A stretch of DNA of 36,730 nucleotides, from the IMG/VR virus record IMGVR_UViG_3300032093_000401, positions 1-36,730 of that record; one strand, written 5' to 3'. A model generated the notes under the pieces. That model had not been told where the DNA came from. It saw only the letters and a list, made by a program, of their open reading frames with translations, and did no database searches. This document shows, piece by piece, positions 1 to 36,730 of this stretch. The position numbers were made by a program, and so were the translations under genes. This DNA comes from a virus. Positions within the stretch are counted from its first letter, which is position 1. Each line of letters starts with the position of its first letter.

Positions 1-4
1 AAGA

Positions 5-175
5 TCAATCATTAAAGATCCATCCACCAATAGGACTATAAGTCATGACAGTCTTGTCAAAATCATTATAGATCGTAGCCTCAAAACCGGCCTTTTCAGC
101 GGCTTCCATTGCATCATAAAGGCTTACACCTTCATAGATAATGCGGTCGAAATTTGTGAGATATGTTCTAACCAT
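5..175 (-). CDS. Small hypothetical protein, 56 aa
   Basis: A complete frame from ATG at 175 to TGA at 5-7. The protein begins MVRTYLTNFD and ends GGWIFND, with a predicted helix rich in Ala and Glu (DAMEAAEKAG) in the middle. I do not recognise a family. A promoter of the standard phage type (181-209) ends only five bases before the ATG, so an mRNA from it would be almost leaderless. The gene may instead be read through from the two genes upstream. Function unknown. Confidence 0.6.
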   Translation of the reverse strand: MVRTYLTNFDRIIYEGVSLYDAMEAAEKAGFEATIYNDFDKTVMTYSPIGGWIFND

Positions 176-180
176 GATTC

Positions 181-209
181 AGTCTACCATTGTTTGATAA
201 AAATGTCAA
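181..209 (-). promoter_or_regulatory. Sigma70-type promoter (TTGACA-17-TAGACT)
   Basis: On the minus strand TTGACA (209-204) is followed after exactly 17 bases by TAGACT (186-181). The -35 box overlaps the stop codon of the small membrane gene at 206-358. It lies immediately before the 56-aa gene, with no room for a normal ribosome-binding site. Confidence 0.65.
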
Positions 210-358
210 CTGAAAAGTAGAGCAATTAGGCATAAAAATATGAAGCCATAGAGTGCAAAATGAAAAATATACTTGGCGGCCTTGAGTCCGATCCAAAGAA
301 AGAGACCCAAGACCGCCAAGAACGGCACTGACAGAAGAAGGAGAAGAATGGTTAACAC
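206..358 (-). CDS. Small two-helix membrane protein, 50 aa, GTG start
   Basis: The frame starts with GTG at 358, overlapping the TAA of the preceding gene (GTGTTAA), and stops with TGA at 206-208. The peptide is almost entirely hydrophobic: an LTILLLLLSVPFLAVLGLF segment, a short positively charged break (KAAK), then IFHFALYGFIFLCLIALLF. This predicts a helical hairpin in the inner membrane. Start-stop overlap implies translational coupling to the 139-aa gene. Small phage proteins of this kind include holins and superinfection-exclusion factors, but nothing here decides between them. Confidence 0.55.
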   Translation of the reverse strand: MLTILLLLLSVPFLAVLGLFLWIGLKAAKYIFHFALYGFIFLCLIALLFS

Positions 359-771
359 CGTCTTTTGCCAGTTGCCGGGTCGGCCGCATCAGACTTAGAA
401 AGGACAACAAGTCCGCCTTTGTTATAGGCTTGGCCGACGATATAATTGCTACTTACTTGGAGTTTTTCTTGCTCATAAGCAAGATCTTTCGTGTAATGAG
501 TACCTATCTGATTTTGAGACGGGTATTGCTCACGATGGTTTGAGACCTTATAGTTAGGCATCTGAGTGCCACGAAGCTTGGGTTTATAGTTGCCCGATCG
601 ATATTGCTTATATTCTTCGAACGTTTTAGTCTTACAACCGAGGCGCTTCATTTGCCTATTGTATTCTAGCCAGTCTATGGCTATTTTAGTATACTTGGGT
701 GTTGTCATTTTAGATTTGCGTTTAGTATTTTGAGTGGTGGTGTAAGCAGGACCTAAAAGATGCATTGTCAT
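352..771 (-). CDS. Conserved phage hypothetical protein, 139 aa
   Basis: ATG at 771 follows an AGGAG ribosome site and a promoter at 791-819. The longer upstream in-frame ATG would fall inside that promoter, so it is rejected. The protein is basic and Tyr-rich (KYTKIAIDWLEYNRQMKRLG, then a Pro/Gln/Asn-rich middle) and ends in GQAYNKGGLVVLSKSDAADP. That C-terminal pattern recurs in hypothetical proteins of large tailed phages, to my recollection, without known function. It is coupled to the small membrane gene downstream. Confidence 0.75.
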   Translation of the reverse strand: MTMHLLGPAYTTTQNTKRKSKMTTPKYTKIAIDWLEYNRQMKRLGCKTKTFEEYKQYRSGNYKPKLRGTQMPNYKVSNHREQYPSQNQIGTHYTKDLAYEQEKLQVSSNYIVGQAYNKGGLVVLSKSDAADPATGKRRC

Positions 772-790
772 AACGAAATCTCCTGATTTT

Positions 791-819
791 GTTATACACC
801 ACCACTCGATAAATGTCAA
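791..819 (-). promoter_or_regulatory. Sigma70-type promoter (TTGACA-17-TATAAC)
   Basis: Minus-strand TTGACA at 819-814 and TATAAC at 796-791, 17 bases apart. It serves the 139-aa gene starting at 771, with AGGAG in between. Confidence 0.75.
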
Positions 820-825
820 CAATTA

Positions 826-957
826 TTATTGAAGAATTAGCTCAATCAATGGTTTAATTTGATCGGCATATTGCTTACCAACTTCTGTAGAAAGAATTAA
901 AGCAATACACCCAATAAAAGTAATTTTAACTGCTATAAGTTTATATTTAGTTTTCAT
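826..957 (-). CDS. Small membrane protein, 43 aa
   Basis: ATG at 957 and TAA at 826-828. The peptide MKTKYKLIAVKITFIGCIAL has a basic N terminus, one hydrophobic helix and a polar tail ending PLIELILQ. A GGGGAGG ribosome site lies upstream, separated from the ATG by a perfect 12-bp palindrome (960-971). A 9-bp inverted repeat (979-1014) lies just before it. It is the last gene of the glycosyltransferase operon. Function unknown. Confidence 0.55.
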   Translation of the reverse strand: MKTKYKLIAVKITFIGCIALILSTEVGKQYADQIKPLIELILQ

Positions 958-959
958 CT

Positions 960-971
960 GGTAGATCTACC
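960..971. repeat. 12-bp perfect palindrome GGTAGATCTACC
   Basis: It lies between the Shine-Dalgarno sequence and the ATG of the 43-aa gene, so a bound protein or RNA structure here could affect translation. It could be chance. Confidence 0.5.
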
Positions 972-978
972 TCCCCTT

Positions 979-1014
979 AATGTTTCAGATTTACAAATAT
1001 CAAGATGAAACATT
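979..1014. repeat. 9-bp inverted repeat AATGTTTCA / TGAAACATT
   Basis: Arms at 979-987 and 1006-1014 with an 18-base AT-rich loop. In the minus-strand transcript it folds directly upstream of the GGGGAGG ribosome site of the 43-aa gene. No T-run follows the stem, so it is not an intrinsic terminator; a processing or stability hairpin is possible. Confidence 0.5.
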
Positions 1015-1031
1015 GTGACCTTCAGATAATA

Positions 1032-1039
1032 TATTTATC
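1032..1039 (-). promoter_or_regulatory. Possible late promoter box GATAAATA
   Basis: One base from the T4 late consensus TATAAATA. It reads towards the 43-aa gene and lies just beyond the end of the 129-aa gene. Weak evidence in an AT-rich stretch. Confidence 0.3.
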
Positions 1040-1074
1040 TTATAACCAAAATGAATGTATTCTTTACCAGTATA

Positions 1075-1464
1075 TTATTTTTCTTTAGTTATCAAAATAT
1101 CTTTCAGTTTTGCAATCTTATTAAGAGCGGATTCTTCAGTCGCATATGAAGCATAATGTTGCTTAGTAGATTCATTTCCAGCAAACATTGAATACACATC
1201 CCATGGCCGTTCAGCGCCAGTTTCTGGACTGTGTTCAACTACCCAGCTTATCTTGTCGACGAAATCATAGTTTTCACAATCACACAACATATTTTTAAAG
1301 TACTTCGATAGTGCATAGGCACCAATTGTGCTTCCAGCTATAAATATAGCTATACTAGAAATCCAACCAGTCGTGTTTATTGCTGTGATTCCTGATATGA
1401 TTCCACCAAGAATTGGCCAGCGCATTATTGTTGCGACTAATCCATTTGATGCTATATTGTACAT
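1075..1464 (-). CDS. Inner-membrane protein, 129 aa, in glycan-synthase operon
   Basis: Start ATG at 1464 overlaps the TAA of the gene before it (TAATG), so the two are coupled. Two hydrophobic stretches occupy about residues 10-35 and 38-55 (ILGGIISGITAI; ISSIAIFIAGSTIGAYAL). A polar, probably cytoplasmic C-terminal half follows, with a CDC motif and many acidic and aromatic residues. I recognise no family. Position in the operon suggests an accessory subunit for export of the product of the family-2 glycosyltransferase; that is inference. Confidence 0.7.
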   Translation of the reverse strand: MYNIASNGLVATIMRWPILGGIISGITAINTTGWISSIAIFIAGSTIGAYALSKYFKNMLCDCENYDFVDKISWVVEHSPETGAERPWDVYSMFAGNESTKQHYASYATEESALNKIAKLKDILITKEK

Positions 1465-1889
1465 TATCTACCCCATCCAGTCCAATAATTAACCGAAACT
1501 TGTACACCTCCAGCTGATCGCTGAGAGCCGTTTGTTAATTTGCCGAGTGATTGCTCATGAGCATATTGCACAATAATATCAAAATAATTATTATTTTTAA
1601 TAGTTGATAATTTTAAGCCGGCTGATGGAACTACTTTATTATTCCAATCAAAACCTTTAGTATCCTTACTGAACCCGATGCTAGTAGTTGCGCTGAGTTT
1701 CCAATCAGATATATCTGTGATGACCGCGTCTTGAGTCACTTTACCAGACACAACCCAATTTCCATTTTCTTGATTTCCATGATATGGTCCAGTTACATTA
1801 ACCCAGAGAGTGCCAGGAAAATTTCCTTCTTCAGCATAGGCATAACTAGGTGTTAACATAGCCAGTGCTACTAACATGTACTTCTTCAT
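1464..1889 (-). CDS. Secreted beta-rich protein, possible outer-membrane component, 141 aa
   Basis: Start taken at ATG 1889 because GGAGAAGACG precedes it and a clear signal peptide follows (MKKYMLVALAMLTPSYAYA, likely cleaved before EEGNF). The mature part alternates polar and hydrophobic residues in short strands (WKLSATTSIGFS, AGLKLSTI, YFDIIVQYAHE, GGVQVSVNYW) and ends aromatic-rich (YWTGWGR), as small outer-membrane barrels do. The gene overlaps the end of the glycosyltransferase gene by 44 bases and is coupled to the membrane gene downstream. Presence beside a processive synthase suggests a role in polymer export or a surface change. A resemblance to cellulose-export accessory proteins such as BcsS is a guess only. 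Confidence 0.7.
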   Translation of the reverse strand: MKKYMLVALAMLTPSYAYAEEGNFPGTLWVNVTGPYHGNQENGNWVVSGKVTQDAVITDISDWKLSATTSIGFSKDTKGFDWNNKVVPSAGLKLSTIKNNNYFDIIVQYAHEQSLGKLTNGSQRSAGGVQVSVNYWTGWGR

Positions 1890-2922
1890 CGTCTTCTCCG
1901 TATCTACTAACTTTATTCCAATCAACTTTTTTCTTACCAAATATAATAATTTCAAAAAAGCTTCGAATATAAACATATGTATTAAAAAACGATAAAAAGT
2001 ATAACACTGGAAGTCTATACATTAAATCGTTTCTTTTTGTTTTATATGAAGTATATAATCCAATAAGAGCAAAAATGCATATATCAATAAACAATGCAAG
2101 TAATATTGCAATGGATGATAATACAAATAAACTTATAGCTAATATAGTAACTCTATTGAATACAAGAGAGTACAATACTACATATAATAGATATAAATCT
2201 ACTTTTTTAGGGCGCATGAGTACATGGCAGTATTTCGAAACAACCTGCCAAAATCCTCTAGACCATCTTAGCATCTGCTGATGATAATCTTTTAAGTTAC
2301 AAGGATCTTGAGTTATAACTTTTACATCGTGTAAGTATTTTATTTTTCCGCCAAGTCTATGAACTTGAATTGTAAAGTCCATATCTTCTGTTAATATAGA
2401 TGAATCAAAACTTAAGTATCTCAATATCGCTGTAGAATATATTGAAACGCAGCCAGGGGCTACGTAGATAACACCAAAATTATCTTGCCCCCGTTTAATT
2501 ATTTCATGTGAAAACGTGTATTCTATAGCTCTGTATGCAGAATATATGTGATTAGCATTTGAACTAATAACTTGTCCGACGAACAAATCAACATTAGAAT
2601 ATATCATTAAATTAATTAGAACAGTATCTCTAAAATTTTTATCTACTTTTGTGTCAGCATCCATCATTATAACATGCTTATATTTATCACACAACTTAAA
2701 GTGTTTTATAGCATATTCTTGCGCGCAAGCTTTGCCTAAATTAGTTGGAGTCTTACAAATATTTACTTTATTGGCTACACATATGTTATACGTATCGTCT
2801 GTAGAAAAATCATCAACACAATAAATGTGTGCCGGATTAAATCCTTCTTCGTATAAAGAATTAAGAGTAGTCTGTAGTACTACTTCTTCATTGTGTGCCG
2901 GTATAAGAATGCATTCTTTCAT
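1846..2922 (-). CDS. Processive family-2 glycosyltransferase (membrane polysaccharide synthase-like), 358 aa
   Basis: The GT-A catalytic domain carries all four hallmarks of processive beta-glycan synthases (cellulose, hyaluronan, poly-GlcNAc type): VDD at 36-38, DAD at 88-90, TED at 178-180 and QMLRW at 216-220. Three or so membrane helices follow (about 243-291 and 303-328) with a short acidic tail. The N-terminal IPAHNEE is the usual nucleotide-sugar start. It should polymerise or transfer a sugar from a UDP-sugar at the inner membrane. A secreted beta-rich protein and two membrane proteins follow as coupled genes, so the operon looks like a small glycan synthesis/export system. It is AT-richer by eye than its neighbours, suggesting acquisition. 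Substrate cannot be told from sequence; a non-processive lipid-linked transferase is the main alternative. Confidence 0.88.
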   Translation of the reverse strand: MKECILIPAHNEEVVLQTTLNSLYEEGFNPAHIYCVDDFSTDDTYNICVANKVNICKTPTNLGKACAQEYAIKHFKLCDKYKHVIMMDADTKVDKNFRDTVLINLMIYSNVDLFVGQVISSNANHIYSAYRAIEYTFSHEIIKRGQDNFGVIYVAPGCVSIYSTAILRYLSFDSSILTEDMDFTIQVHRLGGKIKYLHDVKVITQDPCNLKDYHQQMLRWSRGFWQVVSKYCHVLMRPKKVDLYLLYVVLYSLVFNRVTILAISLFVLSSIAILLALFIDICIFALIGLYTSYKTKRNDLMYRLPVLYFLSFFNTYVYIRSFFEIIIFGKKKVDWNKVSRYGEDDEEVHVSSTGYVNT

Positions 2923-2944
2923 ATGACCTGCGATTTATAAAAAG

Positions 2945-3023
2945 ATCAGATGGTAATGGACCAGTCCACCCTGCAATATCTAGCAATTTACGAAAGACCA
3001 TTCGAGGTCCATCACCATCTGAT
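2945..3023. repeat. 18-bp inverted repeat forming the 5' leader hairpin of the glycan-synthase operon
   Basis: Arms at 2945-2962 and 3006-3023 match over 18 positions with one difference, which is a G-U pair in the minus-strand RNA. The distal arm begins at the expected transcription start of the 3029-3057 promoter and the proximal arm is followed by CTTTTT, so the unit resembles a terminator or attenuator upstream of the glycosyltransferase. A short frame starting at an ATG inside the loop (MVFRKLLDIAG...) runs into the glycosyltransferase gene in another frame and could be a leader peptide. Confidence 0.65.
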
Positions 3024-3028
3024 AGTTT

Positions 3029-3057
3029 AGTCTATACTATATTGAAAATAATGTACA
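3029..3057 (-). promoter_or_regulatory. Sigma70-type promoter (TGTACA-17-TAGACT)
   Basis: Minus-strand TGTACA (3057-3052) and TAGACT (3034-3029) with a 17-base spacer. It heads the glycan-synthase operon, with the leader hairpin directly after it. Confidence 0.65.
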
Positions 3058-3066
3058 CAGTTATTT

Positions 3067-3237
3067 TTAGTAGAAGTAAAACTCTTTTAGTTCGGCAGTC
3101 ATATCAACATACACAGGAATCGCTTGATATCCACGAGCTTCCCAGTAGTCTGGGTTATCGCTCTCGAACGTTTCACCGAAATACTTGAATCCGAACTTGC
3201 CATCACCAACAATTGCATATCCAACACGCTCTTGCAT
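3067..3237 (-). CDS. Small hypothetical protein, 56 aa
   Basis: ATG at 3237 overlaps the stop of the 99-aa gene (TAATG); TAA lies at 3067-3069. The peptide starts MQERVGYAIVGDGKFGFKYF and is rich in aromatic and acidic residues, ending LKEFYFY. Translational coupling with the 99-aa gene suggests a joint role. No family recognised. Confidence 0.65.
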   Translation of the reverse strand: MQERVGYAIVGDGKFGFKYFGETFESDNPDYWEARGYQAIPVYVDMTAELKEFYFY

Positions 3238-3536
3238 TAGAGAACCTTTCCATCAAGAACAAAGTAACCACGACCGAGATCGTCACGATCGAAAACCAGG
3301 ATCTCATCGTTCATGAGAATTTGCAGAGGAGCTTCACCTTGAGCGTTGTAAGCACCACCGAGGCGAGCGAAATATTCTTCGACGGTGTAGTGCTTGATCA
3401 GAGTCTTGATGAACTTAGCTTTGGTAACTGGACCACGATGCTTAAACCGAGCAACGAACTTACGTTCCGTACCAGTGTTATAGTGGAGGTATCCACCGTT
3501 GCCAGATTCGAAGTTGGTTTTAGCAAATGCAGTCAT
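3237..3536 (-). CDS. Conserved phage hypothetical protein, 99 aa
   Basis: It has a strong promoter (3569-3597), an AAAGGAACTG ribosome site and ATG at 3536. The sequence is a compact alpha/beta protein (MTAFAKTNFESGNGGYLHYN ... ILVFDRDDLGRGYFVLDGKVL) without membrane segments or a recognisable catalytic motif. The leader matches the repeated early-gene cassette, so early expression is likely. Function unknown. Confidence 0.75.
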   Translation of the reverse strand: MTAFAKTNFESGNGGYLHYNTGTERKFVARFKHRGPVTKAKFIKTLIKHYTVEEYFARLGGAYNAQGEAPLQILMNDEILVFDRDDLGRGYFVLDGKVL

Positions 3537-3568
3537 AATCAGTTCCTTTGTTCATTCCTTATATTATT

Positions 3569-3597
3569 AGTATAGTATATTTTGATAAAAATGTCAA
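3569..3597 (-). promoter_or_regulatory. Early promoter cassette (TTGACA-17-TATACT)
   Basis: TTGACA 3597-3592 and TATACT 3574-3569 on the minus strand. It is followed by the shared leader TAATAATATAAGGAATGAA, also seen at 13982-14010 and, with changes, at several other promoters. Confidence 0.85.
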
Positions 3598-3917
3598 CTA
3601 AAAAATGCATCGTTGCTAATTAATTCAAAATCTTTTTTGCTTATGTTGCCACGTTCAATTTCGTATTTAAGGCGATTTTGCTTTCTCGTCGTGCCATCCA
3701 GTTCTTCGATAATGATATCATATTCACTGGCTCTTTTCAACCAAGCTCGACGATCTTCTCTTTTCCTCCAGGCAGCACGAAGCGATTCAAATTTACCAAA
3801 TTTGGCAATTTGATCTTTCAGTTTAATTTGTTCTGATGTGTCTTCTGTAAACCAGATATGAGTTTCTAAATTGAAAAACAATTCATCTAAGATTTTTATT
3901 TTTTCCAACCGATTCAT
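3594..3917 (-). CDS. Hypothetical protein, 107 aa
   Basis: ATG at 3917 follows AAGGAG. The protein is strongly charged and helical (NRLEKIKILDELFFNLETHI ... WRKREDRRAWLKRASEYDII), suggesting a coiled or nucleic-acid-binding helical fold. The stop overlaps the -35 box of the next promoter. It lies just downstream of an intrinsic terminator, so it needs its own promoter or readthrough. No family recognised. Confidence 0.7.
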   Translation of the reverse strand: MNRLEKIKILDELFFNLETHIWFTEDTSEQIKLKDQIAKFGKFESLRAAWRKREDRRAWLKRASEYDIIIEELDGTTRKQNRLKYEIERGNISKKDFELISNDAFFS

Positions 3918-3971
3918 TAAAATTCTCCTTGCTAGAAGACCTTTATATCACGTTTTGAATATATTGTAAAC

Positions 3972-4002
3972 AAAAAAAGAGGGGAGCCTTTCGACTCCCC
4001 TC
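3972..4002 (-). terminator. Intrinsic terminator
   Basis: In the minus-strand transcript an 8-bp stem GAGGGGAG/CTCCCCTC with an 8-base loop is followed by seven Ts. It ends the 43-uvsX-41 unit and the candidate small RNA. Confidence 0.92.
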
Positions 4003-4117
4003 CAATGCGTGTAGCAGGAGGAACCCCACCTTTGATCCTGCTTATTCCAATCGTCAATTAAGACACTTGCCTCTTTTACGGAAAAACCGTAAATTCACGC
4101 ACCACATAGTGTACTAC
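3972..4117 (-). ncRNA. Candidate late small RNA, about 135 nt
   Basis: The stretch between the 70-aa gene and the 107-aa gene has no convincing reading frame. Reading on the minus strand it starts below an exact TATAAATA box (4118-4125) and contains a TTTACGG/CCGTAAA hairpin with a T5 loop, a GCAGGA/TCCTGC stem, and finally the strong terminator. Promoter, compact folds and terminator with no gene is the layout of a bacterial-type small RNA. A 17-codon frame starting MWCVNLRF lies inside but lacks a ribosome site. No Rfam family is recognised. Confidence 0.5.
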
Positions 4118-4125
4118 TATTTATA
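4118..4125 (-). promoter_or_regulatory. T4-type late promoter box TATAAATA
   Basis: Exact match to the T4 late consensus on the minus strand, overlapping the last codons of the 70-aa gene and pointing into the non-coding stretch 3972-4117. Confidence 0.5.
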
Positions 4126-4333
4126 CAAAGAAGCTGTCTTCGTCATAAGAAAATTTAGTTTTTTGTAGAAAAAATGATGGAGTAAGTCCATCAAATCCAC
4201 CACCAAAGTTCAAATGACGACAACTGGTCTTGGCCTGACTCATATCTAGATTACCACCTATAATATTTCCGGTCTGAATCTCGACAATTTCATGCATACC
4301 ATTTTCTGTCTTCTGAATCTTATAGTTTACCAT
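4121..4333 (-). CDS. Small conserved protein downstream of gene 41, 70 aa
   Basis: Start at ATG 4333, directly after the helicase stop, with AAGGA about ten bases upstream; the longer upstream start would lie deep inside gene 41. It begins MVNYKIQKTENGMHEIVEIQ and has a predicted beta sheet followed by an Asp-rich end. A similar small protein follows gene 41 in T4-like cyanophages as I recall. Function unknown; cotranscription with helicase and UvsX suggests a replication/recombination role. Confidence 0.7.
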   Translation of the reverse strand: MVNYKIQKTENGMHEIVEIQTGNIIGGNLDMSQAKTSCRHLNFGGGFDGLTPSFFLQKTKFSYDEDSFFV

Positions 4334-4334
4334 T

Positions 4335-5750
4335 TTACTTGAATCCTTCAAACTTACTACGATTGAACTTATTGACTGGCTTGGATTCTTCATTCATCCT
4401 ACTACCAGAACTTGACGTATCAAATACAGGAACGTCTTCATCTTGCACCAGATCTTCTTGTGCAGAAGCTTCTACATTATATAGTCGCATCTTGGAATAA
4501 TCAACACCAATTACGAATCGCTTGTATACAGCAGGATCGCCATAACGATTCTTAAGTTGTTTGACCATAATCTGATTCAATTGACGAAGTTCATCACTTG
4601 TAACAAGAGCAAACATGAAGTCAGCTGTTGCGGGTAGACCGAATGATTCTGAAGTATCTTCTAGACCAACATCAGAGTTAGAGAAGCCAGAACGAGTTGT
4701 CTGAGTAGCAGATACAATCGGAACATTGAACTCAACTGCCAGACCACGAAGTTCTTCTGCGATTGCTTTGATGTATGTGTAAGAGTTTACAGCTGCACCA
4801 GCCTTGATACGAGAAGAAGCACAGATGTTCAGATAATCGATATAGATGATATCTGGAACAAAATTCTTCTTGAGGTTTAGTTCATTTAATAAATGCCTAA
4901 AGTTAGCCGAACCCACCGATGCAGTTGGATATTCTTTAACAATCAACTTGCCCTTGGCGCGATCTCGAACTCGACCAATCAACTTATAATAGATTGCTTG
5001 TGGAAGATCTTTCAGCTCATCTAATGAAACACCGAGCAAATTAGCATCAATACGTTCTGCGATTCTTTCTTCAGCCATTTCCATGGTGATATACAAAACG
5101 TTTTGACCAGACATCAAATTATGAGCTGCATTATGGCACATGAATAATGACTTACCAACACCAGTTCCTGCCAAAGCAATATTTAGTGTCTTACGTGGTA
5201 GACCACCCTGAGTAATCTTGTTGAAGAAGTCTAGATCGAATGGAATACGAACTTCCTTACGATGATAGAATTCATAACGAGCATCAGCATCATCAAGAAA
5301 ATCATGACCAATCGAGTTGTCGAATGAAACACCGAGAGCGTCTTGCAAGATCTTAGGAATAGCACCAACACTGATGTTATCTTTTTTATTATCATCTACA
5401 ATCTGAATAGATTGCATCAGCGCATTATATAAAGCTTTATCTTTGCAGAACTTCTCAGTAGAGTCCACAAGCCAATTCATATCCTTCTCTTCAGACTTCT
5501 CAAGAGTTGTTATAAACTCTTTAGCTCTCTTGAATTGGTCTTCAGTCAAACCAGTCTTTTCATTCAAATCAATGTCAAGAGCAGTCTTAGTAGGAAATGA
5601 GCTGTACTTATTCACATAATCTAGGATCAGGTCAAACACTGTACGATCGACCTGATCATTGAAATACTCTGACTTTAAGAATGGAATTACCTTACGTGCA
5701 TACTCCTCATTGTTGATCAAATTGCCGAAGATAACATTCTCAATTTTCAT
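4335..5750 (-). CDS. 41: Replicative DNA helicase, T4 gp41-like (DnaB family), 471 aa
   Basis: Hexameric 5'-3' helicase that unwinds the fork and carries the primase on the lagging strand. The N-terminal about 150 residues are the helical collar. The RecA-type motor has Walker A GTGVGKS (195-201), Walker B IIYIDYLN and a conserved TQTTRSG sensor region. Length matches T4 gp41 (475 aa). The C terminus has an acidic stretch and a basic tail like other gp41 proteins that contact the helicase loader. The start ATG overlaps the uvsX stop by four bases. Confidence 0.96.
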   Translation of the reverse strand: MKIENVIFGNLINNEEYARKVIPFLKSEYFNDQVDRTVFDLILDYVNKYSSFPTKTALDIDLNEKTGLTEDQFKRAKEFITTLEKSEEKDMNWLVDSTEKFCKDKALYNALMQSIQIVDDNKKDNISVGAIPKILQDALGVSFDNSIGHDFLDDADARYEFYHRKEVRIPFDLDFFNKITQGGLPRKTLNIALAGTGVGKSLFMCHNAAHNLMSGQNVLYITMEMAEERIAERIDANLLGVSLDELKDLPQAIYYKLIGRVRDRAKGKLIVKEYPTASVGSANFRHLLNELNLKKNFVPDIIYIDYLNICASSRIKAGAAVNSYTYIKAIAEELRGLAVEFNVPIVSATQTTRSGFSNSDVGLEDTSESFGLPATADFMFALVTSDELRQLNQIMVKQLKNRYGDPAVYKRFVIGVDYSKMRLYNVEASAQEDLVQDEDVPVFDTSSSGSRMNEESKPVNKFNRSKFEGFK

Positions 5751-6817
5751 TCGCTCTCCAACTCTTCATAAACAGAATCTACTTCATCTTCCTGCATAAT
5801 ACTACCAGAAGCTGCAACATACTTATTTTCAACAAATGCACTGAACTTCGGACACTTCAAGATAGGAGTCCAAAAATCAGATTTATATGTATCATTCATA
5901 CGATATGACTTATCAAGAATTTCACCTGTTTCCATGTCAACACGCTGGAACCAACCAACCTTTGGCTTAATCACATGACCAGACTCGAGTGCCATGTCCA
6001 TTAGACCAGACCATCTAGAAATACCTTCTGTCCAAGACACTTCAATCGGAATCTTAGACTTTTCCTTAACGAAACGAGACTTCTCAACATTGATAATGAA
6101 GTTATAACCAATAACATCCTTACCTTCCTTTTCCTGCTGACGGCCAAGGATAAAGATATTATCAGCTGAGTAGTAGATACCGGTACCACCCGACACAACC
6201 GGCTTAGAGAACATTTCTTGAGTCATATAAGTGTGGTTTACCACAACCATAGGAATATCCTTGATGGTCAAGTGAGGTGTAACCATACGGAATAGAGACT
6301 TGAGCTGCTTCGCACGAGTCATGTCAGCTGCTGAATTCTGCTTCAGAGCATCATCAACTTCCTTCTTCGAAGCTAGGTTACCAACAGAATCGATGATAAT
6401 CATTACATGCTCACCACGGCCAATCTGCTCGAGCTGAGTCATGATATCAAACTTAAGTTGTTCAATATCAGTGATTGGCGTGTGAAGAACTCGACTGGTA
6501 TCGATTTTGAACGAATCAAAATAGGCCTGAGGAGTACCAAACTCAGAATCATAGAACATCAACACAGCATCAGCATACTTGTCCATGTAAGCTTTGGCCA
6601 TCAATAGACTGAAAGATGTCTTAAAGTGCTTTGATGGACCAGCCCAGATAGTAAGACCGGGAGCAAAGCCACCGGTGATCTTACCCGACAGAGCAATGTT
6701 AATTGCTGGAACTGTAGTAGTAATCGTGTCCTTCTCATTGAAGAACTTAGAGTCTGCAAGAACATCAGTATCTTTGATTGTAGAATTCTTACGCAACTTG
6801 TTTAGTAGATCAGACAT
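5747..6817 (-). CDS. uvsX: RecA-like recombinase UvsX, 356 aa
   Basis: Strand-exchange protein for recombination-dependent replication and repair. The Walker A motif reads GPSKHFKT (60-67), the diagnostic UvsX version rather than the bacterial RecA GPESSGKT. Walker B is MIIIDSVGNL and the VNHTY segment is typical. The acidic C terminus (QEDEVDSVYEELESE) matches the family. Promoter at 6841-6869 and AAGGAG precede ATG 6817. It forms an operon with gene 41. Confidence 0.96.
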   Translation of the reverse strand: MSDLLNKLRKNSTIKDTDVLADSKFFNEKDTITTTVPAINIALSGKITGGFAPGLTIWAGPSKHFKTSFSLLMAKAYMDKYADAVLMFYDSEFGTPQAYFDSFKIDTSRVLHTPITDIEQLKFDIMTQLEQIGRGEHVMIIIDSVGNLASKKEVDDALKQNSAADMTRAKQLKSLFRMVTPHLTIKDIPMVVVNHTYMTQEMFSKPVVSGGTGIYYSADNIFILGRQQEKEGKDVIGYNFIINVEKSRFVKEKSKIPIEVSWTEGISRWSGLMDMALESGHVIKPKVGWFQRVDMETGEILDKSYRMNDTYKSDFWTPILKCPKFSAFVENKYVAASGSIMQEDEVDSVYEELESE

Positions 6818-6840
6818 AACATCTCCTTGTTCATAATATT

Positions 6841-6869
6841 AGTATACACAGTTTATCAAATAATGTCAA
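6841..6869 (-). promoter_or_regulatory. Promoter of uvsX-41 (TTGACA-17-TATACT)
   Basis: TTGACA 6869-6864 and TATACT 6846-6841. It overlaps the 3' end of the 75-aa gene, so uvsX has its own strong early promoter besides readthrough from gene 43. Confidence 0.85.
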
Positions 6870-7093
6870 CTACTTAAAATTTTATTTAGTTTCGCAATAA
6901 ACTGGTCTATTTTATTTGCTCGATCTGGCCAATTGATAATTGGATTCTTATCAGCATCTTTCTTAAGATTAAGTAGCAGCGGCATGATGGCATCGTACAT
7001 AGCACGGACCTTATCATTTCCTTCCTGCTTAATATCTTCTTCAGAAGAAGTAGTAAACCCAAAATCAAAATCATCAAAGTTCATGTCAGCCAT
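6866..7093 (-). CDS. Small conserved protein between genes 43 and uvsX, 75 aa
   Basis: ATG at 7093 overlaps the polymerase stop (TAATG), so it is coupled to gene 43. The N terminus MADMNFDDFDFGFTTSSEED is an acidic aromatic repeat (FDDFDFGF). The rest is a helical domain (AMYDAIMPLLLNLKKDADKN). The same small gene sits after the polymerase in many T4-like cyanophages. The acidic aromatic tail could be a protein-interaction peptide or a DNA mimic; unproven. Confidence 0.8.
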   Translation of the reverse strand: MADMNFDDFDFGFTTSSEEDIKQEGNDKVRAMYDAIMPLLLNLKKDADKNPIINWPDRANKIDQFIAKLNKILSS

Positions 7094-9591
7094 TAGTTAA
7101 ACCAATCTTCTAGAGTTGCACGTTTTTCAGTTTGCCATCCAATTTTACTAGTGATAGATGTAATCGGACTGAGATATCCTTTTTCAAATTGAATATCATA
7201 ATCTATATAGAGATCCATTTTAAATTCTGGAGGAAGACCATTAGAACAAGATATCACGTGTTCTCGAGTTGGATTCGGATTCTTAAGGTATACAAATTTG
7301 ATCTTCTCGCCGTCGGCAATAGTTTGATATTTATTCTGGAGCTTGAGACTTTCAATCATTTTGTTAAAGACAACAGATCCGCGAACATGAATAGGAGTAC
7401 CAGATTCAAATCGACCAAACCGATACCATTTTTGAATGTCATTTACTCCACGAGTAAAAGCAATATCAGAGAAGCCGAGTGTATGGAATTTTACACGAAA
7501 CTCTGAGACATATTTTTGAAGATCTTCTTCAGTACCATTCATGATAATCTCAAGAGACTTCTTAATACTATCGCGACACGCAGTAGGAGTTGAAGAACGA
7601 ACAGCTTCAATGCCCATCATCTTCAATTTTGGCTTTTCGTACTGTACGCCTTCTGAGTTCCAGACGTTAAGGATATACATCTTCTTTGCTTTCCAGATAC
7701 CCTTGTTTGCGATGTTTTCTCGCTTCATCTGCATCCTTTGATCGTAAGCATTCATGCTGGTAGCAAGTTCTTCATAGGACTTATCAATGAATGGTTCAAT
7801 ACGCTTCTTACAAGCATTATCGATAAACTTAACGATTTCAGTATCTTCGGCTCCGTCTGGAAAAACGCGATTGACTAGACCTTCAAGTGTAATGTAGATA
7901 GAATCAGTGTCAGATGCAATCACATAATCTTTATTTTTAGTACTAAGTAGATCGTTTAGATAGACGTTGATCTTCTTTTCAATCCAACGAATACTCAACT
8001 GACCAGACATAGTAATTGCTTCAGCGTTGTTCACATCAAACCAACGAAACCATTTATTACCAAGAGCACCATAAGCAGAATTCAACTGAATCTTTTTAGC
8101 CATTTGTAAGTTGTCGAGTCGAGAGATTTCCTTGACCAGCTTTGGATCTTTGGTCTTTTCATATTCTTTCTTACATTCAATCATTTTGTTCTTATATTTT
8201 GTACGATCATCATACATACGATCCATCAAACTCGGAAGAAAGCCACGCTGTTCTTTTGTATAAACACAAAGGTTGGCGGCGATAGTACAGTTTGAATTTT
8301 TCATATCATTCATATACTGACTAGCGCCACCAACAAGTAGGTCGTCGACTGTCATCTTATCACTCAAACGAGTTACAAGCGTCTCCGGAGAGATGTTGTA
8401 TTGCATAATAAGATGAGGGTAAAGGGAGTTCAAGTCGAACGACACAACCCATTTACTCATACCAAGTTTTGGTTCTTTTACATAGCCGCCAACAAATGGT
8501 CGATCATTCTTGTTCTTGTTGTTTTGATAAACAACAGTCTTGCGATCCAGCAGATAGTTATGTGTAATTACATCCCACTGCTTTACAGATGCTAAAGTAT
8601 CTTCATAGTTTACTTTAGCATCATAAGCCATCGCATAAACAAGTTCGATAAGCTTCAGTTTGTCTTCAAGTTTTTCAACGAGTTCAACGTCATGAATGTT
8701 GTACTCAATATACTTTTGAAAATTGTTGAATCGAAGATCATCAAGATTATCGTATTCAGAATAGTCGAGCTTCTGCTCACCAAGTTCTACCTGAGCAATA
8801 TAGTCAAGTCGATAAGACTCTTGCTCAGTATAAGTAAACTTCTTGTAAAGCTGCATGTAGTCTAGTACAGCAATCCCTACTGGTGTATAGGCCACATTGG
8901 CTCGGCCTCGAATTTCGACTTTATAGTCGCGTAACATTTCCCACGGGGAAAGACGTCGAGCATGCTCTTCACCGAGAAGCTTTCGAATCCGGTTGACAAG
9001 ATACGGTATGTCGAAGAACTCGATGTTCCAGCCGGTGACGACGTCTGGCGAATAGATGGATCCATTCCACACTTCAAGAAAGGCGAGAAGGAGAGCAGAT
9101 TCGTCTGCGCATTTGTAATATTGAACATTCGGTAAGTGCTCCTTGTAATTGCCGCAACCAAAGGTTGTCTTCTTACCATCGCGGCCAATGGTAATAGCTG
9201 TAATTTCATTGTCTGCTAGTTCAATATCAGGAAATCCACCATCAATGCTAGTTTCAATATCAATAGAACAGACAGAAATAAGACTCGGATCATACCGAAT
9301 CTCGCCAGGATAGTTATCATAAATATACATGTATGGCCAGTCGGTGAGACCATAAATCTCCATGCCATTGACATCTTCATATGTCTTAAGGAATTCACGT
9401 GCATCTCGCATTGATTCAAAATCAACACGACCAACACATTCGTTTTTGAGATTCCGATACTCAGTCTGAGTTTGAGACGGAATAAATAGATACGGCTTAT
9501 ACTTTGTGGCGAACTTTACAGGCTTACCGTTATCAATTCCACGAATAAGAATTTGATTACCGTGCCTACTGATATTTGTATAAAATTTCAT
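7093..9591 (-). CDS. 43: Family B DNA polymerase, T4 gp43-like, 832 aa
   Basis: Replicative polymerase with 3'-5' proofreading. Exonuclease motif I is DIET (111-114), Exo II lies in VVTGWNIEFFDIPYL and Exo III in YNIHDVEL. Polymerase motif A is DLNSLYPHLI, motif B KIQLNSAYGALGNK and motif C SDTDSIY. The C terminus carries the clamp-binding type end (ATLEDWFN). It is somewhat shorter than T4 gp43 (898 aa) but complete. A promoter at 9618-9646 precedes it. In T4 the gene is autoregulated at its RNA leader; I see no obvious equivalent hairpin here. Confidence 0.97.
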   Translation of the reverse strand: MKFYTNISRHGNQILIRGIDNGKPVKFATKYKPYLFIPSQTQTEYRNLKNECVGRVDFESMRDAREFLKTYEDVNGMEIYGLTDWPYMYIYDNYPGEIRYDPSLISVCSIDIETSIDGGFPDIELADNEITAITIGRDGKKTTFGCGNYKEHLPNVQYYKCADESALLLAFLEVWNGSIYSPDVVTGWNIEFFDIPYLVNRIRKLLGEEHARRLSPWEMLRDYKVEIRGRANVAYTPVGIAVLDYMQLYKKFTYTEQESYRLDYIAQVELGEQKLDYSEYDNLDDLRFNNFQKYIEYNIHDVELVEKLEDKLKLIELVYAMAYDAKVNYEDTLASVKQWDVITHNYLLDRKTVVYQNNKNKNDRPFVGGYVKEPKLGMSKWVVSFDLNSLYPHLIMQYNISPETLVTRLSDKMTVDDLLVGGASQYMNDMKNSNCTIAANLCVYTKEQRGFLPSLMDRMYDDRTKYKNKMIECKKEYEKTKDPKLVKEISRLDNLQMAKKIQLNSAYGALGNKWFRWFDVNNAEAITMSGQLSIRWIEKKINVYLNDLLSTKNKDYVIASDTDSIYITLEGLVNRVFPDGAEDTEIVKFIDNACKKRIEPFIDKSYEELATSMNAYDQRMQMKRENIANKGIWKAKKMYILNVWNSEGVQYEKPKLKMMGIEAVRSSTPTACRDSIKKSLEIIMNGTEEDLQKYVSEFRVKFHTLGFSDIAFTRGVNDIQKWYRFGRFESGTPIHVRGSVVFNKMIESLKLQNKYQTIADGEKIKFVYLKNPNPTREHVISCSNGLPPEFKMDLYIDYDIQFEKGYLSPITSITSKIGWQTEKRATLEDWFN

Positions 9592-9617
9592 ATTACCTCG
9601 TCACTGCACATATTTTA

Positions 9618-9646
9618 GTTATATCACTATGCACAAATAAAGTACA
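9618..9646 (-). promoter_or_regulatory. Promoter of gene 43 (TGTACT-17-TATAAC)
   Basis: Weaker member of the promoter family: TGTACT 9646-9641 and TATAAC 9623-9618, 17-base spacer. It lies in the short gap between the divergent endolysin and polymerase genes. Confidence 0.55.
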
Positions 9647-9664
9647 CACGTAAAAGGAAAAAAT

Positions 9665-10849
9665 ATGAAATTGTCTGAACATTTTACGCTTGAAGAGATG
9701 ATTGTTTCTCCTACTGCTAAAAAGCTTGGATTAAGTAATAATCCTACAGTTCAACATATTGAAAATATGAAGTACTGTTGTGAAAATATTCTTGAACCAG
9801 TACGAACACACTTTGGTAAGCCAGTACAAATCAATTCTTCATATCGGTCTCCGCTTGTTAACAAAGCTGTAGGTGGATCTAGTACATCACAACACGTGAA
9901 TGGACAAGCAATCGATTTCGAAATTGTTGGCGTTGATAATAGAATTGTTGCTGACTGGATTGCAGATAACTTACAATTTGATCAAGTCATTCTTGAGTTC
10001 TACACAAAGGGTGATAAGAATTCTGGTTGGGTTCACGCTTCGATTAAGAAGGGTGGAGGCAATCGCAAGATGCGTATGATTGCTACGAAGTCGAAGGCAG
10101 GCGGTACCGTATATACACAGGTAGCTGACTTTGATCCATCGACGACAAAGGCAGCTGGGGCTCCTTCAATCGCCACAGCGCCAAAGCAAGCTCCTGCTCC
10201 GTCGTCTCCGGCGGCTCCTTCAAATGTATCTGGTCTTGGTCCATTAGAATCTCTCCAATCTAAGTGTGGTATTACTGCTGATGGTAAATGGGGAGCCGGC
10301 ACATATAAAGCAGCAAGAAATTACTTCAATCTGTCGAATACACAAGCAGCACACTTCTTTGGTCAGTGTGCTCATGAGTCAGGTAACTTTAAGGTATTCT
10401 CTGAGAACCTGAACTATTCGGCAGATGGTCTTACTAAGATTTTCAAGAAGTACTTCTCGACACTAGTTGATGCTCAACCATACGCTCGTAAGCCAGAGAA
10501 AATCGCTAATAAGGTTTATGCCAATCGTATGGGCAATGGACCGGAAAACTCTGGAGACGGATGGAAGTATAGAGGTCGTGGACCAATTCAGTTAACTGGC
10601 AAAGATAACTATACCGCGTTTTCGCAAGCGCTCTCTCGGCCCGATGTACTAACAAATCCAGATGTTGTAGCGGGAGAGCTGGCGTTCGAATCAGCTCTTT
10701 GGTTCTTCAGTAAGAATAATCTATTTGCTATAGCAGATAGAGGTGTTACAGATGCTATCATTACTCAAATTACAAAAAAAGTAAATGGTGGTACGCACGG
10801 ACTTGATGATCGCATTAATAAAACTAAGCAATACGCTAGCTGGGGATAA
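9665..10849 (+). CDS. Two-domain endolysin: M15 peptidase plus GH19 muramidase/chitinase-like, 394 aa
   Basis: Residues 1-130 are a Peptidase_M15-type D-Ala-D-Ala/L-Ala-D-Glu peptidase with zinc ligands H77 and D84 (SQHVNGQAIDFE) and H124 (GWVHAS). An Ala/Pro-rich linker (about 160-190) follows. Residues 195-394 are a GH19 glycosidase with catalytic Glu in CAHESG (E238) and the YRGRGPIQLTG signature. It should cleave both peptide and glycan bonds of peptidoglycan for lysis. No signal peptide, so it needs a holin. AAAAGGAAAAA precedes ATG. It is the only plus-strand gene and ends at its own terminator; no clear plus-strand promoter is seen. Confidence 0.95.
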   Translation: MKLSEHFTLEEMIVSPTAKKLGLSNNPTVQHIENMKYCCENILEPVRTHFGKPVQINSSYRSPLVNKAVGGSSTSQHVNGQAIDFEIVGVDNRIVADWIADNLQFDQVILEFYTKGDKNSGWVHASIKKGGGNRKMRMIATKSKAGGTVYTQVADFDPSTTKAAGAPSIATAPKQAPAPSSPAAPSNVSGLGPLESLQSKCGITADGKWGAGTYKAARNYFNLSNTQAAHFFGQCAHESGNFKVFSENLNYSADGLTKIFKKYFSTLVDAQPYARKPEKIANKVYANRMGNGPENSGDGWKYRGRGPIQLTGKDNYTAFSQALSRPDVLTNPDVVAGELAFESALWFFSKNNLFAIADRGVTDAIITQITKKVNGGTHGLDDRINKTKQYASWG

Positions 10850-10852
10850 ATT

Positions 10853-10882
10853 GAAGGGGACCTCTCGGTCCCCTTCTTTTTT
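10853..10882 (+). terminator. Intrinsic terminator of the endolysin gene
   Basis: GAAGGGGACC/GGTCCCCTTC 10-bp stem with a 4-base loop, followed by T6, just after the endolysin stop on the plus strand. Confidence 0.95.
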
Positions 10883-10976
10883 AGATGGTTAGCAAACCAT
10901 AAAATACTAGGGCGCACATGGCAGCCACAGCAATGTGACCGGCCCGTGAGACCGTCAACGCAAAATTATTATTCAT
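10881..10976 (-). CDS. Tiny membrane peptide, 31 aa
   Basis: ATG at 10976 directly follows the Hsp20 stop, with AAGGA upstream inside the hsp gene; TAA at 10881-10883. The peptide has a polar N terminus (MNNNFALTVSRAGHIA) and one hydrophobic helix (AAMCALVFYGLLTI). It is convergent with the endolysin. A holin-like or antiholin-like role would suit its position but there is no direct evidence. Confidence 0.45.
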   Translation of the reverse strand: MNNNFALTVSRAGHIAVAAMCALVFYGLLTI

Positions 10977-10977
10977 C

Positions 10978-11499
10978 TTACTTGTCCTTACGTTCTGCGA
11001 GATACTCTGCAGTCGAAGGCGCAGCAGATGTTTCTTCCTCGTCTTGGATTTCTACCTTCTTCGGCTTCTTGTGTTCTGGAATGATATGCTCGAGAGCGAT
11101 CTTTAGAATGCCGTTGAGAAGAGAAGCACCACGAATCTCTACGTTATCTGAGAGAGTGAAGGTGCGAGTGAAAGGACGCATAGCGAGTCCTTGATGGAGC
11201 ATCTGAGGCCATGTCCACTCACCCTTCGAATCCTGTTCTGCAGGTTCTCCGGATTGTGTATTACCTCTGATGATCAGCTTGTCTTCCGCGATCTCGATCT
11301 CGAGGTCTTGCTTAGCGAAGCCAGCAACCGCGAGATCGATCGTGTACTTGTTTTCATCAATCTTCTTGAGATTGTATGGAGGATACTTAGCAGCGAGGTC
11401 AGCGGTTTGCTGTGCAGCGGATGCCATCTTTTCTGCTACCTTGTCAAAACCAACAAAGAAGCGATCAAAGTCCTTGAATGAGTGGGTATGATTCCACAT
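10978..11499 (-). CDS. Small heat-shock protein Hsp20 (IbpA-like), 173 aa
   Basis: ATP-independent chaperone that holds unfolding proteins. The alpha-crystallin domain spans about residues 38-150 (YPPYNLKKIDENKYTIDLAV, GFAKQDLEIEI, KLIIRG, and the closing NGILKIALEH). The C-terminal I-x-I-type contact is less clear. Hsp20 genes are characteristic of T4-like cyanophages and related myoviruses, where they probably assist capsid assembly. AAGGAG precedes ATG 11499 and an exact late box TATAAATA lies at 11556-11563, consistent with late expression. Confidence 0.95.
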   Translation of the reverse strand: MWNHTHSFKDFDRFFVGFDKVAEKMASAAQQTADLAAKYPPYNLKKIDENKYTIDLAVAGFAKQDLEIEIAEDKLIIRGNTQSGEPAEQDSKGEWTWPQMLHQGLAMRPFTRTFTLSDNVEIRGASLLNGILKIALEHIIPEHKKPKKVEIQDEEETSAAPSTAEYLAERKDK

Positions 11500-11532
11500 A
11501 GTTTTTCTCCTTATTAAGCGAGTTGAATATTG

Positions 11533-11976
11533 TCACCCAGTAGGCGTGACGGGTTTATTTATAAGGTAAAGCACAACTTCGGCTTCCTTAAACATCTTTT
11601 TTGTAATTTCCCAGTTTAGATGTGGTCGATCATCTTCTGGCACATAGGAAACCACCTTCTTGATTCCCTTTTGAATAATGCTCTTAGCACATTCATTACA
11701 GGGAAGCAAAGGACTATAAAGAGTACAGCCCTCAACAGAGAGTAGCGCATTATCAAGAGCATTCCGCTCAGCATGAGCTACAAAGAGATACTTGGTTTCT
11801 TTATCCATGTATCTCAGATCATGATCTCGTACGCCTCGAGGAAACCCATTAAAGCCAAGAGACACTACTCGATTTTGTTTGTCAACAATTACACAACCAA
11901 CTTTTGTGGATGGATCCTTAGACCACTGAGCTACATGCTCAGCAAGCTCCATAAATCGGCCGCACCATTTACTCAT
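11533..11976 (-). CDS. dCMP deaminase, 147 aa
   Basis: Zinc enzyme converting dCMP to dUMP to feed dTMP synthesis. Zinc and catalytic residues are HAE (68-70) and PCNEC (92-96), in the order and spacing of the deoxycytidylate deaminase family. The GFNGFPRGV segment is the usual substrate loop. The start overlaps the stop of the nucleotidyltransferase gene. T4 has the homologous gene cd. Here it balances pyrimidine pools beside dCMP hydroxymethylase, which uses the same substrate. Confidence 0.95.
   Translation of the reverse strand: MSKWCGRFMELAEHVAQWSKDPSTKVGCVIVDKQNRVVSLGFNGFPRGVRDHDLRYMDKETKYLFVAHAERNALDNALLSVEGCTLYSPLLPCNECAKSIIQKGIKKVVSYVPEDDRPHLNWEITKKMFKEAEVVLYLINKPVTPTG
11556..11563 (-). 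promoter_or_regulatory. T4-type late promoter box TATAAATA before hsp20
   Basis: Exact late consensus, inside the end of the dCMP deaminase gene and about 57 bases before the Hsp20 start. Confidence 0.5.
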
Positions 11977-12389
11977 TTCTTTTTTCCTGCGTTCAGGATG
12001 CGCGCTCGAAGACTCGAAGAGCTATAGCTGTGTCTACGTGAGCAATAGTGAATAGGAATATCTAGATCATGCCCAGTAAAGTCATTGCGACCATTATAAT
12101 CCTCACCAAGGAACCGTACGCTCCACTCATATCCAGCAAGCAGATTGTAGAGGTCTGCTTCGGTATCGTATGGAATTATCTGATCAACATACTTACACGC
12201 TTCAACCTGCGCATAACGTTCAAACAAGTTCTGAACAGGCTTATTCTTCTCTGGACGATCAAGAGTAGGATCGGATTGAAGAGCCACGACTAAATGATCA
12301 CAGTGTTTCTTTGCTTCCTGTAACATCAAAATATGACCGGTATGAAACAAATCAAAACAACTGGCAACGACCCCTACGCGCTCAGTCAT
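11973..12389 (-). CDS. Cytidylyltransferase-like nucleotidyltransferase, 138 aa
   Basis: HxGH-superfamily enzyme resembling glycerol-3-phosphate cytidylyltransferase TagD and ADP-heptose synthase domains. The signature HTGH is at residues 16-19 and the second motif SSSSLR is near the end. The family joins CTP or ATP to a phosphorylated sugar or alcohol. Beside several glycosyltransferases in this genome it could make an activated precursor for glycan or DNA-base modification. Substrate not determinable. It overlaps both neighbours by a few bases, so it is cotranscribed with dCMP deaminase. Confidence 0.88.
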   Translation of the reverse strand: MTERVGVVASCFDLFHTGHILMLQEAKKHCDHLVVALQSDPTLDRPEKNKPVQNLFERYAQVEACKYVDQIIPYDTEADLYNLLAGYEWSVRFLGEDYNGRNDFTGHDLDIPIHYCSRRHSYSSSSLRARILNAGKKK

Positions 12390-12594
12390 AATCTATTCCT
12401 TCATCTTGTTTACGACCCATATAATGATCATCACTGACACAATAAAACTGAGACTTTAGTCTAGTGTTAACTAGTGTCTTGGTTACCTTGCCGGCAAACT
12501 CAATACACTGATCTTTGTTGGCAGCTTCGTATATATCCTTACCAAGGAACTCACCATCAACAGTAAACAAAAATACAATCAGCCAATATGACAT
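12382..12594 (-). CDS. Small protein with hydrophobic N terminus, 70 aa
   Basis: ATG at 12594, three bases after the metallopeptidase gene. N terminus MSYWLIVFLFTVDGEFLGKD is hydrophobic, but the rest is polar with two cysteines (C29 and C52 by count). It could be a short membrane-anchored or exported protein. The C terminus DEGIDYD overlaps the start of the nucleotidyltransferase. No family recognised. Confidence 0.65.
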   Translation of the reverse strand: MSYWLIVFLFTVDGEFLGKDIYEAANKDQCIEFAGKVTKTLVNTRLKSQFYCVSDDHYMGRKQDEGIDYD

Positions 12595-12596
12595 TA

Positions 12597-13055
12597 TTAG
12601 TTCCTTGCAATCCAGCGCTGGTAAAGACCAACTTCTCTACCATATGCTTCTACTTCCCATGGTGAATCAAAGTAATGATCTTCTTTGCGCTTAGGCTTCC
12701 AGATCTTTCCCATCCACCTGCTATGGATCTTCAATCCACCTTTTGCTGCTACCATCACACCAGATTGAAGTTCATTCTTTGCATGTTGCTTGACGTGAAC
12801 TAGTTCATGAGCAAGAGTTTGAATGATGTCTTCATCGTCCTTGGCGCCACGAAGGCTGATGGTAAACCAACGAGGATTTCGAGTACCATCTTCATCAGTG
12901 CACTCTCCCTGAACTTCGTTCTTGGGAGTGTGTTCGATATCAATGATGAGGTTCCGAACAAGCCGCGGATCCATAAGAATGTCAGCGAAAAACTCAGTGG
13001 CTTCCGCCAACTCGGCTTTCTGCTTCTTAGTGAAGCCAATGATCTTAAGCTGCAT
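12597..13055 (-). CDS. SprT-like zinc metallopeptidase, 152 aa
   Basis: Contains the zincin motif HELVH (83-87) in TLAHELVHVKQHA, with downstream DSPWEVEAYGRE supplying a likely third ligand Glu, as in SprT/WSS1-like and related phage peptidases. Probable soluble protease; the SprT family cleaves DNA-protein crosslinks in cells, but phage versions are uncharacterised. Promoter 13082-13110 and AAGGATAAG precede ATG 13055. It heads the operon that continues to dCMP deaminase. Confidence 0.85.
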   Translation of the reverse strand: MQLKIIGFTKKQKAELAEATEFFADILMDPRLVRNLIIDIEHTPKNEVQGECTDEDGTRNPRWFTISLRGAKDDEDIIQTLAHELVHVKQHAKNELQSGVMVAAKGGLKIHSRWMGKIWKPKRKEDHYFDSPWEVEAYGREVGLYQRWIARN

Positions 13056-13081
13056 TTGACTTATCCTTTTCCATTATGTAT

Positions 13082-13110
13082 ACTCTACATCAAAACTATA
13101 AAAATGTCAA
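13082..13110 (-). promoter_or_regulatory. Promoter of the metallopeptidase operon (TTGACA-17-TAGAGT)
   Basis: TTGACA 13110-13105, TAGAGT 13087-13082, 17-base spacer. Overlaps the stop of the 53-aa gene. Confidence 0.7.
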
Positions 13111-13272
13111 CTACAGCCACTCATTTTCATCAATAATTCGTGCACTTCCTCGCTTGACCTCACGGCGGCGAGCAGATTGATCCTTAGTAACTTCCTTGTG
13201 ATTCTTACTCAGCCCTCCAGACCACTCGTACTGGTTGAGTAGCAGGCCACGATGATCATAATACTCTTGCAT
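13111..13272 (-). CDS. Small basic hypothetical protein, 53 aa
   Basis: ATG at 13272 preceded by AAGGAGATATCTT; TAG at 13111-13113. Strongly charged (KNHKEVTKDQSARRREVKRG), with an aromatic N terminus (MQEYYDHRG). Could bind nucleic acid. The promoter of the next operon begins at its stop codon. No family recognised. Confidence 0.65.
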   Translation of the reverse strand: MQEYYDHRGLLLNQYEWSGGLSKNHKEVTKDQSARRREVKRGSARIIDENEWL

Positions 13273-13283
13273 AAGATATCTCC

Positions 13284-13412
13284 TTAAGCAGCAGCGCTGG
13301 ATAGACTATCAAATACCTTTTTCCAATATCGCTTAAATGCCGGATCGCGTGCTTTCTCAAATGCTTTGAGTGCATTGTCCAGTCGATGGTGAAGCTTTGC
13401 ATCACATTTCAT
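13284..13412 (-). CDS. Small basic helical protein, 42 aa
   Basis: ATG at 13412 overlaps the stop of the membrane gene (ATGA); TAA at 13284-13286. The core FEKARDPAFKRYWKKVFDSL is a single amphipathic helix. The FKRYWKKV segment resembles FKEYWKRV in the 36-aa frame at 14594-14704, so the two may be paralogues. Function unknown. Confidence 0.55.
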   Translation of the reverse strand: MKCDAKLHHRLDNALKAFEKARDPAFKRYWKKVFDSLSSAAA

Positions 13413-13624
13413 TTAAACACTCCATACAAAAGAATCGCAGTAATAAATCCATTCACCGCCAGAAGAGCTTTGTCTTCCATCTTATAAGCTGCGTATCCCC
13501 AGAGGCTGGCGCCTACAATAGAAAGAATAAGATCTACATTATGGTACTCGAATGAACGAGCTCCAGCAGCAGAAATGACACACGCAGTGCCAATCCATTT
13601 CAAAGCATTAAGCACTGTGAGCAT
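13409..13624 (-). CDS. Membrane protein with two or more helices, about 71 aa
   Basis: The frame ends TTTAAATGA at 13409. I place the start at ATG 13624, though GTG at 13615 has better spacing from GGAG. Hydrophobic segments: IGTACVISAAGA, LILSIVGASLWGYAAY and LAVNGFITAILLYGVF. An integral inner-membrane protein of unknown role, coupled to the 42-aa gene and overlapping the 113-aa gene. Some small phage membrane proteins block superinfection; no direct evidence. Confidence 0.6.
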   Translation of the reverse strand: MLTVLNALKWIGTACVISAAGARSFEYHNVDLILSIVGASLWGYAAYKMEDKALLAVNGFITAILLYGVFK

Positions 13625-13949
13625 TCTCCAGCTCGGTGAAGCCAAAGGAAGCGCAACGAAACTTAGTGCCGTCTTCCATTTCAATGATATCGCCAACCGA
13701 CATCGAAGAGCAGCGAGGCGTAATGCGCTCGATCGCAGATTCGTTTTCCCAGAGGTTCATCAGTGTGAACGCTTCTTCCATATCGTCGGTATCAACAGTA
13801 GCGACGTGAGTGTAAAACTGGAAATCTTCAGCCTTGAAGCGCGAATCGAGCGAACGGTTGAAGTAAGCCAGGTGCTTCGGAAAAGTCTCGCCGCGGTTGA
13901 TAGCGTCGATTTCTTCATCGGTGAGCTGAATCTGATAAACCTTAATCAT
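13608..13949 (-). CDS. Conserved phage protein, YodL-like C terminus, 113 aa
   Basis: ATG 13949 lies under the 13982-14010 promoter with the shared leader. N terminus MIKVYQIQLTDEEIDAINRG recurs in phage early proteins. The C-terminal segment SMSVGDIIEMEDGTKFRCASFGF has the S-SVGD...G...GF pattern of YodL-like domains found in phage and plasmid early proteins. The biochemical role of that family is unknown. Confidence 0.72.
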   Translation of the reverse strand: MIKVYQIQLTDEEIDAINRGETFPKHLAYFNRSLDSRFKAEDFQFYTHVATVDTDDMEEAFTLMNLWENESAIERITPRCSSMSVGDIIEMEDGTKFRCASFGFTELENAHSA

Positions 13950-13981
13950 TTCGTATTCCTTCTTTCATTCCTTATATTATT

Positions 13982-14010
13982 AGTATAGTCTATTTTCAAA
14001 ATAATGTACA
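13982..14010 (-). promoter_or_regulatory. Early promoter cassette (TGTACA-17-TATACT)
   Basis: TGTACA 14010-14005, TATACT 13987-13982, then the same TAATAATATAAGGAATGAA leader as at 3569-3597. Confidence 0.8.
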
Positions 14011-14030
14011 ATAAAAAATGCACCGGACAT

Positions 14031-14061
14031 AAAAAATCCGGTGAGATAAACCCACCGGATT
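14031..14061 (-). terminator. Intrinsic terminator after the outer-membrane protein gene
   Basis: AATCCGGTG/CACCGGATT 9-bp stem followed by a T-run in the minus-strand transcript, ending 18 bases after the stop codon. Confidence 0.93.
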
Positions 14062-14078
14062 CATTATTGGAATTAAGA

Positions 14079-14570
14079 TTAGAAACGAACGCCGAAGCCT
14101 ACAAGAGCTCCGTGCTGACCAACTCCACGATCAAAGTCGGTATAGCGATACTCGACCTTGCCATAGACAGGACCAGCAATGTTGGCTTCAACACCAGCTC
14201 CAAGACGCAGGCCTTCGAGTTCAGTCGAAGTGGTCTGCTTCCAGTTGGCATATCCAACCTTACCATAAACAAGAACAGCGTCCTTGATTACATAGCCAAG
14301 GCGAGCAGATGCACCAACATTACGACGATCGAATACATTGTCAAGATTTGCTTCAAATCCAACAATAACATTCTTGTAAAGTTCAGCATCGAAACCAACA
14401 GCAGCTCCATAAGTAACATCAGTTAGGTCAAGCCGGCGAGCTGCGACTGGACCAGTAACATCGTCTACTCCAGCAGTCACTTCAGCACGAACACCCGTAA
14501 AAGAATTTGCCATGGCTGGAGTTGCAAGAGCGGTGCTTGCAGTTGCAATTGCAATCATAAAGTTCTTCAT
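14079..14570 (-). CDS. Outer-membrane beta-barrel protein, Opa/Omp25-like, 163 aa
   Basis: Signal peptide MKNFMIAIATASTALATPAMA followed by a mature barrel of about eight alternating strands (TYGAAVGFDAELYKNVIVGF, VLVYGKVGYANW, GPVYGKVEYRYTDF). It ends in GFGVRF, with the terminal Phe recognised by BAM. The pattern is that of the small opacity-type outer-membrane proteins common in alphaproteobacteria. A phage-encoded surface barrel may mask receptors or alter permeability. It ends at a strong terminator. No obvious promoter is visible just upstream; AGGTG precedes the ATG. Confidence 0.85.
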   Translation of the reverse strand: MKNFMIAIATASTALATPAMANSFTGVRAEVTAGVDDVTGPVAARRLDLTDVTYGAAVGFDAELYKNVIVGFEANLDNVFDRRNVGASARLGYVIKDAVLVYGKVGYANWKQTTSTELEGLRLGAGVEANIAGPVYGKVEYRYTDFDRGVGQHGALVGFGVRF

Positions 14571-14593
14571 ATATATTCACCTTTTGTTGTTAA

Positions 14594-14704
14594 TCAGCGA
14601 TTGATAGGCTCAATCACCAAAGCCTTCATACAACTGGTTGATACTCTCTTCCAGTATTCCTTAAACTTGTTAATTCTTTGGATAGCGATAGTGGTAAACA
14701 TCAT
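14594..14704 (-). CDS. Possible small basic protein, 36 aa
   Basis: Frame from ATG 14704 to TGA 14594-14596, overlapping the end of the 55-aa membrane gene out of frame. The peptide MMFTTIAIQRINKFKEYWKR contains a FKEYWKRV segment like that of the 42-aa protein at 13284-13412, which supports it being real. No clear ribosome site. Function unknown. Confidence 0.4.
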   Translation of the reverse strand: MMFTTIAIQRINKFKEYWKRVSTSCMKALVIEPINR

Positions 14705-14837
14705 CAATGTTTTCCCATTCAATATCGCTCAAATCAAGTGCACTAATATCTTTAAACACTTTATAGCCAAAATAAGATAAAATTCCTATGATGACTACTC
14801 CTGCAGCACCGGAAAATATCTTTGTATTTTTAAGCAT
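14670..14837 (-). CDS. Single-span membrane protein, 55 aa
   Basis: ATG 14837 has GGAGATATTA upstream; longer starts run into the structured RNA region. One helix (SGAAGVVIIGILSYFGYKVF) is followed by an acidic tail (DLSDIEWENIDDVYHYRY). N-in or N-out anchor of unknown role. Confidence 0.6.
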   Translation of the reverse strand: MLKNTKIFSGAAGVVIIGILSYFGYKVFKDISALDLSDIEWENIDDVYHYRYPKN

Positions 14838-15148
14838 TAATATCTCCATGAATAAAGCGAAGTGGAAGGATTTGGTTGTACCTTCAAGACCCAGCCAATT
14901 ACCTATGTAATCTCGGTCTACAACTCGTTTGCTGGTTGAGCAGGAGGACCACTCCCCGAGTTTTGCCTTACTCCCACTGGCGAGGGAGTTATTCAGCCAC
15001 ACTTCTTACGTAGCCCGTCGGCCACGATATCTAAATGAGTGTAATGGCTACTGAGGTGTCGACTCGCTAGGTCGGTAATTTCGCTCTTTACGTTCCCATC
15101 TTCCCCCATATCGCTTGGTCACCACGGGAACTTCCACTACATTCAAAC
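14838..15148 (-). ncRNA. Gene-free structured stretch downstream of tRNA-Asn
   Basis: About 300 bases with no credible coding frame. The minus-strand RNA can form several hairpins, such as GTTCCC/GGGAAC, CGAC/GTCG and ACTCCC/GGGAGT. It is transcribed with tRNA-Asn from the 15243-15271 promoter. T4 encodes stable RNAs C and D of unknown function in its tRNA cluster; this could be an analogue. I cannot show a defined RNA. Confidence 0.35.
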
Positions 15149-15223
15149 TGGCTCCTCAAGATGGATTCGAACCACCGACCAGCGCATTAACAGTGCGCGG
15201 CTCTACCGCTGAGCTATTGAGGA
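15149..15223 (-). tRNA. tRNA-Asn (GTT)
   Basis: Cloverleaf with acceptor TCCTCAA/TTGAGGA, anticodon loop CTGTTAA, T loop TTCGAAT and encoded CCA. Directly downstream of the 15243-15271 promoter. Confidence 0.95.
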
Positions 15224-15242
15224 ATATGATCTTTATATTCTT

Positions 15243-15271
15243 AGTCTACATTATATATCAATTAATGTCAA
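15243..15271 (-). promoter_or_regulatory. tRNA promoter (TTGACA-17-TAGACT)
   Basis: TTGACA 15271-15266 and TAGACT 15248-15243 on the minus strand, about 20 bases before tRNA-Asn; overlaps the end of the 65-aa gene. Confidence 0.8.
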
Positions 15272-15455
15272 CCGTTTTTAATTCAGCACGAATTTCTTTA
15301 TAGTGGCGAGTAAGAATTTCGCGAACTTGTTGCTTCTCAGTAGGAGTTGCAAACTGAACTTCAAAATATAGATTACCATTCATTGAAGATTCACCAGCAG
15401 CATTATCTGCATCTTCAAGAAAATCGCTTATGTGTATTTGTGTTTTGATAGTCAT
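15258..15455 (-). CDS. Hypothetical protein, 65 aa
   Basis: ATG 15455 with AGGAG upstream. MTIKTQIHISDFLEDADNAA, then a predicted strand and a helix rich in charged residues (EKQQVREILTRHYKEIRAEL). Embedded between tRNA-Arg and tRNA-Asn. No family recognised. Confidence 0.65.
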   Translation of the reverse strand: MTIKTQIHISDFLEDADNAAGESSMNGNLYFEVQFATPTEKQQVREILTRHYKEIRAELKTVDIN

Positions 15456-15470
15456 AACAAACTCCTATAT

Positions 15471-15547
15471 TGGTGCCCTTGGCAGGATTCGAGCCTGCAA
15501 CCATTCGCTTCGAAGGCGAGCGCTCTATCCAGTTGAGCTACAAAGGC
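15471..15547 (-). tRNA. tRNA-Arg (TCG)
   Basis: Acceptor GCCTTTG/CAAGGGC, anticodon loop CTTCGAA, T loop CTCGAAT, encoded CCA. The first anticodon-stem pair is a mismatch. Confidence 0.88.
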
Positions 15548-15552
15548 GTATA

Positions 15553-15595
15553 TGGTGCGGAATGAGAGGGTCGAACTCCCGGCATCCTTTGAATA
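15553..15595 (-). pseudogene. 3' half of a split tRNA
   Basis: From the 3' anticodon stem (AAAGG), through the variable loop and T arm (TTCGACC loop), to acceptor ATTCCGC and ACCA. No 5' half is adjacent. The matching 5' half lies at 16196-16224: GCGGGAT pairs with ATTCCGC over all seven positions (one G-U) and CCTT pairs with AAGG. Confidence 0.75.
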
Positions 15596-15671
15596 TGGTA
15601 GGTCCTGACGGGCTCGAACCGCCGACATCATCCGTGTAAAGGACGCACTCTACCAACTGAGTTAAGGACCC
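15596..15671 (-). tRNA. tRNA-Val (TAC)
   Basis: Acceptor GGGTCCT/AGGACCT, anticodon loop TTTACAC, encoded CCA. Intact, but lies between the halves of the split tRNA, and its 5' part overlaps the last codons of the HNH endonuclease gene. Confidence 0.93.
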
Positions 15672-16155
15672 GTGACCGATATAATCGGTTGTATTTATTA
15701 CGTTTTGTATTCTTTTTATTGCGACCACACCATGTATGTGTTTGAGTATGGCAGTTTGGACATAAAATTTGCAAGTTATCTAATGAATTATTATCACTAT
15801 TTCCATCTATATGATCCATTTGTAAGGTGAGAGGTTTATTGTTCCACTCAGAACCTACACCGCATGCTTCACAATATTCTCCGCGTGTTTCAAACAAATA
15901 CCGTTTCATGTGCTGTTCAGCAAGAACTTCTCCATTTTGTATTTGTTTGAAACGTTCTTTCCATTCATATTCACGTTGACATTTATTACTGCAATATTTG
16001 GCATTAAACGTCAAGCTTTGGCAATTTGGGCACAGTGTAGCTTCTTTAGTTTTACGTGAAACAGAATATCTTCCACCTTCGCGATGGACACTTTTATGTC
16101 CATTTAGTTTACGATGGTTATCAAATTCTTTGTCGCACACTTCGCACTTGTACAT
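15628..16155 (-). CDS. HNH homing endonuclease, 175 aa
   Basis: N-terminal C2H2 finger (C4, C7, H20, H24), a second Cys cluster (CPNCQS...CSNKC) and an HNH nuclease domain with CEACG, MDHIDGNSDNNSLDNLQILC and CPNCH. This is a typical freestanding phage homing endonuclease that nicks or cuts DNA near its insertion site. The stop lies within the anticodon arm of tRNA-Val, so the last 15 or so residues are encoded by tRNA sequence. A late box TATAAATA (16183-16190) and AAGGAG precede ATG 16155. It sits inside a split tRNA gene. Confidence 0.9.
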   Translation of the reverse strand: MYKCEVCDKEFDNHRKLNGHKSVHREGGRYSVSRKTKEATLCPNCQSLTFNAKYCSNKCQREYEWKERFKQIQNGEVLAEQHMKRYLFETRGEYCEACGVGSEWNNKPLTLQMDHIDGNSDNNSLDNLQILCPNCHTQTHTWCGRNKKNTKRNKYNRLYRSRVLNSVGRVRPLHG

Positions 16156-16182
16156 ATAAACTCCTTAGCTCAATTACTAAGT

Positions 16183-16190
16183 TATTTATA
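16183..16190 (-). promoter_or_regulatory. Late promoter box TATAAATA before the HNH gene
   Basis: Exact T4 late consensus in the 40-base gap between the tRNA 5' half and the HNH start. Confidence 0.55.
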
Positions 16191-16195
16191 ATTTT

Positions 16196-16224
16196 AAGGC
16201 GCTCTACCACTGAGCTAATCCCGC
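16196..16224 (-). pseudogene. 5' half of a split tRNA
   Basis: Acceptor GCGGGAT, TA, D arm GCTC-AGTGGTA-GAGC and start of the anticodon stem (CCTT), then the sequence turns into the spacer before the HNH gene. The partner is the 3' half at 15553-15595. Confidence 0.78.
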
Positions 16225-16229
16225 GAAAC

Positions 16230-16306
16230 TGGTACCCGTGGAGGGACTCGAACCCCCAACATCCTGGACCTAAACCAGGCGCCTCTTCCAATTGGACTAC
16301 ACGGGC
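16230..16306 (-). tRNA. tRNA-Leu (TAG), class I shape
   Basis: Acceptor GCCCGTG/CACGGGT, anticodon loop TTTAGGT with a perfect CCTGG/CCAGG stem, encoded CCA. The variable loop is only five bases (ATGTT), whereas bacterial leucine tRNAs have a long variable arm, so charging identity is uncertain. Confidence 0.82.
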
Positions 16307-16310
16307 AAGT

Positions 16311-16376
16311 GACTCCCCACAGTGTGCTTCACTACTTGGTTGGCCGAACCTTTCACATCGAGAGGCAGGGGGAGTT
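16311..16376 (-). ncRNA. Structured inter-tRNA segment
   Basis: A 7-bp stem ACTCCCC/GGGGAGT encloses about 50 bases that include a GGTT/AACC mini-hairpin. It lacks a T arm or anticodon arm, so it is not a tRNA. Possibly a processing structure or small stable RNA. Confidence 0.35.
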
Positions 16377-16383
16377 CTATTAA

Positions 16384-16542
16384 TTACTTAGTTACAGCAA
16401 CTCTAAGAGTGCCAAGGCCAAGAGCACCAAGAAGTGCATATACGTATTCTGGAATAACATAACCTAAAGCTTGAGCAACAGCTAAAGCAATAGTAACTGC
16501 AGATACGATATAGGTCTTTTTACCTTCTAAAAATGCCATCAT
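16384..16542 (-). CDS. Small membrane protein, 52 aa (holin-like candidate)
   Basis: ATG 16542 (or 16539) after AAGGAGAAAAC; TAA 16384-16386. Cationic start MMAFLEGKKT, then hydrophobic TYIVSAVTIALAVAQALGYV and YALLGALGLGTLRVAV, giving two helices. A late box lies at 16587-16594. Late expression, size and topology would suit a holin, but similar membrane proteins have other roles. Confidence 0.6.
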   Translation of the reverse strand: MMAFLEGKKTYIVSAVTIALAVAQALGYVIPEYVYALLGALGLGTLRVAVTK

Positions 16543-16586
16543 AGAGTTTTCTCCTTATATTAATAAAGTCTTGCAAGACTCGACTA

Positions 16587-16594
16587 TATTTATA
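16587..16594 (-). promoter_or_regulatory. Late promoter box TATAAATA before the 52-aa membrane gene
   Basis: Exact consensus, about 45 bases before the ATG and just after tRNA-Ala. Confidence 0.5.
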
Positions 16595-16600
16595 TAAGGT

Positions 16601-16676
16601 TGGTGGAGAATAACGGGATCGAACCGTTGACCTTCTGCATGCAAAGCAGACGCTCTCCCAGCTGAGCTAATCCCCC
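16601..16676 (-). tRNA. tRNA-Ala (TGC)
   Basis: Acceptor GGGGGAT/ATTCTCC (G-U pairs), anticodon loop TTTGCAT with TCTGC/GCAGA stem, T loop TTCGATC, encoded CCA. Confidence 0.95.
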
Positions 16677-16678
16677 AT

Positions 16679-16948
16679 TTAAATACTTGGTTTATCAACG
16701 TTTGCGTTCATAGCTTCCATTGTTTCTAACCGAAGTGTTTCAATTTCAGATGCAGACGGAACGTAATTCTTTTTATAATTATATTCCATCAATTCATCTT
16801 GAGACATAGTCGACTTGAGATCAGAAACTATGAATGCAAACCGTAATACTTCATTGCTATTTGGATTATACATTGATACAGACTTAAGTCTGGCTTCAGC
16901 AATACGAAGATTATCAAATTTACTCATTGCAGATGAGACTACATTCAT
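16679..16948 (-). CDS. Hypothetical protein inside the tRNA cluster, 89 aa
   Basis: The start at ATG 16948 has AGGAG; longer frames read through tRNA-Gly and tRNA-Thr and are artefacts. Sequence MNVVSSAMSKFDNLRIAEAR ... VLRFAFIVSDLKSTMSQDEL looks soluble and helical with one strand pair. No family recognised. Lies between tRNA-Gly and tRNA-Ala in the same direction. Confidence 0.68.
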   Translation of the reverse strand: MNVVSSAMSKFDNLRIAEARLKSVSMYNPNSNEVLRFAFIVSDLKSTMSQDELMEYNYKKNYVPSASEIETLRLETMEAMNANVDKPSI

Positions 16949-16972
16949 AATATACTCCTTTGTTGATAAATT

Positions 16973-17046
16973 TGGAGCGGGATACGGGAATCGAACCCGT
17001 CTAATCAGCTTGGAAGGCTGGAGCATTACCACTATGCTAATCCCGC
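16973..17046 (-). tRNA. tRNA-Gly (TCC)
   Basis: Acceptor GCGGGAT/ATCCCGC, D loop AGTGGTA, anticodon loop CTTCCAA, T arm ACGGG/CCCGT, encoded CCA. Confidence 0.95.
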
Positions 17047-17053
17047 AGTATTC

Positions 17054-17129
17054 TGGTGCCCCCACGACGACTCGAACGCCGGACCTACGCATTACAAGTG
17101 CGTCGCTCTACCAACTGAGCTATAAGGGC
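17054..17129 (-). tRNA. tRNA-Thr (TGT)
   Basis: Acceptor GCCCTTA/TGGGGGC with two G-U pairs, anticodon loop CTTGTAA with ACGCA/TGCGT stem, encoded CCA. Confidence 0.94.
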
Positions 17130-17173
17130 TTACGATATGTTCTATCGCTATTTGTGTTCTTTGCTTTATTAAA

Positions 17174-17250
<77 letters not shown>

Positions 17251-17270
17251 TTATTATCTATATATAAAGC

Positions 17271-17344
17271 TGGATGCCCCTCTAGGACTCGAACCTAGGT
17301 TGACGGATTCAAAGTCCGCTCTCTTACCACTAGAGGAAGGGGCA
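17271..17344 (-). tRNA. tRNA-Gln (TTG)
   Basis: Acceptor TGCCCCT/AGGGGCA, anticodon loop CTTTGAA, T loop TTCGAGT, encoded CCA. Confidence 0.93.
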
Positions 17345-17351
17345 ATAAACT

Positions 17352-17437
17352 TGGTGGACCCCGTGGGGCTCGAACCCACGACCTTTTACAGATCGGTTTT
17401 ACAGACCGATTGCCGAAACTATCGACTTTAAGACCCC
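17352..17437 (-). tRNA. tRNA-Tyr (GTA)-like gene with a non-pairing acceptor, or 3' half of a split tRNA
   Basis: The anticodon arm TCGGT-CTGTAAA-ACCGA, a 13-base variable region and T arm GTGGG/CCCAC fit tyrosine tRNA, and the 86-base length fits a class II tRNA. But the 5' strand GGGGTCT cannot pair with the 3' acceptor GGGGTCC. A perfect 7-base partner, GGACCCC, starts the orphan tRNA 5' half at 18235-18269. The D arm (GTC...GGC) is weak. Either a damaged tRNA-Tyr or the downstream piece of an interrupted tRNA. Confidence 0.55.
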
Positions 17438-17563
17438 TTATTCTATACACCCTATCGGTTAACTCCATTCTAGATCGCGGTAAGGAATCCGATATTCGCC
17501 AGCGTTCCCCGTCTGTTAGTCTGGCTAGGTCTCTCCGGCAGTTTCTAGAATACCGGATAATTC
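17438..17563 (-). other. Structured non-coding segment between tRNA-Lys and the Tyr-like gene
   Basis: About 125 bases without a credible frame. Possible pairings include GCCAG/CTGGC and ATTCTAGA/TCTAGAAT. A CAGACTAACAGACGGGG stretch loosely recalls the R element of group I introns, but I could not build a convincing core. Confidence 0.3.
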
Positions 17564-17639
17564 TGGTGATCCAGGTGGGGTTTGAACCCACGACCTCGGG
17601 TTTAAAAGACCTGTGCTCTACCTACTGAGCTACTGGATC
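17564..17639 (-). tRNA. tRNA-Lys (TTT)
   Basis: Acceptor GATCCAG/CTGGATC, anticodon loop CTTTTAA, one A-C mismatch in the anticodon stem (CAGGT/ACCCG), encoded CCA. Its first 18 bases overlap the end of the endonuclease gene. It shares a 19-base D-arm block with the orphan 5' half at 18235-18269. Confidence 0.9.
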
Positions 17640-18191
17640 GGTTATTTCTTTTAGAATATAATCTATAAATGTTTTTTTGTCAACTAGTTTTTGATAATCT
17701 GACCATTTGATACGAACAATTTTCCAACCTAAATTTTCTAGATATTCGTTTCGTCTTTTATCACTAGTAACAACTCTTCCATCTAAATAATGTTGGTCGC
17801 CATCAATTTCTAAATCAATATTACCTATAGCAAAATCCAATTGATAAGGACCAACTTGAAATTGTTCTACATATGAAACATCGTGTGAATCTAGAATTCC
17901 TTTCCAATATTCTTCTGGATAAGATCTTCCTTTAGAATAGTGATTTAACTTATATGGTACCATATCAGGATTTTCTCTAAGAAATTTTATTCTGCTTTCG
18001 CTAATTTTTTTCTTAGTCTCTTCAGACAGTGGTCCACGTTTTTTGTTAGCATCACTCCACTTTTTTCGTGTTTCTTCTTTTATCTCCGGCTTAGATAGTC
18101 CTTCAACTTTTGCTTTAGTATATTGATTTGTACCATTGCCGCGTCTAGCAGCCATAGCAGCATACCATTTTTCGCTCTTAGGTTTACTCAT
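17622..18191 (-). CDS. Homing endonuclease, NUMOD3 plus DUF559/VSR-like nuclease, 189 aa
   Basis: The N-terminal half has NUMOD3-type DNA-binding repeats (GPLSEETKKKISESR). The C-terminal half is a DUF559/very-short-patch-repair-like nuclease (YQLDFAIGNIDLEIDGDQHY, then NLGWKIVRIKW), the fold seen in some phage homing endonucleases. Its TAG stop lies in the D arm of tRNA-Lys. A late box TATAAATA (18209-18216) and AAGGAG precede ATG 18191. It lies beside an orphan tRNA 5' half, the same arrangement as the HNH gene. Confidence 0.85.
   Translation of the reverse strand: MSKPKSEKWYAAMAARRGNGTNQYTKAKVEGLSKPEIKEETRKKWSDANKKRGPLSEETKKKISESRIKFLRENPDMVPYKLNHYSKGRSYPEEYWKGILDSHDVSYVEQFQVGPYQLDFAIGNIDLEIDGDQHYLDGRVVTSDKRRNEYLENLGWKIVRIKWSDYQKLVDKKTFIDYILKEITDPVAQ
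17655..17683 (-). promoter_or_regulatory. tRNA-cluster promoter (TTGACA-17-TATATT)
   Basis: TTGACA 17683-17678 and TATATT 17660-17655, inside the 3' end of the endonuclease gene, 16 bases before tRNA-Lys. It would drive tRNA-Lys and the tRNAs beyond. Confidence 0.75.
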
Positions 18192-18208
18192 ACCAGTCTC
18201 CTTACTAG

Positions 18209-18216
18209 TATTTATA
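18209..18216 (-). promoter_or_regulatory. Late promoter box TATAAATA before the DUF559-type endonuclease gene
   Basis: Exact consensus, 17 bases before the ATG, in the short spacer after the tRNA 5' half. Confidence 0.5.
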
Positions 18217-18226
18217 AATTTAGAGC

Positions 18227-18281
18227 ATTCAACTAAAGCCCGTTGCTCTACCTACTGAGCTAGGGGTCCATTTAGTTGAAT
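18227..18281. repeat. 11-bp perfect inverted repeat around a tRNA 5' half
   Basis: ATTCAACTAAA (18227-18237) and TTTAGTTGAAT (18271-18281) enclose the orphan tRNA 5' half, so that the transcript would fold with the tRNA piece in the loop. Confidence 0.75.
18235..18269 (-). pseudogene. Orphan 5' half of a tRNA
   Basis: Acceptor GGACCCC, TA, D arm GCTC-AGTAGGTA-GAGC, anticodon stem ACGGG and the first loop bases CTTT (anticodon starting TT). It then departs into the endonuclease spacer. The complementary 3' acceptor GGGGTCC is at 17356-17362. Confidence 0.75.
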
Positions 18282-18365
18282 TGGTGCGGGCGGCGGGACT
18301 CGAACCCGCACGGATCTCTCCACAAGATTTTAAGTCTCGCGCGGCTACCATTACACCACGCCCGC
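18282..18365 (-). tRNA. tRNA-Leu (TAA)
   Basis: Acceptor GCGGGCG/CGCCCGC, anticodon loop CTTAAAA with CGAGA/TCTTG stem, longer class II variable region, encoded CCA. Confidence 0.93.
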
Positions 18366-18375
18366 GTGATTTAAC

Positions 18376-18504
18376 CTAAGCGGTTTCTTCCTGCTTCAGG
18401 CGAGCGTATTCTTTCATAGCCCACTGAAAATCACCCGGTCGCAGAGCGCCCGAGTTTGCGGCCTGAGTGAACAGGCGGTCCAGCATTTCGCTCATCTTTT
18501 CCAT
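18376..18504 (-). CDS. Small helical protein, 42 aa
   Basis: ATG 18504 after GGAGATTGTT and a strong promoter (18530-18558); TAG 18376-18378. MEKMSEMLDRLFTQAANSGA ... WAMKEYARLKQEETA is a helix pair with a GxLRPGDF turn. No family recognised. Confidence 0.65.
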   Translation of the reverse strand: MEKMSEMLDRLFTQAANSGALRPGDFQWAMKEYARLKQEETA

Positions 18505-18529
18505 AACAATCTCCATTCCGTATATTCTT

Positions 18530-18558
18530 AGTATAGTATATTTTCAATATAATGTCAA
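18530..18558 (-). promoter_or_regulatory. Early promoter cassette (TTGACA-17-TATACT)
   Basis: TTGACA 18558-18553, TATACT 18535-18530, followed by the shared leader form TAAGAATATACGGAATGGA. Confidence 0.85.
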
Positions 18559-18571
18559 CTAAAAAAACATA

Positions 18572-18847
18572 CTAGAACAGTAATGCGATAATAATTGCTA
18601 CCAGCACTGGGCCTACAAGGCCGAGTCGCCGCGGAAAGGTATCCCACACTCTCAAATCAAATCCACCCCACCATGGCATCGATGCTCGAAGCTTATCGAG
18701 TGTATATCTTTCAATCCAACGATATTCTGCTTGAGCATGCTCGCGACCTAGGTATAATGAGACTACTGCTAGTCCACCAATCCACCAATTACCAGTTGCA
18801 ACACCTACTGCTATTTGGATTATTGCTGTTACTAAAATATGAATCAT
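18572..18847 (-). CDS. Phage membrane protein with REHAQAEYRWIE motif, 91 aa
   Basis: ATG 18847 after AAGGAATAACAC. An N-terminal helix (ILVTAIIQIAVGVATG ... LAVVSLYLG) precedes the conserved motif REHAQAEYRWIE and the segment MPWWGGFDLRVWD. A second helix closes the protein (LVGPVLVAIIIALLF). The motif pair is familiar from small proteins in diverse tailed phages, often near lysis genes in my recollection, without proven function. Confidence 0.75.
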   Translation of the reverse strand: MIHILVTAIIQIAVGVATGNWWIGGLAVVSLYLGREHAQAEYRWIERYTLDKLRASMPWWGGFDLRVWDTFPRRLGLVGPVLVAIIIALLF

Positions 18848-18874
18848 TGTGTTATTCCTTCACTGATCATGTGA

Positions 18875-19228
18875 TTAAGATCTTGATTGATTGCTTGTGT
18901 GCCATTGACCATATGAACAGTGAAGAAATTCATGACCCACAAATTCTGGTTCATATTTAACAGTTGGTTTCACCATATGGATGGTGCATACATCAAAGGG
19001 AGCTCGTAATTCGCTAAACGCTACTATTTCTGTATCATTAACGCCTTTAGCTTTAGCAGATGCAAGTAATTCTTTTTGTGTATTGTAAGTTACAACATTA
19101 ACAAGAACCTGTTGTTTTTCATACTGTGGTGTACCAAATTGATAACCATCAGCTCCAGTATTAGGAACTGGTTTGCATGAAGCAACAATAAAAGCAAATA
19201 ACGTTACTGTAAAAAATTTGTTAAACAT
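18875..19228 (-). CDS. Lipoprotein with HExxH metallopeptidase motif, 117 aa
   Basis: Signal peptide MFNKFFTVTLFAFIVASC with lipobox VASC (lipidated C18). The mature protein has a Thr/Gln/Lys-rich middle and a C-terminal motif GHEFLHCSYGQWH: H99, E100 and H103 form HExxH and H110 could be the third zinc ligand. That predicts a minimal outer-membrane-anchored zinc peptidase in the periplasm. An AGGAGG ribosome site and late boxes (19247-19254; 19324-19331) precede it, so it is probably made late, fitting lysis or surface modification. The function is inference. Confidence 0.75.
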   Translation of the reverse strand: MFNKFFTVTLFAFIVASCKPVPNTGADGYQFGTPQYEKQQVLVNVVTYNTQKELLASAKAKGVNDTEIVAFSELRAPFDVCTIHMVKPTVKYEPEFVGHEFLHCSYGQWHTSNQSRS

Positions 19229-19246
19229 AAAGCAGTCCTCCTATAT

Positions 19247-19254
19247 TATTTATA
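19247..19254 (-). promoter_or_regulatory. Late promoter box TATAAATA before the lipoprotein gene
   Basis: Exact consensus 18 bases before the ATG, between the CCTATA and TATAGG arms of a small inverted repeat. Confidence 0.45.
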
Positions 19255-19284
19255 GGATTATACTGACTACCAATTCATGTTTAT

Positions 19285-19343
19285 AGTCCAAGATTTTATA
19301 AAAAAGTCTTATGTTTCCTGCTTTATTTATAAAATCTTGGACT
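19285..19343. repeat. 18-bp perfect inverted repeat between tRNA-Ser and the lipoprotein gene
   Basis: Arms 19285-19302 (AGTCCAAGATTTTATAAA) and 19326-19343 with a 23-base loop. No T-run follows in either direction, so it is not a classical terminator. One arm includes most of a TATAAATA box (19324-19331). Possible RNA processing stem next to the tRNA-Ser 3' end, which lacks an encoded CCA. Confidence 0.8.
19324..19331 (-). promoter_or_regulatory. Late promoter box TATAAATA within the inverted repeat
   Basis: Exact consensus overlapping the right arm of the 18-bp repeat, reading towards the lipoprotein gene. Confidence 0.4.
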
Positions 19344-19348
19344 CTATG

Positions 19349-19435
19349 AGGAAGCGGTGGGATTCGAACCCACGGTACCCGCAAAGGTACGACAGTTTTC
19401 AAGACTGTATCAATCGACCGCTCTGACACGCTTCC
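19349..19435 (-). tRNA. tRNA-Ser (TGA)
   Basis: Acceptor GGAAGCG/CGCTTCC, anticodon loop CTTGAAA with ACAGT/ACTGT stem, long variable arm GTACC...GGTAC, T loop TTCGAAT. Unlike its neighbours it has no encoded CCA. Confidence 0.94.
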
Positions 19436-19492
19436 AAAGTTGAGGAGCTAACCGTGGCCCCTCGCGTGCTTATTAGGTAGCAACCCCATAAC

Positions 19493-19569
19493 TGGTGCGT
19501 CTGGCAGGTCCTGACCCTGCGACCTCAGAGTTATCAGCACATGTGCTCTGCCAACTGAGCTACAAACGC
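19493..19569 (-). tRNA. tRNA-Ile (GAT)-like, degenerate
   Basis: Acceptor GCGTTTG/CAGACGC and D arm are good, the anticodon loop is CTGATAA and CCA is encoded. But the anticodon stem is ATGTG against CTCTG (only two pairs) and the T loop is GTCAGGA instead of TTCxAxx. Probably decaying or unusual. Confidence 0.6.
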
Positions 19570-19629
19570 ACATAAAGAGTTTCTAACGATGTCAAAGAGC
19601 AAGTTGGCGAGGGTGCCAGAATAGAAAAG

Positions 19630-19703
19630 TGGCGAAGGTGCAAGGATTCGAACCCTGACTAACGGAGTTGGAAGCCGTCGTGCTACCGTTACACTACACC
19701 AAC
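19630..19703 (-). tRNA. tRNA of uncertain isotype (Trp CCA or Gly TCC)
   Basis: D arm GTGT/GCAC and T arm CAGGG/CCTTG are sound and CCA is encoded. The anticodon stem fits best with loop TTCCAAC (anticodon CCA, Trp); reading CTTCCAA would give TCC (Gly) with a poor stem. The acceptor GTTGGTG/CACCTTC has two T-T mismatches. Confidence 0.65.
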
Positions 19704-19710
19704 GAACTTT

Positions 19711-19718
19711 TATTTATA
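19711..19718 (-). promoter_or_regulatory. Late promoter box TATAAATA before a tRNA group
   Basis: Exact consensus 8 bases before the 5' end of the tRNA at 19630-19703, suggesting that this tRNA group is transcribed late. Confidence 0.45.
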
Positions 19719-19722
19719 CAGT

Positions 19723-20166
19723 TTAATGTAAATGACGAACTGCGTGATCAGCAGCATGAGTAGCAGCGAATGAAGAAGGCTTAATCTTGGCATCAAGACC
19801 AAGAGAACCCTTCACCCAACCGAGCGCTTCCTTCACGGCAATACTCGACTTGTGCTTTGGATTCGGGTTGATGTCTAGATGGATCTCTATATGCCTGTTG
19901 CCGACTATTTCAATGATCTCAGTGGCCACTGAGACTGCCATCTGAACTTCCATAAGTAACCTTTGCTTAAGATTACCATAATCTGGCATATCAATAGACT
20001 CATGAAACAGCTTGCATCCGTGCTTCGAATCCATATGAACAATTACAACCGTGCTATACTTAGCATACCACTGCTCATTTTTATGAAAGCGAATAGAATC
20101 GCATCCAATATAAATTGAAGACTGTTCACTAGATTCTAGAATTGCAGCCTTAGCTTGTTCAATCAT
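19723..20166 (-). CDS. RNase H-like protein, YkuK/DUF458 family, 147 aa
   Basis: RNase H-fold pattern with IYIGCDSIRF at the first strand, acidic residues on later strands (EIHLDINPNPKHKSSIAVKE) and a C-terminal ALGWVKG...FAATHAADHAV. This matches the predicted RNase H-like YkuK family (DUF458). The activity of that family is not established; nuclease action on RNA-DNA hybrids is the structural prediction. It follows the family-17 glycosyltransferase gene by five bases. Confidence 0.82.
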   Translation of the reverse strand: MIEQAKAAILESSEQSSIYIGCDSIRFHKNEQWYAKYSTVVIVHMDSKHGCKLFHESIDMPDYGNLKQRLLMEVQMAVSVATEIIEIVGNRHIEIHLDINPNPKHKSSIAVKEALGWVKGSLGLDAKIKPSSFAATHAADHAVRHLH

Positions 20167-20171
20167 TACTG

Positions 20172-20927
20172 TTACTCGCGTGAAAACAATCGATAGAAAA
20201 ATGGATCAAATTGTTCAGGTGATGTTTTAACATATTGTTCTAAAGATCGACCATACAGATCAATACCTTCATCGATACATTTTTGTATGTGATTAGTATC
20301 TGTAAATTGTGGGGTATTCATTTCTCGATGAGAAGACGCCTGAATCTTCTCGCGAATCTTTTCTACGCTACCCCAGTGCGATAAATGCCATCCGGCTTCT
20401 GTAATGGGTGGATATGTGTTGCGCATATCTCTATACTCTTGCGGCTTCTTCTGCCGCATCTCGCGTGCTCGAGTAACAACATTGCCATACCATTGATTCA
20501 ACGCTATTTGATTTAGATTATAGTAGTGTAAATCTTGAACTAGAGTGACTGCTACAGATCGATCTAATTGATCGATAGCTTTATCAATACCACTAAAACT
20601 GGGGATTTCATCTATATCACCCATGATTACATAGTCATTAGGATCTAGAAGTGACATTGCTCGCTGTAAATTGTTACGTTGAAAATGTTCTACACCCCAG
20701 TATTTTTGTGCTAACACGGGAGAAGCTACACACGGTAAATAGATAATTCGATCCATGTAATATGCATATCGATCGATATTATCGATAAAATTGTATCTCT
20801 TTGGTTGACCACTAAAAGTCATATTACATTCAGAAATAACAAAGTAATTTACTTTTTTAAACAGAAATTCTAGTCTAGATTCTAGAAGATCATATTCATT
20901 AAAAAATGTAAAACAGTCTACAATCAT
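20172..20927 (-). CDS. Glycosyltransferase family 17 protein, 251 aa
   Basis: GT17-like (beta-1,4-N-acetylglucosaminyltransferase family) with the opening DCFTFFNEYDLLESRLEFL, YFVISECNMTFSGQPK, and the DxD-like region VIMGDIDEIP. These are the signature blocks of the family. Should transfer a sugar, probably onto a surface glycan or other acceptor. It shares a compact operon with a zinc-binding small protein and a methyltransferase whose genes overlap by four bases, so a sugar-transfer plus methyl-capping pair is likely. Acceptor unknown. Confidence 0.9.
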   Translation of the reverse strand: MIVDCFTFFNEYDLLESRLEFLFKKVNYFVISECNMTFSGQPKRYNFIDNIDRYAYYMDRIIYLPCVASPVLAQKYWGVEHFQRNNLQRAMSLLDPNDYVIMGDIDEIPSFSGIDKAIDQLDRSVAVTLVQDLHYYNLNQIALNQWYGNVVTRAREMRQKKPQEYRDMRNTYPPITEAGWHLSHWGSVEKIREKIQASSHREMNTPQFTDTNHIQKCIDEGIDLYGRSLEQYVKTSPEQFDPFFYRLFSRE

Positions 20928-21103
20928 ACTATGCTTACTTTTTTAAACTTACCACACCAACTATTAGATTTTATACGAGGATAACAATTATTTAAATCTT
21001 TAATATAAACAGGAGGATCATATCTGCAGATGCCTATATTAATATCATTATCATAAGCATCTTTATGCAAAAAGGCATAAAAGAAACAGTCCTCACAAGT
21101 CAT
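20924..21103 (-). CDS. Small cysteine-rich protein, 59 aa
   Basis: Start set at ATG 21103 (ribosome site GAGAGAT), overlapping the methyltransferase stop. It has C-x2-C (CEDC), GICRYDPP and WCGKF, a recurring phage Cys-cluster pattern that probably binds zinc. Start and stop overlaps tie it to the glycosyltransferase and methyltransferase. Function unknown. Confidence 0.7.
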   Translation of the reverse strand: MTCEDCFFYAFLHKDAYDNDINIGICRYDPPVYIKDLNNCYPRIKSNSWCGKFKKVSIV

Positions 21104-21633
21104 ACGGATCTCTCTAAAACTGTAAAGCCATGGCAATGAATATTGTGAGATCTTACTCTCCAATGTTTATTACAGGCAAGAAATTCCATAATGGCTGGTA
21201 GAAGTTCTCCACCAAAAGGTTTATCAGTATCATGAAAAGCGAGGAACCGGCGAGCTTTATGCCCGTGTAATCTGAGCTCCTGCGATAACTGTTGATATGT
21301 ATGATCAGTATCGATAAACAAAAGATCGGTTGGCTCGATGTCAATTGCTAAGGTATCACCTTTAATATATCGATGATCTCTTCCAAGACTTCTTGATTTT
21401 TCGAAAAGAGCTTCTACTTGTGGATCGAGCTGTAGATCATAAGCTCGTACGATACAAGCTTCTGTTAACAGTGCTCGAGTAGAAACACCAGTTCTTGTTC
21501 CCATTTCTGTCACGTGATCACACACAGAAGCAAGAGCTCTGAGCATGGGTAAATGTATATTAATATCAGATGGAGTTTCAACAGCCCATCTATAGTGAGC
21601 TTCTAACTCTTGTTCAGTAACATTCATTTTCAT
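21100..21633 (-). CDS. Class I SAM-dependent methyltransferase, 177 aa
   Basis: Rossmann motif EMGTRTGVSTRALLTE (SAM-binding loop), then RAYDLQLDP (acidic end of strand 2) and DLLFIDTDHTYQQLSQEL (the D..H.Y element of the Methyltransf_24/CmcI-like group, which often methylates sugars). Likely O-methylates a glycan. Coupled by four-base overlap to the Cys-rich gene and near the family-17 glycosyltransferase. Confidence 0.82.
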   Translation of the reverse strand: MKMNVTEQELEAHYRWAVETPSDINIHLPMLRALASVCDHVTEMGTRTGVSTRALLTEACIVRAYDLQLDPQVEALFEKSRSLGRDHRYIKGDTLAIDIEPTDLLFIDTDHTYQQLSQELRLHGHKARRFLAFHDTDKPFGGELLPAIMEFLACNKHWRVRSHNIHCHGFTVLERSV

Positions 21634-21662
21634 ACCTTATTAAGGTGAGTGCGTGACAAAAT

Positions 21663-21737
21663 TGGTAGACGAGGAAGGACTCGAACCTTCACCCAAGCCG
21701 TTATGAGCGACCGGCTCCACCTTTGAGCTACTCGTCC
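21663..21737 (-). tRNA. tRNA-Met (CAT), elongator or Ile2 type
   Basis: Acceptor GGACGAG/CTCGTCT, anticodon loop CTCATAA, T loop TTCGAGT, encoded CCA. Whether C34 is modified to lysidine (Ile) cannot be read from DNA. Confidence 0.92.
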
Positions 21738-21748
21738 GTTAGCTGTAT

Positions 21749-21913
21749 TTACATGAGAAGTTTTGGAAGCTCAATTGCAACACTGTGCGCCATCCATCCA
21801 ACAACAAACCAGGTAAAAGCCGCTGGCTTTGTTGAATTGTGTTTCTTTACGTCACTAATTCCAAAATAAGCATTTAAAACTAAAAAAAATATAAGACCAA
21901 ATAGCCAAACCAT
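21749..21913 (-). CDS. Small membrane protein, 54 aa
   Basis: ATG 21913 after GGAGACAAT; TAA 21749-21751. N-terminal helix MVWLFGLIFFLVLNAYFGI and a weaker second segment FTWFVVGWMAHSVAIEL. Lies between tRNA-Arg and tRNA-Met. Function unknown. Confidence 0.6.
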   Translation of the reverse strand: MVWLFGLIFFLVLNAYFGISDVKKHNSTKPAAFTWFVVGWMAHSVAIELPKLLM

Positions 21914-21933
21914 ATTGTCTCCATAAGTTAAAT

Positions 21934-22010
21934 TGGCGCGCCCGGCAGGACTCGAACCTGCTACCTCAAGATTAGAAGTCTCGCGCTCTATCCAGATGAG
22001 CTACGGGCGC
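21934..22010 (-). tRNA. tRNA-Arg (TCT)
   Basis: Acceptor GCGCCCG/CGGGCGC, anticodon loop CTTCTAA with CGAGA/TCTTG stem, T loop TTCGAGT, encoded CCA. Rightmost tRNA of the cluster. Confidence 0.96.
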
Positions 22011-22018
22011 ATTCTGCA

Positions 22019-22189
22019 TTATGCAATACGATTAATACGATGTAGAAGATTAGCTACCTTGGACAATTCATCTGATGTATTAGCTGTTAACGGAGTACGT
22101 CGTAACACCTCCGTATATGCATACAAAGCGCGCTTTAAAGTTTTCATATCAGCAGTGGCAAATGCGCCGCCTTTTGCTTCTTTAATCAT
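22019..22189 (-). CDS. Small hypothetical protein, 56 aa
   Basis: ATG 22189 overlaps the stop of the 57-aa gene (ATGA); TAA 22019-22021. MIKEAKGGAFATADMKTLKR ... DELSKVANLLHRINRIA is helical and basic. GAGGAAG lies upstream. No family recognised. Confidence 0.62.
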   Translation of the reverse strand: MIKEAKGGAFATADMKTLKRALYAYTEVLRRTPLTANTSDELSKVANLLHRINRIA

Positions 22190-22359
22190 GTTACACACTT
22201 CCTCGATTCAATTAGCCAAGTATTTGCACTGTCCATCCAATCGAGAGCTTCCACAGGAATTAATTCTCCACGACGCTGAGCATTCAGAATTTCGCAGTAA
22301 GTAAATTCTACATCCTTAGGATTTTCCATAGTAGGAAACGAGTATACTTCAACTTCCAT
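22186..22359 (-). CDS. Small acidic hypothetical protein, 57 aa
   Basis: ATG 22359 is preferred because GGAGG lies five bases before it. MEVEVYSFPTMENPKDVEFT ... LDWMDSANTWLIESRKCVT. Acidic and soluble; coupled to the 56-aa gene. No family recognised. Confidence 0.62.
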   Translation of the reverse strand: MEVEVYSFPTMENPKDVEFTYCEILNAQRRGELIPVEALDWMDSANTWLIESRKCVT

Positions 22360-22383
22360 AGCAACCTCCATATATATTATATA

Positions 22384-22575
22384 TCACTTACTCGTAAAAC
22401 TCTTGATCAACATTAGCAAAATTATAAAAACAGTTACAGCTGCAATTGGAATCCACAGTGGTGAAAGCACCCACCACCAAGACCATGCGATATATCCAGT
22501 GAGCTTCAGTGTAATAAAGATCAAAGTAAGAACTGGGATCCATGGAAATGATATTGCAATACTTGATTTAGACAT
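22384..22575 (-). CDS. Two-helix membrane protein, Tmemb_185A-like (Fragile-X-F type), 63 aa
   Basis: ATG 22575 after GGAGAACTC. The sequence ISFPWIPVLTLIFITLKLTG followed by SWWWVLSPLWIPIAAV matches the small phage proteins usually labelled transmembrane Fragile-X-F. Integral inner-membrane protein; function unknown. Its start overlaps the end of the 98-aa gene. Confidence 0.75.
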   Translation of the reverse strand: MSKSSIAISFPWIPVLTLIFITLKLTGYIAWSWWWVLSPLWIPIAAVTVFIILLMLIKSFTSK

Positions 22576-22864
22576 GAGTTCTCCGGCGATAAACAGAAAA
22601 GTGCGTAGCATCAGCCATCAAACAATCCCGATTGGCTTGACTCCGAGTGCGGCGATAAGTACGGCCAGCTTCGATACAAGGCATATCACGTCCGACTGAA
22701 GCTGCACGCGAACCACGGAAACGAATTTTAATAGGAATTCCTTCTTCACGATAGGCCGCCAGAACACGTTGGCGAAGTGCAATGGGAACCCAATAGGCAA
22801 CAGCGTATTGGCCACGAGGAGCGGGGAAGAGCGTTTGAAGAGCCTGGATTTCAGCATTCGACAT
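22568..22864 (-). CDS. Hypothetical basic protein, 98 aa
   Basis: ATG 22864 follows AAAGGAAAC under the promoter at 22893-22921. Sequence MSNAEIQALQTLFPAPRGQY ... FRGSRAASVGRDMPCIEAGR ends with an Arg-rich tail, suggesting nucleic-acid contact. No family recognised. Confidence 0.68.
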   Translation of the reverse strand: MSNAEIQALQTLFPAPRGQYAVAYWVPIALRQRVLAAYREEGIPIKIRFRGSRAASVGRDMPCIEAGRTYRRTRSQANRDCLMADATHFSVYRRRTHV

Positions 22865-22892
22865 AATGTTTCCTTTCATTTCGTATATTCTC

Positions 22893-22921
22893 AGTATAGT
22901 GCATTTTGAAAAAAATGTCAA
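22893..22921 (-). promoter_or_regulatory. Early promoter cassette (TTGACA-17-TATACT)
   Basis: TTGACA 22921-22916 and TATACT 22898-22893, with leader GAGAATATACGAAATGAAAGG. Confidence 0.85.
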
Positions 22922-22928
22922 CTAAAAA

Positions 22929-23282
22929 TCACGCAGCAAAAAGAAACTTTGCATGTTCTTCTGAAGTCTTATAGAGCTTACCACCCTTTTCGTAGATGAA
23001 CGGCATCTTGTACTTCTTAGAATCGTAACGAACCAGCTTACAACCGTTCTTTTCCATGACAAGACCGAGAGACTTCACACGAGATTCGAGAATGGCATCG
23101 CTGAAAGTCTTAGCACCCTTCACCTTAGCCGAAACCTTGATCTGAACTTCAGAATCAGAGAACTTCATCGAACCAACTTCGAACTGAAGATTCGAATCAA
23201 CACCGTACTTAGCGAGAACATGTTCCATTTCAGCACGGAGAGCGACAAGGTTCTTACGATCAAACTTTTCAAACTTAGTCAT
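22929..23282 (-). CDS. Hypothetical protein, 117 aa
   Basis: ATG 23282 after AAGGAAATAT, under promoter 23310-23337. Alternating strands and Lys residues (LQFEVGSMKFSDSEVQIKVS AKVKG) followed by a helix and a C-terminal winged-like segment (YIYEKGGKLY region) give a soluble alpha/beta protein. It appears in several large phages to my memory. Function unknown. Confidence 0.7.
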   Translation of the reverse strand: MTKFEKFDRKNLVALRAEMEHVLAKYGVDSNLQFEVGSMKFSDSEVQIKVSAKVKGAKTFSDAILESRVKSLGLVMEKNGCKLVRYDSKKYKMPFIYEKGGKLYKTSEEHAKFLFAA

Positions 23283-23309
23283 GATATATTTCCTTCAGTT
23301 GATATATTC

Positions 23310-23337
23310 ATTATATACAAGATAGAATTAATGTCAA
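23310..23337 (-). promoter_or_regulatory. Promoter (TTGACA-16-TATAAT)
   Basis: TTGACA 23337-23332, TATAAT 23315-23310. The only family member seen with a 16-base spacer. Confidence 0.8.
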
Positions 23338-23405
23338 CAATTATTTTTCAACGCTAGCAATTTTTTTGCTCTTTGAACTACCCATGGATCAAATGAAATA
23401 CGTAT

Positions 23406-23882
23406 TCATTGTACGTTTTCCTTCATAAGAGTTTTGATAGATCCATACTTCAGATTGAAGTGCCATTCGAGACGCTCATATCCATACCACTGATACGAAT
23501 CAAGCTCGCCTTCAGCATCAGCGATGATTTCAACTGCGCGTTCTGCATCACAGTTGCAGAGCTCCATGGTTTCACGAACACGTGATGCGAACTTTTCAAG
23601 GTTCGCAGCCTGACGAATTTCTTCTTCAGCCTGTTGCTCATTGAGCTGGCTGATAAGAAGCTTGAAGTCTGCATCAAACTCTTCAACCGACTTAAAGGCG
23701 GCGGTGCGCGGACGGATGCCATACACGTCCTTGTACAGGTCCGAATAGACGTCGCCATCGTAGCTGTTGGTGGCTGCATTGATATCAGTAAGACTGAGCA
23801 TTTTCGGTTCCTCGATTTCGGCCATACGGGCCTGAACAGCAGAAACGTTGATGAAAGGGTCGATGTAATCAATCTTGGTCAT
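23406..23882 (-). CDS. Hypothetical acidic protein, 158 aa
   Basis: Start at ATG 23882 (GGAAACTGAC upstream), with an alternative in-frame ATG at 23894. Sequence opens TKIDYIDPFINVSAVQARMA, has YSDLYKDVYGIRPRTAAFKS, then long charged helices (LNEQQAEEEIRQAANLEKFA). The opening resembles recurrent phage early proteins. After the TGA the same frame stays open for 23 more codons that look coding-like. Confidence 0.72.
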   Translation of the reverse strand: MTKIDYIDPFINVSAVQARMAEIEEPKMLSLTDINAATNSYDGDVYSDLYKDVYGIRPRTAAFKSVEEFDADFKLLISQLNEQQAEEEIRQAANLEKFASRVRETMELCNCDAERAVEIIADAEGELDSYQWYGYERLEWHFNLKYGSIKTLMKENVQ

Positions 23883-23907
23883 GTCAGTTTCCATTCCTTA
23901 TATTTTT

Positions 23908-23936
23908 AGTATAGTATATTTTGAAAAAAATGTCAA
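23908..23936 (-). promoter_or_regulatory. Early promoter cassette (TTGACA-17-TATACT)
   Basis: TTGACA 23936-23931, TATACT 23913-23908, leader TAAAAATATAAGGAATGGA. Confidence 0.85.
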
Positions 23937-24151
23937 TACGAAATATGCTGCTGAATGCCTTCAATACGAGGCGAAATCTTTTTGGCAGAGAACTGCATGC
24001 CATTGATCTCGAAGAAATGTCGGCCGGTGATTGGTCCAGTCTTTTCCCAGCGAAGCTTTAGAGCTTCACCTTCACGATAAGGACTAATGCCAGCGGTCCA
24101 AGACCGGCCGGTCTTGAGTTCAAAAGCTCCACCGCAAAGATTAATAATCAT
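23933..24151 (-). CDS. Hypothetical protein, 72 aa
   Basis: ATG 24151 after AAGGAAACAAC; the earlier in-frame ATG belongs to the shared leader. MIINLCGGAFELKTGRSWTA ... GRHFFEINGMQFSAKKISPR is a small beta-rich protein. The stop overlaps the -35 box of the next promoter. No family recognised. Confidence 0.66.
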   Translation of the reverse strand: MIINLCGGAFELKTGRSWTAGISPYREGEALKLRWEKTGPITGRHFFEINGMQFSAKKISPRIEGIQQHISY

Positions 24152-24178
24152 GTTGTTTCCTTCATTCCTCATATTCTT

Positions 24179-24207
24179 AATATATCAAAACTTTCATATA
24201 ATGTACA
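24179..24207 (-). promoter_or_regulatory. Promoter (TGTACA-17-TATATT)
   Basis: TGTACA 24207-24202, TATATT 24184-24179, followed by leader TAAGAATATGAGGAATGAA. It sits directly below the regA terminator. Confidence 0.7.
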
Positions 24208-24208
24208 T

Positions 24209-24242
24209 AAAAAAATGCACTCGGAGTCAACCAAGTGCATTT
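24209..24242 (-). terminator. Intrinsic terminator after regA
   Basis: AAATGCACT/AGTGCATTT 9-bp stem with a 12-base loop, followed by a T-run on the minus strand. Ends the 45-44-62-regA unit. Confidence 0.92.
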
Positions 24243-24265
24243 TAGTTTTCAATGAAATCAATGGC

Positions 24266-24661
24266 TTATTTTTTACGACCAATATTGTACTTGGTTACCA
24301 ATTCCCATTGATCCTTTTCTTTGAACGGAAGGATCTTAATTTGACTCAGTGGAGTCACCGGCGCTTTGATCTTTTCAGGTTCTACAATTGCAATCAAACC
24401 CCAGTCTGAAAGTAGTTGAGCGATGGTATTTCTACGCCCTTTATCTTCATCAGAAAAATTAGAAGGTTTTCCGTCTAATACAAATAATTCTTTAAAATGA
24501 ACAATATAGTATTTGCCTTGCTTATGAAGAATGTGACATGACTGGTATAGTGTACTATGTTTACGTGAAGCTACTCCAATACGTGTCAGTGTTTCACGAA
24601 CCTTTAGGAAGTCATCTTCTTCGCCGAGTCTTATCTCGACTAAACTATCAATTAAACTCAT
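24266..24661 (-). CDS. regA: RegA translational repressor, 131 aa
   Basis: RNA-binding protein that shuts off translation of early mRNAs, in T4 including 44, 45 and regA itself. The sequence aligns with T4 RegA through DDFLKVRETLTRIGVASRK, LYQSCHILHKQGKYYIVHFK, and LSDWGLIAIVEP. T4 RegA is 122 aa. It lies in the conserved position after gene 62, overlapping its stop by four bases, and is followed by a terminator. Confidence 0.95.
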   Translation of the reverse strand: MSLIDSLVEIRLGEEDDFLKVRETLTRIGVASRKHSTLYQSCHILHKQGKYYIVHFKELFVLDGKPSNFSDEDKGRRNTIAQLLSDWGLIAIVEPEKIKAPVTPLSQIKILPFKEKDQWELVTKYNIGRKK

Positions 24662-25050
24662 CTCTGTATCCCACCTTTATCAAGCTTTTTCTTTATTATT
24701 TTTATCTGATCAGGTGTGAGGAGCTCGAGTGCAGTCTTGGCTTTCTGTCGGTTATAACCGAAATGTTCCATAATAGCTTCAAGATCTTCATCCTTTTCTT
24801 TCTTCGCCCACTTAGAAAACCGTTTGCTGGGTCTTACAATATTTATCAAGAAAGAATATTGAAGCTTATAATCGATATGGTGGTTACAATTCATCATATT
24901 TGCAGCATGAATAGTGTCTGCGAAATACGAAAGAGCTTTATTAGTTAGCCATGGGCTATAAGTTTTCTCAGCGAGGTCGTCGTTTTCAGTTCCTTTCATT
25001 AAATTCTTTTTTGATGTGTTGATCGATGTAACAAAATCAAATGGGTTCAT
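24658..25050 (-). CDS. 62: Clamp loader small subunit gp62-like, 130 aa
   Basis: Partner of gp44 in loading the gp45 sliding clamp. The sequence MNPFDFVTSINTSKKNLMKG ... NIVRPSKRFSKWAKKEKDED matches the short gp62 of cyanophage-type T4-like viruses; T4 gp62 is longer (187 aa). Position between 44 and regA is the strongest support. The C terminus (PDQIKIIKKKLDKGG) is typical. It overlaps both neighbours. Confidence 0.88.
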   Translation of the reverse strand: MNPFDFVTSINTSKKNLMKGTENDDLAEKTYSPWLTNKALSYFADTIHAANMMNCNHHIDYKLQYSFLINIVRPSKRFSKWAKKEKDEDLEAIMEHFGYNRQKAKTALELLTPDQIKIIKKKLDKGGIQR

Positions 25051-25219
25051 CGTTCCGCTTTCCAGTCAAAGAGTTTGCTGCTGCGTCTAAGATATCAGCG
25101 CAATTTTCACAAATCTCTATAGTCATAATCTGATCAGAATGTTGAAGTCGAACTTCATGAAAAGGAGTCGACTTCAGATATTTTTGATCACACGAAGGGC
25201 ATTTCTTTTTGTTCCACAT
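25037..25219 (-). CDS. Small zinc-ribbon protein between genes 44 and 62, 60 aa
   Basis: ATG 25219 overlaps the gene 44 stop (TAATG). Two CxxC pairs (CPSC and CENC) about 30 residues apart make a zinc ribbon. Its end overlaps the start of gene 62. A gene here is not part of the T4 order, so it may be a clamp-loader accessory or an insertion. Function unknown. Confidence 0.78.
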   Translation of the reverse strand: MWNKKKCPSCDQKYLKSTPFHEVRLQHSDQIMTIEICENCADILDAAANSLTGKRNDEPI

Positions 25220-26154
25220 TACACAAACGAACAATCAGCCATAATCTCTGTCACACACGCAACAAGATTAATTTCAGGATCGGCAGCAAACGCATTCTGA
25301 TACTGGTATTTAGCAAGATGAAGAACTAACATTGGAATAGAAGCCGGTGTAATATAGTTCTCAGCCTTATCGTAGAAGGCTCGAAAGAACTCATTAGTAT
25401 CCATATCAGATTCAGCGATCCATTTACGTACACCGGTGAAGTTCTTATCCTTCATGAAATCGATCAACTTCTTTAACGAGTCATCGCTAAAGTTACGAAG
25501 GATACCGGAATCAATAACTCCAGTAGCACTGTAACGTTGAAGTTCGTTGATAACTCGGCGCCAGTCAGGAAAATGTTTCTTGATAACTTCAGCCACAGTA
25601 GCTTTATCATAAGTAACTCCTTCATTGTCTAGGATTCCACACACACGCCGCAAAAACTGTTTGACCAGTTCTAATAGTTCAGACTTACGAATCTTGAACT
25701 TGATCACTGAACAACGAGAGTGAAGAGGTTCGATGATACGATCAACAAAGTTACAAGTCAGAATGAAACCACAATTGGCACTAAACTCTTCCATAAAATT
25801 GCGAAGAGCTGGTTGAGTTGACTGAGCATTCAGATAGTCGGCCTCATCGAGGATAACCATTTTACGGCCGCCGGATAGAGAAACCGAACTAGCAAAACGA
25901 GAAATATCATTACGTAGAGTATCGATATTACCATTTAACGAACCATTAATTACAATATAATCACAACCAAGTTCTTCACACATGGCTTTGGCGACAGTTG
26001 TCTTACCAACACCTGCCGTACCAGAGAGAATGAGATTTGGAATGTTCTTTTGATCAACGAACTGTTGAAATACTTTCTTCAGATCTTCTGGAAGAATAGT
26101 GTCTGCTACAGTTTTTGGACGATACTTCTCGACCCACACGAATTCTTCAAGCAT
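25219..26154 (-). CDS. 44: Clamp loader large subunit gp44-like AAA+ ATPase, 311 aa
   Basis: Opens and loads the gp45 clamp at primer ends. Walker A GTAGVGKT (45-52), Walker B ILDEAD (101-106) and the arginine-finger motif SRC (146-148) are all present; N terminus WVEKYRP is typical of the RFC/gp44 family. Length matches T4 gp44 (319 aa). GGAGATATT precedes ATG 26154. A 13-bp hairpin (26176-26206) lies in the leader after gene 45. Confidence 0.96.
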   Translation of the reverse strand: MLEEFVWVEKYRPKTVADTILPEDLKKVFQQFVDQKNIPNLILSGTAGVGKTTVAKAMCEELGCDYIVINGSLNGNIDTLRNDISRFASSVSLSGGRKMVILDEADYLNAQSTQPALRNFMEEFSANCGFILTCNFVDRIIEPLHSRCSVIKFKIRKSELLELVKQFLRRVCGILDNEGVTYDKATVAEVIKKHFPDWRRVINELQRYSATGVIDSGILRNFSDDSLKKLIDFMKDKNFTGVRKWIAESDMDTNEFFRAFYDKAENYITPASIPMLVLHLAKYQYQNAFAADPEINLVACVTEIMADCSFV

Positions 26155-26175
26155 AATATCTCCATCATATAAAAT

Positions 26176-26206
26176 GTTTATAATGCGGCTAGGCCACTTT
26201 ATAAAC
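26176..26206. repeat. Near-perfect 31-base hairpin between genes 45 and 44
   Basis: GTTTATAA/TTATAAAC outer arms and GTGGC/GCCGC inner arms (one G-U), separated by an A-A mismatch, with a 3-base loop. No T-run follows it, so more likely a processing or translational-control element of the 45-44 mRNA. Confidence 0.75.
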
Positions 26207-26208
26207 TA

Positions 26209-26868
26209 TCAACCCTGGTAAGTCGAACTCGACTCAACAGCAATCCAGTATTCAACATTTGTGCCTGTGAAGTGACTGAGACCCTTCGCAGAGATCTGAA
26301 CATTATAATTTCCAGGGATGAGCTTGATATTGTCTGCTCGGAAGACCATACGGAAGTTTGCCGAAGTGGAACCAACCTCAACACTATAAGCATCATGAGT
26401 CTTACCCTCAGCATCAATTGCCTGCAGGTAGATTGTAGTACCATCACCGGTCACAGCAATATGAGGAAGCTGAGAAACGCTCAGTGCCTTCATTACCTGA
26501 TTGAGTGCTTCCTGAGTCAGAACAAATTCGATCTCAGGATCTGGAAGAGCAATATCTCTATCGGGTGCAACCATAATGAGTGATGCATCAGACAAAGCGT
26601 ACTTGAACTTATTGTTACCTTCCTTAATTTCAACCACCGAATCCTGGATATCCAACTCAGCTTCATTAAACAGAGTTAGAGTACCAAGGAATCGAGACAG
26701 ATCATAAATGCCAAAGCTCTTGGGAATTTCTTGCTTGATGGTGGACTTGGCCATCACCGACTTAGTATCCGAGATAGTTCGAATAACATTCCCAGTCTTG
26801 AACATGATGTTCTTGTTAATTGACGAGAAATTCTTGAGCACCTGTAGTGTGTTAGCATCAAACTTCAT
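26209..26868 (-). CDS. 45: Sliding clamp gp45-like, 219 aa
   Basis: Trimeric ring that tethers the polymerase and in T4 also activates late transcription. Start at ATG 26868 (GGAGAATATT); it begins MKFDANTLQVLKNFSSINKN and contains the repeated clamp fold blocks (KFKYALSDASLIMVAPDRDI, FVLTQEALNQVMKAL, AKGLSHFTGTNVEYWIAVES). Length fits T4 gp45 (228 aa). Promoter at 26897-26925. Confidence 0.95.
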   Translation of the reverse strand: MKFDANTLQVLKNFSSINKNIMFKTGNVIRTISDTKSVMAKSTIKQEIPKSFGIYDLSRFLGTLTLFNEAELDIQDSVVEIKEGNNKFKYALSDASLIMVAPDRDIALPDPEIEFVLTQEALNQVMKALSVSQLPHIAVTGDGTTIYLQAIDAEGKTHDAYSVEVGSTSANFRMVFRADNIKLIPGNYNVQISAKGLSHFTGTNVEYWIAVESSSTYQG

Positions 26869-26896
26869 AATATTCTCCATAATGTTTGGTATTATC

Positions 26897-26925
26897 AATA
26901 TACTTCAATTACTTATTAATGTCAA
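26897..26925 (-). promoter_or_regulatory. Promoter of gene 45 (TTGACA-17-TATATT)
   Basis: TTGACA 26925-26920, TATATT 26902-26897. It overlaps the stop of the glycosyltransferase-like gene. Confidence 0.8.
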
Positions 26926-27783
26926 TCACTTCTTTTTGAGTTGCGAAACATCTGCAGTTGCAGCTGCTCCAATTTGAGCTAGATCAACCAACGATCCACC
27001 AAATACATACATACCCACATGCTGCAACTGCATCCATGGGCAGAACCAAACTTTCATACCAGCCTTACGTGTCCACTGGCAGAACATATAATCTTCTGAG
27101 AGATAGCGCTTACTATCCGGACAGATAGGAGTATCGAAGAACGCCATGATCTCACGAGTGCCATCAAAGTGCTCTGTACGAACATGATCTGGCTTGTACA
27201 TCTGCTGAGGATAAGCTTCCTGGAATTTTTCAAACGTATTACGACGAATCATCATGAATCCAGTACCAGCTTCTAGAACCTCTACTGGTTCTGAAAGTGG
27301 AATTTCACTTCGATCGCCAGCAGGATTAAAGACATAATCGCCAACATACTTTTCAAGATTATTAGGATCTTCGTCTGCAAATCCCTTGTCAACAGCAAGC
27401 TTAATCTTTTCCCAGCTGATGCACTTCTTTGGATAGGGACCGGCGATAATATCATAATCATCGTCTTCTGGATTTTCTGACTGAAGAGCAAGAAGAGCAA
27501 TTACATCATTAGCATTAAAACCAATATCTGAATCGATAAACATCATGTGAGTATCACCAGAACGCATAAACTCATCTGCACAATAGTTACGAGCGCGAGT
27601 AATTAACGATTCATTAAACAGAAAATAGAATCGAATCTGAATGCCATAATGAGTACAGAGAGCTGAGAGGTCTGCGATTGATCGAGTAAACATACCCGCA
27701 CACTGCCCACCATACATTGGAGCAGCTAGAAAGAGCTTGCGTTCACGAAGCTTTTCAATTGGAACATTGATTTCAATACCCAT
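26926..27783 (-). CDS. GT-A glycosyltransferase-like protein, 285 aa
   Basis: Starts with a nucleotide-sugar-type Rossmann core (RKLFLAAPMYGGQCAGMF, SLITRARNYCADEF) and a DxD motif in MFIDSDIGF (Mn-nucleotide-sugar site). The acceptor side carries AGTGFMMIRR and EDYMFCQW (the ED motif of GT-A enzymes). The end HVGMYVFGGSL is typical of a protein widely found in T4-like cyanophages. Likely transfers a sugar; acceptor unknown, hydroxymethylated DNA or surface glycan possible. Sits between the modification genes and the clamp. Confidence 0.78.
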   Translation of the reverse strand: MGIEINVPIEKLRERKLFLAAPMYGGQCAGMFTRSIADLSALCTHYGIQIRFYFLFNESLITRARNYCADEFMRSGDTHMMFIDSDIGFNANDVIALLALQSENPEDDDYDIIAGPYPKKCISWEKIKLAVDKGFADEDPNNLEKYVGDYVFNPAGDRSEIPLSEPVEVLEAGTGFMMIRRNTFEKFQEAYPQQMYKPDHVRTEHFDGTREIMAFFDTPICPDSKRYLSEDYMFCQWTRKAGMKVWFCPWMQLQHVGMYVFGGSLVDLAQIGAAATADVSQLKKK

Positions 27784-27785
27784 AC

Positions 27786-28133
27786 TTAATCCTTATTTTC
27801 AGTGTCGTGTACGTGGAGTTGCATAATTGCATAGTGGATAACCTTGAGAAGGTCTTTGCGCCATTCGGCTGGATCGCCTTTGCGACCATATCGTTGCGTG
27901 TACTTCATCATATTCCCAATATTGAAACCAGTCCCATGACCGGCGTCAATGATGAATTCTGTTGCTTGGAATTTATTGCGGGAATAATGCTGATTGTAAG
28001 TAGCATCAATATAAGACTGAATCTCGTCGAGGAGATTGCCTTCATTATATTTATAATCGATCGCACCGACTTCAGTTGGTTTCATAAAATAATCTTCTTC
28101 AATATTCTTTATCCATGTTTTGACTGCACTCAT
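27786..28133 (-). CDS. Conserved phage protein, DUF3310-like, 115 aa
   Basis: Contains the pattern FNIGNMMKYTQRYGRKGDPA...DLLKVIHYA, which matches the core of phage DUF3310 proteins, and the N-terminal HYSRNKFQATEFIIDAGHG. The family is sometimes fused to or found near nucleotide-metabolism genes; activity unknown. Four-base overlap with the methyltransferase-like gene indicates coupling. Confidence 0.75.
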   Translation of the reverse strand: MSAVKTWIKNIEEDYFMKPTEVGAIDYKYNEGNLLDEIQSYIDATYNQHYSRNKFQATEFIIDAGHGTGFNIGNMMKYTQRYGRKGDPAEWRKDLLKVIHYAIMQLHVHDTENKD

Positions 28134-29344
28134 ACTAAAAACGCCTCCAATGATGCTTTCTCTTCATATGTACTGGTTTGTGAATGATTATATTGAATAA
28201 TGTAATCAGTATCAAGCATTCTTCTCTCACCATTTAAATATGCTACAACTTCAGTTGCCATGTCAGTCGCAGTCTGAACTGGAACATTTTGGCAAATCAT
28301 ATTCGCATTACGTGGGCTTGCATCAACTAATTCAAAGTCTTGTGGAAGTCCCATAATTGTCATTGCTTCGCGATAATTAATATACCGATCATGTACAGGA
28401 TGTGCAAGCATAACAGGATAATGACCCACAAAGGCGCCGATATAATCACGGGGAACAATTGTATTCCTACGCATAATAGAACCACCAGCAGCGAGCTTAG
28501 CGTCACGGTATTCGCATTTAGTAACTTCTTTTTCATACCCGTGAGCGCTCATCCACTTTGCTACTTCAACATAATTAGTTTTAGTTTCAATATAAGCTAA
28601 TACGTCAGCATTACGAGCAGATTCTGATGGGATCTGAGAAGCAAACTGAGCATGAGTGATTCCACCCTCAAGTTCTTCTAGAATGTAGCGATAGTATGGA
28701 TCATCCTGTGATGGAATCTTCTTGTTAATAGAATCTGTCTGGAAGTTAGAGTTAATGTTAGTCAGTAACTGCTCAATAGGAGTATATGGTCTACTGTAGT
28801 AATTCAACATTGGCACCTTATCATCTTTCCAGAAGAAGTAGAACGAACGTTCACGAACTTGAGGAAGACCGTGCAATAGAGACTTTGTGCGATACACCGA
28901 CATAGTATATCCATTTTCTTTGCCAATTCGCTTTAGATTGTTACGTACTGTATCACCAACCTTGCCGGCAAATCCTGGAGCATTCTCGCCCCAAAGAACT
29001 CGTGGCTTCATGTTTTCAAGTACGTACTGAGTACTTTCAGACAACCATTTGTTGTTGGGATTGTGGTCTCCATATCCATGACTAAGCATTGAAAGACCGG
29101 CACACGGACACACACTATGCACAACATCTACTGCATAGGGATGAACTCCACCCTGATCTAGAAGAATGTATGGAATATTTGAATCATACTTAGTCTTATA
29201 ATGATTTAGAATATGCTTGTCGTTTGCTTGAAAAGGAGAATAGGACAAGAAATATTCTGGAGCTCTGCCATGAGCAGCATGAGCACCTAGAGTCTCGCCT
29301 CCGATAAGTGGTACAATACTAGCATGAGTAAATTCACTTTGCAT
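28130..29344 (-). CDS. Cytosine-C5 methyltransferase-like protein, 404 aa
   Basis: Catalytic motif IV PC is at 80-81 (VCPCAGLS), motif VI ENAP at 120-123, motif VIII QVRER at 162-166, and the C-terminal motif X-like NMICQNVPVQTATDM is present, so the C5-methyltransferase scaffold is clear. Motif I is degenerate: IVPLIGGETLG replaces the usual DLFAGIGG SAM loop, and motif II is also weak. Either a divergent SAM enzyme or one that uses another donor. It lies in an operon with dCMP hydroxymethylase and a glycosyltransferase-like gene, suggesting a DNA-cytosine modification step. Confidence 0.85.
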   Translation of the reverse strand: MQSEFTHASIVPLIGGETLGAHAAHGRAPEYFLSYSPFQANDKHILNHYKTKYDSNIPYILLDQGGVHPYAVDVVHSVCPCAGLSMLSHGYGDHNPNNKWLSESTQYVLENMKPRVLWGENAPGFAGKVGDTVRNNLKRIGKENGYTMSVYRTKSLLHGLPQVRERSFYFFWKDDKVPMLNYYSRPYTPIEQLLTNINSNFQTDSINKKIPSQDDPYYRYILEELEGGITHAQFASQIPSESARNADVLAYIETKTNYVEVAKWMSAHGYEKEVTKCEYRDAKLAAGGSIMRRNTIVPRDYIGAFVGHYPVMLAHPVHDRYINYREAMTIMGLPQDFELVDASPRNANMICQNVPVQTATDMATEVVAYLNGERRMLDTDYIIQYNHSQTSTYEEKASLEAFLV

Positions 29345-30431
29345 CTAGGATCCTTTGAATTTCATTTCGTTGTACGTTCTTATCTAAAGGATGATTGTCA
29401 TAGAGACACTCGTACATGCGATGACCAAGTTGAGCCAGTTCTTCTGTGCTCATGTTTTCAATTTTTTGAATTGTATTTCCGACAAAGGCATCGCCATAGA
29501 TGGCACCCTCTTTGTCTGAACAGAGTAAGATAGACTTACAGTCAACAACCTGTTGTACCCTCGAGCGCCACCAGCCAGACCCAGCGTGGTAGTATTCGGG
29601 CATCAAACATCCCCAGTTCCTATTATATATACGGCACATTTCTGATTCAATTACACGTTCACCCTTGTACTCACCTCGCTTAGCGCCGAAACTAAGAATT
29701 GGCCAAGAAGGATTTTGAAGCTTTAGCCACTTTTGAGTCTTACCCTGAATAAGAGATGAGAAGATCCACTGCTGCTGCTTATCATTAGCATCAACAATAT
29801 CATCGCCTAGAAAAGCAGCAAGACCTGAAATCTCCTCGCCATAATTATTAAATGGTGAGCGATTTAGATTGTACGGGTTGGGATTGTAAGTGAAGACTGG
29901 GCCCTGCCATTCCAGACCAAAAAGTGCAGGATCACCACCAGCAAAAGAGCAAACTAGAAGACGATTCTTCTTAGAGTTGATGATCTTACAAGACTCAATA
30001 TAGTGTGACCGGTTATTCTTTAGAAGTTCTACTGGCTCGTCACCAGCATACAGATCGACAAGATAAGGCCGGAATGCAGCATTGCCATCTCCTTCTTCAA
30101 GATTCTTTTGATATCCACTAAAGCTTGCAAACACCTGATTGATTTGCCAATCATCAAAAGCTAGAATACAATCTGGCCGTGCTGCTACAGCCCAAAGACC
30201 AGAATAAAGACGTTGACAAAAAGACTGAATAGAATGCAGATAAACAATCACCTCATCATAACTCGAAAGATCTTCACCCTGCTGAACAGGACGTTGTTCG
30301 ACCTGCCAACCCATATCTTCCAAACAACGAATGAGTGAATATTGTGAGTTCAGGATCTTTAGTTGCTTACGCTGAAAATAGTCTCGTTCATTCTGCTCAG
30401 CATTAAAACCAGTAATCAAAATCTTTTTCAT
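29334..30431 (-). CDS. GT-B-like glycosyltransferase candidate, 365 aa
   Basis: N terminus MKKILITGFNAEQNERDYFQ is a Rossmann start. The C-terminal third has a donor-site pattern (EYYHAGSGWWRSRVQQVVDC ... LLCSDKEGAIYGDAF, then EELAQLGHRMYECLYDNHPL) as in GT-B enzymes. No similarity to T4 alpha- or beta-glucosyltransferase is evident. It overlaps the dCMP hydroxymethylase stop by one base and the methyltransferase-like start by 11 bases. Best guess: modifies hydroxymethylcytosine in DNA; a surface-glycan role is the alternative. Confidence 0.65.
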   Translation of the reverse strand: MKKILITGFNAEQNERDYFQRKQLKILNSQYSLIRCLEDMGWQVEQRPVQQGEDLSSYDEVIVYLHSIQSFCQRLYSGLWAVAARPDCILAFDDWQINQVFASFSGYQKNLEEGDGNAAFRPYLVDLYAGDEPVELLKNNRSHYIESCKIINSKKNRLLVCSFAGGDPALFGLEWQGPVFTYNPNPYNLNRSPFNNYGEEISGLAAFLGDDIVDANDKQQQWIFSSLIQGKTQKWLKLQNPSWPILSFGAKRGEYKGERVIESEMCRIYNRNWGCLMPEYYHAGSGWWRSRVQQVVDCKSILLCSDKEGAIYGDAFVGNTIQKIENMSTEELAQLGHRMYECLYDNHPLDKNVQRNEIQRILDAK

Positions 30432-31093
30432 TACTTCACCATATTAAAATGTCTAGAATACACATGAAGGCTACCAACACTCCAGACGATCTTAGTCTTA
30501 GTAATACCAAGAGCCGACCCGAGTAATTTAACCACATGATCTTGCCAAGCATAATCATTACGATAGCCAAAGACAACATCATTACTGCGCATCTGAACAA
30601 CTGCAATCAGTACACCATCACGAATCATATACTGAACAGTATTGGTGCACATGAAGTCTGAACGACCATTGTGATTATAGTCCAGCCACATATTTGGCCG
30701 AGTATAGATCATAACAGCTCGACGACTATTCGGATTTGCCGATAATTCTTGATACACACGATAGTACTGATTATAGTTATCTTCGTGCCAAATAGCCCAG
30801 CCATAATTGGAATTGATCTTGCCGTCAGTGCAAGCAACCGAAGTCCAGATCTCAGGTGGATTTGCTTCTTGCTTTCCACCGGGAATGTCCTTAACATACA
30901 AAGACTTCGATTTGTACCAATCGAGCTCACGCTGGATGTAGTCTTCATTCGGCTTACCAAAGATGGCTGGTTCATTTGCTTCAAACGTAGCACCAATCAT
31001 CTCGATAGTCTTAACGCCAGTCTTGTCAATTACAAACCGTTCAGCAGCGAGTTCATTGACAAAGTACTGGCGAATATCTTCAACTTGCATCAT
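30431..31093 (-). CDS. 42: dCMP hydroxymethylase, T4 gp42-like, 220 aa
   Basis: Thymidylate-synthase-fold enzyme making 5-hydroxymethyl-dCMP from dCMP and methylene-THF. It matches T4 gp42 in long blocks: FVIDKTGVKTIEMIGA, YIQRELDWYKSKSL.VKDIPG, INSNYGWAIW, SDFMCTNTVQY with the catalytic Cys, RSNDVVFGYRNDYAWQ and SLHVYSRHF. The C terminus ends about 20 residues earlier than in T4. Start ATG 31093 with GGAG inside the upstream gene. It predicts that cytosine is replaced by hydroxymethylcytosine in phage DNA. Confidence 0.96.
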   Translation of the reverse strand: MMQVEDIRQYFVNELAAERFVIDKTGVKTIEMIGATFEANEPAIFGKPNEDYIQRELDWYKSKSLYVKDIPGGKQEANPPEIWTSVACTDGKINSNYGWAIWHEDNYNQYYRVYQELSANPNSRRAVMIYTRPNMWLDYNHNGRSDFMCTNTVQYMIRDGVLIAVVQMRSNDVVFGYRNDYAWQDHVVKLLGSALGITKTKIVWSVGSLHVYSRHFNMVK

Positions 31094-31490
31094 TATTAAG
31101 AACTCCAAGGTTAGTTGACTTGACCATGTTTACGTCAGCAACTCCTCCCTTGTTACCACTATCAATTCGAACAGGACGATTCACGAGATCTCGTCTTGAA
31201 TCCTGACCTTCCATCTTTCCACGGCTGTATGAGACAAAGAAGGATAGATAGTTGATGGCATCCTTCGCCGAGTCTTCGAGCGATTCAAAGTTGGCTGTCT
31301 CGCCTGCTTCCATTGCTTCCATGACAGAATAAATTCGAGTAATTTTCTGATGGACCATATCAAGAATCGTAGCACAACCACGAGGATAATGGTCAGCCTG
31401 CCGAATACGCGACTTTTCATTTTGATAATCTTTCGACTTTCGTTGCTGCAGTTCACCACATTCTTGTAGGACTCTAAGAGATTCACGCAT
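31080..31490 (-). CDS. DUF1599/nucleotide-modification-associated protein, 136 aa
   Basis: Sequence LQECGELQQRKSKDYQNEKS, HYPRGCATILDMVHQKITRI and SLEDSAKDAINYLSFFVSYS match the phage family DUF1599, named nucleotide modification associated domain 1. Probably an all-alpha nucleotide-binding enzyme. ATG 31490 is used; GTG 31499, overlapping the upstream stop, is possible. Placed right before dCMP hydroxymethylase with a 14-base overlap, so a role in modified-nucleotide metabolism is likely. Confidence 0.78.
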   Translation of the reverse strand: MRESLRVLQECGELQQRKSKDYQNEKSRIRQADHYPRGCATILDMVHQKITRIYSVMEAMEAGETANFESLEDSAKDAINYLSFFVSYSRGKMEGQDSRRDLVNRPVRIDSGNKGGVADVNMVKSTNLGVLNNDAS

Positions 31491-31495
31491 AATTT

Positions 31496-31945
31496 TCACT
31501 TTCTAAATTTAGAAATTTGACGGGACATGGTATGTAGTTGTTCAGACAATTGTTGATTTTCTACTATATCAACAATCTCACAATTTGTCAATAGATAAGA
31601 TCGTACTGGTGTTCCATCATTTCTTTTTTCCATCACATACGAGTTGACATGATTTGGACACTGGTATACTTTAACAGGATCTGAAGCTTCATGAGGAACC
31701 TGAACAAAATATAATTCATCAGTAGAATCGATCTTGTTCCATAGCGTCTTACTGTAATTTTCTCCGATCCAAAAACTTTGAGTCTTTCTATTTAGCTGAA
31801 AAGTTTTTACCTGAACAGTCTTATCAAAAAACAAAATATCATGCGGATGATACTTATCAAATTCACGAGTTAAAATAGCAGCTGGACCTAGATGCTCTGC
31901 GACCAGGTCTTCACCAATACAACCAATAGTTTCACGCGCGTTCAT
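31496..31945 (-). CDS. PD-(D/E)XK nuclease-like protein, 149 aa
   Basis: Nuclease-fold pattern GEDLVAEHLG (Glu of motif), HPHDILFFDKTVQVKTF (D, then Q-V-K: D...xVK) and a hydrophobic alpha/beta remainder. Start ATG 31945 (GGAGAAAAAGT). It overlaps the other nuclease-like gene by 14 bases. Likely a restriction- or repair-type endonuclease; in T4 analogous enzymes degrade cytosine-containing host DNA. Activity not proven. Confidence 0.68.
   Translation of the reverse strand: MNARETIGCIGEDLVAEHLGPAAILTREFDKYHPHDILFFDKTVQVKTFQLNRKTQSFWIGENYSKTLWNKIDSTDELYFVQVPHEASDPVKVYQCPNHVNSYVMEKRNDGTPVRSYLLTNCEIVDIVENQQLSEQLHTMSRQISKFRK
31500..31515. repeat. 16-bp perfect palindrome TTTCTAAATTTAGAAA
   Basis: Lies at the end of the nuclease-like gene and at the ribosome-site position of the DUF1599 gene. 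It could control translation or bind a protein; chance is possible given its AT content. Confidence 0.5.
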
Positions 31946-32447
31946 ATACTTTTTCTCCATATTTCATAATCTGAGCTTTGCCAATTTGCGCGGAAAGCCG
32001 AGGATCTTTTAGTTGCACCTTGCCTTCAGTAATTTTTTTCCATTTACGATAAAGTTTTGGTTCCAGCAAGTGAAGTACGTCATTACAATTTAATTTCCAA
32101 ATTTCTACAATTTTACCACTTTCATATCGAGAACAATAATGATTTTTGTATTTACAAATTTTATCATTTATTAGATATTGCATTTGTTTTTCCCACTTGG
32201 GAAAAACAGAAATGCCGCCGTATGAAGCTTTTAAAGTAGAAGTGGTGGAAGACTTATATTCACACCCTGCAGGCTCTTCATCAATACCATCAGCCCCAGT
32301 CAATGTTGGGGAAATTTTATGGCCAAGGATCCCAGCCATATGGATTTCACGAAGACGACCACCGGCCGTAGGATCACCAAGGCCGTTCTCGATGCAAATA
32401 TTAAAAATGCATTCAATATGATGTGCCATTTGTTGTTCAGGAGTCAT
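31932..32447 (-). CDS. Restriction-type endonuclease-like protein, 171 aa
   Basis: Start ATG 32447 after AGGGA, under the promoter at 32472-32500. Motif order GGRLREIHMAGILGHKI, GADGIDEE and GCEYKSSTTSTL gives an E...D...ExK-type PD-(D/E)XK site. Paired with a second such protein downstream. Suggested role: cleavage of unmodified DNA while hydroxymethylated phage DNA is spared; inference from neighbours. Confidence 0.68.
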   Translation of the reverse strand: MTPEQQMAHHIECIFNICIENGLGDPTAGGRLREIHMAGILGHKISPTLTGADGIDEEPAGCEYKSSTTSTLKASYGGISVFPKWEKQMQYLINDKICKYKNHYCSRYESGKIVEIWKLNCNDVLHLLEPKLYRKWKKITEGKVQLKDPRLSAQIGKAQIMKYGEKVYERA

Positions 32448-32471
32448 AACCAATTCCCTTGTTACTATTTC

Positions 32472-32500
32472 AGTATACAAAGGTTTGCAAAAAATGTCAA
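32472..32500 (-). promoter_or_regulatory. Promoter of the nuclease/modification operon (TTGACA-17-TATACT)
   Basis: TTGACA 32500-32495, TATACT 32477-32472. It would drive both nucleases, DUF1599, gene 42, the glycosyltransferase- and methyltransferase-like genes and DUF3310. Confidence 0.85.
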
Positions 32501-32514
32501 CAAATTAATTTAGC

Positions 32515-33828
32515 TTAAAATGTTGGTGATTCTATCATTGATACTATTGGAGTGTCTTGTGGTAAATCTGCTACTGTTCCTACAAATGTAACTTGTGAAT
32601 TTAGAAGCAGTTTACCATTCTTTACTAACACTACCACATCGTTGTTTATAACCGGAGGCGGTGGCGGTGGAGGGGGAGGCGGTGGTGGTGGAGGCGGTGG
32701 TGGAGGCGGAGGTGGGGGAGGAGGTGGGGGAGGAGGTGGGGGAGGAGGTGGAGGCATAACCTCGTCGCCTATAGTTACACCATATAAATCTGCGTCCGGA
32801 AGCAGTGTTGGTACCGAAGGGAATAGAATATCGTTAGTCGAATACGGATCAAGTCCAAATAATCTACACACAACTGCTAAAGTAACCGATCTCATATCCT
32901 TAGTAGGCATAAGATCTCGGCCTTGATACAGTTTCTCTTTAGCGAGACCTGGCCATTTAGTAATTACTGGAGCAAGGTTCCATTCTTTAAGAGCTCCACC
33001 AGCCAAAATAACTACGTTGCCTACTCCATGATCTGTTCCGGCATTTGCGTTTGGATAGAAGCCTCTACCAAATTCGGAAGCACCAAAGAATATAACATCG
33101 TTCCAGCGCTCTCCCATTGCAGCTTTTAGATTTCCTATAAATTCGTCTACCGCATCAATTGCTCCACCCAAAGGCCAAGATTGACTTGTGTGTGTATCAA
33201 ATCCACCAAATTCTGTATAAAATACGTTATAGCCTAATGCGCTCAGTTCAGCTATTCTGGCTGGCGAAGTTAGTGTTGGTGTCATATCACCCTGTAGAAC
33301 CATCTGATCAAAAGCACTCATGAGTGGTGTGTCAGATTTCCACATTTCTTGTAATCTTGTTTGTTGCACAGCAGTAAGTTTAGTTACTCTTTCGCCAAAG
33401 GTAGATATTGAATTATCACCTAAAACACCAAGAGTACCAAAAGTAGAAGTAGTGCCAGGTACTACAGAAGCGCCCTTGGCAACATAGCCATGATTGTTAA
33501 TAGCCGTCATTAATCTATTAACCCAGCCAGTCTTTAATTGCATTGGTGTGTCACCACCAGATTGCAATACTCGCTGGCCATCAAAGTGTGATCTATCAGC
33601 ATAAGTAGTACCAACGGCATGAACAAAAGAAGCTTCTTTTAATCCTACCATATTATGTAGCACATTACATTTACCGTGTAGTGCAAAGAACCCGTCTAAG
33701 TCCATTTCTCCCGCGAAGGGAAACTTACTACGGTATACATTGAATTCTGGGTCGCCTCTAGGGATAACTACATCGAGTCCATCCATTGCACCTAGTAGTG
33801 GAGCGAATATAAAAATTGGCTGCTTCAT
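32515..33828 (-). CDS. DUF1501 family protein with 34-residue polyproline tract, 437 aa
   Basis: DUF1501 (alkaline-phosphatase-superfamily-like) with DRSHFDGQRVLQSG, FGGFDTHTSQSW, SEFGRGFYPNANAGTDHGVG and the ending DMRSVTLAVVCRLFGLD. In bacteria these proteins are exported and pair with DUF1800 genes; their reaction is unknown. Here the Tat signal is missing. Residues 359-392 are 34 consecutive prolines, then a 45-residue beta-rich tail. It follows the DUF1800 gene by 13 bases. Unusual for a phage. Confidence 0.9.
   Translation of the reverse strand: MKQPIFIFAPLLGAMDGLDVVIPRGDPEFNVYRSKFPFAGEMDLDGFFALHGKCNVLHNMVGLKEASFVHAVGTTYADRSHFDGQRVLQSGGDTPMQLKTGWVNRLMTAINNHGYVAKGASVVPGTTSTFGTLGVLGDNSISTFGERVTKLTAVQQTRLQEMWKSDTPLMSAFDQMVLQGDMTPTLTSPARIAELSALGYNVFYTEFGGFDTHTSQSWPLGGAIDAVDEFIGNLKAAMGERWNDVIFFGASEFGRGFYPNANAGTDHGVGNVVILAGGALKEWNLAPVITKWPGLAKEKLYQGRDLMPTKDMRSVTLAVVCRLFGLDPYSTNDILFPSVPTLLPDADLYGVTIGDEVMPPPPPPPPPPPPPPPPPPPPPPPPPPPPPPPPPPVINNDVVVLVKNGKLLLNSQVTFVGTVADLPQDTPIVSMIESPTF
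32653..32754. repeat. 102-bp low-complexity tract encoding 34 prolines
   Basis: Composed of CCN codons on the minus strand, with near-identical 12-bp units (CCACCTCCTCCC) in the N-terminal part. Plus strand is an uninterrupted G-rich run with many GG/GGGG groups, so G-quadruplex and slippage are possible. Confidence 0.95.
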
Positions 33829-33841
33829 TAAATTAGTCTCC

Positions 33842-35221
33842 TTATCGCCATGTCATTTCGGGGGAAACGAAGAAGGACGATAATGCATCATTCGTAGTTG
33901 ATATACTACGAACAATAGTTTCTGTTGCCGCTCCAACATCAGCCACGTCCAATGGCATAGTGGTTCCTACTAAAGTTAAGAAATTTTTCCAAATATACAT
34001 AAACTTGTTTAATCTCCAGAACATTTCTTCTGAAGTTACAAAAGACTTAATATCCGGATATCCAGCTGGAGATCCTGGTCTCCATACACCAGTGCGATCT
34101 AGAGCAAATCCATTAGAACCAAAAGCTATAGGTTCTAGATTAGTAATTCCAGCTCCAGCTAAATATCTACTTACTGCTACTGACCAATCCCATTTATCTC
34201 TAAATTTCTTAGATTGGTTAATATCTGTATTAATTAAGTTATCAAAGAATATGTTGACCAACTTCTTGTAGATAGCTGGTAACCATCCTCCAGTGAATTT
34301 CCATTCGTCTTTTAGCTGATCAATAATCCATCTAGGAGGATCGTCGCTAATAAAGTGTCTTGCTAATTTGTAGCAAATGAACTCTGCACAAGAATCTGTA
34401 ATACACAGATCTTTTACAATCGATTCTGCTTGCTCATATCCACCGGCAGGATAAACTTTACCCAATACTACTCTTTCGCCTGGCTCGTGCATTCTTTCAT
34501 CGAATACAAACTTACCCAGTCTTATACCAGCAATTGGAGCGAGTTCTGATACCCAACCATTTCTAGTATAGCCTGTGAGAGCCTTGCTTAACTCTATAAC
34601 ATCATCTTGTGTATAGCCACCATTAACACCGATGGTGTATAACTCGAGTAATTCTCTACCAAGATTTTCATTCATTCCTTTACGGCCCCGACCCATCGGG
34701 CTATTCATTCCATATGAGTTCCAGTGCGTCAAATAGTCAAGCATAGCAGGACTCTGACAAGCAGCTGAAATTACTAGATCATGGAAATATCCCATCATCT
34801 TGGGACGAATGTGATAGAACTCATGGGCTACCATATGTCCGCCTGCTTCGCAAGCGAAATGATTAGACCAAAAATGCATTAATCTTTCTGGAAATGGGTG
34901 ATTAGTGCTTACAGCAACTTCATACCGTTTCTTTATACCGGCGGGCTGTGTAACAGTCATGCTGTAGTTCCACCACTCATTACTCCTCCACGCTGGTACT
35001 TCCACAGACATTTGCCCTGTGGGTACTGATCTTCTACGAATTTCCGCGTGATAAGCTGATAAATCGTCTGGTGTTTGTGCTAAAGCATATTGCTGTGATG
35101 AAGCATCAAATGTAGCTAACTGATCTAGTAAATGTTTTTTAGCATCTACAATAGAAGAAGCTTCACCGGGTTTAGCTCCTAATCCGAATCTATTTAGTGC
35201 ATAAAAAATAGGTTTACTCAT
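33842..35221 (-). CDS. DUF1800 family protein, 459 aa
   Basis: DUF1800 signature blocks: LNRFGLGAKPGE at the start, RLMHFWSNHFA, and NENLGRELLELYTIGVNGGYTQDDV followed by ALTGYTRNG. Members are typically exported bacterial proteins of unknown function encoded next to DUF1501 proteins, as here. No signal peptide. It follows the MazG-like gene with an 8-base overlap, so it belongs to the early operon of gp46/PDF. Function unknown. Confidence 0.9.
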   Translation of the reverse strand: MSKPIFYALNRFGLGAKPGEASSIVDAKKHLLDQLATFDASSQQYALAQTPDDLSAYHAEIRRRSVPTGQMSVEVPAWRSNEWWNYSMTVTQPAGIKKRYEVAVSTNHPFPERLMHFWSNHFACEAGGHMVAHEFYHIRPKMMGYFHDLVISAACQSPAMLDYLTHWNSYGMNSPMGRGRKGMNENLGRELLELYTIGVNGGYTQDDVIELSKALTGYTRNGWVSELAPIAGIRLGKFVFDERMHEPGERVVLGKVYPAGGYEQAESIVKDLCITDSCAEFICYKLARHFISDDPPRWIIDQLKDEWKFTGGWLPAIYKKLVNIFFDNLINTDINQSKKFRDKWDWSVAVSRYLAGAGITNLEPIAFGSNGFALDRTGVWRPGSPAGYPDIKSFVTSEEMFWRLNKFMYIWKNFLTLVGTTMPLDVADVGAATETIVRSISTTNDALSSFFVSPEMTWR

Positions 35222-35621
35222 GTATCATTTTCCTTAAAAGACCATGATTGCCACTATGATCAGGAGCAATCCACCATTCAGGTTTTACAAGATCTGGAAG
35301 ACCGAGTGGATTCGGTCGACTTTCTTTAATGCCTACCTGCTTCTGCATATTAGCAGAGTGTACTTCATTCCAAGCTAACTTGGCATTTACATCAAATGCG
35401 TCGAGTGTGCCAATGGCAACCACACACAAATCAATCAGTGCGTCGACAATCTCTTCAGGATTATTTATATTATCCTTTAACTCATTTAGTTCTTCTTCAA
35501 GGAATTTCACACGAAATTCAAGAAACTGCTTGAGCTTTTCAGCATCAAACGTCCGGACTTTTTCATTCACACCATACTTGGTGTGCATATCTTCAATATC
35601 ATTAACCCAAACAATACTCAT
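35214..35621 (-). CDS. MazG-like nucleoside triphosphate pyrophosphohydrolase, 135 aa
   Basis: All-alpha NTP-PPase with EEELNEL and EIVDALIDL, the paired acidic helices that bind Mg and triphosphate. Likely hydrolyses a (d)NTP to the monophosphate. In T4 gp56 removes dCTP so that hydroxymethyl-dCTP is used; this protein could do the same job beside gene 42, but a host-stress MazG role is also possible. It overlaps the deformylase stop by four bases. Confidence 0.85.
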   Translation of the reverse strand: MSIVWVNDIEDMHTKYGVNEKVRTFDAEKLKQFLEFRVKFLEEELNELKDNINNPEEIVDALIDLCVVAIGTLDAFDVNAKLAWNEVHSANMQKQVGIKESRPNPLGLPDLVKPEWWIAPDHSGNHGLLRKMIHE

Positions 35622-36187
35622 GATTTTAATGCCTCTAAAATTTGTTCTGCTTCTGGTGTAAGACTCTTAATTCGTAGGCCGCCTGCCGTAACAGGAGTAC
35701 CCTTATTTAGCTTTGATTGAAGCTTCCTTGCTTGTTCAAGATGATAGCGATTCGCTCGCTTGATATGAACAATTCCTTCAAGGTGATCAAACTCGTGTTG
35801 AAAAACTCGTGCTGACATTCCATCAAAGACACGAGTCTCAGTCTGGCCATCTGGATTTGTATAACGAACTTTCACTTTCTTTGGACGCTTGACCTTTATC
35901 CAAAGATTAGGATAACTCAAGCATCCTTCTTCTAAATATACCATTTCACTAGAAATGTCAACAACTCTTGGGTTGAATACACCAATAATATTTTGAGCTC
36001 TCATGACAAAAGCTCGATAAGGAAGACCTACCTGTGGAGCAGCAAGACCAAGGCCATCATGATCTCTCATCGTTTCAGCCAAGTCATTGTATAACTCGAC
36101 CGGATTCATTGGAGGATTTGTAAAATCGAAGTTTGTAGTCTTCTGCTTCAAAATTAGATCATTACAATCTACAAGTTCACGAATCAT
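35618..36187 (-). CDS. def: Peptide deformylase, 189 aa
   Basis: Removes the formyl group from nascent proteins. Motif 1 GLGLAAPQVG (45-54), motif 2 EGCLSYP (87-93, metal-binding C89) and motif 3 QHEFDHLEG (130-138, H131 and H135) are complete. Phage deformylases are common in T4-like cyanophages. The C-terminal extension of about 30 residues is longer than in the shortest phage forms. Confidence 0.96.
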   Translation of the reverse strand: MIRELVDCNDLILKQKTTNFDFTNPPMNPVELYNDLAETMRDHDGLGLAAPQVGLPYRAFVMRAQNIIGVFNPRVVDISSEMVYLEEGCLSYPNLWIKVKRPKKVKVRYTNPDGQTETRVFDGMSARVFQHEFDHLEGIVHIKRANRYHLEQARKLQSKLNKGTPVTAGGLRIKSLTPEAEQILEALKS

Positions 36188-36401
36188 AGCCGTATTCTTT
36201 CATTAGTGTTTGCATGTCCATACCAAGCAGTTCTTTTAGCTTAGTAGTATTGTGTTGAATGACTTTAACCATCAAGTCTCCGGCAGTCTTCTTGGTAATC
36301 TTACCATCAATCATTGCAGTAATGATCATGGCTTCCTGCTCTACAAAGATAGGATGCTTAATAAACTTATTAATATATTTTACAAATTCAATATTTGTCA
36401 T
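36177..36401 (-). CDS. Hypothetical protein between gene 46 and deformylase, 74 aa
   Basis: ATG 36401 overlaps the gp46 stop (ATGA). Helical, basic N-terminal half (MTNIEFVKYINKFIKHPIFV) and a DKITKKTAGDLM-like region. Overlaps the deformylase start. No family recognised. Confidence 0.68.
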   Translation of the reverse strand: MTNIEFVKYINKFIKHPIFVEQEAMIITAMIDGKITKKTAGDLMVKVIQHNTTKLKELLGMDMQTLMKEYGYDS

Positions 36402-36730
36402 GCGGCCATTCGCGAAAAGTTCTTATGCTTTTCAAACTTAATAATGCTATGGAACTTATCATAGAGCTGGTCGCCCTTGTGTGAGATCACAAAAGTATTT
36501 GTGTCTTGTGTTAGACCGTCCAAGATCTTCATGAATTCTTCTGTACCACCGACATCAAGCGACGAGTCGAAGACTTCATCCATGATGAGAAGGTTGGTCG
36601 AAGCAGAATTGCGGAGCTTAGCAATAGCCCGCCAGGTAAACATAAGGCTAAGATCAATGCGCATTTTTTCTCCCTCGGAGAAAGAGGCATAGCTGAAATC
36701 GTCTCTGTAACGCGATTTAATAGTTTCATT
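36398..36730 (-). CDS. 46: Recombination endonuclease subunit gp46-like, C-terminal part (partial)
   Basis: SbcC/Rad50-type ATPase that pairs with gp47 to resect DNA ends. Only the last 110 residues are in the window. It holds the ABC signature FSEGEKMRID and Walker B LLIMDEVFDSSLD, then the H-loop VISHKGD. Open at the window edge (36730), with no start visible. Confidence 0.93.
   Translation of the reverse strand, partial: NETIKSRYRDDFSYASFSEGEKMRIDLSLMFTWRAIAKLRNSASTNLLIMDEVFDSSLDVGGTEEFMKILDGLTQDTNTFVISHKGDQLYDKFHSIIKFEKHKNFSRMAA

Follow-up and report, generated by a model that had tools for sequence, protein, structure and literature searches.

The window, meaning the whole stretch of DNA analyzed here, is a virus fragment of 36.7 kb from IMG/VR, which carries the T4-type replication genes UvsX, family B polymerase, and clamp loader. 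It agrees by 99.96% across 12.9 kb with another contig from the same virus (L002). On its minus strand lie, in this order, tRNA-Leu(tag), the 5′ half of a tRNA, the box TATAAATA, an HNH ORF, tRNA-Val(tac), the 3′ half of a tRNA, and tRNA-Arg. The features between the two outer tRNAs are:

16196..16224, minus strand: 5′ half of a broken tRNA, the resident tRNA-Val(UAC), GCGGGATTAGCTCAGTGGTAGAGCGCCTT; 27/29 identity with the intact tRNA-Val(tac) of the related loci L107/L108/L110
16183..16190, minus strand: T4-type late promoter box TATAAATA; motif enrichment, conserved in close relatives
15628..16155, minus strand: HNH endonuclease of 175 aa with an N-terminal C2H2-like finger and an HNH domain; Pfam and PHROG matches, AF2 model
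15596..15671, minus strand: intact replacement tRNA-Val(UAC); ARAGORN, Rfam 59.7 bits
15553..15589, minus strand: 3′ half of the same broken tRNA-Val, AAGGATGCCGGGAGTTCGACCCTCTCATTCCGCACCA; 35/37 identity with the tRNA-Val of L107/L108/L110, acceptor 7/7 with the 5′ half

The acceptor stem between the two halves forms 7/7 pairs, one of them G-U. When 5′ and 3′ acceptor strands were paired at random among 745 phage tRNAs, 1.0% of the pairs matched 7/7. The preliminary description, made from sequence alone, had claimed two halves that fit one tRNA, with a late box, an HNH gene, and an intact tRNA-Val in between, and this held. Its 3′ half, drawn at 15553-15595, held in part: the tRNA portion is 15553-15589, and the remaining TATTCA (15590-15595) is junction sequence without an equivalent in intact relatives. 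Two features were missed. The HNH ORF terminates within the tRNA-Val, its stop codon occupying nucleotides 42-44 of the tRNA, so that the last part of the ORF doubles as the 5′ part of the tRNA, and a second broken-tRNA cassette, in tRNA-Lys, is located at 17352-18269. The TATAAATA motif occurs 11 times in the window versus 2.9 expected, and the box of the first cassette is conserved together with the next ~30 nt across all close relatives.

When both halves were compared jointly with 839 distinct tRNAs from related loci, the top-ranked match was the tRNA-Val(tac) of L107/L108/L110. These loci had been retrieved with a pattern of the 3′ half; hence, the 3′ match is biased and the 5′ match is not. 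The 5′ half has Val as its nearest isotype, with two tRNA-Gly genes also close. In an unbiased search, the top match was the tRNA-Val(tac) of Agrobacterium phage Atu_ph07 with 77% full-length identity, the anticodon TAC being assigned by reading. Several intact tRNA-Val genes occupy the same place in the array, which is Leu(tag)-Val-Arg(acg)-Asn. A chance pairing of unrelated tRNA pieces was rejected since the same tRNA-Val matches both halves. Likewise, an origin of the halves from different intact tRNAs, which would have refuted the preliminary description, was checked and not found: one intact tRNA in relatives supplies both. Based on these close intact relatives, and on the exact halves found in cassette-free relatives of two sister copies (L056 and L087, see below), the broken gene was the original resident tRNA-Val(UAC) of the phage. 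The joined halves contain no anticodon. The preliminary description had suggested running ARAGORN on them, and no tRNA is called unless junction DNA is included, in which case many different amino acids are assigned, depending on the amount included.

The protein matches Pfam HNH (PF01844) above the cut-off (3.7e-6) and a PHROG HNH endonuclease family at 3e-27; the zf-C2H2 match is weak (5e-3). The AF2 model has a pLDDT of 78. Residues D114, H115, and N127, as well as the cysteines 95, 98, 132, and 135, are invariant in 23 relatives. Compared with the HNH gene of L056, that of the window shows 83 base differences, 56 of them at third codon positions, and the codon differences are 48 synonymous versus 20 nonsynonymous; therefore, the HNH protein is under purifying selection. 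A sequence search against solved structures returned no match, and Foldseek with the HNH model gave no significant hit, the best ones being to DotN, which is HNH-like, and to zinc fingers, at E>0.02.

The same cassette is found in other phages. In L056/L057, the polymerase of which is ~72% identical, and in L087, which equals L106, the box, the HNH gene, the tRNA-Val, the sequence CCATATT, and their order are unchanged. Uninterrupted alleles also exist, meaning that the cassette is polymorphic for presence and absence: both L056 halves are contained exactly in intact tRNA-Val genes of seven cassette-free loci, and both L087 halves in two. In the L056 and L087 insertions, 18 nt of the anticodon arm are replaced. 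The halves of L056 and of L087 (L106) differ at one acceptor pair on both arms, which is A6-T67 in one and G6-C67 in the other. The cassettes of L056 and L106 are 597/599 identical, and the matched surrounding blocks are only 69-89% identical. Hence, the cassette is horizontally mobile beyond the spread of the phage genome. The near-identity ends within the target tRNA. A search with the junction pattern CAGGACCTACCATATT gave 17 hits, 12 of which have no tRNA at the site and are chance matches. In one locus, L048, the new tRNA-Val and the 3′ half of the old one remain, but the HNH gene is almost entirely gone and the 5′ half mostly so. This pattern matches the expectation for a homing gene that decays once it has spread, with the part needed by the phage remaining; the need of the phage for tRNA-Val is herein assumed.

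The second cassette of the window lies in a tRNA-Lys gene and consists of the following features:

18235..18269, minus strand: broken tRNA-Lys(UUU), 5′ half, interrupted within the anticodon loop; 34/35 identity with the intact tRNA-Lys(ttt) of L048
18209..18216, minus strand: TATAAATA late box of the second cassette; motif match
17622..18191, minus strand: DUF559/MTES_1575-type nuclease of 189 aa, stop inside tRNA-Lys; Pfam MTES_1575 5.4e-9, DUF559 9.1e-7
17564..17639, minus strand: intact replacement tRNA-Lys(UUU); 71.2 bits
17352..17382, minus strand: 3′ half of the same broken tRNA-Lys, joined to tRNA-Tyr 5′ sequence; 31/31 identity with the 3′ half of the L048 tRNA-Lys

By reading, GGGGTCC and GGACCCC, the acceptor strands of the Lys 3′ and 5′ halves, respectively, form 7/7 pairs. 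The chimeric tRNA made of Lys 3′ and Tyr 5′ parts scores 24.9 bits. Relatives (L364-L367) show the same layout; in L364, a short 3′ piece also follows the new tRNA-Lys, and the insertion is in the anticodon loop. One architecture is thus common to two unrelated nuclease families, HNH and DUF559/MTES_1575. As a separate observation, the replacement tRNA-Lys(UUU) of L364-L366 is unusual for Lys in its long variable arm (84-85 nt, class II shape).

For the wider HNH family, a scan with an HNH alignment yielded 160 relatives, comprising 80 viral and 80 bacterial loci. In 80/160 loci, a tRNA starts close to the HNH stop codon, from 60 nt upstream to 20 nt downstream of its last base. The stop lies inside the tRNA in 59/160, and in 31 of them at tRNA position 10, where it reads TAG in 26 of 31; this TAG is the tRNA's own conserved U8-A9-G10. 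The overlap of ORF and tRNA was considered as a hallmark and rejected, as about 4% of other tRNAs are overlapped by the end of an ORF of ≥100 aa and overlap alone means little; none of those ORFs has a stub. Upstream of the HNH gene, 22/80 viral loci and 7/80 bacterial loci contain a truncated 5′ tRNA stub, versus 58/2614 background stretches (2.2%); the other 58/80 viral loci have no detectable 5′ stub. The nearest isotype of the stub is mostly that of the attached tRNA, and several loci contain a 3′ piece that pairs 7/7 with the stub, as does L364 by eye. Phages mostly have Val as the attached tRNA and bacteria, chiefly Patescibacteria, mostly Thr, and isotype tracks the HNH tree (21 changes versus 54 when shuffled). 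One Patescibacteria locus, L313, has a 3′ piece of an old tRNA-Thr located behind the new tRNA-Thr. The complete genome of the cultured Synechococcus phage DSL-LC03 carries a tRNA 5′ half ending in the anticodon loop, TATAAATA, an HNH gene, and an intact tRNA-Thr. In the named phages Ro1, mistaenkt, Michonne, HdH2, Mareelih, and MA01, related HNH genes lie near or abutting tRNAs or elsewhere, with no clear 5′ stub. The tRNAs of L089/L194 and L219 are chimeric and rejected by ARAGORN; therefore, rescue is not always achieved.

Two further observations were made on related loci. In L204/L206, a chimeric tRNA with a Phe-like 5′ part and a Val-like 3′ half lies ~80-150 nt past the HNH stop, and the acceptor strand of its Val-like half pairs with the upstream Val stub. 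L052, L188, and L201 contain tRNAs with anticodon CUA (called Pyl), which are possible amber suppressors in related phages.

The cassette is best read, with good though not complete confidence, as a mobile HNH homing endonuclease of the free-standing kind, which has a tRNA gene as its target and brings a replacement tRNA along. The layout, the uninterrupted relatives, the recurrence, the horizontal movement, the selection on the HNH protein, and the survival of the new tRNA where the nuclease has been lost are supported directly, and cleavage of the tRNA gene is inferred without an assay. In this reading, the mobile unit would be a cassette of ~600 bp, composed of the late promoter, the HNH gene, and a complete tRNA-Val fused at its 3′ end. 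In a co-infection, the enzyme, with its finger and HNH domain, would cut or nick the tRNA-Val gene resident in the other phage, at a point past the D-arm and ahead of the anticodon loop. Phage recombinases repairing this break would copy the cassette in, the tRNA halves and neighboring tRNAs serving as homology arms. The resident tRNA would thereby be destroyed, and the intact tRNA-Val of the cassette would restore the isotype, so that the recipient would be spared its loss. Because the HNH frame ends inside the tRNA-Val, nuclease and replacement are physically locked together. A right-hand exchange falling inside the incoming tRNA would instead create a chimeric tRNA with a mismatched acceptor, as in L089/L194 and L219.

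Evidence for a linked replacement is that an intact tRNA of the same anticodon overlaps the nuclease ORF and is kept in L048 despite the loss of HNH; its charging and use are inferred. The fitness benefit of the replacement is likewise inferred, and the importance of tRNA-Val for phage fitness is assumed. Immunity of the replacement tRNA is also an inference. Its D-stem may have been recoded so that its own nuclease spares it, for which the data are only suggestive. The D-stem is other than GCTC in 20/23 cassette tRNAs, and, with pattern-selected control tRNAs removed, the comparison with controls gives p=0.20 for Val (not significant) and p=0.015 for Thr. An initial p=2e-6 was rejected as proof of immunity since its Val controls had been picked by a pattern holding that very D-stem.

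A bolder reading, for which we would give about equal chances, is that natural "home-and-rescue" elements form a broad class in phages and Patescibacteria. Herein, unrelated nucleases (HNH, DUF559/MTES_1575) would each have evolved to destroy a tRNA gene in competing genomes and to carry, fused to their frame, a same-isotype replacement that resists cleavage, turning over tRNA genes.

Among the alternatives, a passive recombination remnant survives best but is unlikely. It states that the HNH gene and tRNA-Val of another phage were inserted by chance via tRNA homology, without nuclease-driven spread. In its favor, tRNA arrays do recombine, and the chimeric tRNAs (L219, L204, and the Tyr of the window) represent exchange within tRNA arms. 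However, the insertion zone is common to many phages, cassettes are near-identical despite diverged phages, the distance from promoter to D-stem is conserved, HNH is under purifying selection, and an unrelated nuclease has the same layout. The preliminary description had offered both a mobile endonuclease-tRNA cassette and a recombination remnant. The former is well supported by the same cassette in the same tRNA gene of other phages, its near-identity despite phage divergence, and the intact alleles in relatives; the latter is disfavored against it.

A functional split tRNA of the Nanoarchaeum type, with halves that are transcribed separately and then joined, is all but excluded. The acceptor stem of 7/7 pairs and an anticodon stem of 4 bp in the window speak for it. 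Against it, the join lacks an anticodon, the halves flank an intact tRNA-Val that has the same anticodon, L056/L087 lack the 18-nt anticodon arm, and L048 lacks most of the 5′ half; on the latter two points, the spliced split tRNA that the preliminary description had implied is not supported. A self-splicing intron inside the tRNA, with the HNH gene within it, can be set aside with the same certainty. Introns with endonucleases are known from anticodon loops (review PMC3984707), but the insert terminates in a complete tRNA and the sister copies miss 18 nt of the host tRNA. No Rfam intron family was found at gathering score in the window, L056, L087, L351, or L364, and none at E<=0.5 in window 14500-18400. 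An assembly chimera, conceivable for a metagenomic contig in which tRNAs are repeats, is practically ruled out, since contigs with five or more other IMG dataset numbers show the structure, as does, in its tRNA-Thr version, the complete genome of the cultured phage DSL-LC03.

The mobile tRNA-replacing cassette can be compared with several known systems. The closest known elements are the free-standing T4 endonucleases (Seg and Mob families; intronless homing, PMC2988022), especially SegB. According to the table of that review, these enzymes are encoded intergenically and cut at distances of hundreds to thousands of bp. SegB (PMC13096335) is a GIY-YIG enzyme in the T4 tRNA region, and a late promoter is predicted for segB. 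Like these, and SegB in particular, the cassette contains a phage nuclease without intron or intein, has a late promoter, lies among tRNA genes, and spreads horizontally. Unlike them, it sits inside a tRNA gene, destroys this gene, and carries a replacement, which none of the T4 enzymes does in the sources cited; moreover, SegB is GIY-YIG, whereas the nucleases of the window are HNH and DUF559/MTES_1575. With the homing endonucleases of group I introns in tRNA genes, it shares the insertion near the anticodon loop and the endonuclease within. However, group I introns keep tRNA function by splicing, whereas the cassette would do so by a second whole tRNA, and no intron was found. Integrases that integrate into tRNA genes restore the tRNA end. 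The cassette is similar in that the element supplies tRNA sequence for what it disrupts, but it has a homing-type nuclease and no integrase, and in the window a whole tRNA is supplied, not just the 3′ end.

The same logic underlies the engineered home-and-rescue (HomeR, PMC7968924) and cleave-and-rescue (ClvR, PMC7951863) gene drives, in which a nuclease disrupting its target is linked to a replacement copy, as is the case here; the cassette looks like a natural counterpart of a home-and-rescue drive. In contrast to these, the cassette is natural, occurs in phage and bacterial genomes, and has a tRNA target and a protein-guided nuclease; essentiality and cleavage resistance have not been shown. 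From the HNH families PF01844, phrog_10822, and phrog_1271, with which it shares the catalytic domain, it differs by the frame fused to a tRNA and the flanking tRNA halves. No description of a tRNA-replacing homing cassette was found in the full-text literature searched, which omits most subscription papers and preprints; hence, novelty is provisional. Homing endonucleases are usually thought to spare their target through introns, inteins, or an intergenic position. If our reading is true, destroying the gene while bringing in a fresh copy would be a further solution. This would also account for a source of tRNA turnover and of tRNA fragments in phage arrays, provide a natural model for the design of engineered rescue drives, and turn the frequent company of nucleases and phage tRNA genes into a testable question.

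Some minor features of the window were also noted. Adjacent DUF1501 and DUF1800 proteins without a PHROG match, which are unusual phage cargo, are encoded at 32515-35221 (minus strand). GC-rich intergenic stretches between tRNAs, at 16307-16375 and 17440-17560, may form hairpins and have no Rfam match. The tRNA-Leu(UAG) of the window (16230-16306, minus strand) has a short variable loop, with 77 nt and a class I shape; the tRNA-Leu(tag) of most relatives is longer, and L056 shares the odd short form. The tRNA array ends in a manA RNA motif (RF01745, 66 bits) at 14855-15026 (minus strand), which scores 60 bits in L087 and 58 bits in L056.
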